NCBI RefSeq assembly: GCF_004153455.1 | Contig: NZ_SDQE01000009.1 | Span: 1-64,000 of the forward strand | Direction: 5' to 3' | From: Allopusillimonas ginsengisoli | GTDB lineage: Bacteria > Pseudomonadota > Gammaproteobacteria > Burkholderiales > Burkholderiaceae_B | Length of the DNA stretch: 64,000 nt | Part shown: positions 1 through 64,000 of the stretch, piece after piece | Position numbering within the stretch: the stretch's first letter is position 1 | How the letters are laid out: the number at the start of each line of letters is the position of its first letter | Made by a program: the position numbers and the translations under genes | Notes under the pieces: model-generated | Seen by the model: only the letters and a program-made list of their open reading frames with translations | What the model was told of the DNA's origin: nothing | Database searches by the model: none

Positions 1-121
1 TATGGATGGAAAGATCAATATCGACGACCTCATTACACACACCCTGGCGCTGGAACAGATCAATGAAGGCTTTGAACTCATGAAGCGCGGTGAATCCATA
101 CGCTCGGTTGTCATGTACTGA
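1..121 (+). CDS. S-(hydroxymethyl)glutathione dehydrogenase, C-terminal end (partial)
   Basis: The reading frame is open from the left edge to a TGA at 119-121 and gives about 39 residues. These include DDLITHTLALEQINEGFELM and end in RSVVMY, the usual C-terminus of class III alcohol dehydrogenases. Such enzymes oxidise S-hydroxymethylglutathione (formaldehyde plus glutathione) to S-formylglutathione with NAD in the cytoplasm. The gene for the next step of that pathway follows about 100 bp downstream, which supports the call. The catalytic zinc and NAD-binding parts lie outside the window. Confidence 0.85.
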   Translation, partial: MDGKINIDDLITHTLALEQINEGFELMKRGESIRSVVMY

Positions 122-224
122 ACACGTCCGGCCAGAATGGCGCATCATTGCGCCGACGCCTGCCCGGTTGTCACGCCGGGCATCAATCCGCCGGCCTTCA
201 CGCCGGCAATCTGGAGATCAAGGA

Positions 225-1094
225 ATGCTGCAGCAAACTCTGGAACTTGTCAGCGAACACCGCTGCTTCGATGGCGTTCAACGGTTCTACCGTCATACGT
301 CCACCACCATCGGATTACCGATGCAATTCTCGGTATATCTCCCACCCGCTGCCGTGCAGGGGAAACCGTGTCCTGCCGTATTTTTCCTAGCGGGGCTGAC
401 ATGCACCGAAGAAACGTTCATGATCAAGGCAGGCGCGCAGCGTACGGCTGCACGAGAGGGGCTGATACTGATCACGCCAGACACCAGTCCGCGCAATGCG
501 GGTGTGGCCGGTGAAACAGAGCATTGGGATTTTGGCGCGGGAGCGGGCTTTTATCTCGATGCCACCCAGGCCCCCTGGAACCGGCACTACCGTATGTACA
601 GCTATATCGTGAACGAATTGCATGATCTTGTCAGCGCCTCGCTGCCCGTGCGTGACAACCGAATGGGCATCATGGGGCATTCCATGGGCGGGCACGGCGC
701 GCTGGTGCTTGGTTTGCGCAATCCTGACCGCTTTCGGTCTGTTTCCGCATTTGCACCTATTGCAGCACCCAGCCATTGCCCCTGGGGGAAAAAAGCGTTC
801 AGCGGCTATCTGGGCGACGACAAAAGCGCCTGGCAAGATTACGATGCAACGGCACTGATGCAAGGCATGAACCATGCCCCGTTTCCGGATGGCATTCTGA
901 TCGATCAGGGGCTTGCCGATCAGTTTTTGGCTGAGCAGCTTCATCCCGAACGATTCAAGCAGGCCTGCGAGGCGGCAGGCCAACCTTTGATGTTGCGCGA
1001 ACATGAAGGGTACGACCACGGCTATTACTTTATTTCAACGTTTATCGATGACCATCTGATGCATCATGCCCGGGCATTGAAGCCGGCGAACTGA
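225..1094 (+). CDS. fghA: S-formylglutathione hydrolase
   Basis: This 289-residue esterase-D family serine hydrolase splits S-formylglutathione into formate and glutathione, the second step of glutathione-dependent formaldehyde detoxification. The nucleophile elbow GHSMGGHGAL places the catalytic serine near residue 153. GLTCTEETFMIKAGAQ is a family hallmark, and the catalytic histidine lies near residue 265 in EGYDHGYYFI. The frame stays open upstream to 90, but the 45 extra residues are Arg-rich and unlike the family. ATG 225 is preceded by GGAGA about 7 nt upstream and gives the normal family length. The 3' end overlaps the end of the convergent regulator gene by 31 bp. Confidence 0.93.
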   Translation: MLQQTLELVSEHRCFDGVQRFYRHTSTTIGLPMQFSVYLPPAAVQGKPCPAVFFLAGLTCTEETFMIKAGAQRTAAREGLILITPDTSPRNAGVAGETEHWDFGAGAGFYLDATQAPWNRHYRMYSYIVNELHDLVSASLPVRDNRMGIMGHSMGGHGALVLGLRNPDRFRSVSAFAPIAAPSHCPWGKKAFSGYLGDDKSAWQDYDATALMQGMNHAPFPDGILIDQGLADQFLAEQLHPERFKQACEAAGQPLMLREHEGYDHGYYFISTFIDDHLMHHARALKPAN

Positions 1095-3073
1095 TCGTGG
1101 TCGCGCAGTTGCCAAAGACGCAGCGCCATATGCACTTCCAGCGCCCGTCCGGCCTCGCGCCGGGATCCTAGCAGGGTGTCTATTGTCTCGAGCCGTTGCC
1201 TGAGCGTGTTGATATGCACAGACAGCGTACGCGCTGTCTGTGCTGCGTTATAGCCGTGGTCAAGATAGGCGAGCAAGGTGTGCGCCAGCGCGACGCGGCG
1301 GGCATCACGCGCCTGCGGCCCAGCGTAAAACCGGCCCAGGGTGGCCACGAGAAAATCGTCGATGGCTGTGGCGTCTGCCCGGTTAAGCAACGGCGTATAG
1401 AGGGCGAGCTGGTTCTCGCTGAACACTTCGCCATGCCTGTCCAAGGCTTCGAGCAGCGCCAGACATCGCTCGGCCACGTCAAACGACAACAGCAGGCTGT
1501 CCGGATTATTTACAGCATTCGTCATCACACCGGAGAATGTGCCGCGATAACGGCGCAGGCAGGCCAAAAGCGTTTCACGTGCCAATGTCATCTGCGTGTC
1601 ATTGGCCAGCACAAGCAAGGCGTCTCCAATGCAGTCGAACAGCGAGCTGGACGCTCCCAGCCGGTTTTGCAGTTCCCGGCATAAATAGGAACAATAATCT
1701 CTGTCGGTTCTGATCAACAGTAGCCGCATGGGCCGGCGTACATCAACGCCATATTGCCCTGCCTGTTCCGCAAGCCGCTCGAAGCGGCCATGAGGACCAT
1801 GCACAAGGCCACGAAGGATCACCGGCGCGTCGGACATTAACGAAGAGTCCCGCTGCGCCTTAAGCAAAAGCACGACACCGGTCACCATGGCGCCCCGCTC
1901 GAAAATCCGCGCGGTGACGTCGTTCAATGGCTCAGCGGTATAAAGTATGAGGCCCCCCAGCAGCCCTTCGCCGCCGACCACAGCACAGACTGTGCATGAC
2001 GACGAAGGCGCTTCACAACTGGCGGCGCGTCCTGTCCGGCGGCTTTCCGCCAGCGCCGCGTAAACCGCATCGTCTACCCAGCGATCATCTCTTGCGGTGT
2101 CCCGAACCCCCTCCTCGACACTGCAGAGCATGATCTCTCTCCCCCCTTCATCGCACACTACAATACGTCCATTCAGTCGTCGAGCCAAGGTTGCACACAA
2201 ATCGGGCAAATCGCCACCACGCGCCACTAACGCAGTCAGTTGCTCATGCGCTTGCGCCGCGGCCCGGGTATCTGCCGTCTGGCGCAGCAACAATTCATTT
2301 GTCGCCTCCGCCCGCGCCAACGCATCCTGAGCCTGTTCAAACAGACGTGCATTGCCGATCGCTACCGAAGCCTGCGCGCCCAGCGTAGAAAGAATGGATT
2401 TTTCCCAAGCCGTATAGCTGCGGACGTAGCGATCGCCCACAAACAGCACGCCGGAAACCTCGTTGTCGGTCAACAAGGGCACACCCAGTATGGAGGCAAT
2501 GTTTTCATCGCGCATAGCGTCATCAATGTAGCGACTGTGATTAAACCGATGATCCCCTGCATAATCAGATGACGAGTAAGGGCTGCGATGCCGCGCCACA
2601 TATCCGCACACCCCGGTATCCAGGCCGATGCGGATGCTGCGAAAACGCTCTGAAAACGCGCCGTCCGTTGCCCGGACATAGAAATCGCTACGCTCGGCGT
2701 CGTAAATGGACAAATAGCCAACATCACAGCCCAGCAGCGCCCTGGCCCGCTGGACGATGGCTTGCAGGACATTATCCGCATCGGTAATGCGCGTGAGATC
2801 CTGCGCTGTTTCGATGACGGCCATCAGGCCCCGTTCCCGCTGCTGATGCTGCGCCAGCCTGTCTTTGATCGTTAACCCCATCGATAGGCGCTGCAATAGC
2901 TGAGCCTTGCTGTCCCCATCGGGCAGGCGCGCCAGACGATCCTGCAAGGCGGTCCAGTCTTGCCTTCCGGCATCGCGATACAGCAATCGGATGATCTCCG
3001 CGTCGAACGGAATCTCGATAAGGTGGGCACGCATAGCCCGGCTTGCGCGGGTGCTGGATTGCTTGTCAACCAT
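1064..3073 (-). CDS. GAF-domain transcriptional regulator with PucR-type C-terminal helix-turn-helix
   Basis: This is a 669-residue cytoplasmic regulator. Residues about 95-240 form a GAF sensor domain (core GLDTGVCGYVARHRSPYSSS), followed by a short helical linker. The C-terminal 60 residues contain LLAYLDHGYNAAQTARTLSV and then HINTLRQRLETI, the HTH_30 motif of the PucR/CdaR family. It is divergent from the HMG-CoA reductase gene across a 160-bp AT-rich gap, so it probably controls that gene in response to mevalonate or a derivative; this is inference from position. The ATG at 3073 has only a weak ribosome binding site, and Met14 is an alternative start. I recognise the family but not a named orthologue. 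Confidence 0.85.
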   Translation of the reverse strand: MVDKQSSTRASRAMRAHLIEIPFDAEIIRLLYRDAGRQDWTALQDRLARLPDGDSKAQLLQRLSMGLTIKDRLAQHQQRERGLMAVIETAQDLTRITDADNVLQAIVQRARALLGCDVGYLSIYDAERSDFYVRATDGAFSERFRSIRIGLDTGVCGYVARHRSPYSSSDYAGDHRFNHSRYIDDAMRDENIASILGVPLLTDNEVSGVLFVGDRYVRSYTAWEKSILSTLGAQASVAIGNARLFEQAQDALARAEATNELLLRQTADTRAAAQAHEQLTALVARGGDLPDLCATLARRLNGRIVVCDEGGREIMLCSVEEGVRDTARDDRWVDDAVYAALAESRRTGRAASCEAPSSSCTVCAVVGGEGLLGGLILYTAEPLNDVTARIFERGAMVTGVVLLLKAQRDSSLMSDAPVILRGLVHGPHGRFERLAEQAGQYGVDVRRPMRLLLIRTDRDYCSYLCRELQNRLGASSSLFDCIGDALLVLANDTQMTLARETLLACLRRYRGTFSGVMTNAVNNPDSLLLSFDVAERCLALLEALDRHGEVFSENQLALYTPLLNRADATAIDDFLVATLGRFYAGPQARDARRVALAHTLLAYLDHGYNAAQTARTLSVHINTLRQRLETIDTLLGSRREAGRALEVHMALRLWQLRDHDQFAGFNARA

Positions 3074-3233
3074 GATGTCTGATGATCCGATTATGTGAAA
3101 ACCATATATAAATAGTAGGCATTAATGTTTTATTAATCCATATATTCTTTGTGTTTTCCTTCCTACACTGCTTCTATCCCTCGATGGCCGCATGCCCATC
3201 AAGCCTCTCTTCCCTCCTCCAGGACCCGCTCGC
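3074..3233. promoter_or_regulatory. Divergent promoter region, regulator / HMG-CoA reductase
   Basis: This AT-rich gap separates two divergent starts. It holds an inverted repeat, ATTAAT-GTTTT-ATTAAT, at 3121-3137, and TATATAAAT at about 3103-3111. These are plausible promoter and operator elements for the PucR-type regulator. No experimental site is implied. No good Shine-Dalgarno lies before ATG 3192, and only a weak AGGA about 10 nt before ATG 3234. Confidence 0.35.
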
Positions 3234-4529
3234 ATGGACTCCCGTCTCCCTGATTTCCGCTCCCTCACCCCAGCCCAGCGCCTGGAGAAGATCGCCAGCC
3301 TTGCACCGCTGGAACTCGATGACGTCCAACGACTGTCTCAGGCTGGCGCACTTCCCCTGGAAACCGCCAACGGCATGATTGAAAATGTCATCGCCACCTT
3401 TGAACTGCCCTACGCGGTGGCGGGTTACTTTCAGATCAATGGAGACGACGTGCTTGTACCCATGGTGGTCGAAGAGCCCTCCGTGGTCGCAGCCGCATCC
3501 TATATGGCCAAGATTGCGCGGGCGCATGGTGGATTCCAGACATCAAGCACGGACCCCATCATGCGGGCGCAGATACAGGTCACTGGCGTGCGCGACCCTT
3601 ACGGCGCCCGATTGGCCATTTTGCAGCACCGCCAGGCCATCATCGATCATGCCAACAGTCGGGACCGCATCCTTGCCGAATTGGGCGGAGGCTGCAAAGA
3701 TATCGAAGTGCATGTGTTTCCAGCCACTTCGCGCGGCGCCATGGTGGTGGTTCACCTGCTGGTGGACGTGCGTGACGCCATGGGTGCCAATACTGTCAAC
3801 ACGATGGCAGAGGCTGTCGCCGGGCGTATCGAACAGATCACCGGTGGCCGCGTCCGATTGCGCATTCTGTCCAATCTTGCTGATCTGCGCCTTTCTCGCG
3901 CCCGTGTGCAAATCCCCGCCCAAGCCTTGGACAGCGCCGACTATCCAGGCCAGGATGTCATCGAAGGGATTGTCGATGCCTATGAATTCGCCGCGGTGGA
4001 CCCGTATCGCGCCGCGACGCACAACAAAGGCATCATGAACGGCATAGATCCAATCGTGGTTGCCACGGGTAACGACTGGCGCGCCGTCGAGGCGGGCGCC
4101 CACGCCTATGCTTGCCGCGGGGGCCGCTACACCTCGCTCTCTACCTGGGAGATCGCCGCAAATGGAGACCTGATCGGTACATTGGAAATGCCCATGCCTG
4201 TCGGTTTGGTCGGCGGGGCCACCAAAACCCATCCCCTGGCCCGGCTGTCGCTCAAGATACTTGGCGTCCAGACAGCGCAAGCATTGGGGGAAATTATGGT
4301 CGCCGTCGGTCTTGCCCAGAACATGGCAGCCTTGCGCGCCCTTTCCACCGAAGGCATACAGCGGGGACACATGACGCTGCACGCTCGCAATATCGCCCTG
4401 ACCGCCGGCGCGCAAGGCGACGAAATTGCCTGGGTGGCGAACGAGATGGCTGCAGCGCGGGATGTGCGCACCGATTTCGCTCGCGAACTTTTACAGAAAC
4501 GGCGCGGCAGCGCCGCACAAAGCACTTAA
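3234..4529 (+). CDS. mvaA: Hydroxymethylglutaryl-CoA reductase, degradative (class II)
   Basis: This 431-residue enzyme is very close in sequence and length to the Pseudomonas mevalonii class II HMG-CoA reductase, which oxidises mevalonate to HMG-CoA with NAD during growth on mevalonate. All four known catalytic residues are present: Glu81 (VVEEPS), Lys265 ([11 protein letters not shown]), Asp281 ([12 protein letters not shown]) and His379 ([12 protein letters not shown]). They correspond to E83, K267, D283 and H381 of the P. mevalonii enzyme. A start at 3192 would add 14 residues not found in the family, so 3234 is chosen. HMG-CoA lyase (mvaB), its usual operon partner, is not next to it. 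The next gene encodes a binding protein that may feed it substrate. Confidence 0.92.
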
Positions 4530-4591
4530 TCATCAATTCCAACAGCAAGCCAGGCCAATGAGCCGGCGCATCCACAATCAGGAGACAATAC

Positions 4592-5803
4592 ATGAACGCC
4601 AGAATTTCAAGACCCGCCGTCGCCGCCGCCATAGCCGTGCTTGGCTTGACCGCCGGTTCGGCCACGGCGGCGGACGCTGACGCCGTCCGCATCGGGTTCA
4701 TTACCGACATGTCTGGCCCATACGCGGACACCGACGGCCCCGGAGGCCTGGAAGCGATCAGAATGGCGATACAGGACGCCGGGGGAACTGTGCTTGGCAA
4801 AAAGGTAGAGGTCTTGTCGGCGGATCATCAAAACAAACCCGAGATCGCCTCAGCACGCGCACGGGAATGGATAGATCAGCAAGGCCTGAGCATGTTGATT
4901 GGCGGCGTGAACTCGGCCGCCGGTCTGGCCATGAACACTATCATCAATCAGAAACGCGTTCCCTATATCAACATCGGGGCTGCCACCGCTCGCCTCACCA
5001 ATGAAGACTGCACACCCTACACCGTTCACTATGAATACGACACGGTCGCATTGGCCAAAGGCACCGGTTCAGCAGTGATCAAGCAAGGAGGAAAATCCTG
5101 GTACTTCCTGGTTGCGGATTATGCGTTCGGACATTCCCTCGAGGCCGACACCAGCGCGGTCATCAAGGCCAACGGCGGAACCGTGGTCGGATCAGTGAGG
5201 CATCCCCCCACCTCTTCCGACATGTCCTCGTACATATTGCAGGCCGCCGCGTCCGGCGCGCAGGTGCTCGGCCTGGCCAACGCCGGTTCCGATACCATCA
5301 ATGCCATCAAAGCCGCCAACGATTTTGGTCTTGCAGACAAGATGAAACTGGTTGGGCTGTTGATGACCATCAATGATATTCACGGCCTGGGCCTGCCTGT
5401 CGCCCAAAAACTGCTGATGACTGACAGTTGGTATTGGGACAAGGATGACGCATCGCGTGCCTTCGCCCAGCGTTTCAACAAAACCATGCACAAGATGCCT
5501 AGCACCCATCAGGCGGCTGCCTATTCGGCCACGGCGACTTATCTTAAAGCGGTGGAAGCGGCCGGTACCACCGACGCCGACAAAGTCATGACGCAGCTCA
5601 AGAGCATGAAGCTGGACGATATGTACAGCAAGGGCTATATCCGTGCTGACGGTCGCTATATCCACGATATGTATCTGATGCAAGTCAAAACGCCCGAAGA
5701 ATCCACGGGCTCTTGGGACTATATGAAAACCGTGGCCACCATCCCTGGCGAAGAGGCATTTACAAGCCCGCATGACTCAACCTGCCCGCTCATGAAAAAA
5801 TAG
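4592..5803 (+). CDS. ABC transporter substrate-binding protein, LivJ/LivK type
   Basis: This 403-residue periplasmic protein has a Sec signal peptide that ends near residue 26 (GLTAGSATAA). It then shows the type I periplasmic-binding fold of the hydrophobic amino-acid transporter family: VRIGFITDMSGPYAD at the start of lobe 1, IGGVNSAAGLAM, and a lobe 2 segment with GLANAGSDTINAIKAANDFG. A strong AGGAGA precedes the ATG. It follows mvaA by 62 bp in the same direction. No permease or ATPase gene accompanies it, so it must share a transporter encoded elsewhere. Ligands of this family range from branched-chain amino acids to aromatic and carboxylic acids. Mevalonate is a guess based only on the neighbour. 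Confidence 0.85.
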   Translation: MNARISRPAVAAAIAVLGLTAGSATAADADAVRIGFITDMSGPYADTDGPGGLEAIRMAIQDAGGTVLGKKVEVLSADHQNKPEIASARAREWIDQQGLSMLIGGVNSAAGLAMNTIINQKRVPYINIGAATARLTNEDCTPYTVHYEYDTVALAKGTGSAVIKQGGKSWYFLVADYAFGHSLEADTSAVIKANGGTVVGSVRHPPTSSDMSSYILQAAASGAQVLGLANAGSDTINAIKAANDFGLADKMKLVGLLMTINDIHGLGLPVAQKLLMTDSWYWDKDDASRAFAQRFNKTMHKMPSTHQAAAYSATATYLKAVEAAGTTDADKVMTQLKSMKLDDMYSKGYIRADGRYIHDMYLMQVKTPEESTGSWDYMKTVATIPGEEAFTSPHDSTCPLMKK

Positions 5804-5805
5804 CG

Positions 5806-5830
5806 CCAGGCCCTGCCAAGCAGGGCTTGG
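5806..5830 (+). terminator. Stem-loop just after the binding-protein gene
   Basis: An 11-bp stem with one G-T pair (5806-5816 with 5820-5830) and a CAA loop begins 2 nt after the stop codon. There is no T-run, so on its own it would be a weak terminator or an mRNA-stabilising hairpin. A classical terminator follows at 5851. Confidence 0.5.
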
Positions 5831-5850
5831 CCTGATAGACTAAAATCAAT

Positions 5851-5873
5851 GGCCCGTTCGCACGGGCTTTTTG
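5851..5873 (+). terminator. Rho-independent terminator of the mvaA / binding-protein unit
   Basis: GCCCGT (5852-5857), loop TCGC and ACGGGC (5862-5867) are followed by five T. The element lies between the binding-protein gene and thrB and shows that thrB starts a new transcription unit or is reached only by read-through. Confidence 0.8.
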
Positions 5874-5909
5874 TTTATTCACGGTTTATCAGCGAAAAAT
5901 CAGCAGCCT

Positions 5910-6875
5910 ATGGCCGTTTTTACCCCCGTCAGCGACAGCGATGCACGCGAGCTCCTGGCCCGTTACTCTCTCGGAGACTTCGTTTCCCTGCGCGGCATCA
6001 CCGCGGGGATCGAGAACACCAATTATTTTCTCAGCACGACGCGGGGAGAATATGTCCTGACGCTGTTCGAAGTGCTTACTCACGCGCAGTTGCCCTTCTA
6101 TATTGAGCTCATGCACCATCTGGCCACCCGGGGCATCCCCGTGCCAGAGCCGCAGGTGCTGCGTGACGGCGGCCTGATTACCACATTGCACTCAAAGCCT
6201 TGCGCAATTGTGTCACGCCTGTCGGGCGGCTATGAGCCGGCGCCCAGCACCACGCATTGTGAGCTGGCAGGCCATACACTGGCCCGCGCGCACCTGGCTG
6301 GCCATGATTTTCATATCCAGCAGCCCAATCTGCGCGGCCTGTCCTGGTGGCAGACCACCATGCCTGCCGTGCTACCCTTTCTGGATGCCGCTCAGGCGTC
6401 GCTGATCGAACAGGTGCTGGATGAACAGACGCAATTCGCCGCCACCGAAACCTACCAGGCCTTGCCTCGTGGCCCCGCGCATTGCGACTTGTTTCGCGAC
6501 AACGTTCTGTTCGACGGCACGTTCGAAATGCCACGCATGGGCGGGATCATCGATTTTTACTTCGCCGGCTGCGATACCTGGCTGTTCGATGTCGCGGTCA
6601 GCGTCAACGATTGGTGCATCGAACATAGCACGGGCGTACTCGACGAGCCTAAGCTTAATGCCTGGCTGAATGCCTACGCGGCTGTGCGGCCCTTTACCAC
6701 AGAAGAAAAACAGGCCTGGCCGATGCTATTGCAGGCCGCAGCCTTGCGATTCTGGATATCCCGGCTTTACGATTATTTTCTGCCTCGTCCGGCACAGACA
6801 CTCAAACCGCACGATCCGCGCCATTTCGAACGCATACTGCGGGAACGCCGCAATACCGCGCCACGCTCACTATAG
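5910..6875 (+). CDS. thrB: Homoserine kinase, choline/aminoglycoside-kinase fold
   Basis: This 321-residue cytoplasmic enzyme phosphorylates homoserine to O-phosphohomoserine in threonine synthesis. It is the pseudomonad-type ThrB with an aminoglycoside-phosphotransferase fold, not the GHMP-kinase type of E. coli. The N-terminus [20 protein letters not shown] and [13 protein letters not shown] match that family. The kinase core shows the catalytic loop [18 protein letters not shown] and the metal-binding [10 protein letters not shown] longer frame from 5871 would begin inside the upstream terminator, so ATG 5910 is chosen. The membrane-protein gene follows after 12 bp. Confidence 0.92.
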
Positions 6876-6887
6876 GGGAAGGCTTAC

Positions 6888-7661
6888 ATGCAAGCAGCCA
6901 AGCTGCCCATCACCGCCGGATGGGGCTGGATACAGGACGGATTCACATTGTTCCGTCGCCAGCCCATGGCTATGTTTTTCTGGAGCATGGTCACTGGCCT
7001 GCTGATCACGCTCAGCTATCTGATTCCCATTTTCGGCCAGATGGCCCTGATCGCCTGCACGCCCCTGCTCACCTTTGTTACCCTATGTGCCTGCCGCAAT
7101 ATTGCCGCAGGCCGTCCCATGCTGCTGCCCATGTGGCTTGCGCCACTGAGTGACAAAGAAACCCGAAAACGTTTGCTGGCATTGGGGCTCAGTTATTTGC
7201 TGGTGAGCCTGGCGGCAGGATTCATGGCAACACTGCCCTTTATCAGCCAGTTGACCAGCGCTATCGATCCGCAGGGCGCGATCGACGAGGCCGCCCTGAT
7301 GACCGCAATGCGAGGCCCTTTTCTGACATTCGCGATGCTGTACATCATTGTGTCCGGGTTTTTCTGGCATGCGCCGGCCCTCATAGGCTGGCATGGCATC
7401 CCCATGCGGCAAGCCTTGTTCTATTCCATGGTGGCCTGCTGGCGCAACAAACTGCCCTTTCTTGCCTATGGCATCAGTTGGGCAGCCATATTCTTTCTGA
7501 TCCAGTTCATTGGCAACTTTATCAGTAACGCGGGTGTATCGGCAGGTGCCGTACAGCTTCTGCTTACACCCGTCAATATTATCGTGGCCGCCGTGCTGTA
7601 TTGCAGTTTCTATCCTGCCTACATCAGCGTTTTTGGTGCCAACTACCACGCCGAGCGCTAG
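6888..7661 (+). CDS. BPSS1780-family membrane protein
   Basis: This 257-residue inner-membrane protein has about six hydrophobic segments, including FFWSMVTGLLITLSYLIPIF, LALGLSYLLVSLAAGFMATL, FAMLYIIVSGFFW and a C-terminal LLLTPVNIIVAAVLYCSFYP. The opening (VTAGWGWI-type start, FTLFRRQPMAMFFW) and the closing PAYISVFG are typical of the uncharacterised family found throughout Burkholderiales. AGGGGAAGG precedes the ATG. It probably shares an operon with thrB. The stop region overlaps the end of the convergent DUF192 gene by 4 bp. Its function is unknown. Confidence 0.8.
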   Translation: MQAAKLPITAGWGWIQDGFTLFRRQPMAMFFWSMVTGLLITLSYLIPIFGQMALIACTPLLTFVTLCACRNIAAGRPMLLPMWLAPLSDKETRKRLLALGLSYLLVSLAAGFMATLPFISQLTSAIDPQGAIDEAALMTAMRGPFLTFAMLYIIVSGFFWHAPALIGWHGIPMRQALFYSMVACWRNKLPFLAYGISWAAIFFLIQFIGNFISNAGVSAGAVQLLLTPVNIIVAAVLYCSFYPAYISVFGANYHAER

Positions 7662-8017
7662 GAACGATGGTTCAGGCCAAGCGCCTCATGAATCTGGATC
7701 AAATAATAGGGATGCGCTGCGCAGTGGCCTGCCGGTAACTCGATCACCAGCCTGGCCTGGCGACACCAGGCCGCTCGCCAGGGTTTCAGTCGCTGTACGC
7801 ATCTCAGTTCCCGCCCCCTGCCGTCCAGAAACACCACATCGATTTCGGTACGCAGCCAGCAGGTATGTATCGCATTGCAAGGGGCAAGGCACACGCCGTG
7901 ACCGGGCGCCAGCCTGCCTTTGCCATAAAGGCCGCGCAAGCGACGCCAGAACGTATCGGCGCTATACAGGCTTAGCCTTGTCCCGAATGCTGACCGTGAT
8001 CCTGTCGCGCCCGACAT
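7658..8017 (-). CDS. DUF192-family protein at the end of the Tad operon
   Basis: This 119-residue protein of the DUF192 family has the pattern RGLYGKGRLAPGHGVCLAPC, a central HTCWLRTEIDVVFLDGRGRE and a closing LVIELPAGHCAAHP. The family's function is unknown. It is the last gene of the Tad run, 34 bp after tadC, and such proteins are often found near Tad genes in this group. The frame extends to 8095 but would then run into tadC with Arg-rich residues. ATG 8017, preceded directly by an in-frame TTG, lacks a clear ribosome binding site, so the start is uncertain. Confidence 0.7.
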   Translation of the reverse strand: MSGATGSRSAFGTRLSLYSADTFWRRLRGLYGKGRLAPGHGVCLAPCNAIHTCWLRTEIDVVFLDGRGRELRCVQRLKPWRAAWCRQARLVIELPAGHCAAHPYYLIQIHEALGLNHRS

Positions 8018-8051
8018 CAAAAATCCGTGTTGTGAATTACTGCCTCGCCGC

Positions 8052-8930
8052 TCAGAATCCCGTTTGCAGCAGACGCGTCGCAATAGGAAAAGCAATGATG
8101 AGAAAAGAGCAGGGAAAGATGCAGATCACCAACGGAAACAGCATTTTTACCGGCGCTTCAAGCGCCAGCCTCTCTGCGCGCAGAAAACGCGCTGCGCGAT
8201 GCTGTTGCGCCTGGGCGCGAAACAGAGGCCCCATACTCATGCCCATTTGCTCTGCCTGAGCAATCAGTGACACCAGGCTTTGCAAGGCGGGCAACCCGGC
8301 TCGACCACCCATCAACTGCAAGGCCTTGATGCGAGGCACGCCTGCGCGCATGTCCGACAGCGCATGCTGCAACTCGCTGCGCAAAGGCCCCGGTGGACCA
8401 TGCCAGGCCGCCTGTTGCAGCGCACCTTGCAAATTCTGGCCAGCTTCCACGCATAGCGTTGCCATGTCCAGCATGAAAGGAAGCTCCCGAAGCATGCGGG
8501 CCTGACGCTGACGGGCCCGCTCTTGTAGGCGCTGATAGGGTAACCAGCCACCGCTCAATCCGATCAGTGCCGCCACGGCAAGACTTGTTCCCAGGCTGGC
8601 CTTCGTTCCGATCAGCATAGTTATCAATGATACGGAAAAAAACACGATCAAACTGAATAACTGCAGCGCAATAACATGCTCGGCCTGCCATCGCTCGCTC
8701 GCAAGGCCAGCCGTGGATACTGTGCGCTGAACTATCCGCTTTGCACGATCGGGCAGCAAACGGCGGGAGACAGGCATCAACGCCACAACCCAAGGCCATA
8801 CCATGCTCAGCAGCCGATTATCGCCTGGACCGACCCCGCCGTTCGTGCGTAACGCCATGCAGCGCCGGCCCACCGCCCACGCAAGCAGGGAGAACGACAA
8901 GCCCGTTGCGATGACACTCATCCACCACAT
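8052..8930 (-). CDS. tadC: Tad pilus inner-membrane protein TadC (type II secretion F family)
   Basis: This 292-residue polytopic membrane protein has the T2SSF domain with the sequence RELPFMLDMATLCVEAGQN, typical of TadC. C-terminal hydrophobic helices follow EAPVKMLFPLVICIFPCSFL. TadB and TadC together form the platform on which the TadA ATPase acts to assemble Flp pili. The frame also reads from a TTG at 8951 inside the end of tadB. ATG 8930 is preferred because the earlier TTG has no Shine-Dalgarno, although the true start is not settled. Confidence 0.88.
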   Translation of the reverse strand: MWWMSVIATGLSFSLLAWAVGRRCMALRTNGGVGPGDNRLLSMVWPWVVALMPVSRRLLPDRAKRIVQRTVSTAGLASERWQAEHVIALQLFSLIVFFSVSLITMLIGTKASLGTSLAVAALIGLSGGWLPYQRLQERARQRQARMLRELPFMLDMATLCVEAGQNLQGALQQAAWHGPPGPLRSELQHALSDMRAGVPRIKALQLMGGRAGLPALQSLVSLIAQAEQMGMSMGPLFRAQAQQHRAARFLRAERLALEAPVKMLFPLVICIFPCSFLIIAFPIATRLLQTGF

Positions 8931-8940
8931 AAGCGAACCA

Positions 8941-9786
8941 TCAGATTTCAATGTCTACAATACGCCTGATCAGCAACATCCCTGCAGTCATCAGCAGGAG
9001 GATAAACCCGACCATCACCCATCCGCCGGGTGTTTCCCACAAGGGCCGCATGGCGTCCGAGTCGAGCATATACAGTGCCAGCGCCAGCGCAAACGGCATG
9101 CAAGCCATAAGCCAGGCCTGCAAACGCCCCTGCGATGTCAAGGCCTGTATACGCGCCGCCATATGAATGCGTTCACGCAATGTCTGGGCCACGCCATCCA
9201 GTGTCTGTGCAATAGCGCCACCACTGCGTGATGCAATCACCAGCGCTGATACGACCAGATTGCTGCCTTCTGTAGGCATCCGTTGCCGCAAGCCGAGTAA
9301 CGCCGCTTCCCAGGAGACGCCCATGCGCTGCTGCCTGAGTATCAATGCGAATTCCTGCGCCAGGGGCGCAGGCGATTGGGATACGATATCCCGCAATGCG
9401 GGTTGCAGCGCGGCCCCCGCGCGCAAGGCGGCTGCAAGCGACATGAGCAGATCCGGCAACTGAATCTCGAAGGCCCGCAATCGTCGCCGCCTGGCAAGTG
9501 CCACGAGATATCTTGGCGCGGCCAGCGCAAGCACAGCAACGCCAACCGAAAGCGCGACGCTGCGGGTCAAGAGCAATGCGACCAGCCCAAGGCCTGCGCA
9601 TACTAGGAGATTGGCCACCCACAGGCGCGAAGGATCCAGAAACAGAAAAAAATCCGCCAAACGCGCCGCGACGTCCTGGCCAAACGCTTTGCGATAGGCC
9701 CGCCAGGCGCTGAGCATGCCGCGCATCACGTACCATCCCAAGATTGCGCCAGCCGCGGTGGCTCCGGCAATGACTAATGCAATCAA
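8941..9786 (-). CDS. tadB: Tad pilus inner-membrane protein TadB (type II secretion F family)
   Basis: This 281-residue membrane protein has the T2SSF core LPDLLMSLAAALRAGAALQP and SALVIASRSGGAIAQTLDGV, with two N-terminal and one or more C-terminal membrane helices. The start is TTG at 9786. It overlaps the tadA stop codon as TTGA and is preceded by GGGGGAG 5 nt away, so translational coupling is likely. It forms the pilus-assembly platform with TadC. Confidence 0.9.
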   Translation of the reverse strand: MIALVIAGATAAGAILGWYVMRGMLSAWRAYRKAFGQDVAARLADFFLFLDPSRLWVANLLVCAGLGLVALLLTRSVALSVGVAVLALAAPRYLVALARRRRLRAFEIQLPDLLMSLAAALRAGAALQPALRDIVSQSPAPLAQEFALILRQQRMGVSWEAALLGLRQRMPTEGSNLVVSALVIASRSGGAIAQTLDGVAQTLRERIHMAARIQALTSQGRLQAWLMACMPFALALALYMLDSDAMRPLWETPGGWVMVGFILLLMTAGMLLIRRIVDIEI

Positions 9787-11570
9787 GCTGCTCCCCCTGC
9801 CTGCCGCATCCCCTCGGATACGATGGTTAAGCCTTGTTGCGACTGAATCCAGGGGGGAAGCGCCTCATCGGCACCCGATTCGGTGTGCTGAATGAATAAG
9901 TCCATAGGCAGGGAAGACACGCCTGTTTCGTCCAGAAAGCATTCGGGCGCCACCCCGCAGCCCGTAAAGGCAGGCAAAGGCCGAGCCTGGTAGCGGAATA
10001 TCTCCTGCGTCTGAATGCGGCCGCTTTCCAGACCGGTCACCTCGACAATGGAGGAAATCACGCGCCGACCGCCGGCCAGGCGCGCTTGTTGAACAATGAA
10101 GTCAATGCTTGCGGCGATATGCTCCCTGACAGCAGCCAGCGGCAAGTCCATGCCCGCCATGAGTATCATGGTTTCAAGCCGAGCGAGCGCATCGCGGGGA
10201 CTGTTGGCGTGCAAGGTTGTCAAGGAACCTTCATGGCCGGTATTCATGGCCGCGAGCATATCAAAGGCCTCTCCCCCTCGACACTCGCCTATCACAATGC
10301 GGTCAGGACGCATGCGCAATGCATTCCTGACCAGATCGCGGATCTCGATACGCCCTTTGCCTTCCGCGTTGGCCGGCCTGGACTCCAGCGATACCAGATG
10401 CTCGTGGGCCAGCCTAAGCTCTGCGGCATCCTCAATAGTGATCACTCGCTCATGCTCGCCTATGCAATTGGAGAGGATGTTAAGCAGCGTGGTTTTGCCC
10501 GTACCGGTGCCTCCCGATACGACGATGTTTTTTCGGGTGCGCACGCATGCCGCCAGAAATTCTCCCATACGGGCATCGAGCGCGCCAGACCTCAGCAGGT
10601 CGCCCATGCCTGGACGCGACTGTGGAAACTTGCGAATGGTCAGGCTGGCGCCGCGCAAGGCCACTGGCGGAATGACGGCGTTGATTCGCGAACCATCCTC
10701 GAGGCGCGCATCGACCATGGGCGAGCTTTCGTCTATGCGACGCCCCAGGGGCGAGACAATGCGTTCTATGATGGCGCGCACGGCATCCTCGCTGCTGAAA
10801 CTGCCTGCATATCGACACAGGCTGCCTTCCTGTTCGACAAAGATTTCATCGTACCGGTTGACCATGATTTCGCTAATGGTCGGATCCGCCAGCAAGGGCT
10901 CCAGCGCACCCAGGCCGACGGCTTCGTTTAAGACATCCCGCAGCAGCGCGCGCTTGTCGAGCGTGGCGGGAAGATTGATGTCAGCGTGAATGAGGTCCGA
11001 CAGCACCTGTGATGCCTCTTCTCTCAGAGCTGCGTCACTCAGCGTGGCGATATCGCGCCGGCGCAGATCAAGCGATTCAAGCAAAACTGTGTGCAATCGC
11101 TGCCGATGGCTGGACATGTCATCCATCAATGGTGAATCAAGCACGCACGGCGACACTTGCTCTTGAGGATGGGGGCATTGAAGCCACGACGCATCGCGCC
11201 CCACGGCAGAATCAGCAGTGATGTCCAGGACGTCAGGCCCGTTATCGTGGAAGGCCATGGCTGACGGCGAAACATCATCGGCATGAGGCAACAGAATCCG
11301 CAGCACGCACGGACCAATGCCAATGTCATCAGTTTCCTTCAAAGGGCCGTAACTTGCGACGCGCTCGCCGTTGACCCGTGTTCCGCCGAGTGATCCGAGA
11401 TCCTGGATATATAACCCCATATCGCACTGTGTCAGGCAGGCATGGCGCCGCGCCACCCGCCAGGAATCGAGAACCAGCCCGCACGACTTGCCGCGACCTA
11501 TATGCAGCGGCAACGGCCGACTCAGGCGTTGCTGTGATCCATCCTCAAAACGAACGTCAAGATGCACCAT
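9783..11570 (-). CDS. tadA: Tad pilus assembly ATPase (CpaF/TadA) fused to an N-terminal FHA domain
   Basis: This 595-residue cytoplasmic protein begins with an FHA phosphothreonine-binding domain at about residues 1-80: LPLHIGRGKSCGLVLDSWRV, then ARRHACL and LGGTRVNGERV. After a linker comes the secretion ATPase: Walker A GGTGTGKTTLLNIL, Walker B region RPDRIVIGECRGGEAFDML, and the TLHANSPRDALARLETM block. The ATPase powers Flp-pilus assembly; the FHA domain suggests that binding to a phosphorylated partner adjusts it. ATG 11570 lies 3 bp after the secretin stop, with GGAG 7 nt upstream. No separate cpaE/tadZ gene is present in the operon. Confidence 0.92.
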   Translation of the reverse strand: MVHLDVRFEDGSQQRLSRPLPLHIGRGKSCGLVLDSWRVARRHACLTQCDMGLYIQDLGSLGGTRVNGERVASYGPLKETDDIGIGPCVLRILLPHADDVSPSAMAFHDNGPDVLDITADSAVGRDASWLQCPHPQEQVSPCVLDSPLMDDMSSHRQRLHTVLLESLDLRRRDIATLSDAALREEASQVLSDLIHADINLPATLDKRALLRDVLNEAVGLGALEPLLADPTISEIMVNRYDEIFVEQEGSLCRYAGSFSSEDAVRAIIERIVSPLGRRIDESSPMVDARLEDGSRINAVIPPVALRGASLTIRKFPQSRPGMGDLLRSGALDARMGEFLAACVRTRKNIVVSGGTGTGKTTLLNILSNCIGEHERVITIEDAAELRLAHEHLVSLESRPANAEGKGRIEIRDLVRNALRMRPDRIVIGECRGGEAFDMLAAMNTGHEGSLTTLHANSPRDALARLETMILMAGMDLPLAAVREHIAASIDFIVQQARLAGGRRVISSIVEVTGLESGRIQTQEIFRYQARPLPAFTGCGVAPECFLDETGVSSLPMDLFIQHTESGADEALPPWIQSQQGLTIVSEGMRQAGGAA

Positions 11571-11573
11571 GCT

Positions 11574-13001
11574 CTACTCCGTGAATAAATATTCGTTGCG
11601 CCCCACTACAGACTGTTCCATCGCCGCCTTGCTGTCTGTAAACCATTGTGTGCCCGGCCCTTCCCATGGATTCCAGGCCGATGCCTCTGCGTGTGAGACA
11701 ACCGCAGGAAGAGACGTATGATCCCCAATGGAAGTATTGAGACGGGGCGGATGCGGAAACATCTCCTGCAGGATGCCCTGGCCATTACGTAGGCGTGCAT
11801 CCATGCCAGGGTGATCTGCCGAAACCAGTTGCGGCGTTACGAAAATGGCGAGCTCGGTTTCGTTGCGCTGATGACGTGACGAGCCAAAAAGATGCCCCAG
11901 CAGCGGTATGCGCGACAGGCCCGGCAGACCATCGCGCTGCATTGCCGCCTCGCGCGACAGAAATCCCGCCAACACCAAAGTCTGCCCCGACCGCACGTTG
12001 AACTCTGTTGCCGCTTTCCGGGTTTTAAGCGATGGCCCTGTTGAGACCGACAGGCTTTGATCCACGGCGCTGACCTCGACTTCGATGCGCGCGCGCACGA
12101 CACCGTTGCGCTCAACTTGTGGCGTGATCCGCAGTGAAACGCCGTAAGGCTTGAAGACTGTGCGGCTATCGCCATCTTTGTCTGTCGTGGCATAGGGCAC
12201 TTCACCGCCCGCCAGAAATTCGGCTGTCGCCCCACTGCGGGCCAGCAACTGGGGCTGAGCCAATACAACCGCCTCGCCCTGCTGTGCCATGGCCTGTATC
12301 CTGGATGTCAGCATGGCATTGATGCCGAAATAGCCTGCCGCCACGCCTGGCTGCAATGGAAAGGACAAAGGATTGTCACCTGGGCGGGCTGACAGACCGC
12401 CACTGCCCGCATCCCACGTACCGCCCACATGCATGCCACCTGCAAGTGGCGAAGACCATCGCATCCCGATGTCGCGAAACTGCGATCGCGGGATTTCCAC
12501 CACCTGAACATCGAACAACACCATGCTTTCCCATCCGACCTGGCCGGTGAGATCGACCAGTTGAGGATAGCGCCTTGCGAGTTCCGCGATTCGAACGCGA
12601 TCGTCGTCCGTTAAATCATCGCCTTCGACAATCAATTTGTCGCCGGTTACTGTGACCCGTGCCTGGGGTATACGGGACAGCAGGCTGCGCAACTCCTCTT
12701 GCGCCTTGCGCGTCCCTTCCGGTGCAACCATCACTTGATAGGTTCGCCGGTGGCCATCCCGGGTCCAGATCTGCAAGGCACTGGATCCTTCATTGCGCGC
12801 AAAAACAATGACCTCTTCCTCATCAGTGGCAACAGCGTGCATGACATGCCCATCGCCCACGGCAACCCGGGCCACTTGAGGAACACTCAATACCCTGACC
12901 TCACCCACCTGCAAATCCAGGTCATCGGCCCACGCCGGCGCGCACGCCGACACACCGAACACAAACAGAACAGCCACGTAGTGTTTCCATATGGATAGCA
13001 T
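11574..13001 (-). CDS. cpaC: Tad pilus outer-membrane secretin (CpaC/RcpA)
   Basis: This 475-residue secretin has a signal peptide (VAVLFVFGVSACAPAWA). The N-terminal pilus-assembly domain, LQVGEVRVLSVPQVARVAVG, is followed by a BON-like segment. The C-terminal secretin domain contains ARSGATAEFLAGGEVPYATT, VRSGQTLVLAGFLSREA and LSRIPLLGHLFGS. It forms the outer-membrane pore for the Flp pilus. The frame is open far upstream to 13481, but ATG 13001 has GGGA about 7 nt away, follows the cpaB stop by 13 bp and starts the signal peptide. Confidence 0.9.
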   Translation of the reverse strand: MLSIWKHYVAVLFVFGVSACAPAWADDLDLQVGEVRVLSVPQVARVAVGDGHVMHAVATDEEEVIVFARNEGSSALQIWTRDGHRRTYQVMVAPEGTRKAQEELRSLLSRIPQARVTVTGDKLIVEGDDLTDDDRVRIAELARRYPQLVDLTGQVGWESMVLFDVQVVEIPRSQFRDIGMRWSSPLAGGMHVGGTWDAGSGGLSARPGDNPLSFPLQPGVAAGYFGINAMLTSRIQAMAQQGEAVVLAQPQLLARSGATAEFLAGGEVPYATTDKDGDSRTVFKPYGVSLRITPQVERNGVVRARIEVEVSAVDQSLSVSTGPSLKTRKAATEFNVRSGQTLVLAGFLSREAAMQRDGLPGLSRIPLLGHLFGSSRHQRNETELAIFVTPQLVSADHPGMDARLRNGQGILQEMFPHPPRLNTSIGDHTSLPAVVSHAEASAWNPWEGPGTQWFTDSKAAMEQSVVGRNEYLFTE

Positions 13002-13014
13002 TTGTGTATCCCTG

Positions 13015-13998
13015 CTAGTCTTCCGCCGCGTGTGGAAAAACAGGCCCCGGCACTTCATTCTCTTCCAGCCCTGCGGTAGACGAAACACTTGCCTGCGCTT
13101 GCGCGGTGTGCATCCACTGACTGGACAGTGGCGGGACATAGGGCAGCTGGAACAGGCCCTTGTGCTGCGCAGTCTCGGAACGAGGTGCGACCAGGGCAGG
13201 CAGATTCCTGACTGCCTGGTTGCCATAGATAACCCTGGCCTTGCCTGAAGCGCTCGCAGACTGCTTGGCCACGCCAAGCAACCCGGCAAGGTCGCCACGC
13301 GCCGCCACCTGGGTTGACCCGGTATCCTGCGGAGAACGAAGCACCGCGGTGATGACACCGCTCTCGCGCGCGGCGACAAGCTTGATAGCGTCTTCTGGCG
13401 CAGCATCCAGCGTGATCGTGCTGTAGTCTTGTTCAGCCGTATGATCGAGGTTCTGCGCGTCAGTGCTTGAACCCGTCGCAAGCACCATCACTCCCTGCAA
13501 CAGTGGCGCAGTCAAGCGCCGCCGTTGATAATCAAAGGACACATAAAGATCGATCAGATCGCCGGGCTGCAGCAAACCCGACTGCGAATTGAGCGCATCC
13601 ACCGGCAAGGTAATCGCGCGACGACCTGTGGATAGTTGCTGTGAGAGCGAAATCATACGGCTTGCTTCCAGGTGAGCGGACAAGACGGCGTCGCCTGCGA
13701 GCAAGGGCGCGGCCAATGTCATGCCAACCACATCGTGCAGGCGTTCCATGGGGACACTGTCACTCGCGACGTAATCAACCGGAAAGTTTCTGAAAGCAAG
13801 GAGCTCTGGTCTTAATACGGTACCTGCCGGTAAATCCTGGTTGGCGACGATCCGCTCGACCATGGCCACACGCGCCTGCGCTTCTATTGTCGAGACTTGC
13901 TGCTGAAGATAACGCTGGGCAGCCCACGCGGCGCACAAGCCAGCCGCCAACGCCACAACGAGCATCGGGAAACTTCGATGAAATACTGACAGACGCAT
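13015..13998 (-). CDS. cpaB: Flp pilus assembly protein CpaB/RcpC
   Basis: This 327-residue protein has an N-terminal membrane anchor (FPMLVVALAAGLCAAWAA). A SAF domain at about residues 50-110 reads VANQDLPAGTVLRPELLAFR. The RcpC/CpaB domain contains RRAITLPVDALNSQSGLLQP followed by GDLIDLYVSF. It is a periplasmic partner of the secretin. It lies 13 bp upstream of the secretin gene and 8 bp downstream of an unrecognised Tad-locus gene. Confidence 0.88.
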   Translation of the reverse strand: MRLSVFHRSFPMLVVALAAGLCAAWAAQRYLQQQVSTIEAQARVAMVERIVANQDLPAGTVLRPELLAFRNFPVDYVASDSVPMERLHDVVGMTLAAPLLAGDAVLSAHLEASRMISLSQQLSTGRRAITLPVDALNSQSGLLQPGDLIDLYVSFDYQRRRLTAPLLQGVMVLATGSSTDAQNLDHTAEQDYSTITLDAAPEDAIKLVAARESGVITAVLRSPQDTGSTQVAARGDLAGLLGVAKQSASASGKARVIYGNQAVRNLPALVAPRSETAQHKGLFQLPYVPPLSSQWMHTAQAQASVSSTAGLEENEVPGPVFPHAAED

Positions 13999-14006
13999 AC
14001 AATGAA

Positions 14007-14723
14007 TTAATCAATGTGAATATATACAACGGCACCCGCCGCCCTGGCCTGTATGAACAGGAAAAGTTCGTTGCCATGCCGCCGCCAGCGCTGATGGCCC
14101 TCTGTACTGCTGCAGCCGGTCTCGCATAGCCATGCCTGTTTGCGCAACGCTGATGCAATGTGCGCGGCCAGCGCGGCCGGCCGCATGTCGATGGCGTAGA
14201 TGCTTTGGTTCGGCCCCGACGCACCGGCTGGATCTGCAACATGGTGCAGCAAACGTCGAGCGCCGGCAGGCAGCCAGGACAAGGGAGATGGCGCGGGGTG
14301 CGGTGAATGCGAGCCCGACGCCGTGGCGTCGGAAATGACCAAGGAGGACACGCGCCCGACGGCACCGCTTGAAACCGGCTCGATCTCGGCCAGCCAATGC
14401 GCGTTGCCGGCATAACCCGAAAGACGTATCAGACCGGGGCTGGTCACGATGTGCTGGAACAGATCAATGCGCCCCGACAGCAGGCGTGCCGCCTCGATAG
14501 CTGAGTTCCGTGACCGGAACAATTGAACACGCAAGGGAACACCATTCACGGTGGACGCCTGACTGTCATTCCATACAAAACCGGCTGTGGACAAGTTGTC
14601 CAGGCTTGCCCAGAGATCGTGCAGTGGTTTCGCGTTTACCCATGTCGACATGCACACGCCGACACACAATAACAGCGCCCATACGCCGTTCATACATGGG
14701 GCTCGACGGCGCTCAATCATCAT
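14007..14723 (-). CDS. Unrecognised secreted protein inside the Tad operon
   Basis: This 238-residue protein has an N-terminal export signal (GVWALLLCVGVCMSTWVNA). The mature part starts KPLHDLWASLDNLSTAGFVW. It has several Cys residues near the C-terminus (CETGCSS) and a final hydrophobic strand (AGAVVYIHID). The start ATGATG at 14723 overlaps the previous stop codon by 11 bp and has AGAGG upstream, so it is translated as part of the operon. The frame continues upstream to 15002 only as the shadow of the TadE-like gene. I do not recognise a domain. Its position between the pseudopilin-like genes and cpaB suggests a periplasmic or outer-membrane accessory of the pilus. Confidence 0.7.
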   Translation of the reverse strand: MMIERRRAPCMNGVWALLLCVGVCMSTWVNAKPLHDLWASLDNLSTAGFVWNDSQASTVNGVPLRVQLFRSRNSAIEAARLLSGRIDLFQHIVTSPGLIRLSGYAGNAHWLAEIEPVSSGAVGRVSSLVISDATASGSHSPHPAPSPLSWLPAGARRLLHHVADPAGASGPNQSIYAIDMRPAALAAHIASALRKQAWLCETGCSSTEGHQRWRRHGNELFLFIQARAAGAVVYIHID

Positions 14724-15594
14724 GGCGACCTCTTCGAAGGGACACGCGGCCAGCGTATGAACGAACACCCACATGATCAGCATAGGCACGCCCACGCAAC
14801 AGGCCAGTGGGCATCCTGCCGGACCACGGCCGCACCCAGTCGAACTGGGGCGCTGGCCGCGACCAGCCCTGATCGATGGTGCCGAGCGCTGATTCAAGGC
14901 CACGGCCCACACGCACCGATTGATCTGCTGCGTGCCGCCAGCCCAGGCGAGAGGCGGCCAAGCGATCGGCTGCAATAAAAGCTGATCCTGCATGCCCCGC
15001 ACCGGACAAGATTGAAGTATGACGAGCCATTATGGGCGGCGCCAGACCTTCGAATACAGCATGTATGCTGCGAGGTAACACGCGCACAGTGAAGATGCCT
15101 TCATCCTTGATTTTCCAGTCTGCCCTCAAGGCATCGGCCAGTTCGCTGGAGCCACCGGGCTGCGCATGCGACGGCAGCATTGCGCCCTGATCAAGGACGG
15201 CGGCCAGATTGGCCTTATCCGCAGCAGGCGGGCTGGCCAGGTGATGAGGAAGGATGGTGGTTGTGGCAGGCAGCAAGGCGTGGCCCTGGAGATCACGCCA
15301 TTGATGCGCGGGGCCATCGAAATGCCGCGCGAGCGCCTGTTCCTTGACGGCCTTTTGGTTGTTCAAGGCAGGGCTTCGCGTAAACAGGAATGCCGTCAGA
15401 CTACTCGCATGTTGAGCGGACAAACCGATATCCTGCAGCCTGCCCAACCACCCCAGCGCCAGCCAGAACGCCGCCAGCACAGTGATGACGACCAACCCTT
15501 CGGCCAAGGCCTGGCCGCACTGCAACGCGGCAGGCAATGGTCTGCGCAGTGATTGTTTGCCCTGCGCGTTTGACGACTGAAGGTACAGACTCAT
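14713..15594 (-). CDS. TadE/TadG-like pseudopilin of the Tad operon
   Basis: This 293-residue protein starts with a short basic stretch followed by a pilin-like membrane helix (GQALAEGLVVITVLAAFWLALG). The rest is a variable extracytoplasmic domain. This is the layout of TadE-like minor pseudopilins. The ATG at 15594 overlaps the upstream stop as ATGA. The five extra codons before it would lie inside the upstream gene. It probably helps initiate or anchor the Flp fibre. Assignment to TadE rather than TadF is uncertain. Confidence 0.7.
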   Translation of the reverse strand: MSLYLQSSNAQGKQSLRRPLPAALQCGQALAEGLVVITVLAAFWLALGWLGRLQDIGLSAQHASSLTAFLFTRSPALNNQKAVKEQALARHFDGPAHQWRDLQGHALLPATTTILPHHLASPPAADKANLAAVLDQGAMLPSHAQPGGSSELADALRADWKIKDEGIFTVRVLPRSIHAVFEGLAPPIMARHTSILSGAGHAGSAFIAADRLAASRLGWRHAADQSVRVGRGLESALGTIDQGWSRPAPQFDWVRPWSGRMPTGLLRGRAYADHVGVRSYAGRVSLRRGRHDD

Positions 15595-16922
15595 GGACGC
15601 ACGCTCCAAACAGGCGCCAGCCTCGCCTGCCAGTACGGAGTAAATAGATTAGGTAGCTCGGCGCGTCCATCTTTGCGGGGTTCGGGGAGATCAAAGAAGG
15701 TTTCCGCAGCGCTGCGGGCATGGACGTGAAGGCCATCCAGGCCCGGGTGCCGGAACGTCAAGCCAAAACGTAGCACCCCAGCCGCACGCGCGGAGTTGAC
15801 GTCGTAATAGTCTGGTAAGCCTTGCGTCGCCCATCTGTCACGCTGCCTGACCGCTCTGAAATTGGCGCGCCGATTGCCTTGATGCCTGAATAGCCCTGCG
15901 GTAATGCCCTGGCTGGCAAAGCGCCAGAAATCTTCGGCCTGGATACTGTCTGCGGGTGGACGTACGGCGGATCCCGCCATAAACCGGGATGTGCCGGCTG
16001 CCATCCACGCCCAGCCCATGGGATATTCGCGGTAGTAACAAAATACTTTACGATTGAAGCGCAGAGCGTGAAAGGATTGGGTATCGATGGACTGCCACAG
16101 ACCTTGCGCAGTCAGCAAGGTAGCGCCGCGCCGGCGAAGCTGATGCCGCAGATGAGGGCAAGCAGGCCACACCTGCCAGGGATTAACGGCAGTGAAATCC
16201 CTGCGCCCCAGGAATCGATACAACCCAACGGACTGCATGACCAGGTTGCGCAGGCGCTGAGGCGATCCGGTATTGCCCTGGAGGGCCTGGATGTAGCCCG
16301 GCAGGTTGTCGTCATCGAAAGACAGATCAAACTGCGACGGTGGGTACGCTGGATAGTTGCGAGCCAGCACTGCGTTGATGGCCTCGGCGCGCGCCTGGGC
16401 AATGCCATTGGCCACACCGTGCTGTACCGCAGACAACAACTGATGTATCGTCTTTTCGTGTGCCGCATAGGCATCTGCCAGTTCGCCATGGCTCTCGGCG
16501 TGGCGCTGCAGACCTGCTGCCCGCAACGACGCGCGATAAGCCGCCCCGTGCTCAGGGCCAAACAGCATGGAGATCAGATAGCCTGGCGGGTTTCCGCGCA
16601 CATGGCTGGATGCCTGCATTCCGCCAAATTTGGCCCAGGAACCGAGGGTGACCAGATGTGCTAGGGCAACCTGGTGCGCAACATAGCTGCGATTGACATA
16701 GGCAAGCATGTTCAGGGCCCTGGCTTGCACCAGTGCGCCGCTATAGGCGGCCGCATCCAGCACATGCATTTGGCGGGATCGCGCTGCCGCCGTCTGGCTG
16801 ACCACGAAGTATCGCGACAGCGCCAGCGCAAGCAGGCCAGCCAGCAACATACCCAGCACAAGCACTTGCCCGCTTTGGCAATCAAGCAGCTTTGGTTCGG
16901 GTTTAGCTACGCAATCCTTCAT
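15591..16922 (-). CDS. TadG-like Flp pilus-assembly protein
   Basis: This 443-residue protein has an N-terminal membrane helix in a TadG-like setting (CQSGQVLVLGMLLAGLLALA) followed by QTAAARSRQMHVLDAAAYSG, the pattern of TadG/TadE-like proteins. The long C-terminal part is extracytoplasmic and has no domain I can name. Its start overlaps the pilin-like gene by 4 bp and its stop overlaps the next start by 4 bp, so three pseudopilin-like genes are translationally coupled. Confidence 0.75.
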   Translation of the reverse strand: MKDCVAKPEPKLLDCQSGQVLVLGMLLAGLLALALSRYFVVSQTAAARSRQMHVLDAAAYSGALVQARALNMLAYVNRSYVAHQVALAHLVTLGSWAKFGGMQASSHVRGNPPGYLISMLFGPEHGAAYRASLRAAGLQRHAESHGELADAYAAHEKTIHQLLSAVQHGVANGIAQARAEAINAVLARNYPAYPPSQFDLSFDDDNLPGYIQALQGNTGSPQRLRNLVMQSVGLYRFLGRRDFTAVNPWQVWPACPHLRHQLRRRGATLLTAQGLWQSIDTQSFHALRFNRKVFCYYREYPMGWAWMAAGTSRFMAGSAVRPPADSIQAEDFWRFASQGITAGLFRHQGNRRANFRAVRQRDRWATQGLPDYYDVNSARAAGVLRFGLTFRHPGLDGLHVHARSAAETFFDLPEPRKDGRAELPNLFTPYWQARLAPVWSVRP

Positions 16923-17185
16923 TTGCCGGCACCAGCGTTACCTGTAAAGGACTTGAGCGTTTTGGAGGAAGTCTGGGAGGCAGCGGTTTCTGCCGCGGAA
17001 CGGGCAGCGCGAGACTGTCGGGCGCCGTCTTCGCCTGCGAGTTCCCGCGCCATGGCGGCTGTCTGGGAGCGCACAACCTGACCGAAGGATTGATAAACAG
17101 CAATGGCGGCGACGGCGACCAACGCGACCACGATCACATATTCGGACATGCCTTGTCCGCGTTGAGACTGATGACGAAACGGCAT
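16919..17185 (-). CDS. Flp-type (type IVb) pilin-like protein
   Basis: This 88-residue protein has the Flp signature G-XXXX-EY (RGQGMSEYVIVVALVAVAAI), with cleavage by a prepilin peptidase expected after Gly10. A single hydrophobic helix and an Ala/Ser/Thr-rich tail follow. It is longer than typical 50-60-residue Flp pilins, so it may be a minor pilin rather than the main fibre subunit. It is the first gene of the operon. No prepilin peptidase (TadV) gene is seen nearby. Confidence 0.75.
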   Translation of the reverse strand: MPFRHQSQRGQGMSEYVIVVALVAVAAIAVYQSFGQVVRSQTAAMARELAGEDGARQSRAARSAAETAASQTSSKTLKSFTGNAGAGK

Positions 17186-17271
17186 AGCGGGCTCCGGAAA
17201 ATTGACAGGTGCCCAGTGTGCCGCGAGCCAGGCTGGCTGGCTATTCGCAGATACCGATCTGGCTGAAAAGA

Positions 17272-18039
17272 TCAGGGTGGCAAATGGAACACATCACCAT
17301 CGAAACCCAGTTCTGCTCCTTTCAGATCGCTAGCGGGATGCGCGATGAGAAAAGCGTCCAGATCATGACCGATATGTGTCAAGACTGCTTGCCTGGGTTG
17401 CAGGGCCGCGATCGAATCCAGCGCGCGTGGCAGATCATTATGGTTGCGTGGCGGCTGAGAGGCAGGCGCGTGCGTGCAATCGAGCACCAGCAGGTCCACC
17501 TCATGCTGGCGCAGAAACAGCAAGGTGTCCTCGGGCAAGCCCACGGTGTCCGTCAGGTAAGCAATAGACCGGCCCGCCTGCTCCAGCAGAAACCCAAAGG
17601 TCAAACGAGAATGCGCCAGTGGCACAGGGGTCAGGCGCAGGTCGCCCAGCACCAGCGGAACAAACGCCCGCAGCGAAGTGGAAAAATCCAGTATGCCCGG
17701 ATGCTTGTAGAGATCGGCCAGACCCTCCGGGTCGGGCGGCCCCAGCACCGGGATCTTCAGGCCGGTCCCCCAACGCAGGTGCAACAGGCCCTGGGCATGA
17801 TCGGCATGATAGTGTGTGAGCATGATGCCGCTCAGGCTTCCCGGCGGAAAGCGTTCAGTAAGATCGGTCAGACCGGCATCTATCAGCCATCGCTGCGTAC
17901 CCGTCTCCACCAATGCCGAACAGGGGCCGCGTCGGTAACGCGCCGTGTGCCGCGCCCGCTGGCAGGCCATGCACGTGCAGTTGTAAACCGGCACCTGGGC
18001 GGCACTGCCTGTCCCCAACAACGTGAATGTCATTGACAT
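17272..18039 (-). CDS. phnP: Phosphoribosyl 1,2-cyclic phosphate phosphodiesterase PhnP
   Basis: This 255-residue metallo-beta-lactamase-fold hydrolase opens the 5-phosphoribosyl 1,2-cyclic phosphate made by C-P lyase. The metal site THYHADHAQG is present, with further ligands in DTVGLP, DCTHA and LTHIGHD. The N-terminal YNCTCMACQRAR holds the extra zinc-binding cysteines of PhnP. GGGGA lies just before ATG 18039; a second ATG at 18033 is also possible. It is the last gene of the phn operon, 27 bp after phnN. Confidence 0.9.
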   Translation of the reverse strand: MSMTFTLLGTGSAAQVPVYNCTCMACQRARHTARYRRGPCSALVETGTQRWLIDAGLTDLTERFPPGSLSGIMLTHYHADHAQGLLHLRWGTGLKIPVLGPPDPEGLADLYKHPGILDFSTSLRAFVPLVLGDLRLTPVPLAHSRLTFGFLLEQAGRSIAYLTDTVGLPEDTLLFLRQHEVDLLVLDCTHAPASQPPRNHNDLPRALDSIAALQPRQAVLTHIGHDLDAFLIAHPASDLKGAELGFDGDVFHLPP

Positions 18040-18066
18040 GTGTTCCCCGCGACAAGACGTGTAGCG

Positions 18067-18630
18067 TCAGATCTCAGCCTGCCCTTGCTGCAGGCGTCGA
18101 TACAGCGCATGCACAGCCTCCTCCGGATTGCCCGAATTGTCAATCCACAGCATCGACTTGGCGATAGACTCGGGGAACATGTGGAACGTGCTGTTGCGTT
18201 CGAGTCTGGACTGTATTTGCGCCGCCGATTCGCGCCCGCGTCTGAGCAGCCGCTCACGCAACAAGTGTGGGCTGACGTTGAGCAACACGGGCACCAGATC
18301 GCGATAGCGCGCCATGGCCGTGGGCAAGTAAGCACGTGAGCCATTGACGAAAACGTCCTGACCTGCCGCCAACCGGTCGTTTACATGGCGCAAGACGCCA
18401 TAGGCCAGCCCATGCGCGCGCCAGGCCATGGCAAGCAAGCCGGCAGCCTCCATTTGCGCAAACTCGTGCTCCGTCACTGCCAGAGCGCCCGCTTCTGCCA
18501 GATGCGCGTCCCGGGTGATAACGCGAGGGGCAAGAAATGCCTGGTTGCCCATCAAACGTAGAACGCCCTGCAGCACCGTATCCTTTCCCGCGCCAGACGG
18601 TCCCATGAGATAAACGAGGCGGCCCGGCAT
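18067..18630 (-). CDS. phnN: Ribose 1,5-bisphosphokinase PhnN
   Basis: This 187-residue guanylate-kinase-like enzyme converts ribose 1,5-bisphosphate to PRPP, the final salvage step of the C-P lyase pathway. The P-loop is LMGPSGAGKDTVL at the N-terminus. ATG 18630 shares one base with the phnM stop codon (TGATG), which indicates coupled translation. The frame extends nine codons upstream inside phnM and that extension is not used. Confidence 0.9.
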   Translation of the reverse strand: MPGRLVYLMGPSGAGKDTVLQGVLRLMGNQAFLAPRVITRDAHLAEAGALAVTEHEFAQMEAAGLLAMAWRAHGLAYGVLRHVNDRLAAGQDVFVNGSRAYLPTAMARYRDLVPVLLNVSPHLLRERLLRRGRESAAQIQSRLERNSTFHMFPESIAKSMLWIDNSGNPEEAVHALYRRLQQGQAEI

Positions 18631-19775
18631 CAGAACACGCGTTGTCCGCCGCGCCACACCTGCCCAACCACAAAACCCTTGCCGTGAGGCCGGGTTCGAA
18701 CAAGATCGGCACGCATGCCGCTGCGGATCTCACCGCGATCCGCCAAGCCCGCGGCGCGCGCAGGCGCCAGGCTAATGGAGGCAACGGCCCTGGGCAGATC
18801 GTACCCTGGGACGTCGTGCGCCAGGATGCCTGCCGCCTGCAACAGGCTGGAAGGGTAATAATCGCTGGAAAGGATATCGAGCACGCCTTGCCCTGCAAGG
18901 TCTGCCGCGGCGACATTACCCGAATGCGATCCGCCGCGCACAATGTTGGGCGCGCCCATCAGCACCTTGAGCCCCAGTTGATGGCTGGTGCGGGCAGCTT
19001 CGACAGTTGTCGGAAACTCGGCAATGCTCATGCCCAGGTCCGCCGATTCACGCGCATGCGCGACGGTTGCGTCGTCATGGCTGGCAATCGATAGCGAGCG
19101 CTGACGGCATTCCTGGACAATTGAGCGCCGATAGCGATCACTGTAGCGGCGGGAGTTCTGTTGATGCGTGTCAATGAAGGCATCTATTTCCCGATCCGTC
19201 AGGTGATATTTTCCCTGGTAGTACTCACGATACTTTTCGATCTTGACGAACTGGCGCTGGCCGGGTGAATGATCCATGACGGAAACCAGCTGTACCAAGG
19301 GAGACTGAACCAGCTCATTGAACAGCGTCAGTGTTTGCTCGTGACTGAGTTCGCAGCGCAGGTGCAAACGATGATCCGCCCGCATATGGCCATCCTCGCC
19401 CGCGTGACGGATGGCGCGCAGCATGATGGGCAACTGACGCATGCGGTTGCCGCGAGGGCTGACGTCGCCGATGGACAACGCATCGAAGACCGTTGTGATA
19501 CCGGCCGCGACCACCTGCGCGTCATGCGCGAGCACCGCAGATTCGGATGGCCAATCCACGCCGGGCCTGGGATTCATGTATTTTTCGAGATTGTCGGTAT
19601 GCAACTCCACGAGTCCGGGCATCAGGTAATCCCCTTCAACGTCCTGGGCGCCGGGCAGGCTGCTCTGGCTGCTGCATACGTCGTGGATCATGCCATCGCG
19701 CACTGCGATGGTGCCCGATATGATCTCTGTCGCCGTGACAATTCGCGCGTTGGTAAAAATCTGCTCAGCAGACAT
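18630..19775 (-). CDS. phnM: Alpha-D-ribose 1-methylphosphonate 5-triphosphate diphosphatase PhnM
   Basis: This 381-residue amidohydrolase-superfamily enzyme removes pyrophosphate from ribose-1-phosphonate 5-triphosphate before C-P cleavage. The metal-binding HTDN in MPGLVELHTDNLEKYMNPRP, the later SIASHDDATVAHA, and the C-terminal DILSSDYYPSSLL with Asp ligand are all characteristic. It overlaps phnL by 11 bp and phnN by one base. Confidence 0.93.
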   Translation of the reverse strand: MSAEQIFTNARIVTATEIISGTIAVRDGMIHDVCSSQSSLPGAQDVEGDYLMPGLVELHTDNLEKYMNPRPGVDWPSESAVLAHDAQVVAAGITTVFDALSIGDVSPRGNRMRQLPIMLRAIRHAGEDGHMRADHRLHLRCELSHEQTLTLFNELVQSPLVQLVSVMDHSPGQRQFVKIEKYREYYQGKYHLTDREIDAFIDTHQQNSRRYSDRYRRSIVQECRQRSLSIASHDDATVAHARESADLGMSIAEFPTTVEAARTSHQLGLKVLMGAPNIVRGGSHSGNVAAADLAGQGVLDILSSDYYPSSLLQAAGILAHDVPGYDLPRAVASISLAPARAAGLADRGEIRSGMRADLVRTRPHGKGFVVGQVWRGGQRVF

Positions 19776-20469
19776 AAGCGTGCTCCCCTGGCGTCATATC
19801 CAGATAGCGATCAGCGATCGCCATTCGTGTTCTTTCATCGTGCGAGATGGCAATGAGGGCGGAACCCTGTGCCTTGACTTCATCAATAAGCGCCAGCACA
19901 ACCCGCCGGTTGGCGTCGTCCAGCGATGCAGTCGGTTCGTCCAGCAGCATGATGGGCCACTCAACCATGAAGCTGCGAGCGATATTCACGCGCTGCTGCT
20001 CTCCGCCCGAGAACGTGGAAGGCGCCAACGGCCATAATCGCTCCGGGATACCCAAACGCTGCAACAGCGAGGCGGCACGCTCGCACGCCAACTCCGGCTC
20101 GACGCCGCGCGCAAGCGCTGGCTCCATCACCACGTCCAGGCAGGCCACGCGCGGAATCACACGCAGGAACTGGCTGACGTAGCCCAGCGTGCTGCGGCGC
20201 AACGCCAAGGTCTGGCGTGGCTCAGCGCCCACCATTTCAATCATGTTGCCCTCGTGCAGTATCCGGATGCTGCCCGAGGCGGGAAGATAGTTGCCATACA
20301 GGGTACGCAACAGCGTGGACTTACCGGCCCCCGAACGCCCATGCAGCAGCAGACATTCTCCCGCCTTGACTTCAAATGCCAGGCTATGCAGCACATCGAG
20401 CATCGCACCTTGCTGGTGATGCAAGGTAAAAGTCTTGGCCAGGCCGCGAACTTGCAGGACGCTATTCAT
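19765..20469 (-). CDS. phnL: C-P lyase complex ABC-type protein PhnL
   Basis: This 234-residue ABC ATPase-like protein is required for C-P bond cleavage rather than transport. Walker A is LHGRSGAGKSTLLRTL, the signature is FSGGEQQRVNIARSF and Walker B is PIMLLDEPTASLD. It is 9 bp after phnK and overlaps the phnM start. Confidence 0.93.
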   Translation of the reverse strand: MNSVLQVRGLAKTFTLHHQQGAMLDVLHSLAFEVKAGECLLLHGRSGAGKSTLLRTLYGNYLPASGSIRILHEGNMIEMVGAEPRQTLALRRSTLGYVSQFLRVIPRVACLDVVMEPALARGVEPELACERAASLLQRLGIPERLWPLAPSTFSGGEQQRVNIARSFMVEWPIMLLDEPTASLDDANRRVVLALIDEVKAQGSALIAISHDERTRMAIADRYLDMTPGEHAYVC

Positions 20470-20478
20470 GTGTATACC

Positions 20479-21249
20479 TCAAGGTTGCAGGACAGAAGAC
20501 ACCAACAACTGGCTGTAGGCGTGTTGCGGATCATCCAGTATCTGGTCGGTCAGACCGGCTTCGACGACACGCGAGCGACGCATCACCATCAGACGATCCG
20601 CCAGCAGCCTGGCGACGGCCAGATCGTGCGTGACAAGGACCACCGCCAGTTGCAGTTCCCTTACCAGGCCACGCAACAAATCCAGCAAATGCGCCTGCAC
20701 CGACACATCCAGGCCACCGGTAGGTTCGTCCATGAACAGCAACCGCGGGCGCGACACCAGGTTGCGCGCAATTTGCAGGCGCTGCTGCATGCCACCTGAG
20801 AATGTGCGCGGCAGATCGTCTATGCGGTGGGGATCTATCTCCACCTGCGCCAGCCAGTCCAGCCCCGCCTGCCGCAACCTGCCGTAGTGACGCATTCCCT
20901 GCGCCATCAATCGCTCGCCAATATTCGCGCCGGCAGAAACGCTCATGCGCAGACCATCACGCGGATTCTGTTCAACACATCCCCATTCCGTGCGCAGCAA
21001 GGCGCGTCGCTGCGCATCACTAGCCTGGTAAATCTCAAGCTGCTCGCCTGCGGATGTTCTATAGAACACCGATCCGCAGTCCGGCCGTACCTTGCCGGAC
21101 AACACGCTAAGCAGCGTTGATTTTCCCGAACCAGACTCGCCGACAATGCCCAGCACTTCGCCCGGATAAAGCTCAAAGCTGACAGCCTGACAGCCAGTAT
21201 CAGGCGCGTAGAGACGCGTTAGATTGCTTACAGACAGCAAGGGTGTCAT
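20479..21249 (-). CDS. phnK: C-P lyase complex ABC-type protein PhnK
   Basis: This 256-residue ABC ATPase-like protein binds the PhnGHIJ core in characterised systems. Walker A is [16 protein letters not shown], the signature is FSGGMQQRLQIARNL and Walker B is RLLFMDEPTGGLD. ATG 21249 overlaps the phnJ stop as ATGA. Confidence 0.93.
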   Translation of the reverse strand: MTPLLSVSNLTRLYAPDTGCQAVSFELYPGEVLGIVGESGSGKSTLLSVLSGKVRPDCGSVFYRTSAGEQLEIYQASDAQRRALLRTEWGCVEQNPRDGLRMSVSAGANIGERLMAQGMRHYGRLRQAGLDWLAQVEIDPHRIDDLPRTFSGGMQQRLQIARNLVSRPRLLFMDEPTGGLDVSVQAHLLDLLRGLVRELQLAVVLVTHDLAVARLLADRLMVMRRSRVVEAGLTDQILDDPQHAYSQLLVSSVLQP

Positions 21250-22124
21250 TGTGCCGCCTCCTGGCGCTGTTGGCGTTGATGGCAGTAATCGGTATCAGAG
21301 CAGATAAACACTCTGGTGCCATGGTCATCCACAATGAGTTCATCCAGATAGGATGTGTTGCTTTCGCAATGCGCGCAGGCCTGATTCCAGACAGGCAGTT
21401 CAAACGGATGATCTTCGAAATCCAGGCTGACCACGGGACAATAGGGCGGCAGCGCATACAGGCGCTTTTCCCGCCCCGCTCCAAACAACATGAGCGCCGG
21501 ACTCATATGCAGCTTGGGATTATCGAACTTGGGAATGGGTGAGGGATCCATGACGTAACGTCCATCAACCATGACGGGATAGGCATAGGCTGTGGCAATG
21601 TGTCCATACGTCGCAATGTCCTCATAGAGCTTTACATGCATCACGCCATAGTCATTCAGCGCATGCATGTTTCGCGTCTCGGCATCCGAAGGCTCGATGA
21701 AACGCAATGGCTCGGGGATAGGCACCTGAAAGACCAGGATCTGCCCTTTGCGCAAAGCTGTCTCAGGAATGCGGTGGCGGGTCTGTATGATGCTGGCCTC
21801 CGTCGTTTTTTCTGTCGTTCGCACACCGGCCGTTCGCACAAAGAAGCGACGTATCGACACTGCATTGGTGGTATCGTCTGCGCCCTGGTCTATTACCTTC
21901 AGCACGTCCTGGCGGCCGAGCACGGCCGCTGTAACTTGCATGCCGCCCGTGCCCCAGCCATAGGGCAAAGGCATCTCTCGCCCGCCAAAGGGCACTTGGT
22001 AACCGGGAACCGCTACCGCCTTGAGCAACCCTCTTCGCAGGCTGCGCTTGGTCTGTTCGTCGAGGTAGGCAAAGTTATAGCCAGCCGCATCGGCGCTATC
22101 GCCGTGGGGGTGCATCGTTGTCAC
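21246..22124 (-). CDS. phnJ: C-P lyase, radical SAM subunit PhnJ
   Basis: This 292-residue radical-SAM enzyme cleaves the carbon-phosphorus bond of ribose-1-alkylphosphonate 5-phosphate, releasing alkane and a cyclic phosphate. The C-terminal cysteines needed for the iron-sulfur cluster and catalysis are present in NQACAHCESN and FICSDTDYCHQ. The glycine-rich PLPYGWGTGGMQ is also typical. The start is GTG at 22124, overlapping the phnI stop (GTGA) and preceded by AGGAGG 7 nt away. Confidence 0.94.
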   Translation of the reverse strand: MTTMHPHGDSADAAGYNFAYLDEQTKRSLRRGLLKAVAVPGYQVPFGGREMPLPYGWGTGGMQVTAAVLGRQDVLKVIDQGADDTTNAVSIRRFFVRTAGVRTTEKTTEASIIQTRHRIPETALRKGQILVFQVPIPEPLRFIEPSDAETRNMHALNDYGVMHVKLYEDIATYGHIATAYAYPVMVDGRYVMDPSPIPKFDNPKLHMSPALMLFGAGREKRLYALPPYCPVVSLDFEDHPFELPVWNQACAHCESNTSYLDELIVDDHGTRVFICSDTDYCHQRQQRQEAAQ

Positions 22125-23260
22125 GATTGTTCCTCCTGCGTTGAAACAGCGGGGGTTTCGCCCTTCTCTTTCGTTGCCGCAGCGCGTCTGAGCTTGCGTA
22201 TCAGATCAAGTTCAGATTGAAAGTCTACGTAATGCGGAAGCTTCAGGTGGGAGACAAAACCCGCCGCCTCCACGTTGTCGCAGTGCATCAGCACAAACTC
22301 TTCCTGTTGCGCAGGCGATTCAACGTCTTCCTGGTATTCGGAAGCGCGCAGCGCGCGATCAACAAGCGCCATACCCATGGCCTTGCGTTCCGCATTGCCA
22401 AAGGCCAGTCCGTAACCACGCGTAAACTGAGGCGGTTGGGTTTTGCTGCCTACGAATTGATTGATCATTTCGCACTCCGTTACCTCAATATCACCGATCG
22501 GCACGGCGAATCCGAGTTCTTCGGGCTCGATCCACACTTCGACCTGACCGACGCGTATTTCTCCCGCAAAGGGATGGTTGCGCCCATAGCCGCGTTGGGT
22601 GGAATAACCCAATGCCAGCAAAAATCCTTCATCCCCCCGCGCCAGTGCCTGCAGGCGCTGCGGGCGCGTAGTCGGAAAGTCCAAGGGATCGCGTGTGATG
22701 TCAGGCACATCACCATGGCTGTCGGACTCACGCCCCAACAGGCCCTCCTTTGCGAGTAATGACGCAACGCGCGGCAGCGCGCTGTCCGTTTCGATGGGCT
22801 GTGCCGGTCCGGAGCGCGCCTGCGCCTGAGGCACGCATGGCGTGCTGTCATTCGACCTGAGCAGAGTGAAATCCAACAGGCGATGGGTGTAGTCGAACGT
22901 GGGCCCAAGCACTTGCCCGCCCGGCAAATCCTTGAACGTCGCGGAGATGCGTCGCTCGGCCCGCATCGCGCCGGTGTTCAGCGGCACGCTGGCCATGAAT
23001 CGTGGCAGTGTGGTCCGGTATGCACGCAGAAGGAAAATCGCCTCAAGCATATCGCCCGCGGCCTGCTTGAGCGCGAGCGCCGCCAGCTCGGGATCGAACA
23101 AAGACCCTTCACTCATAATGCGCGCCACCGCGAGCGGCATCTGCTCACGCAACTGAGCTACCGATAGCTCAGGCACGGCGGGATCGCCCCGTCTGCGCGC
23201 AGCCAATAGCGCGTGCGCATTGTCGATGGCTTTTTCACCGCCTTTAACGGCTACGTACAT
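22121..23260 (-). CDS. phnI: C-P lyase core subunit PhnI (nucleosidase)
   Basis: This 379-residue protein is the PhnI subunit that, with the other core subunits, transfers methylphosphonate to the ribose of ATP or GTP. The N-terminus MYVAVKGGEKAIDNAHALLA is a family hallmark. YSTQRGYGRNHPFAGEIRVG and the C-terminal LPHYVDFQSELDLIRKLR are also recognisable. It overlaps phnH by 10 bp and phnJ by 4 bp. Confidence 0.94.
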   Translation of the reverse strand: MYVAVKGGEKAIDNAHALLAARRRGDPAVPELSVAQLREQMPLAVARIMSEGSLFDPELAALALKQAAGDMLEAIFLLRAYRTTLPRFMASVPLNTGAMRAERRISATFKDLPGGQVLGPTFDYTHRLLDFTLLRSNDSTPCVPQAQARSGPAQPIETDSALPRVASLLAKEGLLGRESDSHGDVPDITRDPLDFPTTRPQRLQALARGDEGFLLALGYSTQRGYGRNHPFAGEIRVGQVEVWIEPEELGFAVPIGDIEVTECEMINQFVGSKTQPPQFTRGYGLAFGNAERKAMGMALVDRALRASEYQEDVESPAQQEEFVLMHCDNVEAAGFVSHLKLPHYVDFQSELDLIRKLRRAAATKEKGETPAVSTQEEQS

Positions 23261-23856
23261 GTGGACGTCTCCTGGATAGTGTGCAGGACACGCGTGCTGC
23301 GTGGCAGCGCCGCCAACTGCCGGCCTGCTGTAAAGAAATAATCCAATCCTCGCGGAAAAGCCTGCGCGCTGCGCTGGGCCCAGAACGCGGCAGGCAACGG
23401 AAGGCGCATGCTGCGATTATCGAGAATGCCAGGCCCCTGCCAGGTGGTGGCACGACCATCGTCCAAACTATTCAGTTGAACGATGGCGGTGCAGGAAGTA
23501 TGAGGATCGCGATCCGTGCCAACTCGGAAATCGCTCAATCGGCCCAGGTCGTCTGGCGTCAACAACGCAAACGCGGCCTGCCCGGGTGTCGCCACAACGG
23601 GGCAGCCACAGTGAAATGCCAGATTGGCGCGGACCACCGGGTTATCAAAGGTAGGCGCGAGCCACACGGCCGTCTCGCTGTCGAACAAGGTCAGGCACAG
23701 CGCATAACTGGCGGCGCACAGCGGTGCAAGCGCAGGCGCGGCGCCGATATCATGGCAGGTGCCGGGTTCGGACATGGCGCTCAATGCGTGCCGAAAAACC
23801 TTTTGCGCCGCATCGACAGGCGCATCAAACGCGGGGGTCAACATGCTGTCGCTCAT
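23251..23856 (-). CDS. phnH: C-P lyase core subunit PhnH
   Basis: This 201-residue subunit of the PhnGHIJ core has typical sequence: VDAAQKVFRHALSAMSEPGT near the N-terminus, ANLAFHCGCPVVATPGQAAF, and RGLDYFFTAGRQLAALPRST at the end. The frame is open upstream to 24342 only as the shadow of phnG. ATG 23856 shares one base with the phnG stop codon (TGATG). Confidence 0.92.
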   Translation of the reverse strand: MSDSMLTPAFDAPVDAAQKVFRHALSAMSEPGTCHDIGAAPALAPLCAASYALCLTLFDSETAVWLAPTFDNPVVRANLAFHCGCPVVATPGQAAFALLTPDDLGRLSDFRVGTDRDPHTSCTAIVQLNSLDDGRATTWQGPGILDNRSMRLPLPAAFWAQRSAQAFPRGLDYFFTAGRQLAALPRSTRVLHTIQETSTCT

Positions 23857-24317
23857 CAATCCTCCCCTCGTACCAGCGTGGTGAAATCCACCTGGGTGCC
23901 GGCTGCTTCCATGGCGCGCTTTGCCGCCAGCGTCTGCTGCTCGGTACGCAACGGTGCGATCAACGCTTCCTGCCAATACTGCGCCTGAGCCCCCTGCAAC
24001 AAGGCATCGGCCAGCGCGGCCAACTCCGCGCGTAGGTGCGAGCGACCCGCAATATAGCTGTGCCCAGTCGTGCCGTCGTCCAGTTGGACGACACAACGCG
24101 TAACCGTCATCTCGCCAAGATTGAACGATGCGCCATCGCCGCCCATGCGTCCACGAACCATCACCATTCCGGTTTCGGGGGTGCGGACATAGCGATGGCC
24201 GTGTGCACGCAACGCGACGCTGTGCGCCTCCAGGCTCGCGCCCGCCCGGCTCAGTATCTGCATCCATCGCTGGCGCTGCGTTGTCGGCGCAACGGATGGA
24301 AAGGTTGAGTTGGTCAT
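23856..24317 (-). CDS. phnG: C-P lyase core subunit PhnG
   Basis: This 153-residue core subunit contains RQRWMQILSRAGASLEAH, VRGRMGGDGASFNLGEMTVT and GTTGHSYIAGRSHLRAELAA, all typical of PhnG. It opens the coupled phnGHIJKLMN run, 75 bp after phnE. Confidence 0.92.
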   Translation of the reverse strand: MTNSTFPSVAPTTQRQRWMQILSRAGASLEAHSVALRAHGHRYVRTPETGMVMVRGRMGGDGASFNLGEMTVTRCVVQLDDGTTGHSYIAGRSHLRAELAALADALLQGAQAQYWQEALIAPLRTEQQTLAAKRAMEAAGTQVDFTTLVRGED

Positions 24318-24392
24318 GCAATACTCCGGTCTGGAACCTCATTCATAGACAGCCGCCCTTGTGCTCCAGTGTTTGATCTGAGTGTGGATAAA

Positions 24393-25244
24393 TCATATGA
24401 AGTGCTTGCGCAAACGCTGCGACATAATGTCGATGACGCTTACCGCCACAATAATGATCAGAAGAATGGCGCAAGTCTGGGCCAGTTGAAAACCGCGGAT
24501 TGCTTCCCAGAGCGTGACGCCTATACCGCCTGCCCCCACCATTCCGACGACGGTGGCTGAGCGCACGTTGGATTCAAATCGGTACAAGGAGTAGGAAATC
24601 CACAATGGCAGAACCTGCGGTATCACGCCATAGATGACTTCCTGCAGCGCGCTTGATCCGCTGGCCCTGACACCTTCCACCGGCCCATTTTCAATCGCTT
24701 CGACCGCTTCAGCGAACAGTTTGGCGAGGACGCCAGTGGTGCCCACAAACAGCGCCATGACGCCAGCGAAAGGTCCCAACCCAACCGCCACGACAAACAA
24801 CATCGCAAACACCATTTCGTTGATGGACCGGAAGGCATCCATGGCGCGCCGCACGGGCTGGCACAGCCACCACGGCGTAATATTTTCCGAACAGAGTATG
24901 CCCAAGGGGATGGAGCAGACGATGGCCAGCGCAGTCCCCCAGATGGCTATTTGCACCGTCACCATCATCTCGGACAGGTATTGCCGCCAGTATCTGAAGT
25001 CGGGCGGGAAAAAATCCGCAATGAACTCCTTCATATTGTCAGCATCGCGCCATAGCATGGCGGGATTCATCTCGGCCCCCTTCCAGGCCCAGGCCAGCGC
25101 GGCAGCCAGCAGTACCCAGCCCAGCCATGCCATGCGCGAGCGTCTGGGTGGGGCAGGCAACGTCCTGAGCGATAGGTTGCGGTCCCGTGTCGCCGGGACA
25201 ATCCCATCTTGAAAGTCTGATGTTGTGCTGTGACTAGTCGTCAT
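24393..25244 (-). CDS. phnE: Phosphonate ABC transporter permease PhnE
   Basis: This is an inner-membrane permease of about 283 residues with the binding-protein-dependent transport domain: [38 protein letters not shown] and [20 protein letters not shown]. The frame begins at 25295, with ATG choices at 25265 and 25244. ATG 25244 gives the usual length and is chosen with modest confidence. It lies between phnD and phnG. Confidence 0.9.
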
Positions 25245-25303
25245 TAACGTGATTCCAACAGGCATAGCCTGGCGCCCCAGACGCCAGGCTTGCATCCGGT
25301 CGC

Positions 25304-26308
25304 TCAGTGCGCACTGGCCACGTTCTTCTCTACTGCGGCCATCTGACTGGACAAGGTCTCGAGTTGGGCGTCAATCTTTTCGACCTTTGCTTTCTTTTCC
25401 TTGTCATCCATCGTGCTGTCGGCAAGCACTTGACTGCGGGACTTGAACAATTCGAGCTGGCGTATTGGCAACAGTTGATCATCGCTGGAGGAACGGAACT
25501 TGCCCCACTGCAAACCTGCAAGCACTTTCAGCTCATGCTCGTTGGCGCCATAACTGGCGAAGAAATGACGTAGCTTGTCTTTGGTTTCCTCCGGCAGGTT
25601 TTTGCGCCAGACAATGGGATCGGCTGGAATCAGCGGCGATTTCCATATCACTTTGAGTTGCGCCGCCTTGGCCGGATTCGTTTGCTCCAGACGGTCCATG
25701 CCCTCGGTATTGAATGTAGCGACATCCACCTGCTTGTTGGCGACGCTCAGCGCATTGACCTCGTGGCTGGCGTTCAGCGTGCGCTTGAAGATCTTGGACG
25801 CATCCACATTGTTTTTGGCAAAAACGTAGTAACCAGGAACCAGAAAACCGGAGGTTGAGTTGGGGTCGCCATTGCCAAAGTTCAGCTCACTGGCCTTGGC
25901 CAACATGTCTTCAACGGAATTGATGGGGCTGTCCTTGTGCGCAATCAGAATGCTCCAGTATCCGGGCGAGCCATCCGCGGCAACGGTTTGCGCAAACACC
26001 TGGCCACCGGCGCGATCGACGGCTTCCATGGCCGATTTATTGCCATACCATGCAATGTCGACCTTATCAAAACGCATGCCCTGAATAATGCCGGCATAGT
26101 CTGGCGCAAAAAACGCCTTGATCTCCATACCCGTCTTGTCGCTCATTTCTTTCAGGAATGGCGTCCAGTGTTCCTTCAGGTTCTGTGAAGATTCCGTAGA
26201 AATGATGCCGAAATTGAGCGTCTTGAGCGACTCGGCACCAGCCGTGCAGCACAGTGCGGCGCCAGCCAACGCAGAAGCCATCAGCGCCTTGCGCATGTGT
26301 TTGAACAT
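25304..26308 (-). CDS. phnD: Phosphonate ABC transporter substrate-binding protein PhnD
   Basis: This 334-residue periplasmic protein has a signal peptide ([16 protein letters not shown]). It shows [20 protein letters not shown] at the start of the mature part, [20 protein letters not shown], and [20 protein letters not shown]. These are family hallmarks for 2-aminoethylphosphonate and alkylphosphonate binding. GGAG lies 6 nt before ATG 26308; the longer frame to 26350 lacks this. Confidence 0.93.
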
Positions 26309-26373
26309 AAAATACTCCAGTGAAGAGAAGACCGATCCTTCGGCACGCATTTATAAGAAGCGGACAACCTGAA

Positions 26374-27204
26374 TCAGGCCGCCGCAAGCGTCAGCCCGTG
26401 GCGTTCGGATCCTGTCGACCTGGCGGGCGTCAGGAGCGAAGCGGAGGTGTCGCTGCCATATAGTTGATTGAGAAACGAGTGGCTCAGCGCATTCACCGAT
26501 CCATCAAAATGAATGCGGCCATTCCTTAACGCAACGACACGCTCGCAATAGCGAGTGGCGTAATCCACCTGATGCAACGTGACCACCACGGTCTTGCCAT
26601 CGGTTTCGTTGATGTCACGCAGAATGTCCATGACCTTGCGTGCAGACTCGGGATCCAGCGATGCGATGGGCTCATCCGCCAGAATCACTTCGGCCTGCTG
26701 GGTGAGCGCACGGGCGATGGCAACGCGCTGCTGCTGTCCCCCCGATAATGTCGAGGCTCGCTGCCAGGCATAGTCAGCCATGCCTACGCGCTCAAGCGAG
26801 GCCATGGCCAGTGCCTTGTCGTGAACACTGAACCTGCCCAGCGTGCCGCGCCAGCGTGGAATTCGTCCGAGGCGTCCCATCAGCACATTCCCCAGCACAC
26901 TGACCCGGCCAATGAGATTGAACTGCTGAAAGATGTAGCCGATCTCGGCACGAACACGGCGCACCTGCCGGTCCAGGCGCCCATTGCTTTGAACACTTCG
27001 ACCCAGCATGGCGACATGGCTGTCTCCGCCCTGATCAGCACATGCCAGCCCGCTCAGGTGACGCAGCAGTGTTGATTTGCCTGATCCCGACGGTCCAATC
27101 AACGCCACCATTTCGCCCGCGCACACGTCCAGTTCCAACTCGTGCAGCGCTTGCTTGCCACCAAAACTCTTGATCAGCCTCTCAACGCGAATCACTGTAT
27201 CCAT
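26374..27204 (-). CDS. phnC: Phosphonate ABC transporter ATP-binding protein PhnC
   Basis: This 276-residue ATPase drives phosphonate uptake with PhnE and PhnD. Walker A is [16 protein letters not shown], the signature is [15 protein letters not shown] and Walker B is [15 protein letters not shown] 27204 is preferred because GGGAG lies upstream of it but inside the coding part if the ATG at 27225 is used. It is the first gene of the phn operon. Confidence 0.92.
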
Positions 27205-27301
27205 GCTGCATGCACTCCCGGCCACCAGGCATCATTGCCTCGAATGACTTGCATGGTAGGGAGAACAGATGACCCTCAGATTAACCAGGCGTGAAGATTT
27301 G

Positions 27302-27318
27302 ATGACACACTATGACAC
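27302..27318 (-). promoter_or_regulatory. Pho-box-like tandem repeat upstream of phnC
   Basis: On the minus strand GTGTCAT occurs twice with a 10-bp period. The consensus Pho box is two CTGTCAT-like repeats with an 11-bp period. The site lies about 100 bp upstream of the phnC start, where PhoB control of phosphonate genes is expected. The one-base difference in spacing keeps confidence low. Confidence 0.35.
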
Positions 27319-27437
27319 TTAATCACCTGCATGGCTCATTCCATTTTCGCCAGTGATTCCGTCTGCCTGAATCGTTCAGCGCAGGCACGTTTGCCAGTGA
27401 AAGATAAAAACGGAAAACAAAAAAGCCACGGCAAATG

Positions 27438-27485
27438 CACTGCACCCCAAAAACTGGATGGATGTCCAATTTTTGGGGTGCAGTG
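27438..27485. repeat. 48-bp palindrome resembling two IS ends, copy 1
   Basis: The arms 27438-27458 and 27465-27485 pair over 21 bp with a single mismatch around a 6-bp centre. Each arm reads CACTGCACCCCAAAAA then (C/T)TGGA, like the terminal inverted repeats of IS3-family (IS150-type) elements. The outer ends face outward and no transposase lies between. A diverged second copy lies at 50948-50990. Confidence 0.6.
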
Positions 27486-27562
27486 TAAAAGCCTGGCTTT
27501 TTAGGCCGATGGCCAGCAACGAGCAAGCTTGGAATGCCCGCCCGGTGCGAGCTGAATTTGGC

Positions 27563-28267
27563 TTATGCGGGACTACCCACCTTGACGTGCAGCTCTCCCA
27601 GTCCGGCGATCGCACCCACCATGACGTCTCCTGTCACCACAGGGCCAACGCCTTCTGGTGTGCCGGTAAATATCAAATCACCCGCCTTGAGCTCAAACAG
27701 GCTGGACAAATAGGCAATGGCTTCTGGCACGTTCCAGATCATTTGCGACAAGTCGCCGGACTGATGTGCCTGGCCATTGACGCTGAGCGTGATGGCACCT
27801 GCATCCAGCGGCCCTGTATGCGCTAGCGCATGCAAAGGACCAATGGGCGCAGACAGATCAAAGGCTTTGCCAACTTCCCAGGGCCTGCCCTGCTTCTTGG
27901 CTTCGCCTTGCAAGTCGCGACGCGTCATGTCCAGCCCGATGGCATAGCCCCATATACATTCGGCGGCCTGTTCGACACTGAGATCACGTCCACCCTTGCC
28001 CAGCGCAACAACCAGTTCAATCTCGTAATGCAGATTAGTGCTGCGTGGGGGATAAGGCATGACGCCTTGACTGCCGTCGGCCACACTGAGCAACGCATCG
28101 GCCGGTTTGCAGAAAAAAAATGGATCTTCACGGCCGGTGAAACCCATTTCCTTGGCGTGTTCAGCGTAGTTTCGTCCCACACAATAAACGCGCCGAACAG
28201 GAAAAACCAATTCGCTGCCGGACACCGGCAGCGCCACCGGGGGATGAAAAGGAATCACCGATTCCAC
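27563..28267 (-). CDS. Fumarylacetoacetate hydrolase family protein
   Basis: This 234-residue FAH-fold enzyme contains VYCVGRNYAEHAKEMG, the metal-binding LHYEIELVVALGKGG with paired Glu, GYAIGLDMTRRDLQGEAKKQ and FTGTPEGVGPV. It resembles fumarylpyruvate hydrolase and oxaloacetate decarboxylase members, so the substrate is not certain. The start is GTG at 28267, which shares its G with the TAG stop of ppa (TAGTG), with GGGAG about 7 nt upstream. It is therefore translated together with pyrophosphatase. Confidence 0.85.
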   Translation of the reverse strand: MESVIPFHPPVALPVSGSELVFPVRRVYCVGRNYAEHAKEMGFTGREDPFFFCKPADALLSVADGSQGVMPYPPRSTNLHYEIELVVALGKGGRDLSVEQAAECIWGYAIGLDMTRRDLQGEAKKQGRPWEVGKAFDLSAPIGPLHALAHTGPLDAGAITLSVNGQAHQSGDLSQMIWNVPEAIAYLSSLFELKAGDLIFTGTPEGVGPVVTGDVMVGAIAGLGELHVKVGSPA

Positions 28268-28803
28268 TATTTGCTCCCTTGCGCATAACGTGCGGCGCTA
28301 TCCCGAATCTCCGTCAACGCGGCTTCGGGGCCGTCCCAGCCCTGCACCTTGACCCACTTGCCTTTCTCGAGATCCTTGTAATGCTCGAAAAAATGCTGGA
28401 TACGCTGGAGCTCCAGCTCGGGAACATCCTGAACCGTCTTGATCTTGCCATAGGGAGGATAGAGCTTGTCCACGGGAACGGCCAGCAACTTGGCATCTCC
28501 GCCCGCCTCATCTTCCATCTTGAGCACACCGATGGCACGGGCACGGATGACGCAACCAACCTGTACCGGGAACGGTGCCAGCACCAGAACATCGACAGGG
28601 TCGCCATCATCGGAGATGGTCTGGGGGATATAGCCGTAGTTGCATGGGTAATGCATGGCTGTCAGCATGAAGCGATCGACGAATACGGTACCGCTATCTT
28701 TATCAACCTCGTACTTGACGGGATCGGCATTCATGGGGATTTCGATAACAACATTGAATTCGTCCGGCAATTTGGCGCCGGCGGGTACTCGATCTAAGCT
28801 CAT
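28267..28803 (-). CDS. ppa: Inorganic pyrophosphatase
   Basis: This 178-residue family I soluble pyrophosphatase hydrolyses PPi to phosphate in the cytoplasm. The signature [16 protein letters not shown] with the metal-binding aspartates is present, along with [20 protein letters not shown] and the C-terminal [16 protein letters not shown]. It is followed by the FAH-family gene with a one-base stop/start overlap. Confidence 0.95.
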
Positions 28804-28850
28804 GCTTGGTCTTGCCTTGTGTTAAATATAAAAAATCTTGTGTTTGAAAA

Positions 28851-30374
28851 TCAGTCGCGCCGCTTGCTGCGCCCCGCGAGATCTGTCGCTTCGGAAAGAT
28901 CCACGCCCGGTATGGGTGCGCTGTCAAAGTATTCGTCCAGCCCGGCGTTATCGCCCGCTGCGGCTACATTGCCAGAGGCAGCAGACGCCGTGGCCGCCGA
29001 TGCGGGCGGGCCAGCCGATTCTACGCCACCGCCATCCGCATCGAAGAAATCGGCTGCGCTGGCCGCCATGGGAGGCGGCATATCACGCAGAACCTGGGTC
29101 TGCTGGACCATGCCGGCATCCACCAGCGTGGGATCATTCCGCACATCGGCCGCGGGCAAGTAACGATTGATGGCAGGCAACACAGGCATCGTACCTGCCA
29201 CACCCGCAGCCAGACGCCAATGCTTCATGGCGTCGCCAGTGCGACCCAGGCTGTCGTAGAGGCTACCCAGCAGGGCGTGGATACGCAAGTCGCTGCGAAG
29301 CTTCATGCTACGCAGCAGATAATGCTCCCCGGGCCCCCAAAGTTCACCCGTCAAGCACAGTTTGCCGAGCGCGGCCAGCAATGCCGGATCGTCGGGATGG
29401 GATTTCAGCCACCCTTCGGCCTTGCTTAAACGACGCGCCACCTGCTCGGAAGGACATTGTGCATAGGCGCTCAGCAAACGCGGCTCGAGCTTGACATTGA
29501 GCGCCGCCTCCAGGATCTTGGCCGCTTCTTCCTGATTGCCTGCAGCGGTCTGAATAGTTGCGGCAGCCAGGGCAATGTCGGGGAGCGTGCGTTCATCCGA
29601 CTTGAGATCGCCCCAGATGGCTTTGTAGCCGTCGATACCGGCCAGTTGCAGCCGCGCAGCGGCCGACATCTCTATCAGTTGGCGCGCTTCCGATTTTTCG
29701 ATGGCGCCTCGCCGCAGCAGCAGTCGGGTGAGCTCGTAGATGCGCTCGTGATTGTGCAATTGACGATGAGCGCGCAACAAAAGGTGAGTGCTCTGCAGAT
29801 GCGCTGCGCTGGCATCCTGCATGGGTTTGAGCAGTTCAAGCGCCTCCTGCGGGCGATTCTGATCCAAATACATTTCAGCCGCGACAGTGGTTGTCGCTTC
29901 GCGCAGGCGCGTATTGTCCTTGGCGCTGGCAGAGGCGAGCGACAAGGCTTCATCGCGACGCGAAAACTCGCCAAGGTGGTGACACGCTCGCGCCGAGGCC
30001 AGGCCCGCGAGCACTTTTCGTCCGTCAGAGCGCGTACGCCCGATGAGCTTGGAAAGGTCTTTGTCCGCATCCGCATAACGGCCTTCAAGCACCTTTATCC
30101 AACCGTTTTCCAGAAGCTCATGATCCCGTTTCTCGGCACGCAGGGACCGCCACGAACGGAAACGCTCAGGGCCGGCGCCTATCCACGCAAACATCCGCAA
30201 AACGATGTAGAGCACGACAAAGCTGGCAACCAGCAACAAAACCGCCAGTGTCAATGACAATTCGATGCGCCAGGGTTGGGCGATGATGAGTACGTTGCCG
30301 CTGTGTTCGCGCAACACCAGCGCCAGGCAAACGGCAATGACAAAAACAATGAGGGTCCAGAACCAGGTTTTCAT
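28851..30374 (-). CDS. hemY: HemY, TPR membrane protein of the haem cluster
   Basis: This 507-residue inner-membrane protein has two N-terminal helices (FWTLIVFVIAVCLALVL; SLTLAVLLLVASFVVLYIVL), the HemY_N domain and a cytoplasmic or periplasmic array of TPR-like repeats. The acidic C-terminal tail is Ala/Gly-rich. It is named for its place after hemCDX in proteobacteria and is thought to assist haem synthesis. It is not the Bacillus protoporphyrinogen oxidase of the same name. It is 10 bp after hemX. Confidence 0.9.
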   Translation of the reverse strand: MKTWFWTLIVFVIAVCLALVLREHSGNVLIIAQPWRIELSLTLAVLLLVASFVVLYIVLRMFAWIGAGPERFRSWRSLRAEKRDHELLENGWIKVLEGRYADADKDLSKLIGRTRSDGRKVLAGLASARACHHLGEFSRRDEALSLASASAKDNTRLREATTTVAAEMYLDQNRPQEALELLKPMQDASAAHLQSTHLLLRAHRQLHNHERIYELTRLLLRRGAIEKSEARQLIEMSAAARLQLAGIDGYKAIWGDLKSDERTLPDIALAAATIQTAAGNQEEAAKILEAALNVKLEPRLLSAYAQCPSEQVARRLSKAEGWLKSHPDDPALLAALGKLCLTGELWGPGEHYLLRSMKLRSDLRIHALLGSLYDSLGRTGDAMKHWRLAAGVAGTMPVLPAINRYLPAADVRNDPTLVDAGMVQQTQVLRDMPPPMAASAADFFDADGGGVESAGPPASAATASAASGNVAAAGDNAGLDEYFDSAPIPGVDLSEATDLAGRSKRRD

Positions 30375-30384
30375 GGGATGCCCT

Positions 30385-31989
30385 TTACGACCGGTTCAAG
30401 GAAAAAACCGTTGCCCGGGCGTGCGCTGCTCCGATTGAAGCCGTGCTGCCCGCCATGACAGGCGATCCAGGCGCGCGTGCGGACGATCCACCCTCCACAC
30501 GCTCGGGCGCCGAATCAGGCAGTTGCGGCGCAGCGTCGTCAGACTCCGGCACATCCGCCCCTGATTGTGGCACATCGGATTCGGGTTTCGGCGCTTCTGC
30601 GTCTGGCTGCGGCGTATCGGCCCCCGATTGCGGCCCGCCCTGTTCTGGCGCGCCGGTATCGGGCAATGCCTCGTCGCTGTTTGGCGTGGGGGCAGCCTCT
30701 GGCGAAGCCCCGTTCGTTGCGTCGTCGCCAGACTCGGCAGGTGCCTCGCCGGTTCTGTCGAGCTGGTCGGATTCGCCTTGCGCCTTGCGGTCTCGTGCTT
30801 CGCGGAGCACTTCAATGGCCTGGAGGCTATTGTCGACGGTAGGCACGCGGACATCAATGGGCGTGTCCGCAAACTGCCGAGCCAGTTTCAAGGCCTGCCG
30901 GGTCTGCGCAGATTTTGGATCGAAGCGACGCTCAACCGCCTGGAGCAGCGCATCGGTCTCGGTTTCCCATATACCGGGCTGATGCATCATGAGCGCGAGT
31001 TGCGCGGTCATGGTGCGAAGACGCAGATTGTCGCGGAACCGGGTTGCCTGATCCGGCGACATCAGCAGCGCCGATGCGTCGTCCACCCGGCGCACATCGA
31101 TGAAATCGCCTAGGTCCTGACGGACCGAACGCCAGGCCTGGGTGGCCCAGGCGCTCGCCGTGTCCAGGCCTTGGCGCCACCAAGGGCTTTGGGCGGTGCT
31201 GGCAGGTGCTTCCGTGCCTTGCGATGCGCCGGGCTTGGTCTGGGCATTGGAAGGGGATTGTTCTGGCTCGACAGGCTTGGGCGCCGCTTCGTCTGGCACG
31301 AGCAGGGGAGCCTGGCTGACAAGGTTGCTGAACTCTTCAAGCTGAGACGAAATCAGTGCAACGTCGATGGTCGAGGCAGCGCGAAGCCGGTCCAGATCGC
31401 CATTGATCGTCTGCTGCAGCGACGCCAGTCCGGGCCGATTGGCGCGTGCCAATTGGGCCTGGGCAGTTTCCAGTGAAATGATGGCGTTGGCGACATTGCC
31501 GCCCAGCTGCAACTGTTGCTGTGCGATGGTCAGCAGATGATCTATATCGTTCAGCAGAACCAGTTCGGAGCCGCTATCCGTGATCAACTGAAAGGCTTGC
31601 TCCAGGCCATCGATCTGCTCGCGCGAGTCGCGCAGCTCTCGCTGCAATGCAGTGATCTGTTCATGCTGCCGTTGGGCCTGGGCCAGCGCTTCTTGCGCTT
31701 GCTGGCTGGCCTGCTGGGCTGCGCTTGCACTATTGCCCGCTTCTTGCCGGAGCTGGGTTGAGAATGCCGTGAACTGCTGCTGCTGATACCAGAGCGCCGC
31801 CGCCAGGACGAGCGCGACGACCACGACAACGATCAGCACCATCCCCGCCAGGCCACGGCGTTTCGTGGCAGCTTTGCCGGCCTGTGACGCAGGGCGCGCC
31901 GCTGGCTCGGGCCTTGATGTCGCGTTGGATGTCGCGGAAGCCGTTTCCGGCTGCTTGTTTTGCGGGAGCTCGGTGTTTTTATCTGTCAT
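30385..31989 (-). CDS. hemX: HemX, membrane protein of the haem cluster
   Basis: This 534-residue protein has a basic, low-complexity N-terminus and one membrane helix (GMVLIVVVVVALVLAAALWY). A long coiled coil (about residues 75-135) precedes the HemX domain (SELVLLNDIDHLLTIAQQQL). The last 130 residues are a Pro/Asp/Glu/Ser-rich tail with repeated PQSGAD-type units. There is no uroporphyrinogen methyltransferase (CysG-like) domain, despite how some relatives are named. It lies between hemD and hemY. Confidence 0.88.
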   Translation of the reverse strand: MTDKNTELPQNKQPETASATSNATSRPEPAARPASQAGKAATKRRGLAGMVLIVVVVVALVLAAALWYQQQQFTAFSTQLRQEAGNSASAAQQASQQAQEALAQAQRQHEQITALQRELRDSREQIDGLEQAFQLITDSGSELVLLNDIDHLLTIAQQQLQLGGNVANAIISLETAQAQLARANRPGLASLQQTINGDLDRLRAASTIDVALISSQLEEFSNLVSQAPLLVPDEAAPKPVEPEQSPSNAQTKPGASQGTEAPASTAQSPWWRQGLDTASAWATQAWRSVRQDLGDFIDVRRVDDASALLMSPDQATRFRDNLRLRTMTAQLALMMHQPGIWETETDALLQAVERRFDPKSAQTRQALKLARQFADTPIDVRVPTVDNSLQAIEVLREARDRKAQGESDQLDRTGEAPAESGDDATNGASPEAAPTPNSDEALPDTGAPEQGGPQSGADTPQPDAEAPKPESDVPQSGADVPESDDAAPQLPDSAPERVEGGSSARAPGSPVMAGSTASIGAAHARATVFSLNRS

Positions 31990-32004
31990 GGCGCGATTGT
32001 AATC

Positions 32005-32835
32005 CTAGGAGCTGGCTGTACACACTGCCGTCTGGAGCATAGCCCGAAAAACAGACTCTTCGCCAGGCTGGCATATTTTTACCCTTGGCGGCTCCACCTT
32101 ACCAGATGCCGCCAGTACCGATTGTAAGCGTGCCGCGATCCTTTGGTGTATCGCAACAAAGTGCGACCGCTCCCATTCATGCCATAAAGCCAGACGGCGC
32201 ATGTTGTCGGCCACCGCCTCCACACCCTCGCTGCTGGTCAGCAAGAAAATACCCGTGCATCCTGCCTCGAAGCACTCGCGAAGCGCACTGCTTTGGTCAG
32301 GATGCCAGACTGAAGGGCCGCGCCGATATACCGCGAGCCTGTCCACCGCCACGCCCGCCTGCTCCAGGCGCTCGCCCAGCCAGTCCCTGCCGGTTTCTCC
32401 CCGTACAATGAGCGCTCGCTTCATTGAGGACGCACGGCCCTCCAGAAGCGCCCAAAGACTTTCCGAATCCTGGCTGGACGATTCATCATCGGGATACAGG
32501 ATAGCGTGAGCAGGTATATCGCCCATTGCCTGCAGCGCGCATGCGGTCGCTCCGCCCACCGCGGCCGCCAGCGTTGACGAGGGCCAGGTGGCCTTTGTGT
32601 ACAGACGCCGCCAAGCACGAAGGTAACATCGTACGGCATTGCTGCTTACAAACATCACAAGATCATAACAATCCGGTGTGTGACCGGGCGCCAGAACATC
32701 CAGAACGGGAGTGATCAACAAGGCTGGCGCCTGAATGACGCGCATGCCTTCATTCTGCAGGCGCTGGGCCAGCGCGCCATTTTTATCTTGTGGACGCGTC
32801 AGTACCGCGCAGATATTGGCCAATGCGTCTGACAC
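32005..32835 (-). CDS. hemD: Uroporphyrinogen-III synthase
   Basis: This 276-residue cytoplasmic enzyme cyclises hydroxymethylbilane with inversion of ring D. It contains AVLTRPQDKNGALAQRLQNE, YDLVMFVSSNAVRCYLRAW and CTGIFLLTSSEGVEAVADNM, all typical of HemD. The start is GTG at 32835, 13 bp after hemC. Confidence 0.9.
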   Translation of the reverse strand: MSDALANICAVLTRPQDKNGALAQRLQNEGMRVIQAPALLITPVLDVLAPGHTPDCYDLVMFVSSNAVRCYLRAWRRLYTKATWPSSTLAAAVGGATACALQAMGDIPAHAILYPDDESSSQDSESLWALLEGRASSMKRALIVRGETGRDWLGERLEQAGVAVDRLAVYRRGPSVWHPDQSSALRECFEAGCTGIFLLTSSEGVEAVADNMRRLALWHEWERSHFVAIHQRIAARLQSVLAASGKVEPPRVKICQPGEESVFRAMLQTAVCTASS

Positions 32836-32848
32836 AGTAATGCGCCTG

Positions 32849-33796
32849 CTAGGAAACAGCCCCTGCGGCCGATAATCGGGCGAGGATGGGACGCGCGCCC
32901 TGCTCCAGCAGCGTTTGCGCCGCCTGTTCGCCCAATTGTTCCGCGGCAGCGACGGGCCCTTTCGTGGTCGCGGTCAGTACGAGGGAACCATCCGGCTCGC
33001 CCACCAGGGCTCTGACCTGAATTTGATCGCCTTCTATCTGGGCATAGGCGGCGAGCGGAACCTGGCAAGACCCTCCAAGCACGCGTGACACCGCGCGCTC
33101 GGCCAGTGCGCACGCTGCAGTTTCTGCATGAATAAGCGGGGCCAGCCAACGATGCAGATCTTGACGGGAGGCGAGCACTTCTATGCCCAGCGCACCCTGC
33201 CCCGCCGCAGGCAAACTTTGCTCGGGGGATAAATGACTGCGTATGCGATCCTGCAGGCCCAGCCTGCGGAGTCCCGCCGACGCCAGAATAATGGCGGCAT
33301 AGTCGCCTTTGTCCAGCTTGGAAAGCCGGGTGTCAAGGTTGCCGCGCAGAGGCCTTACCTCGAGTTGGGGATAGCGCTGGCGCAGTTGCGCTTCGCGTCG
33401 CAAGCTGGAGGTGCCGACCACGGCTCCCGCAGGCAGTGCGTCGACGCTGCCGTAATCGTTGGAGACGAAGGCATCGCGGGGATCATCCCGTTCCATGACG
33501 ACCGGGAGCGCAAAAGGGTTTTGCAGATCGATAGGAACATCTTTAAGGGAGTGAACCGCAAGATCTGCACGACCGTCCAGCAAGGCGGTTTCAAGTTCCT
33601 TGACGAACAACCCCTTGCCGCCTACCTTGGACAGACTGCGGTCAAGAATCTGGTCGCCGCGCGTGGTCAAGGTGAGCAGGCTGATGTCGCAATCGGGATA
33701 GAGCGCGCGCAGCCGATCGCGCACATGCTCGGCCTGCCACATTGCCAACCTGCTCGCGCGGGTCGCAATGACAAGCCTGGAGGGTGCTTCTGACAT
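32849..33796 (-). CDS. hemC: Porphobilinogen deaminase (hydroxymethylbilane synthase)
   Basis: This 315-residue enzyme joins four porphobilinogen molecules. It contains [20 protein letters not shown], the conserved [14 protein letters not shown] with the catalytic aspartate, and the cofactor cysteine region [20 protein letters not shown]. The frame opens at a TTG (33805) three codons earlier; ATG 33796 is chosen. It begins 5 bp after the stop of a 41-residue membrane peptide. Confidence 0.94.
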
Positions 33797-33801
33797 AGGA
33801 A

Positions 33802-33927
33802 TCAAATAAAGTAATTGGCAACGACCGCAGCGACAATGCCGACAATCGCGAGTATCAACAAGCCCTGGAGCAGGGACAAGCCCGACTCATAGGGTTTTTT
33901 GCGAGAAGAGGATTTAAACAGACCCAT
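33802..33927 (-). CDS. Small single-helix membrane peptide between terC and hemC
   Basis: This ORF encodes 41 residues starting [16 protein letters not shown], followed by one hydrophobic helix ([19 protein letters not shown]) that ends the protein. AAGGA lies about 8 nt before ATG 33927. It overlaps the upstream TerC gene by 14 bp and stops 5 bp before hemC, the spacing expected of a translated operon member. The basic N-terminus followed by a helix predicts an inner-membrane protein with the N-terminus inside. The helix resembles the start of type IV pilins but lacks Glu5 and any globular part, so pilin is not called. Function unknown. Confidence 0.6.
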
Positions 33928-34630
33928 GTGAAATTTCCTTGGACGCCCGACGGCCTGCCAGGATCTTGCCGAGCAGAATGACCAAAAGGGCGCCTACAAC
34001 TGAGGCTGCGATCTCGACCTTGTGGTCGATCGCATCAAACATCTGGACCACAGCGACATCCGAAATCAGCATGCCGCCCGCAATCCAGCCCAACAGGCCG
34101 GCGCCGAAAGTCACAACGAGCGGATAGCGGTCGATAAGCTTCAGCACCAACGTACTGCCCCAGATGATAATGGGCACGCTGACGAGCAGGCCAAAAATAA
34201 CATAATACAACTGATGGTCCATATGCGTATTCTGGGCGGCCCCGGCAATGGCAATCACGTTATCCAGGCTCATGATGAAATCGGCAATGATAATGGTCTT
34301 GACCGCGCTCAACACCGAACTGCTCGCCTTCACGTTGCCATGCTCATCCTGATCGGGGAGCATCAGCTTGACCCCTATCCACAGCAGCAGAATCCCGCCC
34401 GCCACCTTTAGATAAGGAATTTCGAGCAGCGTCAGGGCAAAGGCGATGAGCACTACTCGCAAGACAATTGCGCCGGCGGTGCCCCATAAAATCCCCTGCA
34501 TGCGCTTGCTGGTGTGCAAATTTCGACAGGCCAGCGCAATAACGACGGCATTGTCGCCGCCCAAAAGGATATCGATAAGAATAATCTGGAATACGGCGCC
34601 CCAATGAAGCGTCTCGAAAAACTCAAGCAT
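33914..34630 (-). CDS. TerC-family integral membrane protein (copy 1)
   Basis: This 238-residue membrane protein has seven or so helices and the family's acidic motifs LGGDNAVVIALACR and MSLDNVIAIAGAAQ. TerC relatives are linked to metal-ion export, in some cases manganese, or tellurite resistance. The substrate here is not known. ATG 34630 has GGAAA 7 nt upstream; a TTG four codons earlier is less likely. It is similar to the next gene upstream and probably arose by tandem duplication. Confidence 0.88.
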   Translation of the reverse strand: MLEFFETLHWGAVFQIILIDILLGGDNAVVIALACRNLHTSKRMQGILWGTAGAIVLRVVLIAFALTLLEIPYLKVAGGILLLWIGVKLMLPDQDEHGNVKASSSVLSAVKTIIIADFIMSLDNVIAIAGAAQNTHMDHQLYYVIFGLLVSVPIIIWGSTLVLKLIDRYPLVVTFGAGLLGWIAGGMLISDVAVVQMFDAIDHKVEIAASVVGALLVILLGKILAGRRASKEISHGSV

Positions 34631-34684
34631 CTGAATTTCCAATAAGCTGGGGCCTCTGGCTTTGCCGGTTGGTCCCTGTCAAGA

Positions 34685-34716
34685 GAAACCCCGGGGCGGC
34701 ATACCCGCTCCGGGGC
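34685..34716 (-). terminator. Rho-independent terminator after the second TerC gene
   Basis: On the minus strand CCCCGG-A-GCGG pairs with CCGC-C-CCGGGG around a GTATG loop and is followed by TTTCTCTT. It lies about 35 bp after the stop at 34752 and separates the two TerC genes into different units. Confidence 0.7.
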
Positions 34717-34751
34717 CGATAAGATTCAGCCTATTGTAATTCAGCTACGCG

Positions 34752-35447
34752 TCAGACGGACGCTCGCGCTCTACAGAGTTTTCCTGTTGCCAAAACAATC
34801 ACTGCGCCGGCCAGCCCGACCGCCACGGCAAAATGATGCACCGAGGTATGCAGTTGATGGGTAACGTCATTGACGGTGCCTACCAGCGCCGGATCGCTCA
34901 CCAGCATTTCACCAGCGATATAACCCAGCAATGCAGCGCCCAGCCACACGATCACGGGCAAGCGTTCAATGACTTTCAACAACAGCGTACTGCCGAAGAT
35001 AACCAGCGGAATGCTGATGGCCAGCCCTATGACCAGCAACACAAAATCGCCGTGCGCCGCGGCGGCAACGGCCACTACATTGTCCAGGCTCATGACCAGG
35101 TCAGCCAGCAATATGGTGCGTATGGCGGCCAGCAGACTGCCGTGTTCCCTGGCGTTACCCGTGTCGTCGCCTTCTGGCAGCAACAGGCTGACGCCGATAT
35201 ACAGCAACAGCAGCCCTCCGACCACCTTGAGCCAAGGCAGCAGGAGCAGTTGAGCCGCGACAATGGTAAGAATGATGCGTAAAACAATGGCGCCGGTGGA
35301 GCCCAGCGCAATAGCCGTTTTTTGCTGATTGGCGGGCAATGAGCGCGCCGCCAGTGCGATAACGACCGCGTTATCACCCGATAAAAGTATGTTGACCCAG
35401 ATGATTTCCAGCAAAGCCAGCCAGAATTGTGTCGATCCGACATCCAT
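34752..35447 (-). CDS. TerC-family integral membrane protein (copy 2)
   Basis: This 231-residue paralogue of the adjacent gene has the acidic motifs LLSGDNAVVIALAARS and VMSLDNVVAVAAAA in the same positions and about seven membrane helices. It is separated from copy 1 by a terminator and lies downstream of sucCD. I looked for a manganese-type (yybP-ykoY) riboswitch in the leader and did not see one. Confidence 0.88.
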   Translation of the reverse strand: MDVGSTQFWLALLEIIWVNILLSGDNAVVIALAARSLPANQQKTAIALGSTGAIVLRIILTIVAAQLLLLPWLKVVGGLLLLYIGVSLLLPEGDDTGNAREHGSLLAAIRTILLADLVMSLDNVVAVAAAAHGDFVLLVIGLAISIPLVIFGSTLLLKVIERLPVIVWLGAALLGYIAGEMLVSDPALVGTVNDVTHQLHTSVHHFAVAVGLAGAVIVLATGKLCRARASV

Positions 35448-35577
35448 TTTTCATTTTTCCTATCATGAAGATCCCCCTTCAGAAAAGTCAATGAAACAGG
35501 CTGCGTTGTGCTTTTTTTGTACGCGTTGCGCTATCTTGAACCAGTCGACGGCAGCCAGCCGGCCACCCTGGCACAGG

Positions 35578-35608
35578 CACGGCGAACCCCTGGTAGAGGT
35601 TCGCCGTG
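35578..35608 (-). terminator. Stem-loop after sucD
   Basis: The stem 35578-35588 with 35598-35608 (core ACGGCGAACC / GGTTCGCCGT, perfect) lies about 33 bp after the sucD stop. It has no T-run, so it may act as an RNA-stabilising hairpin or a weak terminator. Confidence 0.5.
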
Positions 35609-35640
35609 TCTGGTTACCCACATTCAATGCTTGAGGATTA

Positions 35641-36522
35641 TCACAGCACCGATTTAAGCAGGCGACCCATTTCGGAGGGATCGCGTGTTGTGCGGATACC
35701 GCACTCTTCCATGATCTTGAGCTTGGCATCGGCGGTGTCGTCGCCGCCAGAGATCAGGGCGCCCGCATGGCCCATGCGCTTGCCTGCAGGCGCGGTAACG
35801 CCTGCGATAAAGCCGACCACAGGTTTTTTCATGTTGTCTTTGGCCCAGCGAGCGGCTTCGACTTCATCCGGTCCGCCGATTTCACCAATCATGACCACCG
35901 CATCGGTGTCTGGATCGTCGTTGAACATCTTGAGGATGTCGATGTGCTTCAGACCATTAATGGGATCGCCGCCAATACCCACTGCCGTCGATTGGCCAAG
36001 CCCAAGCTCGGTGAGTTGCGCAACCGCTTCGTAGGTGAGCGTGCCGGAGCGGCTTACCACGCCAATGCGACCCTTCTTGGAGATATGGCCCGGCATAATG
36101 CCGATCTTGATCTCGTCGGGAGTGATCAGGCCTGGGCAATTGGGCCCGAGCAACAGGGTTTTCTTGTTTTCGTCGCGCATGCGGTTACGGACTTCAAGCA
36201 TGTCGCGCACGGGAATACCTTCGGTAATGCAGATCACCAGATCAAGATCGGCCTCGGCGGCTTCCCAGATGGCAGCCGCGGCGCCTGCGGGCGGCACATA
36301 GATAACCGAAACGGTCGCCCCCGTTGCTGCCTTGGCTTCTTTGACGGTGCCGAAAATGGGCACGCCCTCGAAGTTTTCGCCCGCTTTCTTGGGATGTACG
36401 CCAGCCACGAAAGCATTCTTGCCATCGGCGTACTCGCGGCACATATGGGTGTGGAACTGGCCGGTCTTGCCGGTGATCCCTTGTGTGATGACTTTGGTGT
36501 CTTTGTTGATCAGAATCGACAT
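35641..36522 (-). CDS. sucD: Succinate-CoA ligase, alpha subunit
   Basis: This 293-residue TCA-cycle subunit shows the CoA-binding N-terminus TKVITQGITGKTGQFHTHMC, LLGPNCPGLITPDEIKIGIM, and the active-site histidine region AGVTAPAGKRMGHAGALISG. It follows sucC by 19 bp; together they form the heterotetramer making succinate and ATP from succinyl-CoA. Confidence 0.96.
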   Translation of the reverse strand: MSILINKDTKVITQGITGKTGQFHTHMCREYADGKNAFVAGVHPKKAGENFEGVPIFGTVKEAKAATGATVSVIYVPPAGAAAAIWEAAEADLDLVICITEGIPVRDMLEVRNRMRDENKKTLLLGPNCPGLITPDEIKIGIMPGHISKKGRIGVVSRSGTLTYEAVAQLTELGLGQSTAVGIGGDPINGLKHIDILKMFNDDPDTDAVVMIGEIGGPDEVEAARWAKDNMKKPVVGFIAGVTAPAGKRMGHAGALISGGDDTADAKLKIMEECGIRTTRDPSEMGRLLKSVL

Positions 36523-36541
36523 TTACAAATCCTCAGAATGC

Positions 36542-37702
36542 TTATTTCGCGGCGGCCACGACCTTGGTCGCAGCTTCGGCCATTGTGTCGGCGCTGATGA
36601 TGGGAAGACCCGAGTCAGCCAGCAGCTTCTTGCCCATCTCTTCGTTCGTACCCTTCATGCGCACAACCAGCGGCACGGTGAGGTTGACCGCCTTGCACGC
36701 GGCGATCACGCCTTCGGCAATGACGTCGCAGCGCATGATGCCGCCGAAGATATTGACCAGAATGGCTTTGACGCCCTTGTTGGCCAGCATGATCTTGAAG
36801 GCTTCGGTAACCTTCTCCGCTGTGGCGCCGCCGCCCACATCCAAAAAGTTGGCAGGTTCGCCGCCGAACAGTTTGATGGTGTCCATGGTGGCCATGGCCA
36901 GGCCTGCGCCGTTGACCAGGCAACCGATATTGCCGTCGAGCTGGATATAGGCCAGGCCAAATTTGCTTGCTTCGATTTCAGCTGGATCTTCTTCAGCCAG
37001 GTCGCGATATTCGACGATTTCCGGATGGCGATACAAGGCGTTGGAATCGAAATTGAATTTGGCGTCCAGGGCAATGATGTCACCCGAGCCGGTTAGGATC
37101 AACGGATTGATTTCGGCCAACGAGGCGTCGGTATCCCAGTATGCCTTGTACAGTTTCTGGAATTCGGCTGCTGCCTTGGCAACCGACGCGTCTGGCACAC
37201 CGATGCCGCGCGCCAGCTCAGCCGCTTCAGCGTCCGTCAGGCCGGTCTTGGGATCAACGAAGACTTTCAGGATTTTCTCGGGCGACTCTTCCGCAACGAC
37301 TTCGATTTCCATGCCGCCTTCGCTGGAGGCCATCACGCAAACTCGCTGCGAACCACGGTCGGTCACGATACCCACGTAGTATTCTTTCTTGATGTCGGCG
37401 CCCTCTTCGATGAGCAGGCGACCTACCTTCTGGCCTTCCGGGCCTGTCTGGTGGGTAATCAGCTGCATGCCCAGGATTTCCGACGACAACTGGCGAACCT
37501 CGTCAATGGAACGCGCAAGCTTTACACCACCGCCCTTGCCTCGCCCACCTGCGTGGATCTGCGCCTTGACGACCCAGACCGGACCGCCCAGCTTTTCTGC
37601 CGCAGCCACCGCTTCGTCAACCGAAAAAGCAGGAATCCCGCGCGGCACGGTGACGCCAAACTGCTTCAGCAGTTCCTTGCCTTGATACTCGTGAATTTTC
37701 AT
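36542..37702 (-). CDS. sucC: Succinate-CoA ligase, beta subunit
   Basis: This 386-residue subunit has the ATP-grasp fold: [20 protein letters not shown] at the start, [20 protein letters not shown] for nucleotide binding, and [20 protein letters not shown] plus [20 protein letters not shown] at the end. First gene of the sucCD pair. Confidence 0.96.
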
Positions 37703-37778
37703 GTGTTACCTGTCAGAACGTAAAAATAAGAAAGAACGCGCCGATGCCGAAAAACACCGAAGCCCGTATGGGTATTAC

Positions 37779-38384
37779 CTATTCGCATTTTGCCTCTGTG
37801 TTCGGTGCGATGTACCATCGGGGATAGAACTCGCGCGCGACTTCGCCATCTATGCGCAAGGCATGACAGCCATCCAGCTGGAAGGGTTTTTTTCCTGAAA
37901 CGCCCGCTTCCCTATCCTTGCGCCGACGATTGGCCATGCTTTGTATGGCCACCGTGGGCAGCACATAGGAAAGCTCTGTCATGTGCGTACAGCCGGCCGT
38001 GCGCCCAAAGCGTGCCTTGACGGCCTCACGGAACTTGCGCAGGAGATTCAGGCCGATCAGATCGCGGTAATCCGGCGCAATGGACATGCAATGCGGTCCG
38101 TAGGGCGCAGCGTCATAGGCCGCGACAGCATCAATGATCGTGAACTGGTCATTGATGGTGACGCGCAAGTGCATGTGATGGACGGGGTCGCCGGCACGGT
38201 GCAGGGTGCCGGCTCTTTCGGAGAAGTCGTAGGCCTTGACGTCGATGAGTTCGGCCTCAAGGTCCCAGCAGCCGTCCTCCCGGGCGTACGAGTCCACACG
38301 TATGGAACGTGTATGCAGAGGCTCGCGCGCGATCTCGGGAGGAGGCAAAGGCATTTGCTGATACAGATTGGGCGGTAAACCCAT
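37779..38384 (-). CDS. DUF2889-family protein
   Basis: This 201-residue protein of the DUF2889 family has LHTRSIRVDSYAREDGCWDL, YDFSERAGTLHRAGDPVHHM, and ELSYVLPTVAIQSMANRRRK. Its function is unknown. ATG 38384 shares its A with the metE stop codon (TAATG). The longer frame to 38540 is a metE shadow. From family knowledge it is usually found beside sucC and recA-recX in Burkholderiales, so metE appears to have been inserted into that order. Confidence 0.8.
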   Translation of the reverse strand: MGLPPNLYQQMPLPPPEIAREPLHTRSIRVDSYAREDGCWDLEAELIDVKAYDFSERAGTLHRAGDPVHHMHLRVTINDQFTIIDAVAAYDAAPYGPHCMSIAPDYRDLIGLNLLRKFREAVKARFGRTAGCTHMTELSYVLPTVAIQSMANRRRKDREAGVSGKKPFQLDGCHALRIDGEVAREFYPRWYIAPNTEAKCE

Positions 38385-40693
38385 TAAGTATAGCGCAGTG
38401 TCTCCGCTGCTTTGACCATGGCAACCAGCGCGGCCTCTGTTTCGGGCCAGCCACGCGTCTTGAGGCCGCAATCCGGGTTCACCCACAGCCGTTCGGCCGG
38501 CAGCCGGGCAGCGGCTTTCTTCATGAGATCCACCATCCATTCCAGTTTGGGTACGTTGGGCGAGTGTATGTCGTACACCCCTGGACCGATATCATTCGGA
38601 TAATGAAAGTCTTCAAACGCACCCAGAAGCTCCATATTGGACCGGGACGTTTCAATGGTGATCACATCGGCATCCATGGCGGCAATGGCTTCAATGATGT
38701 CATTGAATTCCGAATAACACATATGAGTATGTATCTGCGTGTCGTCCCGGATGCTGCTGGTGGACAATCGGAAGCAATCCACCGCCCAATCCAGGTAGGC
38801 TTGCCAGTCGCTGCGACGCAGCGGCAGGCCTTCGCGAAACGCGGGCTCATCGATTTGAATAACGGTAATGCCCGCTGCTTCGAGATCGGTTACCTCGTCG
38901 CGCAAGGCCAGCGCCAGTTGACGACATGTTGTCTCGCGTGGCTGATCATCGCGCACGAACGACCATTGCAAAATGGTGACCGGGCCGGTCAACATGCCTT
39001 TCACCGGACGATTAGTCAGCGATTGAGCGTAGGCTGACCAACCCACGGTCATGGGGGCAGGCCTGGCGACATCGCCAAAAATAATTGGTGGCTTCACGCA
39101 GCGCGAACCATAGCTCTGCACCCAGCCATTCTGCGTAAAGGCAAAGCCACCGAGCAGCTCGCCAAAGTATTCAACCATATCGTTACGCTCTGGCTCGCCA
39201 TGAACCAGCACATCCAGCCCCACTTTTTCCTGAAAGCGGATGACGTGTTCGATCTCGTCCTGCATTGCCTTCTCGTAGGCACTGTCACTCAGTGCGCCCT
39301 GCTTCCATTCACGCCGAAGCTTGCGGATTTCGGTGGTCTGGGGAAATGAACCGATCGTAGTCGTCGGAAAGGCCGGCAGGCCAAGTTTTATCTGTTGGAG
39401 TGCGATCCGCTCGGTAAACGGCGTACGTTCCCGAGACAGGGTGTTGGACTGCGCCAAGCGCTGCTGCACCACCTTGTTATGAATACGTGCGGAGCGATTG
39501 CGGGCTGCCAGCGCATCACGCTGAGCCTGCAGCGATTGTTGCGTCACGGCATCTTCCTTGCCATCGAGCGCGACGGCGAGCAGACGCAACTCGTCCAGTT
39601 TCTGGGTAGCAAAGGACAGCCAGCTTTTCAGTTCGGCATCCAGCGTCTGCTCTTCAGCCAGATCCACCGGCACATGCAGCAGCGAGCAGGATGGAGCCAG
39701 CCAGAGTCGGTCACCCCGCTGGGCGACGACTGGTGCAAGTTGATCCCGGATGCGGTCGAGATCGGTACGCCAGATGTTGCGACCATCCAGTACGCCCAGA
39801 GACAGCACCTGGTCTGGCGCTACGACGGAAAGGATGTCATTCAATTGCTCGGGCGCGCGCACCAAGTCCACATGCAGGCCCTGGACGGGCAGACCCTTGA
39901 GCACGTTCAGATTATTGCCCAGTCCACCAAAATAGGTGGCCAGCAACAGCCTGGGCCCGGCCGTGGCCGTGGCCGTGCTGCTGAGCTGTTGATAGGCTTT
40001 TGCGTAGGCATTCTGCCAGACATCGGGCAGATCCAGCACCAGGATCGGTTCGTCGATCTGTACCCATTCCACCCCAAGTTCGCCCAGTCGCTGCAGGACC
40101 TCGGCATAGACAGGCAGCAAGGCGTCCAGTAACGCCAGCTTGCCCGGATCACCTGCGCCTTGCGAAAACGCATCACCCTTGCCCAGCCACAGCCAGGTCA
40201 GCGGGCCAGGAATGACAGGCTTGACCTGATGGCCTGCGGCCTGCGCTTCGCGCACCTGATCAAACAGATAGCTGCGCGCAATGCGATAAGTTTGCTGGGG
40301 AACAAGCTCAGGAACGATGTAATGGTAGTTGGTATCAAACCACTTGGTCATTTCGCATGCGGCGGCTGGCGTACCGGTGGGCGCCCGCCCACGGCCCATG
40401 CGAAACAGGGTATCCAGGCCCACCTCTTCACCCGAAGGCTGGCCGAAACGGGCGGGCACAGCGCCCAATAGCGCTGTCCATTCAAGAATATGGTCATACC
40501 ACGCGAAATCACCTACCGGGACATACGCCAGGCCGGCATCGGCCTGCGTTTGCCAATGGCGTAAGCGCAGCGCCCGGCCGGTGGCCTCCAGCTCATCCGC
40601 ATCCATTTTCTCTGCCCAATAGGCCTCGACAGCACGCTTCAGTTCACGCTGGACGCCAATTCTAGGAAAGCCCAAATTATGAGTAATCGTCAT
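38384..40693 (-). CDS. metE: Cobalamin-independent methionine synthase
   Basis: This 769-residue cytoplasmic enzyme transfers the methyl group of 5-methyltetrahydropteroyltriglutamate to homocysteine. The N-terminal half starts [20 protein letters not shown]. The catalytic half has [60 protein letters not shown], the zinc-ligand region [14 protein letters not shown], and the final cysteine in [14 protein letters not shown]. It is divergent from its likely activator gene metR. Confidence 0.96.
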
Positions 40694-40869
40694 TTTAAAA
40701 CCATAATAGTTGAATTTTTTTACAGACAGCTATTGTCTACGTATAATCCTTCCAGGCAAAATCAAATGCGACAACCTTAGTATGAGAATTACTCATTTAA
40801 TTATTGTCTGCGCCACAGAACCCGCTCGCGCCCTGTGCCCACTTATCCTCCATCAAGATAAACCGCCCT
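40694..40869. promoter_or_regulatory. metE-metR divergent control region
   Basis: Two inverted repeats lie between the starts: AGACA-N5-TGTCT at 40724-40738 and TGAG-N5-CTCA at 40783-40795. The second resembles the enterobacterial MetR site (TGAA-N5-TTCA) with two changes. Both are plausible LysR-type operator sites that would let MetR act on metE and on itself. Confidence 0.45.
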
Positions 40870-41787
40870 ATGCTGGAAATTCGTCACCTGGAAACGCTTA
40901 CCGCCATCCGCGATGGCGGCAGTCTGCAGGAAGCCGCCGAAAGGCTGCATGTCACCCAGTCTGCACTCTCGCATCAATTGCGCGATCTTGAGGTACGCCT
41001 TAAAACGCCTTTGCTGAATCGGCGTACGCGCCCGGCCAGATTAACGACGGCGGGTCTGCGCATCCTCGCCGTCGCGGACGAGGTGTTGCCCAGAATCAAA
41101 TCTGTCGAGCGCGAGCTCCAGCGCCTGGCTGCGGGGCGCAGCGGTCGCTTGCATTTGGCCATCGATTGCCACTCGTGTTTCCAGTGGCTGATGCCGGCGC
41201 TTGACGTCTTCCGGCACGACTGGCCAGAAGTCGAGCTGGATCTGTCTGCTGCCTTTTCTTTCGCGCCCTTGCCAGCGCTGGTTCGGGGCGACCTGGACGT
41301 GGTGATTACGTCCGATCCACAGCCCATGGACGCCGTGGAATACCTGCCACTGTTTCGTTATGAGCTGGTACTGGCCGTGGCTGCCGCCAACCCGCTTGCC
41401 CAGTACAAACATATCGAGCCACAGCAATTAGCCGACCAGGTGTTGATCACGTATCCGGTAGAACGCCAGCGGCTGGACATATTTACCGCTTTTCTGGACG
41501 AGGCAGGCGTGGAGCCTGCAGCACTGCGCAAGGCCGAGCTAACGCCAGTGATCATGCAATTGGTGGCGAGCCAGCGGGGCGTGGCCGCCCTGCCCAACTG
41601 GGCATTAACGGAATATCTTAGCCAGGGCTGGTTGCGCATTTGCCACCTGGGTGACCAAGGCGTGTGGCGCATGCTGTATGCAACCATACGCGCCGAAGAC
41701 ATGCAGGCTGATTACGTACAGGCATTTGTAAAGCAGGCGCGGGAGACCTGCTTCACCACACTGACAGGCATCAAGGCGGCACGCTAG
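40870..41787 (+). CDS. metR: LysR-family activator of methionine synthesis, MetR-like
   Basis: This 305-residue LysR-type regulator has the N-terminal helix-turn-helix DGGSLQEAAERLHVTQSALS and a C-terminal effector domain (LHLAIDCHSCFQWLMPALDV, SFAPLPALVRGDLDVVITSD). The sequence and its divergent pairing with metE identify it as MetR, which in known cases responds to homocysteine. ATG 40870 starts the standard LEIRHLETL sequence; the frame from 40804 is longer than the family. Its stop is 3 bp from the convergent recX stop. Confidence 0.92.
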   Translation: MLEIRHLETLTAIRDGGSLQEAAERLHVTQSALSHQLRDLEVRLKTPLLNRRTRPARLTTAGLRILAVADEVLPRIKSVERELQRLAAGRSGRLHLAIDCHSCFQWLMPALDVFRHDWPEVELDLSAAFSFAPLPALVRGDLDVVITSDPQPMDAVEYLPLFRYELVLAVAAANPLAQYKHIEPQQLADQVLITYPVERQRLDIFTAFLDEAGVEPAALRKAELTPVIMQLVASQRGVAALPNWALTEYLSQGWLRICHLGDQGVWRMLYATIRAEDMQADYVQAFVKQARETCFTTLTGIKAAR

Positions 41788-41790
41788 CAG

Positions 41791-42432
41791 CTAAGCGCCA
41801 TAAGGAATATCGCCGAGAATGCGACGTATGACATCAACCGCAAAGCCGCGCGAAGCGAGAAATCGATATTGGCGCGCGTAGTCTTTGGGGTCTGCAGGAA
41901 GGTAGCTGAATTTTTTTTCCCAGACAGCCTGCGCCCTGTCCCGTTCGGTTTCGCGTAATTGTTCGCCGATGTCAGAGACCGCGTCATCACCAAGACCATG
42001 TTGCCTGAGTTCCTGCATGATGCGACTGGCGCCCTGACGACCCGCGCGACGATGAACCAGGCTCTGTGCAAAACGCTCGTTGGATAACCACTGGCCCTGT
42101 TCGAGCTCATCCAGTACGCGTTGAAGCTGGGTGTCGTCGTCTGCATAAGGCGCAAGCTTGCGCTGCAGTTCGAGACGAGAGTGCTCGCGACGGGAAAGAT
42201 AGCCAATCGCCCGGCCCTTGAGGCTCAGACCGGGCCTTTTTCGGGAGGCTGGCGCAGTATCGCTGCCCTGGGATTCTTCAGGGTCGCTGTCCCGCCCCTG
42301 GTCTTGTGTCGACGCCCGACCTGGCTTGTGTGCGTGCGCCGAGGCCCGATTCATCAAGGTGTCGCGAGTGCGGGACACGGGTTCCACTGGCGTGGGCGCC
42401 ATGGTTTCGAAGCCGTTGTCCCGAGTACTCAT
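41791..42432 (-). CDS. recX: RecA regulator RecX
   Basis: This 213-residue protein has a disordered N-terminal third and then the RecX three-helix repeats: LKGRAIGYLSRREHSRLELQ, QWLSNERFAQSLVHRRAGRQ, and YRFLASRGFAVDVIRRILGD. It inhibits RecA filaments in characterised species. It lies 18 bp after recA and is probably co-transcribed with it. Confidence 0.92.
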   Translation of the reverse strand: MSTRDNGFETMAPTPVEPVSRTRDTLMNRASAHAHKPGRASTQDQGRDSDPEESQGSDTAPASRKRPGLSLKGRAIGYLSRREHSRLELQRKLAPYADDDTQLQRVLDELEQGQWLSNERFAQSLVHRRAGRQGASRIMQELRQHGLGDDAVSDIGEQLRETERDRAQAVWEKKFSYLPADPKDYARQYRFLASRGFAVDVIRRILGDIPYGA

Positions 42433-42450
42433 GTGTCGTGACGGAAGAGA

Positions 42451-43518
42451 TTATTCTTCCGCCTCTTTGGCAGGCACCGGTTTGGGTGCGGAAGGCGCCA
42501 CCATGGCGGTAACCCCAAGTTGCTCACGCACGCGGTTTTCGATTTCGAACGCCATCTCGCGGTGTTCCTTGAGATATTCGCGCACATTATCCTTGCCCTG
42601 GCCAATGCGGGTGCCGCTGTAGCTGAACCATGCACCCGCCTTGTCGACAATGCCCGCCTGAACGCCGAGATCGATGATTTCACCTTCGCGGGAGATACCA
42701 GCGCCATACATGATGTCGAACTCCGCCTGCTTGAAGGGGGGAGCCACCTTGTTCTTGACCACCTTGACGCGGGTTTCGTTGCCGACCACCTCGTCGCCCT
42801 TCTTGATCGCCCCAATGCGGCGAATATCCAGACGTACAGAGGAATAGAACTTGAGGGCATTGCCGCCGGTGGTGGTTTCGGGATTGCCGAACATGACACC
42901 GATCTTCATCCGGATCTGGTTGATGAAGATAACCATGCAATTGGCGCGCTTGATGGTCGCGGTGAGCTTACGCAAGGCTTGGCTCATGAGACGGGCCTGA
43001 AGGCCGGGTAGCGAATCACCCATGTCGCCTTCGATTTCGGCCTTGGGCACCAGCGCGGCGACTGAGTCGATGACAATCAGGTCGACCGAACCGGAGCGCA
43101 CGAGCGCATCGGTGATCTCCAGGGCCTGCTCACCGGTGTCAGGCTGAGAAATAAGCAGGTCGGCAAGGTTGACCCCCAGCTTGGAGGCGTATTGCACATC
43201 AAGCGCATGCTCGGCGTCGATAAACGCGCATGTGCCGCCGATTTTCTGCATTTCGGCGATGACCTGCAGCGTGAGCGTGGTCTTGCCGGAAGACTCGGGG
43301 CCGTAGACCTCGATAACGCGACCGCGCGGCAGACCGCCGACGCCCAGTGCGATATCAAGCCCCAGCGAGCCGGTAGACACCACCTGGATGTCGTGTTCGA
43401 CGGCATTGTCGCCATAGCGCATGACCGAGCCCTTGCCAAACTGTTTTTCAATCTGGGATAAGGCCGCGGCCAGCGCCTTGTTGCGTTCGCCGGCGGTTTT
43501 GCTGTTTCTGTCGTCCAT
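42451..43518 (-). CDS. recA: Recombinase RecA
   Basis: This 355-residue recombinase contains the Walker [14 protein letters not shown], the [10 protein letters not shown] segment, DNA-binding loop 1 in [20 protein letters not shown], and [20 protein letters not shown]. It drives homologous repair and LexA self-cleavage. A SOS box lies 104 bp upstream. Confidence 0.97.
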
Positions 43519-43621
43519 GTGATCCTTGACTATATAAGGCGAGAATTTGGAAACGCGCCGGCAGGCGGCGCGGAGTATTGGGTATATCGAAAGGATAGAG
43601 CAATTATTGCATCAAATTATA

Positions 43622-43637
43622 CTGTATAAATAAACAG
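43622..43637 (-). promoter_or_regulatory. LexA (SOS) box of recA
   Basis: The 16-bp sequence CTGTATAAATAAACAG fits the CTGT-N8-ACAG SOS consensus exactly. It lies 104 bp before the recA start in an AT-rich stretch and about 110 bp before the divergent response-regulator gene. Confidence 0.85.
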
Positions 43638-43749
43638 ATATCCAGTGTTGCATCGTTAACCCTGACTGGTCAGCGACCGGTACACATGTCAGAATGGGGT
43701 ATTGCCCCATGGCCATTCGCAGCCATACACAGTACAAGCAAACACAAAA

Positions 43750-44439
43750 ATGCGCATTCTGATCGCTGAGGACGACAGTATTCTTGCTGATGGACTTTCC
43801 CGTTCGTTACGATACGACGGCTATGCCGTCGACGTTGTGAACGACGGATCAAGCGCCGACTCCGCCCTCAAGCTGCAAAGCTTCGACCTCCTGATCCTAG
43901 ACCTGGACTTACCGCTGATGCACGGCCTGTCGGTATTGCGCCAGCTGCGTCACCGAAACACCCCTATCCCGGTATTGATTCTAACGGCAGCCGACTCGGT
44001 CGAGCAACGCGTCAAGGGCCTGGATCTTGGCGCCGACGACTACATGGCCAAGCCTTTTGCCCTGTCCGAACTCGAGGCGCGAGTGCGTGCCCTGACACGC
44101 CGCAGCGCCGGGCGCTCAAGTACGCTGCTCACCTACAAGCGCCTGAGCTTCGACCTTAATGGACGCATTGCCTGTATCGACGGGCAGCCTCTGGATCTGT
44201 CTGCCCGGGAAACCGAGCTGCTCGAAATCCTGCTGTCCCGTTGCGGGCGGATGATCAGCAAGAATCAGTTTGTCGACTTGTTGTGCGAATGGGGCGAAGA
44301 GGTCACGCCCAACGCCATCGAGGTCTACATCCACCGCCTGCGCAAAAAAATCGAACCCAGCGGTGCCAAGATCGTTACCGTGCGTGGACTGGGCTATTGC
44401 CTGGAACCCGAAAGCCGCAACGAATCGGTGGCAGCCTGA
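43750..44439 (+). CDS. OmpR-family response regulator, TctD/QseB-like
   Basis: This 229-residue regulator has a receiver domain (MRILIAEDDSILADGLSRSL, phosphorylated Asp in LLILDLDLPLMHGLSVL, Lys in GADDYMAKPF) and a C-terminal winged helix (DLSARETELLEILLSRCGRM, NAIEVYIHRLRKKIEPSGAK). The frame from 43702 adds 16 residues before the family's usual start, so ATG 43750 is used. The kinase gene follows 14 bp downstream. Confidence 0.92.
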   Translation: MRILIAEDDSILADGLSRSLRYDGYAVDVVNDGSSADSALKLQSFDLLILDLDLPLMHGLSVLRQLRHRNTPIPVLILTAADSVEQRVKGLDLGADDYMAKPFALSELEARVRALTRRSAGRSSTLLTYKRLSFDLNGRIACIDGQPLDLSARETELLEILLSRCGRMISKNQFVDLLCEWGEEVTPNAIEVYIHRLRKKIEPSGAKIVTVRGLGYCLEPESRNESVAA

Positions 44440-44453
44440 CGCGCCCGGTACAT

Positions 44454-45935
44454 ATGCTGATCGACCCGCGCATCCTGGAGGAAACCGCCGACCAGGCTGC
44501 GGGCAAGGTGCGCTGGTTCAGCAAGCAAAGGCGCCGCAAGCACAACGGCGCCTTGCTGAACAAAATCATCATCTGGATGTTCGGCCCCTTGTTCCTGCTG
44601 TGGACTATCGGCCTGGTCATTACTTACTTCATCGCGCAGAACATCGCGGACGCGCCCTACGACCGGGCGCTGTCAGACCATCTTCGCATGCTGCGGCACG
44701 AGGTAGAGCAACAATCCATTTTGTCTGGACTGCAGCTTTCGCCCTCTGCCATCACTATCCTGCAAGGCGACCCCGGCCACTTCATACATTGGGAAATTCG
44801 TGACGCCAACGGAAACTCCCTGGCCGGGAATCGCGATATTCCGTTGCCGGATAACTGGACCTATGAGCGGGATCAGATTCGCATGCGCAACGAAACGCTG
44901 GAGGGGCACAGCATCCGGGTGGCCTATATCTGGGGTGGCCGCGATGCGACCGGCATGCCGTTTCTGACGGTCGTCGCCCAGTCCAACGAAATGCGGGCAA
45001 CCCTGCAGCAGGAAATTCTGACAGGAATGCTGACGCCTCAACTGATTGTGCTGCCGCTCGCCGCCCTGTTGGCCGGGCTGGGGCTGACACAGGGCCTGGA
45101 GCCTTTGAGCATCCTGCAAGAGCGAATACGCGCGCGGCGCGCCAATGACACTTCTCCCATCAGCGCAGAGCTTGCGCCGGCCGAAATCGTTCCGTTGATT
45201 GCCGCCATGAACAGCCTGCTGGCGCGGCTGGCGGCGGCCAATGACGCCCAGCGACGGTTCGTCGCCAACGCTGCGCATCAATTGAAGACGCCTCTGGCCG
45301 GCATGCGCACCCAAGCCGAATTGGCGCTGCGTGAAAATGCGCCTGAAAAAATGGACGACAGCCTGAAGCAACTGGTGCGCGGCTCCGAACGCGCAACGCG
45401 ACTCGTCAACCAATTGCTCGCACTGGCCCGGGCCGAGAGCCCCGATACGCCAGTACAGGGCAATATGATGGATGTCGACCTCAATGACCTGGCTGAAACC
45501 CAGACGGCGCAATGGGTGCAGTCAGCGCTGGATAAACAGATAGACCTTGGCGTTGAGCGCTCACCCTTTGATATCCACATAGACGGCAACCGCCTGATGC
45601 TGGCCGAACTGCTGAACAACTTGATCGAAAACGCGATTCTTTACAGCCCTGAACACGGCCGGATCACGGTACGCGTGGGAGGCGATCCGCTATCCGCCTA
45701 CCTGGAGGTTCAGGATTCCGGGCCCGGCATTCCCCTTGCGGAGCAACAGCGTGTCTTTGATCGTTTTTACAGAATGCTCGGAACAGACAGCGACGGCAGC
45801 GGGCTGGGACTTTCGATCGTCAAGGAAATAGCCGATCTGCACAAAGCCAGCCTCGCGTTTATGCCGACCAACCAAGGCACATGTCTGCGCATAGTTTTCA
45901 GCCAGATCGACGGAATCAAACGGCAATGGGCTTAA
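44454..45935 (+). CDS. Sensor histidine kinase, TctE-like
   Basis: This 493-residue membrane kinase has two helices (ALLNKIIIWMFGPLFLLWTI and about residues 190-210) around a periplasmic TctE-type sensor domain. The H-box reads RFVANAAHQLKTPLAGMRTQ, and N, G1 and G2 boxes follow (LLNNLIENAILYSPEHGRIT, DSGPGIP, GSGLGLSIVKEIA). The frame extends far upstream to 44241 as a shadow of the regulator. Relatives sense carboxylates, and the next gene encodes a transporter, so control of that transporter is a reasonable inference. Confidence 0.9.
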   Translation: MLIDPRILEETADQAAGKVRWFSKQRRRKHNGALLNKIIIWMFGPLFLLWTIGLVITYFIAQNIADAPYDRALSDHLRMLRHEVEQQSILSGLQLSPSAITILQGDPGHFIHWEIRDANGNSLAGNRDIPLPDNWTYERDQIRMRNETLEGHSIRVAYIWGGRDATGMPFLTVVAQSNEMRATLQQEILTGMLTPQLIVLPLAALLAGLGLTQGLEPLSILQERIRARRANDTSPISAELAPAEIVPLIAAMNSLLARLAAANDAQRRFVANAAHQLKTPLAGMRTQAELALRENAPEKMDDSLKQLVRGSERATRLVNQLLALARAESPDTPVQGNMMDVDLNDLAETQTAQWVQSALDKQIDLGVERSPFDIHIDGNRLMLAELLNNLIENAILYSPEHGRITVRVGGDPLSAYLEVQDSGPGIPLAEQQRVFDRFYRMLGTDSDGSGLGLSIVKEIADLHKASLAFMPTNQGTCLRIVFSQIDGIKRQWA

Positions 45936-46008
45936 ACACCGATTACCTGCACAGAGAACAGGATATTGACGCGTATCAACGACGGTTCGCCCATGCGCGG
46001 AGGCTTGC

Positions 46009-47706
46009 ATGAGTGCCATTATCTCCCCCGTTCCCGGCGACAACCCTCATACGGGTGCCCCGGACGCAACCAACCGTCCCATGACGCCGGAGGAGCGCCG
46101 GGTCGTTTTTGCCTCATCGCTGGGAACGGTATTCGAATGGTATGACTTTTATCTTTACGGCTCGCTCGCCGCCGTCGTTGCCGCCCATTTTTTCTCGGGC
46201 GTCAATCCCACGGCAGGGTTTGTTTTTGCCCTGCTCGCCTTTGCTGCGGGATTTGCCGTCCGCCCGTTCGGCGCCCTGATATTCGGTCGACTGGGCGATA
46301 TGGTTGGCCGCAAATATACTTTTCTCATCACCATACTGATCATGGGCATGTCCACCTTTCTGGTGGGCGTGCTGCCTTCCTACGCGTCGATCGGTATTGC
46401 CGCCCCGGTGATTCTGGTGGTCTTGCGCCTGCTTCAGGGGCTGGCCCTGGGCGGCGAATATGGCGGCGCGGCAACTTATGTGGCCGAGCACGCGCCCCAG
46501 AACCGCCGCGGATTCTACACCAGCTGGATACAAACGACCGCCACCATGGGGTTGTTCCTGTCGCTGATTGTCGTGCTCGGATTTCGTGTCACCTTAGGAG
46601 AGGAAGCATTCCTGAAATGGGGCTGGCGGCTGCCCTTTTTGATCTCCTCCGTTCTGTTGCTGATCTCTGTATGGATACGGATGAGGCTCAATGAATCGCC
46701 TGCCTTTCGTAAAATGAAAGAAGAAGGCGCAGGATCAAAAGCCCCCATTACGGAGTCATTCGGCAAATGGGGAAACCTAAAAATCGTACTGCTGGCCTTA
46801 TTCGGACTGGCCGCGGGACAAGCAGTGGTCTGGTACACCGGGCAGTTCTACGCGCTTTTCTTCCTGACCAAAACCCTTGCCATTGAACCCAATACAGCCA
46901 ACATCATGATAGGGCTGGCCTTATTGCTGGGCACCCCGTTCTTTGTCGTGTTCGGCGCGCTGTCCGATCGTATCGGCCGCAAACCCATCATCATGACCGG
47001 TTGCCTGCTCGCTGCGCTGTCATATTTCCCGGCGTTCAAGGCCATCACTCACTTTGCCAACCCGGCGCTGGAAACCGCATTGGCCAACGCCCCCGTTACC
47101 GTCATCGCCGACCCCGCGACCTGCTCGTTCCAGTTCAACCCGGTAGGCACCACATCCTTCACCAGTTCCTGTGACATCCTGAAAGCTTTCATGGCCAGCA
47201 ATGCCGTCAATTACAACAACCAGGCCGCGCCGCCAGGTACGGTTGCACGCGCCAAAATCGGTGAGCATGAGTTCGAGTCATTCGAAGGGCAAAACCTGAA
47301 CAGAGCGGCATTCTCCGCCCGCTCTACCGAACTGACGCGCTCGTTGACTGACGCCATCCGCAGCCACGGCTATCCAGCCCGGGCCGATCCCAGCCAGATC
47401 AACTACATCATGGTGGTATTGCTGCTGACCTTTCTGGTGATACTTGTCACGATGGTATATGGGCCTATCGCAGCCATGCTGGTGGAGATGTTCCCGACCC
47501 GGATACGCTATACGTCAATGAGCCTGCCCTATCACATCGGCAATGGATGGTTCGGAGGCTTTTTGCCGCCAGCGGCCTTTGCCATCGTTGCAGCAACAGG
47601 CAATATCTATCATGGACTGTGGTATCCCATCGCCATTGCTGCCCTGACATTCGTCGTCGGCTGCCTGTTCGTCAAAGAAACACATAACAACAACATTAAC
47701 GCCTAG
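46009..47706 (+). CDS. MFS transporter, metabolite:H+ symporter (MHS) family
   Basis: This 565-residue inner-membrane symporter has GTVFEWYDFYLYGSLAAVVA, FAVRPFGALIFGRLGDMVGR and LQGLALGGEYGGAATYVAEH, the standard MHS signatures shared by citrate, 2-oxoglutarate, shikimate and proline/betaine carriers. Between the helices near residues 350 and 465 is an insert of about 110 residues with two cysteines (DPATCSFQF; TSSCDILKAF), longer than usual for the family. GGAGG precedes the ATG. Substrate not assignable. Confidence 0.88.
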   Translation: MSAIISPVPGDNPHTGAPDATNRPMTPEERRVVFASSLGTVFEWYDFYLYGSLAAVVAAHFFSGVNPTAGFVFALLAFAAGFAVRPFGALIFGRLGDMVGRKYTFLITILIMGMSTFLVGVLPSYASIGIAAPVILVVLRLLQGLALGGEYGGAATYVAEHAPQNRRGFYTSWIQTTATMGLFLSLIVVLGFRVTLGEEAFLKWGWRLPFLISSVLLLISVWIRMRLNESPAFRKMKEEGAGSKAPITESFGKWGNLKIVLLALFGLAAGQAVVWYTGQFYALFFLTKTLAIEPNTANIMIGLALLLGTPFFVVFGALSDRIGRKPIIMTGCLLAALSYFPAFKAITHFANPALETALANAPVTVIADPATCSFQFNPVGTTSFTSSCDILKAFMASNAVNYNNQAAPPGTVARAKIGEHEFESFEGQNLNRAAFSARSTELTRSLTDAIRSHGYPARADPSQINYIMVVLLLTFLVILVTMVYGPIAAMLVEMFPTRIRYTSMSLPYHIGNGWFGGFLPPAAFAIVAATGNIYHGLWYPIAIAALTFVVGCLFVKETHNNNINA

Positions 47707-47739
47707 GCAGGTCCGAATTCAGGCGAACGTCAGTGTGGG

Positions 47740-47915
47740 TCTATAGAATTAATCTCATAGAAAGGGCTTCCGTACGGTGCTTGACGTCTGATCCCCCGGT
47801 CAGCTCCAGGCGGTTCTTTTTATCACCTGTATTGCGCCCCCCGCGAGCCTTTTAGCGCAACACAGCGTGCTCCTCTGATGGCCCGGTGCTTCGGCATTCC
47901 GGGCCATTTTTTTTT
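47740..47915 (+). ncRNA. Candidate small RNA with two C-rich loops, upstream of rdgC
   Basis: The gap between the MFS gene and rdgC lacks an ORF but is highly structured. Stem-loop 1 (47785-47812) exposes CCCCC. Stem-loop 2 (47824-47869: CAC-CTGT-TTGCGC paired with GCGCAA-ACAG-GTG) exposes CCCCCCG. A strong terminator with nine T follows. TATAGAAT at about 47739-47746 could be the -10 element. The C-rich loops and the long U tail resemble Hfq-type sRNAs that pair with ribosome binding sites. It could instead be the 3' UTR of the transporter gene. I cannot match it to a known RNA family. Confidence 0.5.
47878..47915 (+). terminator. Strong rho-independent terminator
   Basis: ATGGCCCGG (47878-47886) pairs perfectly with CCGGGCCAT (47899-47907) around a 12-nt loop and runs into nine T. 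It lies 172 bp after the MFS stop and about 100 bp before rdgC. Confidence 0.9.
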
Positions 47916-48012
47916 ATGGGCTTACAATCGTCCTTTCTCATTTTTCACGGATTGCCTCTCGGGCTTCTCGCATGACCCATCCCAGAGCAGCCGTTTACCA
48001 AGATATCAGCAT

Positions 48013-48915
48013 ATGTGGTTCAAAAATCTCCGGATCTATCGCCTGTCTCCCTCCTGGAACTGCTCCCTGGACACGCTTGAAGACGCACTGTCCAAGCAGG
48101 CCTTCAAGCCTAGTGGCAGCCGCGACATGCAAAGCCTGGGCTGGACGGCGCCCCGAGAAGACAGCGGCCTGGTCTATGCGCTGGACGGACAGTACCTGCT
48201 CAATCTGCGCGCTGACAAAAAGCTGTTGCCTACGACCGTCATCAATCAGGTTGCCAAGGCCAAAGCCCAGGAAATCGAAGAGCAGCAAGGCTTCAAGCCT
48301 GGTCGCAAGCAAATGAAGGAGATCAAGGAGCAAGTGACGGACGAGTTGTTGCCCAAGGCCTTCAGTATTTACCGCGACACCCGTGTTTGGCTGGATACAC
48401 GCAATCACTGGCTGGTGATTGATGCGGCCGCGGCGGCAAAAAGCGATGAGGTGCTGGGCCTGCTTGCCAAATCGCTGGAAACCTTCCCTGTCACGCCACT
48501 GCATGTAGAGCAATCCCCAGCGGCGGCCATGACAAACTGGCTCATCAGCGACGAGGCGCCCGCAACGTTTTCCATCGATCAGGACACTGAGCTGCGCTCT
48601 ACCAGCGATAGCGGCGCTGCGGTGCGCTATGTGCGCCAGACGGTCGAGATCGACGACGTGCGCAAGCACGTTCAAGCAGGCAAGCAGTGCACCCGCCTGG
48701 CTTTGACATGGGCCGACAGAGTGTCCTTTGTGCTGACGGAAAACCTGGAGATCAAACGTGTTGCGCCGCTTGATGTGCTCAAAGAAGGCCAGGACAGCGC
48801 ATCACATAATGAAGCGGAACAGTTCGATTCGGACTTTACCTTGATGACTGGCGAACTGAGCAAACTGATCAGCAGCCTGGTGGACGCGCTGGGCGGCGAG
48901 CGCAAGCCCGCCTGA
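48013..48915 (+). CDS. rdgC: Recombination-associated protein RdgC
   Basis: This 300-residue nucleoid-associated DNA-binding protein restrains RecA in known cases. [60 protein letters not shown] and [20 protein letters not shown] are family hallmarks. The frame from 47878 would start inside the terminator, so ATG 48013 is used. recA and recX are encoded about 5 kb away. Confidence 0.93.
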
Positions 48916-48932
48916 CCCTGGTCAGCCTCACT

Positions 48933-48962
48933 CAAGCAAGCGCCCTGCAGGGCGCTTGCTTG
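48933..48962. terminator. Perfect 30-bp palindrome between convergent rdgC and pyrB
   Basis: Arms of 15 bp (48933-48947 and 48948-48962) pair with no spacer; the centre CTGCAG would form the loop. It lies 17 bp after rdgC and 38 bp after pyrB on the other strand, so it can serve as a bidirectional terminator. T-runs are poor on both sides. Confidence 0.65.
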
Positions 48963-48999
48963 GTGTTGCACGTGGCGGCATCTCGCAAGGTGCGAGGGC

Positions 49000-50292
49000 T
49001 CAGTCCAGCCCGTGGAACACGCTGTCGTCAGGCCCGATATGGGACGGAGGGCTCCAGGTGACATCGCGCAGCGAATGCTGAACCAGCCCTTCAACCCCCA
49101 GCAGCACGGCGAAAATAGCCATGCGTACCGGGATGCCGTTGTCTGTTTGCCGAAAAATTGCCATGCGGGGGTCGTGATTCAGATCAACGCTCAAATCATT
49201 GGCGCCTTCGCGGCTATCGCGCGGCAAGGGGTGCATGACAATGACGTCAGGGCCGCAGCACTTGTCGATGATCGCCTTGTTCACCTGAAAATCAGGGCGA
49301 TAGCCCTCGAGCTCTTCTGCTGAGAAACGTTCCTTTTGCACGCGTGTTGCGTAGATAACGTCCGCGCCTTGCAAACCCTGCTCCAGCGAATTGGTCTGCT
49401 CGATGACATGACCGCGCGTGCTGGTCTGCTCGAGAATATAGTCAGGCATTTCAAGCCCGACGGGTGAAATCAGCGTGAACTTCAGGCCGCGATACAGCGC
49501 CAGCAGCTTGATCAATGAATGCACTGTACGGCCGTATTTAAGATCGCCCACCAGCGCAATATGCGCGCCGTCCAACAACTTGCCCAAGCGGGAAAACTCG
49601 GTGAGGATGGTATACAGATCCAGCAATGCCTGGCTAGGATGCTCGCCTGGACCGTCTCCGCCATTGACCACCGGAATATTGGTCGCTTGCGCGAATTCGG
49701 CCACCGACCCTTTTTCGGGATGGCGGATGACCATGGCATCCACATAGCCGCTCATCACGCGGCTGGTATCGTAGATGGATTCGCCCTTGGCCATGGACGA
49801 AAACGTAAACCCGGTGGTATCGCACACCGATCCGCCAAGCCGGCAAAACGCAGCACCAAAGCTGACGCGGGTACGGGTGCTGGCTTCGAAAAACAGGTTG
49901 CCCAACACCGCGCCCTCGAGCACGCGCGATACTTTCTGGCGCCTGGCGATGGGCTGCATCTGGTCGGCAATACGGAAAAAATCCTCGACCGATTCGCGCG
50001 TGAACTGATCCACCGATAGCAACTGATGCCTGCCCTCGTAGGCGATACGATTGCGCAAAGGACCAGACTGCGTGCGCTGCGCATACTTTTGCAACAAGGC
50101 CCCGTTTTCTACGATCTCGGTCACAAACCGGCTGACCACTTCGGGCATGGCTCGAAATTCCTGCGAACCTTCGGGCAAAAGCCACGTATCCAGCGCACGC
50201 CGCTTAACGCCGATGCGTCCAGCGAACACATCGCGGGTGAGATTGAGGCGGCGCATGGCGTCACGCAGGAAAACCTGTTGCGATACGGTCAT
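49000..50292 (-). CDS. pyrB: Aspartate carbamoyltransferase with N-terminal HTH-like extension
   Basis: This 430-residue protein is about 110 residues longer than a standard PyrB chain. The enzyme part has the carbamoyl-phosphate loop FFEASTRTRVSFGAAFCRLG, then NGGDGPGEHPSQALLDLYTI, VGDLKYGRTVHSLIKLLALY and VMHPLPRDSREGANDL. It makes carbamoyl-aspartate for pyrimidine synthesis. The first 65 residues (AMRRLNLTRDVFAGRIGVKR, then RALDTWLLPEG) look like an XRE-type helix-turn-helix. A 41-bp perfect palindrome lies 13 bp before the ATG. AGGGA precedes the start. Whether the extension binds DNA is inference. Confidence 0.88.
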   Translation of the reverse strand: MTVSQQVFLRDAMRRLNLTRDVFAGRIGVKRRALDTWLLPEGSQEFRAMPEVVSRFVTEIVENGALLQKYAQRTQSGPLRNRIAYEGRHQLLSVDQFTRESVEDFFRIADQMQPIARRQKVSRVLEGAVLGNLFFEASTRTRVSFGAAFCRLGGSVCDTTGFTFSSMAKGESIYDTSRVMSGYVDAMVIRHPEKGSVAEFAQATNIPVVNGGDGPGEHPSQALLDLYTILTEFSRLGKLLDGAHIALVGDLKYGRTVHSLIKLLALYRGLKFTLISPVGLEMPDYILEQTSTRGHVIEQTNSLEQGLQGADVIYATRVQKERFSAEELEGYRPDFQVNKAIIDKCCGPDVIVMHPLPRDSREGANDLSVDLNHDPRMAIFRQTDNGIPVRMAIFAVLLGVEGLVQHSLRDVTWSPPSHIGPDDSVFHGLD

Positions 50293-50305
50293 GATGATGT
50301 CCCTA

Positions 50306-50346
50306 AAGAAAATAAAATATACGCAGTGCGTATATTTTATTTTCTT
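50306..50346. promoter_or_regulatory. 41-bp perfect palindrome upstream of pyrB
   Basis: Arms 50306-50325 and 50327-50346 are exact inverted repeats of 20 bp around one G. The sequence is AT-rich with a TATACGCA-G-TGCGTATA core. It ends 13 bp upstream of the pyrB ATG, where an operator or 5'-UTR hairpin would control expression. Without a T-run on the pyrB strand it is not a typical terminator of the upstream gene, although the TTTTATTTT arm could function weakly as one. Confidence 0.75.
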
Positions 50347-50413
50347 GGAACAAATTCAGCGAGGCTTTTTTCAGACATGGACAAGAAAACAACAAATGCG
50401 TCCCGGCCATGGA

Positions 50414-50800
50414 TCAGTATGTCGATTCCATTAAAAGCTGAAAAAACCAGCAGCCCGCGAGAAATCCGAACAGGCTCAGCATGTACGCAATCGTCGTACA
50501 GGCCAGTGGCACCCAGTGAGTGCGACGCAGCGTACCTTTGATCGCCTGATGTATCAGACTCACTTGCACGGAATATGACCACATCAAGCCCAGCGCAGCC
50601 AAGGCCATGCCTCCCAAAAAAGAAACCAGGGGAAACCTCATCCACAGGGCTGGCAGTCCGATCTCTATGACGCCTATCGAACAGCAGAGAATAAGCAGTA
50701 CGCCGAGCCCGTTCAACCAGGCCAGAAACTTGAATCCAAGGGTCAACGATCGACCAAGGACAGTGATTGCGTTATCGCCAGGAACAGGCGTTGTGTTCAT
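50414..50800 (-). CDS. Small four-helix membrane protein, unknown function
   Basis: This 128-residue protein has four hydrophobic segments: FLAWLNGLGVLLILCCSIGV, PLVSFLGGMALAALGLMWSY, VPLACTTIAYMLSLFGFLAG, and a short intervening stretch. GGAG lies 8 nt before ATG 50800. It is upstream of pyrB in the same direction, with the palindrome between them. I do not recognise its family. Confidence 0.6.
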   Translation of the reverse strand: MNTTPVPGDNAITVLGRSLTLGFKFLAWLNGLGVLLILCCSIGVIEIGLPALWMRFPLVSFLGGMALAALGLMWSYSVQVSLIHQAIKGTLRRTHWVPLACTTIAYMLSLFGFLAGCWFFQLLMESTY

Positions 50801-51110
50801 CTAACGGCTCCGGAAAGCCTTTGTGCCTCCCGGAATCCAGGAAACATTCAGGCATGATTGCCATCATAACCGGACGCTCACTGACCAACTGCGCAAGAGA
50901 CTTAAAAACCGGCGCCCTATGCAAAAAAAAGGCTTCGCCATGAAAAACACCCCAAAAGTTGGATTGATGTCCAGCTTCTGGGGGTCAGTTCAAAGCGAAA
51001 CGCCCTTTTCTTGGGTCAATCAGACCCAGGCAACCGGCAGGCTTGTCCTCCGGCACTCACCCAACGCCGCAATGCACGCTGGGCTGTACCCGTTGCTGTG
51101 CCGGGCAGTA
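50801..51110. other. Gap with an IS-end-like palindrome
   Basis: No credible gene lies in these 310 bp. The only structure seen is the palindrome at 50948-50990. Confidence 0.55.
50948..50990. repeat. Palindrome resembling two IS ends, copy 2
   Basis: The left arm CACCCCAAAAGTTGGA (50948-50963) faces the right arm TCCAGCTTCTGGGGGT (50970-50985), with a few mismatches. The centre GGAT-T-GATGTCCA is nearly the same as that of copy 1 at 27438-27485 (GGAT-G-GATGTCCA). The shared centre indicates one family of short elements rather than chance. Confidence 0.55.
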
Positions 51111-51746
51111 CTACTGCGCGCCCGTAGCGCCCGTCGTTCCGGTACTGGAAGGCGCTGCGCCAGCGGGGGATGCTGCAGCGCCTTCGTCGGCAGATCCGTC
51201 CTGAGGAACGCCCGCGATCGCCCGAGCCGCCGCAGTGGCATTTTGCTCTGTGCCCACGGCAAATACCAGATGATCAGAATTGACCGGTGTCGTGTACGCC
51301 GGTGCGGCCAACATGGTGCTGCCGACAACCAGCGCCAGCCGTTTGTTGGGATTTTTAGTGGTCGCATCCACAACCTTGGTTTTCCCGGCGTCGTTCAGCT
51401 GCAGCGCCAGCAAACCCTCGCCAGATTGGTTGGAGCCCGCCTGGATGCCGCTCAGATCAGCACGCGTAATGATCGGTTGAGGGTTTACGTAAAGCAGGCC
51501 CGAGTTGATGTCGACAGGCGTCCAACCGGACTGCACAGCGGTATCGGCCAAAAAGACAGCCACGCGCGCACCCTGCGCTTGCGCTGGCTGCACAGACTCA
51601 GGTTGAGCCGTCGCCTGTTGCTGGGTTGTGGTCGCGTCCGGCGCAGGCGATTGCGCCGCCTTTTGCGTAGGCGCGGTTTGGCAAGCTGCCAGTATGACCA
51701 GACTAAAAGGCGCAACAATTCGGCCCAATGTTCTCACAGTTTTCAT
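51111..51746 (-). CDS. Lipoprotein with SecD-head-like domain
   Basis: This 211-residue protein has a lipoprotein signal with lipobox LVILAAC (lipidated Cys22). A Gln/Ala/Pro-rich linker follows, and then a domain like the first periplasmic head of SecD (LLYVNPQPIITRADLSGIQA and GEGLLALQLNDAGKTKVVDA). The C-terminal tail is Ala/Gly/Ser/Thr-rich. It is expected at the periplasmic face of a membrane. GGGGGAAG precedes ATG 51746. Function unknown. Confidence 0.7.
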   Translation of the reverse strand: MKTVRTLGRIVAPFSLVILAACQTAPTQKAAQSPAPDATTTQQQATAQPESVQPAQAQGARVAVFLADTAVQSGWTPVDINSGLLYVNPQPIITRADLSGIQAGSNQSGEGLLALQLNDAGKTKVVDATTKNPNKRLALVVGSTMLAAPAYTTPVNSDHLVFAVGTEQNATAAARAIAGVPQDGSADEGAAASPAGAAPSSTGTTGATGAQ

Positions 51747-51889
51747 GAAACTTCCCCCAGCTAGGTATGACTGAACAAAAAGTGTACCAGCAACAATCGC
51801 TAAACCAAGTCAAAATCTGTCAATTTGTTCTGATACGTAGGGTCAAATTGCACAAAACCTGATCGACGCCTCAAACTGCCTGCAGCTAC

Positions 51890-54073
51890 TCAGTGACTGC
51901 CGGCACTGACCAGGCCTCGAACCTCGATACTGACGGCATCCACGATCCGGCCTCGTCCATCCACAAGTTCAATACGATGCCGCCCAGGTCGCGGCAGCCA
52001 TGGCAATTGCCCTCCGCTGCCCAGCGGCTGCGCGTCGACGCGCCAGGTTACCCCTGCGGCCGGCACGCCGGCAATATCCGTCGCCTGCAGCCAAAGCCTC
52101 TGCTTGTCCCACGGGATGTCAGGGTCCAGGGCAAGAATTGCCCCATCTGCCGGACGAGCAATGCGCGGCTGGGTTTGTTCCGGTGTCATGAGCCCTTCAG
52201 CCAGGCTGACATGCGTGACCACGGTATCGCCCAGAAAGACATCTTGCCTCGTGGGCTCCAGCATATTGTCGAAACTTACCGTCGCGCTGTGCACCGAGTC
52301 TGGCATGGGAGTCTGACGACTGGGCATCTCACGATGCAAGTGTGTCATGACATCGTGCCAGATCGGCCCTGCCCCCGAAACACCTGAAACGTCGTGCATG
52401 CTGGCCCCGCCGCTGTTGCCCACCCACACCCCAACGGTGTAACGCGCCGACCACCCCAGACACCAATTGTCACGCATATCCTTGCTGGTGCCCGTCTTGA
52501 CGGCGGACCAGAAGGGTGTGGACAAAGGACTATCCAAGCCAAATGTACGCGCGCGCGCTTGCCTGTCCGACAGGATGTCACCCACAATCCAGGCTGCGCC
52601 GGCCGACATCACCGGCACGCTCTCCGTAACCGCTTTCTGGGCCATATCAATCTCATGCCCAGCGGGCCGGAGAAACGCTGGCTCTGAATAACTGCCCAGA
52701 TTTGCCAGTGATCGATACGCATTGGTCAACGACAACAGCGTTACGTCCGCGCTACCCAGAGCCAGGCTGTAACCATAAAAGTCTCCACCCTGATCCAGCG
52801 GCAGGCCCAAACGAACCAGACGACGGGCAAACACATCCGGCGTGACCATCATCAATGTGCGAACCGCTGGAATATTCAGCGAAGACGCCAACGCTGTACG
52901 CACGGTCACCCATCCCGCAAAACGCTCGTCGTAATTTTGAGGGATGTAAAGGCCATTGCCTGTGGCCAGATTGAGCGGCGCATCCTCAAGCAAAGATACC
53001 GTCGTGAGGCGTTGCTGCTCAATCGCCTGCGCATAGAGAAAGGGTTTGAGCGAAGAGCCCGCCTGGCGCAAGGACCTGGCATGATCCACGTCGGCCGCAG
53101 CAGACAATGTGCCCGATGAGCCTACGTAAGCAAGAATCTCTCCTCTCTCGTTATCGAGCACGACGACTGCGGCGTCCCGGACGTTCTCCATGCCCAGGGC
53201 ATTCAATCGCCGTTGGACGGACTCAATGACAAAGCGTTGCAGATCCCCGTCCAGCGTTGTGCGCACCCGTCGTCCTGCCCGCGGCGGCACCTTCGCATGC
53301 TGCAGGGCAAGCCTTGCATAATGGGGCGCCAGGCTGCGACTGTCGGCCCATGAAGCCGATTTGCGCTGGAGCGCAAGATAAATAAAATCTCCCAGGCCTG
53401 CACATTCGCCAGGCGCGCCCATTTCGCGAAGCAAAGCGCAAGCACGCTGCGTAAGCACAGATGGCGAAGCATTTGGCCCGCGCAATAACACGGCGGCCAG
53501 CGCCGATTCTCTCAAATCAAGTCCGCTGGCCCGCTTCTGAAACAAGACGCGTGACAACGCATCAACACCCACCAGCTCTCCTCGGAAAGCAGCAAGGTTG
53601 AGATAGGCTTCGAGAATCTGCGGCTTGGTCCAATGCCGCTCAAGCGCCAAGGCGTCTAGCGCCTGGTCAATTTTCTGGACAACACTACGCCCTCCGGGGC
53701 CGCGCTGGTAGGCATCGTCAACCAAGGCCAGCAACTGCATGCTGATGGTTGACGCGCCGCGCAAGTGCTCATGAAGCACATTGTCCCAGGCCGCGCCCAG
53801 CATGGCGCGCCAGTCCACGCCAGCATGGCTGTAAAAGCGCCTGTCCTCCGAAAGAATGACCGCACGCTGCAACGCCACGGATACATCATCAAGCGCTACC
53901 CAGTCACCACGCCGGACGGCGAAGTCACGCCGCACCCGCTCAATCAGCCGCCCCTGACGGTCCAGCACCTGAATATCGGATGCCGCGTAGTCATGCTTGA
54001 CGTGTACATAGTCAGGCAAGGCGAATGCTGGCCCGCACAGGGCCAGCATCAAGGCTGCCAGCCATTGCTTCAC
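51890..54073 (-). CDS. pbpC: Penicillin-binding protein 1C
   Basis: This 727-residue bifunctional peptidoglycan synthase has a signal/anchor (LAALMLALCGPAFA). The glycosyltransferase domain contains ILSEDRRFYSHAGVDWRAML and GASTISMQLLAL. The transpeptidase domain contains QAGSSLKPFLYAQAI with the catalytic serine, SLN in LASSLNIPAVRTL, and KTGTSKD. A C-terminal BiPBP_C domain closes the protein. Its ATG overlaps the alpha-2-macroglobulin stop as ATGA, the same pairing as yfhM-pbpC of E. coli. Confidence 0.94.
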   Translation of the reverse strand: MKQWLAALMLALCGPAFALPDYVHVKHDYAASDIQVLDRQGRLIERVRRDFAVRRGDWVALDDVSVALQRAVILSEDRRFYSHAGVDWRAMLGAAWDNVLHEHLRGASTISMQLLALVDDAYQRGPGGRSVVQKIDQALDALALERHWTKPQILEAYLNLAAFRGELVGVDALSRVLFQKRASGLDLRESALAAVLLRGPNASPSVLTQRACALLREMGAPGECAGLGDFIYLALQRKSASWADSRSLAPHYARLALQHAKVPPRAGRRVRTTLDGDLQRFVIESVQRRLNALGMENVRDAAVVVLDNERGEILAYVGSSGTLSAAADVDHARSLRQAGSSLKPFLYAQAIEQQRLTTVSLLEDAPLNLATGNGLYIPQNYDERFAGWVTVRTALASSLNIPAVRTLMMVTPDVFARRLVRLGLPLDQGGDFYGYSLALGSADVTLLSLTNAYRSLANLGSYSEPAFLRPAGHEIDMAQKAVTESVPVMSAGAAWIVGDILSDRQARARTFGLDSPLSTPFWSAVKTGTSKDMRDNWCLGWSARYTVGVWVGNSGGASMHDVSGVSGAGPIWHDVMTHLHREMPSRQTPMPDSVHSATVSFDNMLEPTRQDVFLGDTVVTHVSLAEGLMTPEQTQPRIARPADGAILALDPDIPWDKQRLWLQATDIAGVPAAGVTWRVDAQPLGSGGQLPWLPRPGRHRIELVDGRGRIVDAVSIEVRGLVSAGSH

Positions 54074-57000
54074 GAACCAGCCTCGGGCGCCGGCCGGACG
54101 ACCACCGCATCCGGATTGGGCAGCTCGCCATAGACATCGGGTTGGTACAAGGCTTCCATCCGTGTTGAGGGCAAGAGGAAGCTGCCAGCCGTGTTGAGCC
54201 GCACGGTGTACTCGATCACCGAGTCACCTTCTGGCAAAAAATCGTAATAAGCTCGATACGCCTCAAAACTGCGCTCGACATAGCTTGGCGAGGATCCATA
54301 ATCGCCCTCTGCCTCACCTGCCGTCCCGATAGCCGAATCACGCCCCAAGCCACTACCCAGAATTGTCGCGCCGGCAGGAATGGGGTCGCTCAGCACAACC
54401 CAACTCATGGGGGCATCAGCATGGACGTGGATCCTGACGCGATAAACATCCCCCCGGGACCACTCCCCAGGCGCGGACTGGCTCACTGGCACAACCTGCC
54501 GCGTCAGCTTGTAGCCTGCGACCACCGGCTTTGCCGGCGGCACCGCGGCCAACGACCGTATCGAAGCCCAAGGTCTGCCCGTGCCTTCCTGAGACAGGAT
54601 CAAGCTGTCTTTGCCCGACGTCATCCAGGGCAACAGCACATCGCCCACGCGCACACCCTGCTCATTCTGGACCGTTTTGCTCCACTCTATCCTGTGTTGG
54701 TCGCCGGATGCAAAATCAAGACGCACCGTGCCGTCCACAGGCGTGCGTTCAAATTTCGCGGCGAATTTCTCCATCGCCAAGGTACCCAGCAAGTTGGCGC
54801 TGGTCGTACTCCACGCGCCTTTGCGCTGCATGGATAACAACCCAGCCGCCAAGCGCGGCATGTCCGCATCCCAGGCTTTGTCATCCATGGCAATGAGCAT
54901 GAATTTGGCCATATTGGCCTGAGCGCCGAGCATCAGCCACCAACTGTCATTTTGCTCATTATCGGCAAACACAAGCGCTGTACCGCTGCCCGACATACGC
55001 GCACGCAGAATGTGGCCAGCCTGCTCATAATGCGCCGAACGTTCAGCAATGCCCGAAACGCGCTGAAGCACGGCCATCCAGTCGATCACTGCGGAAGTTG
55101 GCCAACGATCAGGGGCGATGGCGATGCTGTCCAGCATGCGCGGCTTGACCATGTCATAACGCGATAAGGCTTCAAGCGCCATCAGCTTGCGCATGTCCAG
55201 ATCCTTGCGCGGCGCCCAACGTTGTCGCGACAATTTGCCTTGCACAAACGCCTGCAGGCCGGATGTCATGCGATCAACGGACGACTGCGGTATGGCGAAG
55301 TCCAGGCCCAACGCCTGGGCTTCGAAACTGGCGCTGAGCAAGTAAGCCGTCAGTACCTCGCTGCCTTCCCGGGCGCCGGGAAAATAACTTGCCAAGCCAT
55401 CCGCATCCAGGTAGTCGGGCAGACTACCCATCAAGTCGCGCCAGACAGCCTCCTGCCCAAGGCCTATGGCCTGCGCAGCGCGCTGCTCCAGGCAAGTATA
55501 GGGATACGCCTGCAGCCATTCGCGCACACCCGGCAGGCCTCCCGCCAGGGACGACTGCACATGTACCTGCAGCCCCCCCCGCGCACGGCCATTGGTATTT
55601 TTCAGCGCGCCTGACGGCACCGATATCGGCAGTTCAACGGCCGGCGCATCGGCATCCAGGGACAACAGCGTTGCCTGGCGGGTGCGTACCGGAACCGCCG
55701 GCACCAACTGCTGTTTGAACACCAAGCGGTCCGAGGCAGGCTTCTTGCCCTTGTCAGCGGCATGCCTGCCAGGCGCGGATGCCGTGGGTGACGGACGGTC
55801 GGCGTCGCCCGTACCGGCAACTTGCTCACGGCTCGGGGCCGCCATGGCGGCAGTGTTCCCCGTTTCGCTTGCGTCAAGCGTCCACGCCAGCGTCGTGGAC
55901 TCCGTGAGCAAGTTACTCTGCGGCGCCTGGATATCCCAACGCACGACACGCGCCTCACCGGGCGGCACCGACACCTCTTGCTCAGGCAAAAGGCCCGCCT
56001 CAACGCCTTTCCCTGTGTAAGACGCCTTGATGTTCAGCGATAGTTCGCGGGCAGTCGTGTTGCGCAGTGTCGCAAGCGCCTGGTAATGGTCTCCTTCCCG
56101 TACCAAGGCGGGCAACCCTGGAATGACTTGCAAGTCTTGCGTGCTCACAATATCCGTTGCGCCAGTCCCGAAACGCTGTTCGCCGAAATCAGCAATCGCG
56201 ACCAGCCTGAAGCGCGTCAACGAGTCATTCAGTGGAAACGTAAGCGTGGCACGACCATTCTCATCAAGGTCAACAGACGACTCCCAGAGCAGCAGCGTAT
56301 CGAGCAACTCACGCGTTGGGCTAGCCCCCCCACCGCCTCCAGCAGGCAGTGCCTTGCGCCCGAAGTGTCGGCGGCCGACCACTTGCATTTGCGCGGTGGC
56401 GGTGCGCACACCATAGCTTCTTTCCTGCCGCATCGCAGACAGGATGTCCCAGCTGCTATTGGGCGCAAGCTCAAGCAGTGCTTCATCAACCGCAGCGAAA
56501 GCGATCGTGCCCCGCGCAGCAGGTTTGCCGTCCGGCGTACGCACCTGGATCGTGGCGGTGACGTTCTCGCGTACCTGGTAGGATTTTTTATCTGTCTTGA
56601 TATCCACCATCAGTTGATCTTCATCATCCGCAACGCGTATTTCCGCAAGGCCAAACCTGAACGAAGGCTTGGACAAATCCACAAACGGTGTCGGCGCCGC
56701 ATAGGGTTCGCCCTTGCGTTGAAAGGCGTGGTACCAAGACGTCGGCTCGCGCCAGCCCCAATCGAAGAAACTGCGCCACCCCAGGTCTCTCAAACGCCCC
56801 CGCAAAGCCAAAACCGACACGTACACGTTCGGGCCCCATTCAGCCTTGACGGGCAGCTTCACCGTCGGATTGTCGCCATCCAACGCCACAACGTGTGTTT
56901 CCAGTACGCCCTCGCGCTCCACTGCTACCAAGGCAGTAGCATGGCGAAAAGGCATGCGCACCTGAAACTCTGCGGTTTCGCCGGGCTTCCACTCCTTGCG

Positions 57001-60000
57001 CGAGGGAATGATATCGATACGATCATCATTGGCGCCCGCAAACCACAGATCATCTGCGCCGGTAACCCAGATCTTTGTGGACGCCTTGGATTCACGCCCC
57101 TGCGCATCTTTGGCGGTGGCGATCAACGCCACCGAACCCACCTGATCCAGCGTGATCTTGCAGGCGAGCTTGCCGTCTGCCCCAGTTTGCCCCTCACACA
57201 CCTGACCCAAATCGCGCAGCTCGGTATGATTGTCGTAGCTATAGAAGCCCCCCACCATGCGCTTGCGTGTCGAGTACGTGACATGAGCCACGGCGCGCAC
57301 TGTCATGGGCACATTAGCCTGAGGCTGACCGGTCAATGACACAGCTAACGCATGCACGGTTGCCGGAGCCCCGGCCTCCAGCCAATACCCGGCATTGATG
57401 CCCGCTTGCAGCGCTGCCGGCCAAACTTGTGTGACCTGCGTCAACGTCTGCAACGATCCGTTCGGGTCGAAGAAGCTGGCCTCCAGAAGCAGTTCCTGCG
57501 GCTTGTTCACCGAAGGAACGCGCTCGATGTTCAGGCGCCCACCGCCTTCTGCGTCCAGGACCACTTGTTTCTTGTCAAGAAACAGGTTCTGCCTGACCTC
57601 ATCCTGATCGCTTGCGCGCTGATCATCAGCATTTTCAGCGGGTGCAGAAAAGGAAAAATCGTCGTAATCACGAAACCCCACATAGCGATCCCGCACAATC
57701 CCCGACAAACTGACCGGCAACTTGCCTGCGGGCCCTCCCGACACGTAATTGATCTGCACATCCGCCATCAGGCTTTGTGGCGCCACCAGCGATGCCCCCT
57801 CGCCTTCCTCGCCGGAGGTGACCTTGACGTGCCCCGACAGCAAAGGCAGCTTGAATGCTTCCACGCGAAACTCGCTGCTGCCATACCAGCCATTGTTATC
57901 GTCAGTCAACATAACGCTATACGCGCCAAGCTTGGCGGTGCGCGGAATAGCCAGTGCGCTGGTGGCGTACATGCCACCCGTTGCGGTCGGGATCCATGCC
58001 ACCGGCTGCTCATAGCGTTGATCGGAACCCTGGTGCTGGATCACCAGCTTGGTCGGCAGCATCGTGTGCTCGTCTACCTGAGGCACCTGGAGGCCGTTTC
58101 GAACCTGCTGACGGATAAAATGCTTCATGGAAACCGTTTCGCCTGCGCGCAGCAAGGTTCGATCAAAAACGGTATGGGTCAACGTGCTGGGCTGACGGCT
58201 CGTATCCGTGGAAACATTAAAACGCCAGGACTCTATGCCGCTGTCCCACTCCGATAGCGCAAAGGAAAAATCTGCCTGCCCACGTGCCAGCGGGTGCCGC
58301 GCGTCAATGCGGGCAGATGCATAAATGCCGCTGAGCCCAGTGCTCTCGCAATACCCCGAGGCTTCGGCCAGGTTGGCGCTCTCGTACCAAATCCCTTGGT
58401 CGTTTGTTGTTCCCTGCGCCAGCGACCTTCCATCGCAACTCAGCACGGTCACCGCGGCGCCAGGCACAACCTTGCCGTCGTCCAGCGTCGTGACCCACAC
58501 CAAGGTATCGTCCCTTCCCGTCTTGATGTGTACCGCCAGATTGGTGAGCAACGCAGTTGTACGCACATACATAGGGGCTTTTTTGCCAAGCAGCGACTCA
58601 CCAAGGCGTGGCGATTCAATCTCCAGCACATGAAAGCCTGGCGCCTGAAACGGGACCCCGATCACTTCGAATGGCCGATCGCCTTGTTTATCCGCGCCCG
58701 GCAAGGTCAGCCTGCGCGCACCGGAAACGCCGTCCAGTGCCGATATGCTGCGGGTATCGATCCTGTCGCCCGACGCAGAGCGCATCTTGCGTCCCGCCTT
58801 GACATCCTCAATCTGCCCGCGTGTGAGGCTTCTTTCGTCGAGTCGCTGCACACGGGCGTACCAGTTGAGCACTTCGGCATCGTCCTGCGTGTTGTAGTCA
58901 CTCAAGCTCCCAGCCGAAACGGCCAGATCCCGCGTCATCAGATCTGGGGCTACCTTGCGCACTGTCAGTGCCATGGTGGCAGGATGGTCTGTTTCATCGC
59001 CACCAGGAGGAACCGCCGCAAAGCGCTCAATCACGCCAAATGGCGACGCCGAAAACTTGACCAACGGTGGAAACATCGCCGTTTTGAATGAAAGCGGAAA
59101 TCGTTCCGCATTATCGAGCGTTCTACCCGCATCATCCTTAAGCCCTTCAGGCAGCGCCAGAGAAAAATCCGCGTCGGCGGCAAAAGGCCCTTTAAACGTT
59201 ATGCGGGTGACGCCACTGCGATCCTCTGCATTTTGCGGATCCACATCAGATGCCACGATCGTGTTGCCCGGCCCTGTCAGCTTGATGCGGGCAGCATCGT
59301 CGCGCGAAATCGGCGCAGAGAAAGCCAGGCTGACCGGTGTAACCGGCGTGCAGGGCATACTCGCGTTCTCGCGCTGGCACGTAAAACTAGCCGTGAAAGG
59401 TTTGCGCACCCGATAGTCGACATTGACAGCCTGCGTGCTGGCAACCGCTGGCCGTTGCGGCGTGTGCGGGGTTGACACACCCGCCCCAATACTCAAACGG
59501 ACGCGCGCCTCGGCGGGCAAAAGACGTTTACATTGCGCCAGTTGCGTTGCTGGCGAATCCATGTCGTTGCTGTGCGAATAATAGAGACTCTCGAGCAGGT
59601 CTGTACGTGGCTGTCCCGTAATCAGGCGCACGGGTACCGCTTCGCCCAGGCCTTCGACCAGACAATGCGTATGCGCCAGCACCGAAGCGGGATCAACGTC
59701 GCCATTGAACGACAAGACGAAAACCTGGTCTTCGGCGATGACGTTGCCATAGGGACGCTCCACCTGCGCAATCGGCCCGCCAGTCCCGAAACTGAATGAC
59801 GCAGGACCTGTAATGGGCTGGTTGTCAATAGTATGGAATGCCGGATTCAAAACCGCCGAGCAGCTGACGCCTGGGCCCGGCTCCTGCTCGAACACGTACG
59901 ACCAGCGTCGCGCGTCCAGCCAGCGGCCATGGCCCTTCAAGCTCGGGTCATTGCACGAAACCCTGACCGGCGCCGGCCCTTGTCCCTCGCCAAAGGCCAT

Positions 60001-60138
60001 GACATCGGTATCGAACGACAGGCTCAACTCCTGAATTTGCGCCACGGTACCCTGTGGGGAAAACTGGGCGATACGCGCGGCCCAAACCGGACTCATCAAA
60101 AAACTGCATGTCAGTATTGCAGAAGCCAAGCGATACAC
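54070..60138 (-). CDS. Bacterial alpha-2-macroglobulin (YfhM type)
   Basis: This protein of about 2022 residues has a signal peptide (MYRLASAILTCSFLMSPVWA read from GTG 60138). It consists of serial macroglobulin domains and the thioester motif CLEQ near residue 1549 (YPYTCLEQRAAQAIGLGQ), which can covalently trap proteases. No lipobox is seen, although E. coli YfhM is a lipoprotein; here Cys10 lies inside the signal helix. GTG 60138 has GGGGAG 5 nt upstream; a GTG at 60159 is open but less well placed. It is coupled to pbpC by a 4-bp overlap. Envelope protection and cell-wall repair are the likely joint role. Confidence 0.92.
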   Translation of the reverse strand: MYRLASAILTCSFLMSPVWAARIAQFSPQGTVAQIQELSLSFDTDVMAFGEGQGPAPVRVSCNDPSLKGHGRWLDARRWSYVFEQEPGPGVSCSAVLNPAFHTIDNQPITGPASFSFGTGGPIAQVERPYGNVIAEDQVFVLSFNGDVDPASVLAHTHCLVEGLGEAVPVRLITGQPRTDLLESLYYSHSNDMDSPATQLAQCKRLLPAEARVRLSIGAGVSTPHTPQRPAVASTQAVNVDYRVRKPFTASFTCQRENASMPCTPVTPVSLAFSAPISRDDAARIKLTGPGNTIVASDVDPQNAEDRSGVTRITFKGPFAADADFSLALPEGLKDDAGRTLDNAERFPLSFKTAMFPPLVKFSASPFGVIERFAAVPPGGDETDHPATMALTVRKVAPDLMTRDLAVSAGSLSDYNTQDDAEVLNWYARVQRLDERSLTRGQIEDVKAGRKMRSASGDRIDTRSISALDGVSGARRLTLPGADKQGDRPFEVIGVPFQAPGFHVLEIESPRLGESLLGKKAPMYVRTTALLTNLAVHIKTGRDDTLVWVTTLDDGKVVPGAAVTVLSCDGRSLAQGTTNDQGIWYESANLAEASGYCESTGLSGIYASARIDARHPLARGQADFSFALSEWDSGIESWRFNVSTDTSRQPSTLTHTVFDRTLLRAGETVSMKHFIRQQVRNGLQVPQVDEHTMLPTKLVIQHQGSDQRYEQPVAWIPTATGGMYATSALAIPRTAKLGAYSVMLTDDNNGWYGSSEFRVEAFKLPLLSGHVKVTSGEEGEGASLVAPQSLMADVQINYVSGGPAGKLPVSLSGIVRDRYVGFRDYDDFSFSAPAENADDQRASDQDEVRQNLFLDKKQVVLDAEGGGRLNIERVPSVNKPQELLLEASFFDPNGSLQTLTQVTQVWPAALQAGINAGYWLEAGAPATVHALAVSLTGQPQANVPMTVRAVAHVTYSTRKRMVGGFYSYDNHTELRDLGQVCEGQTGADGKLACKITLDQVGSVALIATAKDAQGRESKASTKIWVTGADDLWFAGANDDRIDIIPSRKEWKPGETAEFQVRMPFRHATALVAVEREGVLETHVVALDGDNPTVKLPVKAEWGPNVYVSVLALRGRLRDLGWRSFFDWGWREPTSWYHAFQRKGEPYAAPTPFVDLSKPSFRFGLAEIRVADDEDQLMVDIKTDKKSYQVRENVTATIQVRTPDGKPAARGTIAFAAVDEALLELAPNSSWDILSAMRQERSYGVRTATAQMQVVGRRHFGRKALPAGGGGGASPTRELLDTLLLWESSVDLDENGRATLTFPLNDSLTRFRLVAIADFGEQRFGTGATDIVSTQDLQVIPGLPALVREGDHYQALATLRNTTARELSLNIKASYTGKGVEAGLLPEQEVSVPPGEARVVRWDIQAPQSNLLTESTTLAWTLDASETGNTAAMAAPSREQVAGTGDADRPSPTASAPGRHAADKGKKPASDRLVFKQQLVPAVPVRTRQATLLSLDADAPAVELPISVPSGALKNTNGRARGGLQVHVQSSLAGGLPGVREWLQAYPYTCLEQRAAQAIGLGQEAVWRDLMGSLPDYLDADGLASYFPGAREGSEVLTAYLLSASFEAQALGLDFAIPQSSVDRMTSGLQAFVQGKLSRQRWAPRKDLDMRKLMALEALSRYDMVKPRMLDSIAIAPDRWPTSAVIDWMAVLQRVSGIAERSAHYEQAGHILRARMSGSGTALVFADNEQNDSWWLMLGAQANMAKFMLIAMDDKAWDADMPRLAAGLLSMQRKGAWSTTSANLLGTLAMEKFAAKFERTPVDGTVRLDFASGDQHRIEWSKTVQNEQGVRVGDVLLPWMTSGKDSLILSQEGTGRPWASIRSLAAVPPAKPVVAGYKLTRQVVPVSQSAPGEWSRGDVYRVRIHVHADAPMSWVVLSDPIPAGATILGSGLGRDSAIGTAGEAEGDYGSSPSYVERSFEAYRAYYDFLPEGDSVIEYTVRLNTAGSFLLPSTRMEALYQPDVYGELPNPDAVVVRPAPEAGS

Positions 60139-60354
60139 GGGAACTCCCCAGCCCGACACGTGATCGGGCGCAACATAAATATTGCTGAAGGGGTCGGCAT
60201 TGCCAAAGACCAGGACTATACGGCGCCCGCCCCCTCAGCCTGGATCTAGCTTTATTCCGACGAATAGTACCCTGTGCGATCAGTTTTACAACAGCCCCAG
60301 CCCAGGGGATGTATGCGCACCTGGCGGTTTGTGCGTGATGGTTTACACGTGATA

Positions 60355-61317
60355 TCAGGCACTGCCCAGGCGCCGCGAAGGCAGCGTTGCGAGCAACAAC
60401 CCGGCAAGCGCCAGGACAAATGCAAGCCACTGCAGGCCAGATAAGGACTCGCCCAGGATCACAACACCCACCAGCGCAGCACTCACGGGGAGCATCACGG
60501 TAAACACGCCGGCTCTGGAGGCCGGAACACCCCGCAGGCCAGTCATCCACAGCCACACCGTCCATACACTGGCGGCCAAACCGTAGAACACCAACAACAC
60601 CCAAATCCCGAGATCGACCGCCAGAAAATCGAAATGCCAGGCCGCATAAAGCCCAGCGGGGGTCGTGAGCACAAATCCCCATAGGTTGATGACTGCACTG
60701 ATCCGCCGCGGGCTCAGTACTGCGGTCAGCTTCTTGCCTATCACTGCATAAGACGCCTCGCAACATACTGCCCCGAACAGCAGTAGATTGCCCAGCCAGA
60801 CATGCGATGAAGGTTGCCGTGTGTCGGTGACCACGTGATCCCCGCCCAGGGACAGCAGACCTATGCCTATCACGCCGCAAGCAACCGCCACCCATACTCT
60901 GCCGCTGATATCTTCCTTCAGGAAAACGCGGCTCATCAATGCAATGGCGGCTGGAATGAACGACAGAATCACACCTGCTGCAACGGCGCCGGTCAGCCGG
61001 ACACCACTGATCATGCACAAGGTGAAAAGGAAGTTGCCCAGAAACGACTCTAAGAATATAAGAGTGCGTACGCGGGCTGTCAGCGGTGGTTCGTTGGCCG
61101 GCTTGCGCAGCCAGCAGAGCATTGCCAACCCACCTATCCCGAAACGCAGCCAGGCCAGCAGAAACAGGGGAAAAATGACCGCCAGCGGCTTGGTCAAGGC
61201 GACGTAACAGCCGACCAGCGACATACTGGTTCCCAAACAGGCGTAAGAGGTCAGACGCGATAAAACGGGCAGTCTTGAAGACCCCACGGCTGCCGATGCG
61301 TCGCGATGCCCGCCCAT
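60355..61317 (-). CDS. EamA/DMT-family transporter
   Basis: This 320-residue inner-membrane protein has ten predicted helices in two EamA repeats. Helices include FLGNFLFTLCMISGVRLTGA, VWVAVACGVIGIGLLSLGGD and SALVGVVILGESLSGLQWLA, with the conserved repeat-2 ending. Members export amino acids or other metabolites. AAGGG lies 7 nt before ATG 61317. Substrate not assignable. Confidence 0.85.
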   Translation of the reverse strand: MGGHRDASAAVGSSRLPVLSRLTSYACLGTSMSLVGCYVALTKPLAVIFPLFLLAWLRFGIGGLAMLCWLRKPANEPPLTARVRTLIFLESFLGNFLFTLCMISGVRLTGAVAAGVILSFIPAAIALMSRVFLKEDISGRVWVAVACGVIGIGLLSLGGDHVVTDTRQPSSHVWLGNLLLFGAVCCEASYAVIGKKLTAVLSPRRISAVINLWGFVLTTPAGLYAAWHFDFLAVDLGIWVLLVFYGLAASVWTVWLWMTGLRGVPASRAGVFTVMLPVSAALVGVVILGESLSGLQWLAFVLALAGLLLATLPSRRLGSA

Positions 61318-61422
61318 TGAATACCCTTATCCAGCATGATGGCAAACGCCTAGTGTAACGAATGCCAGAAGCTGTCGCATACCATCATCCCTACACCAGC
61401 ATTGCATCAATAATGCGTTGCC

Positions 61423-61740
61423 TCAATCGAGGTCCTGGGTACCTGCGCCAAGTGCGGTAAGCCGAATCAGGCTCTTGAGATTAGCACTCATGACTTTTGC
61501 TACCGCGCGCGCGGCCTCAGCATCCTGCGGGTGGGCCAGGCAGTCCAGTATTCGTTCTATTTCCCCACCGCTCAGCACGACTTGATGCTTGATATGTTCG
61601 CCATTGTCGGGAATATAGGCGGAGACACGTACCGTGATTTTTCCAGACTCGTCGACCTGCACCTCCGGCTGCCCCGGAAACTGAGTGCGCAAGGCGCCAA
61701 TGACGGGATCTGCTTTTTCATCTGTTTTTACAATTTTCAC
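61423..61740 (-). CDS. Small protein of unknown function
   Basis: This 105-residue acidic protein starts MKIVKTDEKADPVIGALRTQ and has VQVDESGKITVRVSAYIPDN and a helical C-terminal half (DAEAARAVAKVMSANLKSLI). GTG 61740 has AGGAGA 5 nt upstream; the frame is open to 61803 without such support. I do not recognise the family. It lies 105 bp upstream of the EamA gene in the same direction. Confidence 0.6.
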   Translation of the reverse strand: MKIVKTDEKADPVIGALRTQFPGQPEVQVDESGKITVRVSAYIPDNGEHIKHQVVLSGGEIERILDCLAHPQDAEAARAVAKVMSANLKSLIRLTALGAGTQDLD

Positions 61741-61968
61741 TACGCTCTCCTGCACCACAGCGGTGCCGATTGCATCATATGCTGCCGGTGCCGCTGTCCG
61801 CAATAGCGCTTACCCAAGGTAAACCATGATTACGCTGCTCCTGGCTGCGCCGGTTTCGGCGCCATGCGGGCACCCAAAGAGCGCAACGTCTCAACTGATC
61901 GTCCCGAATCAAGGGGACCATCTGTAAAAACGTTGCGCCGCATACAAGCATGAATAGGTGCCGGGAAC

Positions 61969-62166
61969 TCAGGACCGGCTGATCCCATGGCCTCGGCCAA
62001 AGCAGTCGAACGAAATTTTGCAAACTATGCGATGCAGCCAGGCGCGCCAGGCCTTGCGCTGTGCTGGCTCGGCACCTGCCACGGCCATAAGCACCAATAG
62101 AAAAAGCGCGCCAGCGCCTAGCGTAGCGGCGGTCACCACAAGCAGAGGAACAAGCAATTGGTTCAT
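61969..62166 (-). CDS. Small membrane protein, one or two helices
   Basis: This 65-residue protein has an N-terminal hydrophobic stretch (LLVPLLVVTAATLGAGALFL, VLMAVAG) and a basic C-terminal half (AQRKAWRAWLHRIVCKISFD). AAGGGGGTG lies just before ATG 62166. A longer ORF in another frame across the same stretch is Arg-rich and lacks a ribosome binding site. Function unknown. Confidence 0.55.
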   Translation of the reverse strand: MNQLLVPLLVVTAATLGAGALFLLVLMAVAGAEPAQRKAWRAWLHRIVCKISFDCFGRGHGISRS

Positions 62167-62249
62167 GTCGCACCCCCTTAGTAATTACCCTGATTCTACG
62201 TTAAATCTGCCTGTTTGCGAACTGGGAGATATTCGCGGCCTACAGCAAT

Positions 62250-62627
62250 TTACGCGCCCATTCTCATTACCGCCATTGCCAATCCCATACCAGCAATCGA
62301 ACACAGGACCGATACGAGCACATATGCCGCCGCATAAATAAACTGCCCCCGATGCATCAGCGTCATGGCTTCCAGGGAAAATGCCGAAAACGTCGTGAAT
62401 CCCCCGAGCACACCGGTCGCCAGAAACAACTGAAACTGACGTGACATCCCGCCCTTTTGCGCCACATATTCGACTAGGACACCCATGAGGATAGACCCGA
62501 TGATATTGATCGACATGGTTCCGTATGGAAAACCTCCCAGACTCGCCAGTCTTGCGAAGGCAGTATTCATGGCATGGCGCGCCATGCCGCCAATTCCGGC
62601 GCCCAGAAAAACAAGTAGATACCCCAT
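62250..62627 (-). CDS. crcB: Fluoride exporter CrcB/Fluc
   Basis: This 125-residue four-helix membrane protein forms a dimeric fluoride channel. GAGIGGMARHAMNTAF, the GTMSINIIGSILMGVL segment with the conserved Asn, and GVLGGFTTFSAFSLEAM with the TTFS motif are diagnostic. The frame to 62762 runs through the riboswitch and is not coding there. A fluoride riboswitch lies just upstream. Confidence 0.94.
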   Translation of the reverse strand: MGYLLVFLGAGIGGMARHAMNTAFARLASLGGFPYGTMSINIIGSILMGVLVEYVAQKGGMSRQFQLFLATGVLGGFTTFSAFSLEAMTLMHRGQFIYAAAYVLVSVLCSIAGMGLAMAVMRMGA

Positions 62628-62715
62628 CAGGCCCTCATGCCATGGTTGACAGGCGTTGCCGAACAAAATATCGGCAGGCAAAGGCCGCAGCTTTCCGCAG
62701 ACGCCGTCATCTGTC

Positions 62716-62768
62716 AAATAGGAGTCATCAGCCAGCATGGCGGTTATGTGGAGGAACCCCATCTCCGC
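62716..62768 (-). promoter_or_regulatory. Fluoride riboswitch (crcB motif)
   Basis: The minus strand reads GGAGATGGGGTTCCTCC, then ATAACCGCC, then GGCTGATGACTCCTA. These are the conserved blocks of the fluoride aptamer, including the pseudoknot partners and the terminal CUGAUGACUCCUA. It lies about 90 bp before the crcB ATG, which it is expected to turn on when fluoride is bound. Confidence 0.92.
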
Positions 62769-62807
62769 ATGTCAGTTTACTCTCGCACAGCGCTAAAAGC
62801 TCTGGCC

Positions 62808-62848
62808 AAAGAAAAGCCCCTGAGGCGGCGACAAGACCCTCAGGGGCT
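62808..62848 (-). terminator. Rho-independent terminator without an obvious gene
   Basis: An 11-bp perfect stem (62815-62825 with 62838-62848) is followed on the minus strand by TTTTCTTT. It would stop a leftward transcript arriving from 62850-63150, where no convincing coding sequence exists. It also insulates the crcB riboswitch from upstream transcription. Confidence 0.8.
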
Positions 62849-63046
62849 AACTGCGGTTGATAATGGCCGCAGAACCCATATCTTAGGACAGATTCTGCTT
62901 CCAAGCATTTGAAAAAGCACCATAATCATTTGATTATCAAACAGGGAAAACCCTAGATTTTTTCCCTCGTCGCAGATCCGGGCCCAGGCGGCTCCTTCCC
63001 CAACAGGGTTGTAGATTAAACGGCCCGTGTTACTCTGGTTTGCATT
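62849..63046 (-). ncRNA. Structured stretch ending in a terminator, possible ncRNA
   Basis: On the minus strand the interval can fold into several stems: 62979-62984 with 63022-63027, 62943-62950 with 62960-62967 (8 bp perfect) and 62851-62856 with 62867-62872. The orphan terminator follows. A 77-residue ORF here has no ribosome binding site and unremarkable sequence. No known RNA family was recognised; 6S RNA was considered but not supported by conserved blocks I know. Confidence 0.35.
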
Positions 63047-63134
63047 ATCATGCGATGCGCTTTTTACCATCATGCGACGCTTTTACTATCATGCAGCGCA
63101 CTTTTTACTTATCGTGCGGCGCCCTTTTCTTCTT
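63047..63134. repeat. Four imperfect tandem repeats before the acyltransferase gene
   Basis: Units at 63047-63068, 63069-63087, 63088-63110 and 63111-63134 share ATCATGCGRCGC followed by a CTTTTTACT-like run, with lengths of 19-24 bp. They end 18 bp before the TTG start. A repeated regulator-binding site or a simple tandem duplication are both possible. Confidence 0.7.
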
Positions 63135-63152
63135 GCCTGATATCGAGCCTAT

Positions 63153-64000
63153 TTGAACTCCCACATCCAGCACCTCATTACCACAGGGCTACTCCGCCTG
63201 CTGTGCGCACTTCCCTATTCATTCGTGGCCTGGCTGGGGGAGCAACTCGGATCCCTGCTTCATTGTATGCCCGGCAAACGTCGACGCATCGTGCAAACAA
63301 ATCTGAAGCTGTGTTTTCCTGACCAAACCGATCTACAACGCCAATTGCTTGGCAAACAGATTTTTCAGCAAGTCATCCGCAGCTATCTGGAACGTGGCCT
63401 GCAATGGTACGGCAGTGCGGCGCGATTGACGGCTCTGACCGAACTACACAGTGCCATTCCTCTGCAGGATACCTATGAGCAGCCTACAATTTTCCTGGGA
63501 TTTCATTTCGCTGCCATCGAAGCTGTATGCATGTATTACTCCACGTTGCACCCTGTGGCTTCGCTCTATAGCCCGATGTCAGACCAGACAACCAATGGCA
63601 TCGCCCACCGCCAGAGGGCGCGCTTCGGAACTGAAATGGTGCCGCGCCACAGTAGCGCGCGAAACACCCTAAGGATACTGCGATCCGGAAAACCCATCAT
63701 GCTCGCCGCAGACATGGATTTTGGATTGCGCGATTCGGTATTCGTCTCATTTTTTGGTGTGCAAGCCTGCACATTGACGTCTGTTTCACGTCTGGCCGCG
63801 CTCAGTGGCGCCAGAGTCGTGCCCTTCGTTGCCGAAGTGCGTGACGGATACCAGGGGTATCGGCTGCGTATTTTTGAACCGCTGGCAAACTTCCCGTCGA
63901 ATGACGTCGCGGCAGATGCGCGCGAAATGAATCGTTTCCTGGAGGCCCAGATCAGACGCATGCCAGACCAGTATTACTGGGTGCATCGCCGATTCAAGCG
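63153..64000 (+). CDS. Lipid A biosynthesis acyltransferase, LpxL/HtrB-like (partial, runs off the end)
   Basis: The frame is open from a TTG at 63153 to the window end (282 codons, about 10-20 short of complete). It shows an N-terminal amphipathic/membrane helix (LLRLLCALPYSFVAWLGEQL), KRRRIVQTNLKLCFPD, the catalytic H-X4-E motif in IFLGFHFAAIEAV, and LAADMDFGLRDSVFVSFFGV. DQYYWVHRRFKR closes near the C-terminus. These enzymes transfer secondary acyl chains to lipid A at the inner membrane. The only in-frame start before the conserved helix is TTG, because a TGA lies at 63138-63140. Its ribosome binding site is weak. Confidence 0.85.
   Translation, partial: MNSHIQHLITTGLLRLLCALPYSFVAWLGEQLGSLLHCMPGKRRRIVQTNLKLCFPDQTDLQRQLLGKQIFQQVIRSYLERGLQWYGSAARLTALTELHSAIPLQDTYEQPTIFLGFHFAAIEAVCMYYSTLHPVASLYSPMSDQTTNGIAHRQRARFGTEMVPRHSSARNTLRILRSGKPIMLAADMDFGLRDSVFVSFFGVQACTLTSVSRLAALSGARVVPFVAEVRDGYQGYRLRIFEPLANFPSNDVAADAREMNRFLEAQIRRMPDQYYWVHRRFK

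Follow-up and report, generated by a model that had tools for sequence, protein, structure and literature searches.

As judged by comparison with its homologues, the gap between an MFS transporter gene and rdgC encodes a conserved structured RNA at 47756-47915 of the window (the whole 64,000-nucleotide stretch of DNA analysed here). Its status as an RNA gene is well supported, and that of a regulator-driven, Hfq-type pairing RNA moderately so. We favour, as reasonably probable, a stand-alone sRNA gene with cytosine-rich loops that represents a new family, is Hfq-type and base-pairing, and would be driven by a regulator of the OmpR/TctD type. There is no plausible protein gene in the gap (MFS end 47706, rdgC start 48013) whose sole mechanical ORF, from 47878, extends the rdgC frame upstream; here, our findings agree with a previous sequence-only reading of the same DNA. 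The RNA unit probably starts at about 47756, with promoter elements from 47718, further upstream than that reading had placed it. The parts of the locus and its neighbours are as follows.

43750..44439, plus strand: OmpR-family response regulator, TctD-like, candidate activator (PF00072, PF00486)
44457..45935, plus strand: partner sensor histidine kinase (PF08521, PF00512, PF02518)
46009..47706, plus strand: MFS transporter, metabolite/H+ symporter type, upstream neighbour (PF00083 and PF07690 above cut-off)
47718..47733, plus strand: direct repeat resembling an operator, TTCAGG-N5-GTCAG, two half-sites with 11-bp spacing
47744..47749, plus strand: predicted -10 element TAGAAT (TAGACT in Bordetella-type homologues)
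47756..47915, plus strand: predicted sRNA of about 160 nt, its start placed according to the -10 box and to where pairing in hairpin 1 begins
47757..47823, plus strand: hairpin 1, 67 nt, outer stem 47757-47767 / 47813-47823, inner stem 47780-47785 / 47799-47804
47786..47798, plus strand: hairpin 1 loop GUCUGAUCCCCCG, 13 nt, kept in the core group
47829..47863, plus strand: hairpin 2, stem 47829-47837 / 47855-47863
47839..47846, plus strand: loop 2 octamer CCCCGCGA, near-invariant in 60 homologues, proposed seed
47864..47879, plus strand: linker with GUGCUCCUC, pyrimidine-rich, anti-SD-like
47880..47915, plus strand: intrinsic terminator, stem 47880-47886 / 47899-47905 plus nine T
48013..48915, plus strand: rdgC, downstream neighbour (PF04381, 398 bits)

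The response regulator and sensor kinase pair are the genes just upstream of the transporter. Some of these names stay at the level of likeness, since the top NCBIfam match of the regulator, TctD, scores 236 bits (cut-off 337) and the MFS gene reaches 359 bits against TIGR00883, under that model's cut-off of 443.

Distribution, covariation and fold

A search at the DNA level picked up related sequence in 9 of 41 genomes, the window's own among them, and gave matches in 43 of 268 genomes of the family, some of these matches proving spurious when inspected. A covariance model (R1), built with the window sequence included and matching the window at 47753-47915 with 153.7 bits, found the RNA in 133 of the 268, with one match each and in 25 of 43 genera (123 of the 222 good-quality family genomes). 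From the order, 399 sampled genomes yielded nine matches with R1. The only one from outside the family (L108 in G623, 35 bits) has neither promoter box nor octamer, and the same is true on inspection of a match within the family (L107 in G232). Thus, no credible copy was seen with R1 outside the family among the 399 genomes sampled from the order. These two doubtful matches are still included in the counts 133/268 and 9/399 and in the sets of 40 and 73 loci used below, and all R1 searches, whose scope is the family and the sampled order, ran with strict filters that lose weak matches. When loci were anchored on RdgC instead, the sRNA was present at 37 of 80 rdgC loci, the carriers being Allopusillimonas, Pollutimonas, Candidimonas, Paralcaligenes, Pusillimonas, Castellaniella, Mesopusillimonas and Bordetella ansorpii. 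Advenella gave weak matches among these loci, and there was no match within the up to 3 kb covered on each side of rdgC in Alcaligenes, Paenalcaligenes, Herminiimonas or Noviherbaspirillum. Two genomes, those of Pusillimonas noertemannii (L129/L132) and strain CGII-56 (L115/L141), have two rdgC loci with the sRNA at one only.

Covariation was scored on a 33-pair structure in two alignments, one of 27 homologues (A1) and one of 60 distinct sequences (A3). In A1, 89.7% of cells are paired and compensatory change is seen in 23 of 33 pairs, with 104 double-change cells as opposed to 33.5 (sd 5.8) after shuffling and 16-36 in slid controls. The corresponding values for A3, which was fitted to R1 so that its counts lean towards the model, are 89.6%, 30 of 33 pairs and 393 double-change cells versus 133 shuffled and 47-99 slid. 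Both counts exceed every shuffle and all slid controls. Excluded from A3 were the doubtful L107 (G232, family) and L108 (G623, outside family), short or weak matches (L095, L099, L109, L200-L204), the Advenella loci L157/L158 (25-26 bits; repeat present) and loci duplicating an included genome.

Helix by helix (60 homologues), each of the 17 pairs of hairpin 1 has both its bases changed in one homologue or more, the two stems of this hairpin being paired in 83.2% and 82.6% of cells; hairpin 2 shows compensatory change in 9 of 9 pairs (95.4% of cells paired); and the terminator stem, 96.6% paired, is followed by a U run of at least five in 60/60 distinct homologues (median 7). A partner swap is visible by eye in Bordetella-type homologues, where CTCAGA/TCTGA replaces the outer stem ATAGAA/TTTTAT. 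The sequence-only reading had made its proposal depend on stems being conserved in relatives, and the stems are indeed kept and carry compensatory changes. RNAalifold alone, applied to A1, recovers hairpin 2 and the terminator but not hairpin 1, which is evident from single folds and from comparison arm by arm. The sRNA (47756-47915 of the window) has three hairpins in all: hairpin 1, hairpin 2 and the terminator.

The beyond-chance signal comes from this covariation rather than from single-sequence folding or generic scans. The 176 nt that the sequence-only reading had described as holding stable hairpins do fold better than 200 of 200 dinucleotide shuffles (-62.4 versus -48.5 kcal/mol, z -3.45), yet the claim is weaker for the individual elements, with z -1.41 for hairpin 1 alone and -2.30 for hairpin 2 alone, and a generic terminator scan found one terminator versus 0.6 (sd 0.7) in shuffles. 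As had been stated, the gap contains a run of CCCCC at 47793-47797, one of CCCCCC at 47837-47842, and a terminator stem with nine T after it (47907-47915). As to hairpin 1, its conserved form is the 67-nt hairpin with GUCUGAUCCCCCG as its loop and not a small local TGATCCCCCGGTCA hairpin.

Within the loops, conservation is greatest in the octamer CCCCGCGA, seven positions of which are identical in 60/60 homologues and one in 57/60, while the stems vary. A GAUCCCC-type motif in loop 1 is present in 47 of the 60 and missing in 13, for example in homologues from Pusillimonas caeni, Pusillimonas noertemannii and Yanghanlia, all of which keep the octamer. In the linker, GTG (47867-47869) is conserved in 50/60, 57/60 and 58/60. 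Both motifs are predicted to be mostly open (mean unpaired probability 0.85 for loop 1 in 47 homologues and 0.84 for loop 2 in 60), with the window's own copies reaching just 0.45 and 0.56 because an alternative pairing competes. Here, 47761-47769 in the 5' arm of hairpin 1 can pair with 47845-47853 in the 3' half of loop 2, a possible alternative fold of the window's sequence. In three Pigmentiphaga homologues the loop 1 motif is mostly paired (predicted openness 0.03-0.22).

Promoter, shared operator and proposed mode of action

Upstream of the RNA lies a conserved promoter layout, TTCAGG-N5-[GT]TCAG followed after 10 or 11 nt by TAGAAT or TAGACT in most homologues, and we infer that transcription runs from the -10 box at 47744..47749. 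Repeat and -10 box occur together at 64 of 73 loci (a set that counts a few genomes twice), and the spacing of 10 or 11 nt holds in all 57 distinct sites. The loci without the combined motif are L095, L107, L108, L157, L158 and L200-L203; of these, L157 and L158 do show the repeat, as do L200-L203 at a greater distance upstream. The pattern occurs once in the window's own genome and leads to the sRNA locus in 9 of 10 genomes searched, with two other sites in total; a generic sigma-70 scan at the locus found no promoter (shuffles 0.5).

A strict form of the repeat, [GT]TCAG-N6-[GT]TCAG, is also found ahead of MFS at 29 of the 51 loci with that gene. Across 67 loci, which are homologous and not independent (1.29 million strand-bases), the counts were 49 at sRNA promoters (47/55 loci), 35 ahead of MFS and 12 in other places, and five of these 12 are, on inspection, sRNA promoters that the position rule leaves out. 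A further 12 loci (Pigmentiphaga, two genomes without R1 match, and G116) include 9 with four tandem half-sites before MFS. Direct repeats spaced by 11 bp are typical operators of OmpR/PhoB-family regulators. With the repeat being common to the sRNA promoter and to MFS (29/51), an OmpR-type regulator probably drives both. Tandem 11-bp half-sites of the form (G/T)T(C/A)AG, two to four in number, were seen before MFS in L246-L250, L254-L257 and L083-L090, where they stand, operator-like, beside a TctD-like two-component pair; to our knowledge, such an array before this gene has not been described.

The sequence-only reading had found the placement of the RNA unexplained by either neighbour. In many relatives the operator pattern shared with the transporter offers a partial explanation; in the window itself it does not, as no box is seen before its own MFS gene. 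More generally, the strict box is absent before MFS in 22 of 51 loci, and Alcaligenes and Castellaniella have none there. Nor does such a box precede the regulator gene in 43 rows examined (8 being second copies of a genome), and the idea that the response regulator controls its own gene by way of the box was dropped. As for control by the adjacent regulator alone, in 15 of the 133 sRNA genomes the search for this MFS at E 1e-150 found nothing (four of these genomes fall below 90% completeness), and what comes closest to the regulator there is a paralogue of 45-52% identity or, in G250, nothing at 1e-40; this weakens the case for sole control. Since 14 of the 15 keep the box with at best a paralogue as regulator match, the adjacent regulator cannot be the sole factor.

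How might the RNA act? To our minds, an OmpR/TctD-type regulator may bind the 11-bp-spaced repeat by the -10 box and thereby switch on the ~160-nt RNA, which would fold into a pair of C-loop hairpins followed by a pyrimidine-rich linker and the terminator; the regulator step is drawn from the shared, conserved operator and the folded structure from covariation. The U tail would then recruit Hfq, and the loop seeds, above all CCCCGCGA, could base-pair with G-rich parts of target mRNAs, probably close to where the ribosome binds, so as to lower translation of the targets alongside induction of the neighbouring transporter. Consistent with this, hfq was found in 6/6 genomes examined, and its presence together with the long U tail fits Hfq dependence of the candidate sRNA.

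Searches for targets did not bear out the suggestion of the sequence-only reading that the C-rich loops aim at Shine-Dalgarno sequences: in six genomes, complements of loop 2 before ATG number 33, exactly as for the reversed control pattern (33). For loop 1 the figures are 21 versus 1, but nothing can be concluded from them since the control contains CTAG, a rare tetranucleotide. No orthologous target recurs among 51 of 54 loop-complement sites examined (six genomes, two simple patterns), the sole recurrence among the 51 being one match that lies within a long open frame and is shared by two genomes. Initiator tRNA was considered as a partner as well, the 5' end of tRNA-Met (CGCGGGG) being complementary to seven loop bases in 6/6 genomes; the preceding AGA leaves this 7-nt match unextended, and so we treat it as coincidence.

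An independent sRNA could alternatively work by titration, as a sponge that binds a protein or RNA via CCCCGCGA rather than by blocking ribosome-binding sites. One near-invariant octamer in a large loop whose stems vary suggests a single fixed partner, and complements are not enriched before ATG codons. Against this, several open C/U-rich segments together with U tail and hfq make up the usual layout of a pairing sRNA, and the sole fixed partner tested, initiator tRNA, matches over 7 nt only with a leader that does not extend the match. We consider titration unlikely, albeit worth keeping in mind. Quite improbable, to our minds, is the more specific option that the RNA forms the RNA arm of an OmpR/TctD-type transporter regulon in which the CCCCGCGA loop has one fixed protein or stable-RNA partner; if true, it would be a titrating or signalling kind of RNA so far undescribed in the family. 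The covariance model, the near-invariant loop and the shared operator make regulator and partner directly testable.

Independence from transporter and rdgC

The proposal of an independent sRNA, put forward by the sequence-only reading, holds up well: there are compensatory changes in every helix, the promoter layout is conserved and the RNA is kept without its neighbours. When 40 loci were inspected for as much as 6 kb on either side, with some contigs cut short and the doubtful L107 and L108 included, 27 proved to carry MFS as well as rdgC, 8 rdgC only, 2 MFS only and 3 neither; the sRNA is hence kept without one or both within 6 kb in 13 of 40. These include L081 and L104, which have no rdgC within that distance, and the Pigmentiphaga loci L101 and L102, which have neither neighbour within it. 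In G134, G135, G137 and G138, moreover, the sRNA lies on the strand opposite to the MFS gene. On account of this retention without neighbours, and of the inversion in four genomes, the sRNA counts neither as a 3' UTR nor as a leader of rdgC.

That it might be no more than a 3' UTR or terminator belonging to the transporter mRNA is a notion to which the window itself lends some colour, the RNA lying on the same strand about 50 nt downstream with a terminator that could also end the MFS transcript. We regard it as very unlikely in view of the sRNA's own conserved promoter layout, its retention in the 8 of 40 loci with rdgC but no MFS (some contigs being cut), the 15 of 133 sRNA genomes without MFS at the above threshold, and the four genomes with inverted orientation. 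Still less credible is a cis-acting leader or attenuator of rdgC, even though, at 36 of the 37 sRNA-bearing rdgC loci (a set chosen by rdgC), the RNA sits no more than 0.7 kb upstream of that gene and on its strand, as a strong terminator ends the RNA before the rdgC start, rdgC is not within 6 kb in L081, L104, L101 and L102, and the orientation is opposite in L083. A small peptide has next to no chance: closed frames reach 44 codons in single homologues and 24 in the window, but the length of the longest frame varies erratically between 0 and 44 codons, with several of the 60 homologues having no frame, and loop indels are not multiples of three.

Some loci have features of their own. At L083 (G135), the sRNA is opposite in orientation to rdgC as well as to the transporter gene. 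In Pigmentiphaga, with MFS and rdgC not within 6 kb, it adjoins a tRNA gene (L101 5822-5895, L102 6227-6300). In the Bordetella-type G116, an opposite-strand ORF (L190 2382-2855, minus strand) stands between sRNA and rdgC, a CoA-transferase-like ORF is the upstream neighbour of the sRNA, and MFS is found about 10 kb upstream.

Relation to known RNAs

No sRNA family of Rfam matches at its gathering score, either at the locus in the window or at 12 homologue loci. Two families, ncS54 (RF02871) and the Betaproteobacteria toxic small RNA (RF02278), resemble the 3' part of the sRNA in their linker and G+C-rich terminator; membership can be dismissed for both, the locus scoring 15.9 bits against a gathering score of 43 for the former and 14.3 against 50 for the latter. 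The window's only Rfam match at threshold is a fluoride riboswitch (RF01734, 54.6 bits, 62712-62775, minus strand). It stands, as is ordinary, at the start of an ORF (62250-62762, minus strand) that is CrcB-like in its sequence features.

The cuckoo RNAs of alphaproteobacteria, to which the sequence-only reading had likened the RNA, are small RNAs with cytosine-rich hairpin loops too, defined by the loop motif CCUCCUCCC and often present in repeated copies. The likeness is loose, and kinship can be set aside on both counts: the loops here are GAUCCCCC and CCCCGCGAG, not of the CCUCC or CCUCCUCCC type, and each of the 133 genomes has one match instead of several copies.

Turning to the literature, a text search, with supplements and most subscription journals outside its scope, found no paper on an sRNA at an rdgC-adjacent locus, and among papers joining rdgC with Bordetella pertussis none is on an sRNA, as judged by title. 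A 2011 B. pertussis sRNA table gives flanking genes by number only, and no entry in the part available could be mapped with certainty to the rdgC-adjacent locus (PMC3110155); nor do the accessible portions of PMC8386462 and PMC6321483 have anything on it. Since supplementary tables were outside the search, the RNA may already be present, unnamed, in published candidate lists.

What is described elsewhere does include betaproteobacterial sRNAs of a related kind. The Neisseria sibling sRNAs, which according to the available description steer metabolism, share with ours, by description alone, that they are betaproteobacterial sRNAs (PMC5362039). Closer in their proposed way of working are S17/CT_433 and CT_521 of B. 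pertussis, for which the sections available report C/U-rich segments complementary to Shine-Dalgarno-like motifs of targets, direct interaction of S17 with Hfq, and positions between a glycosyltransferase gene and coq7 (S17/CT_433) or between bp3747 and rpoH (CT_521) (PMC11722255, PMC12235514). As far as these accounts go, they are set apart from the new sRNA by locus and described features: their conserved C/U-rich segment lies upstream of the terminator, whereas here the octamer occupies an internal hairpin loop, and the locus of S17/CT_433 differs from one in which MFS and rdgC are both near the sRNA in 27 of 40 cases. Half of 268 genomes of a family that includes Bordetella carry a single-copy RNA below every Rfam threshold, and transporter and sRNA form a linked pair with the same regulatory repeat. 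In comparison with these systems, the RNA is a previously uncatalogued family of a known kind of sRNA.
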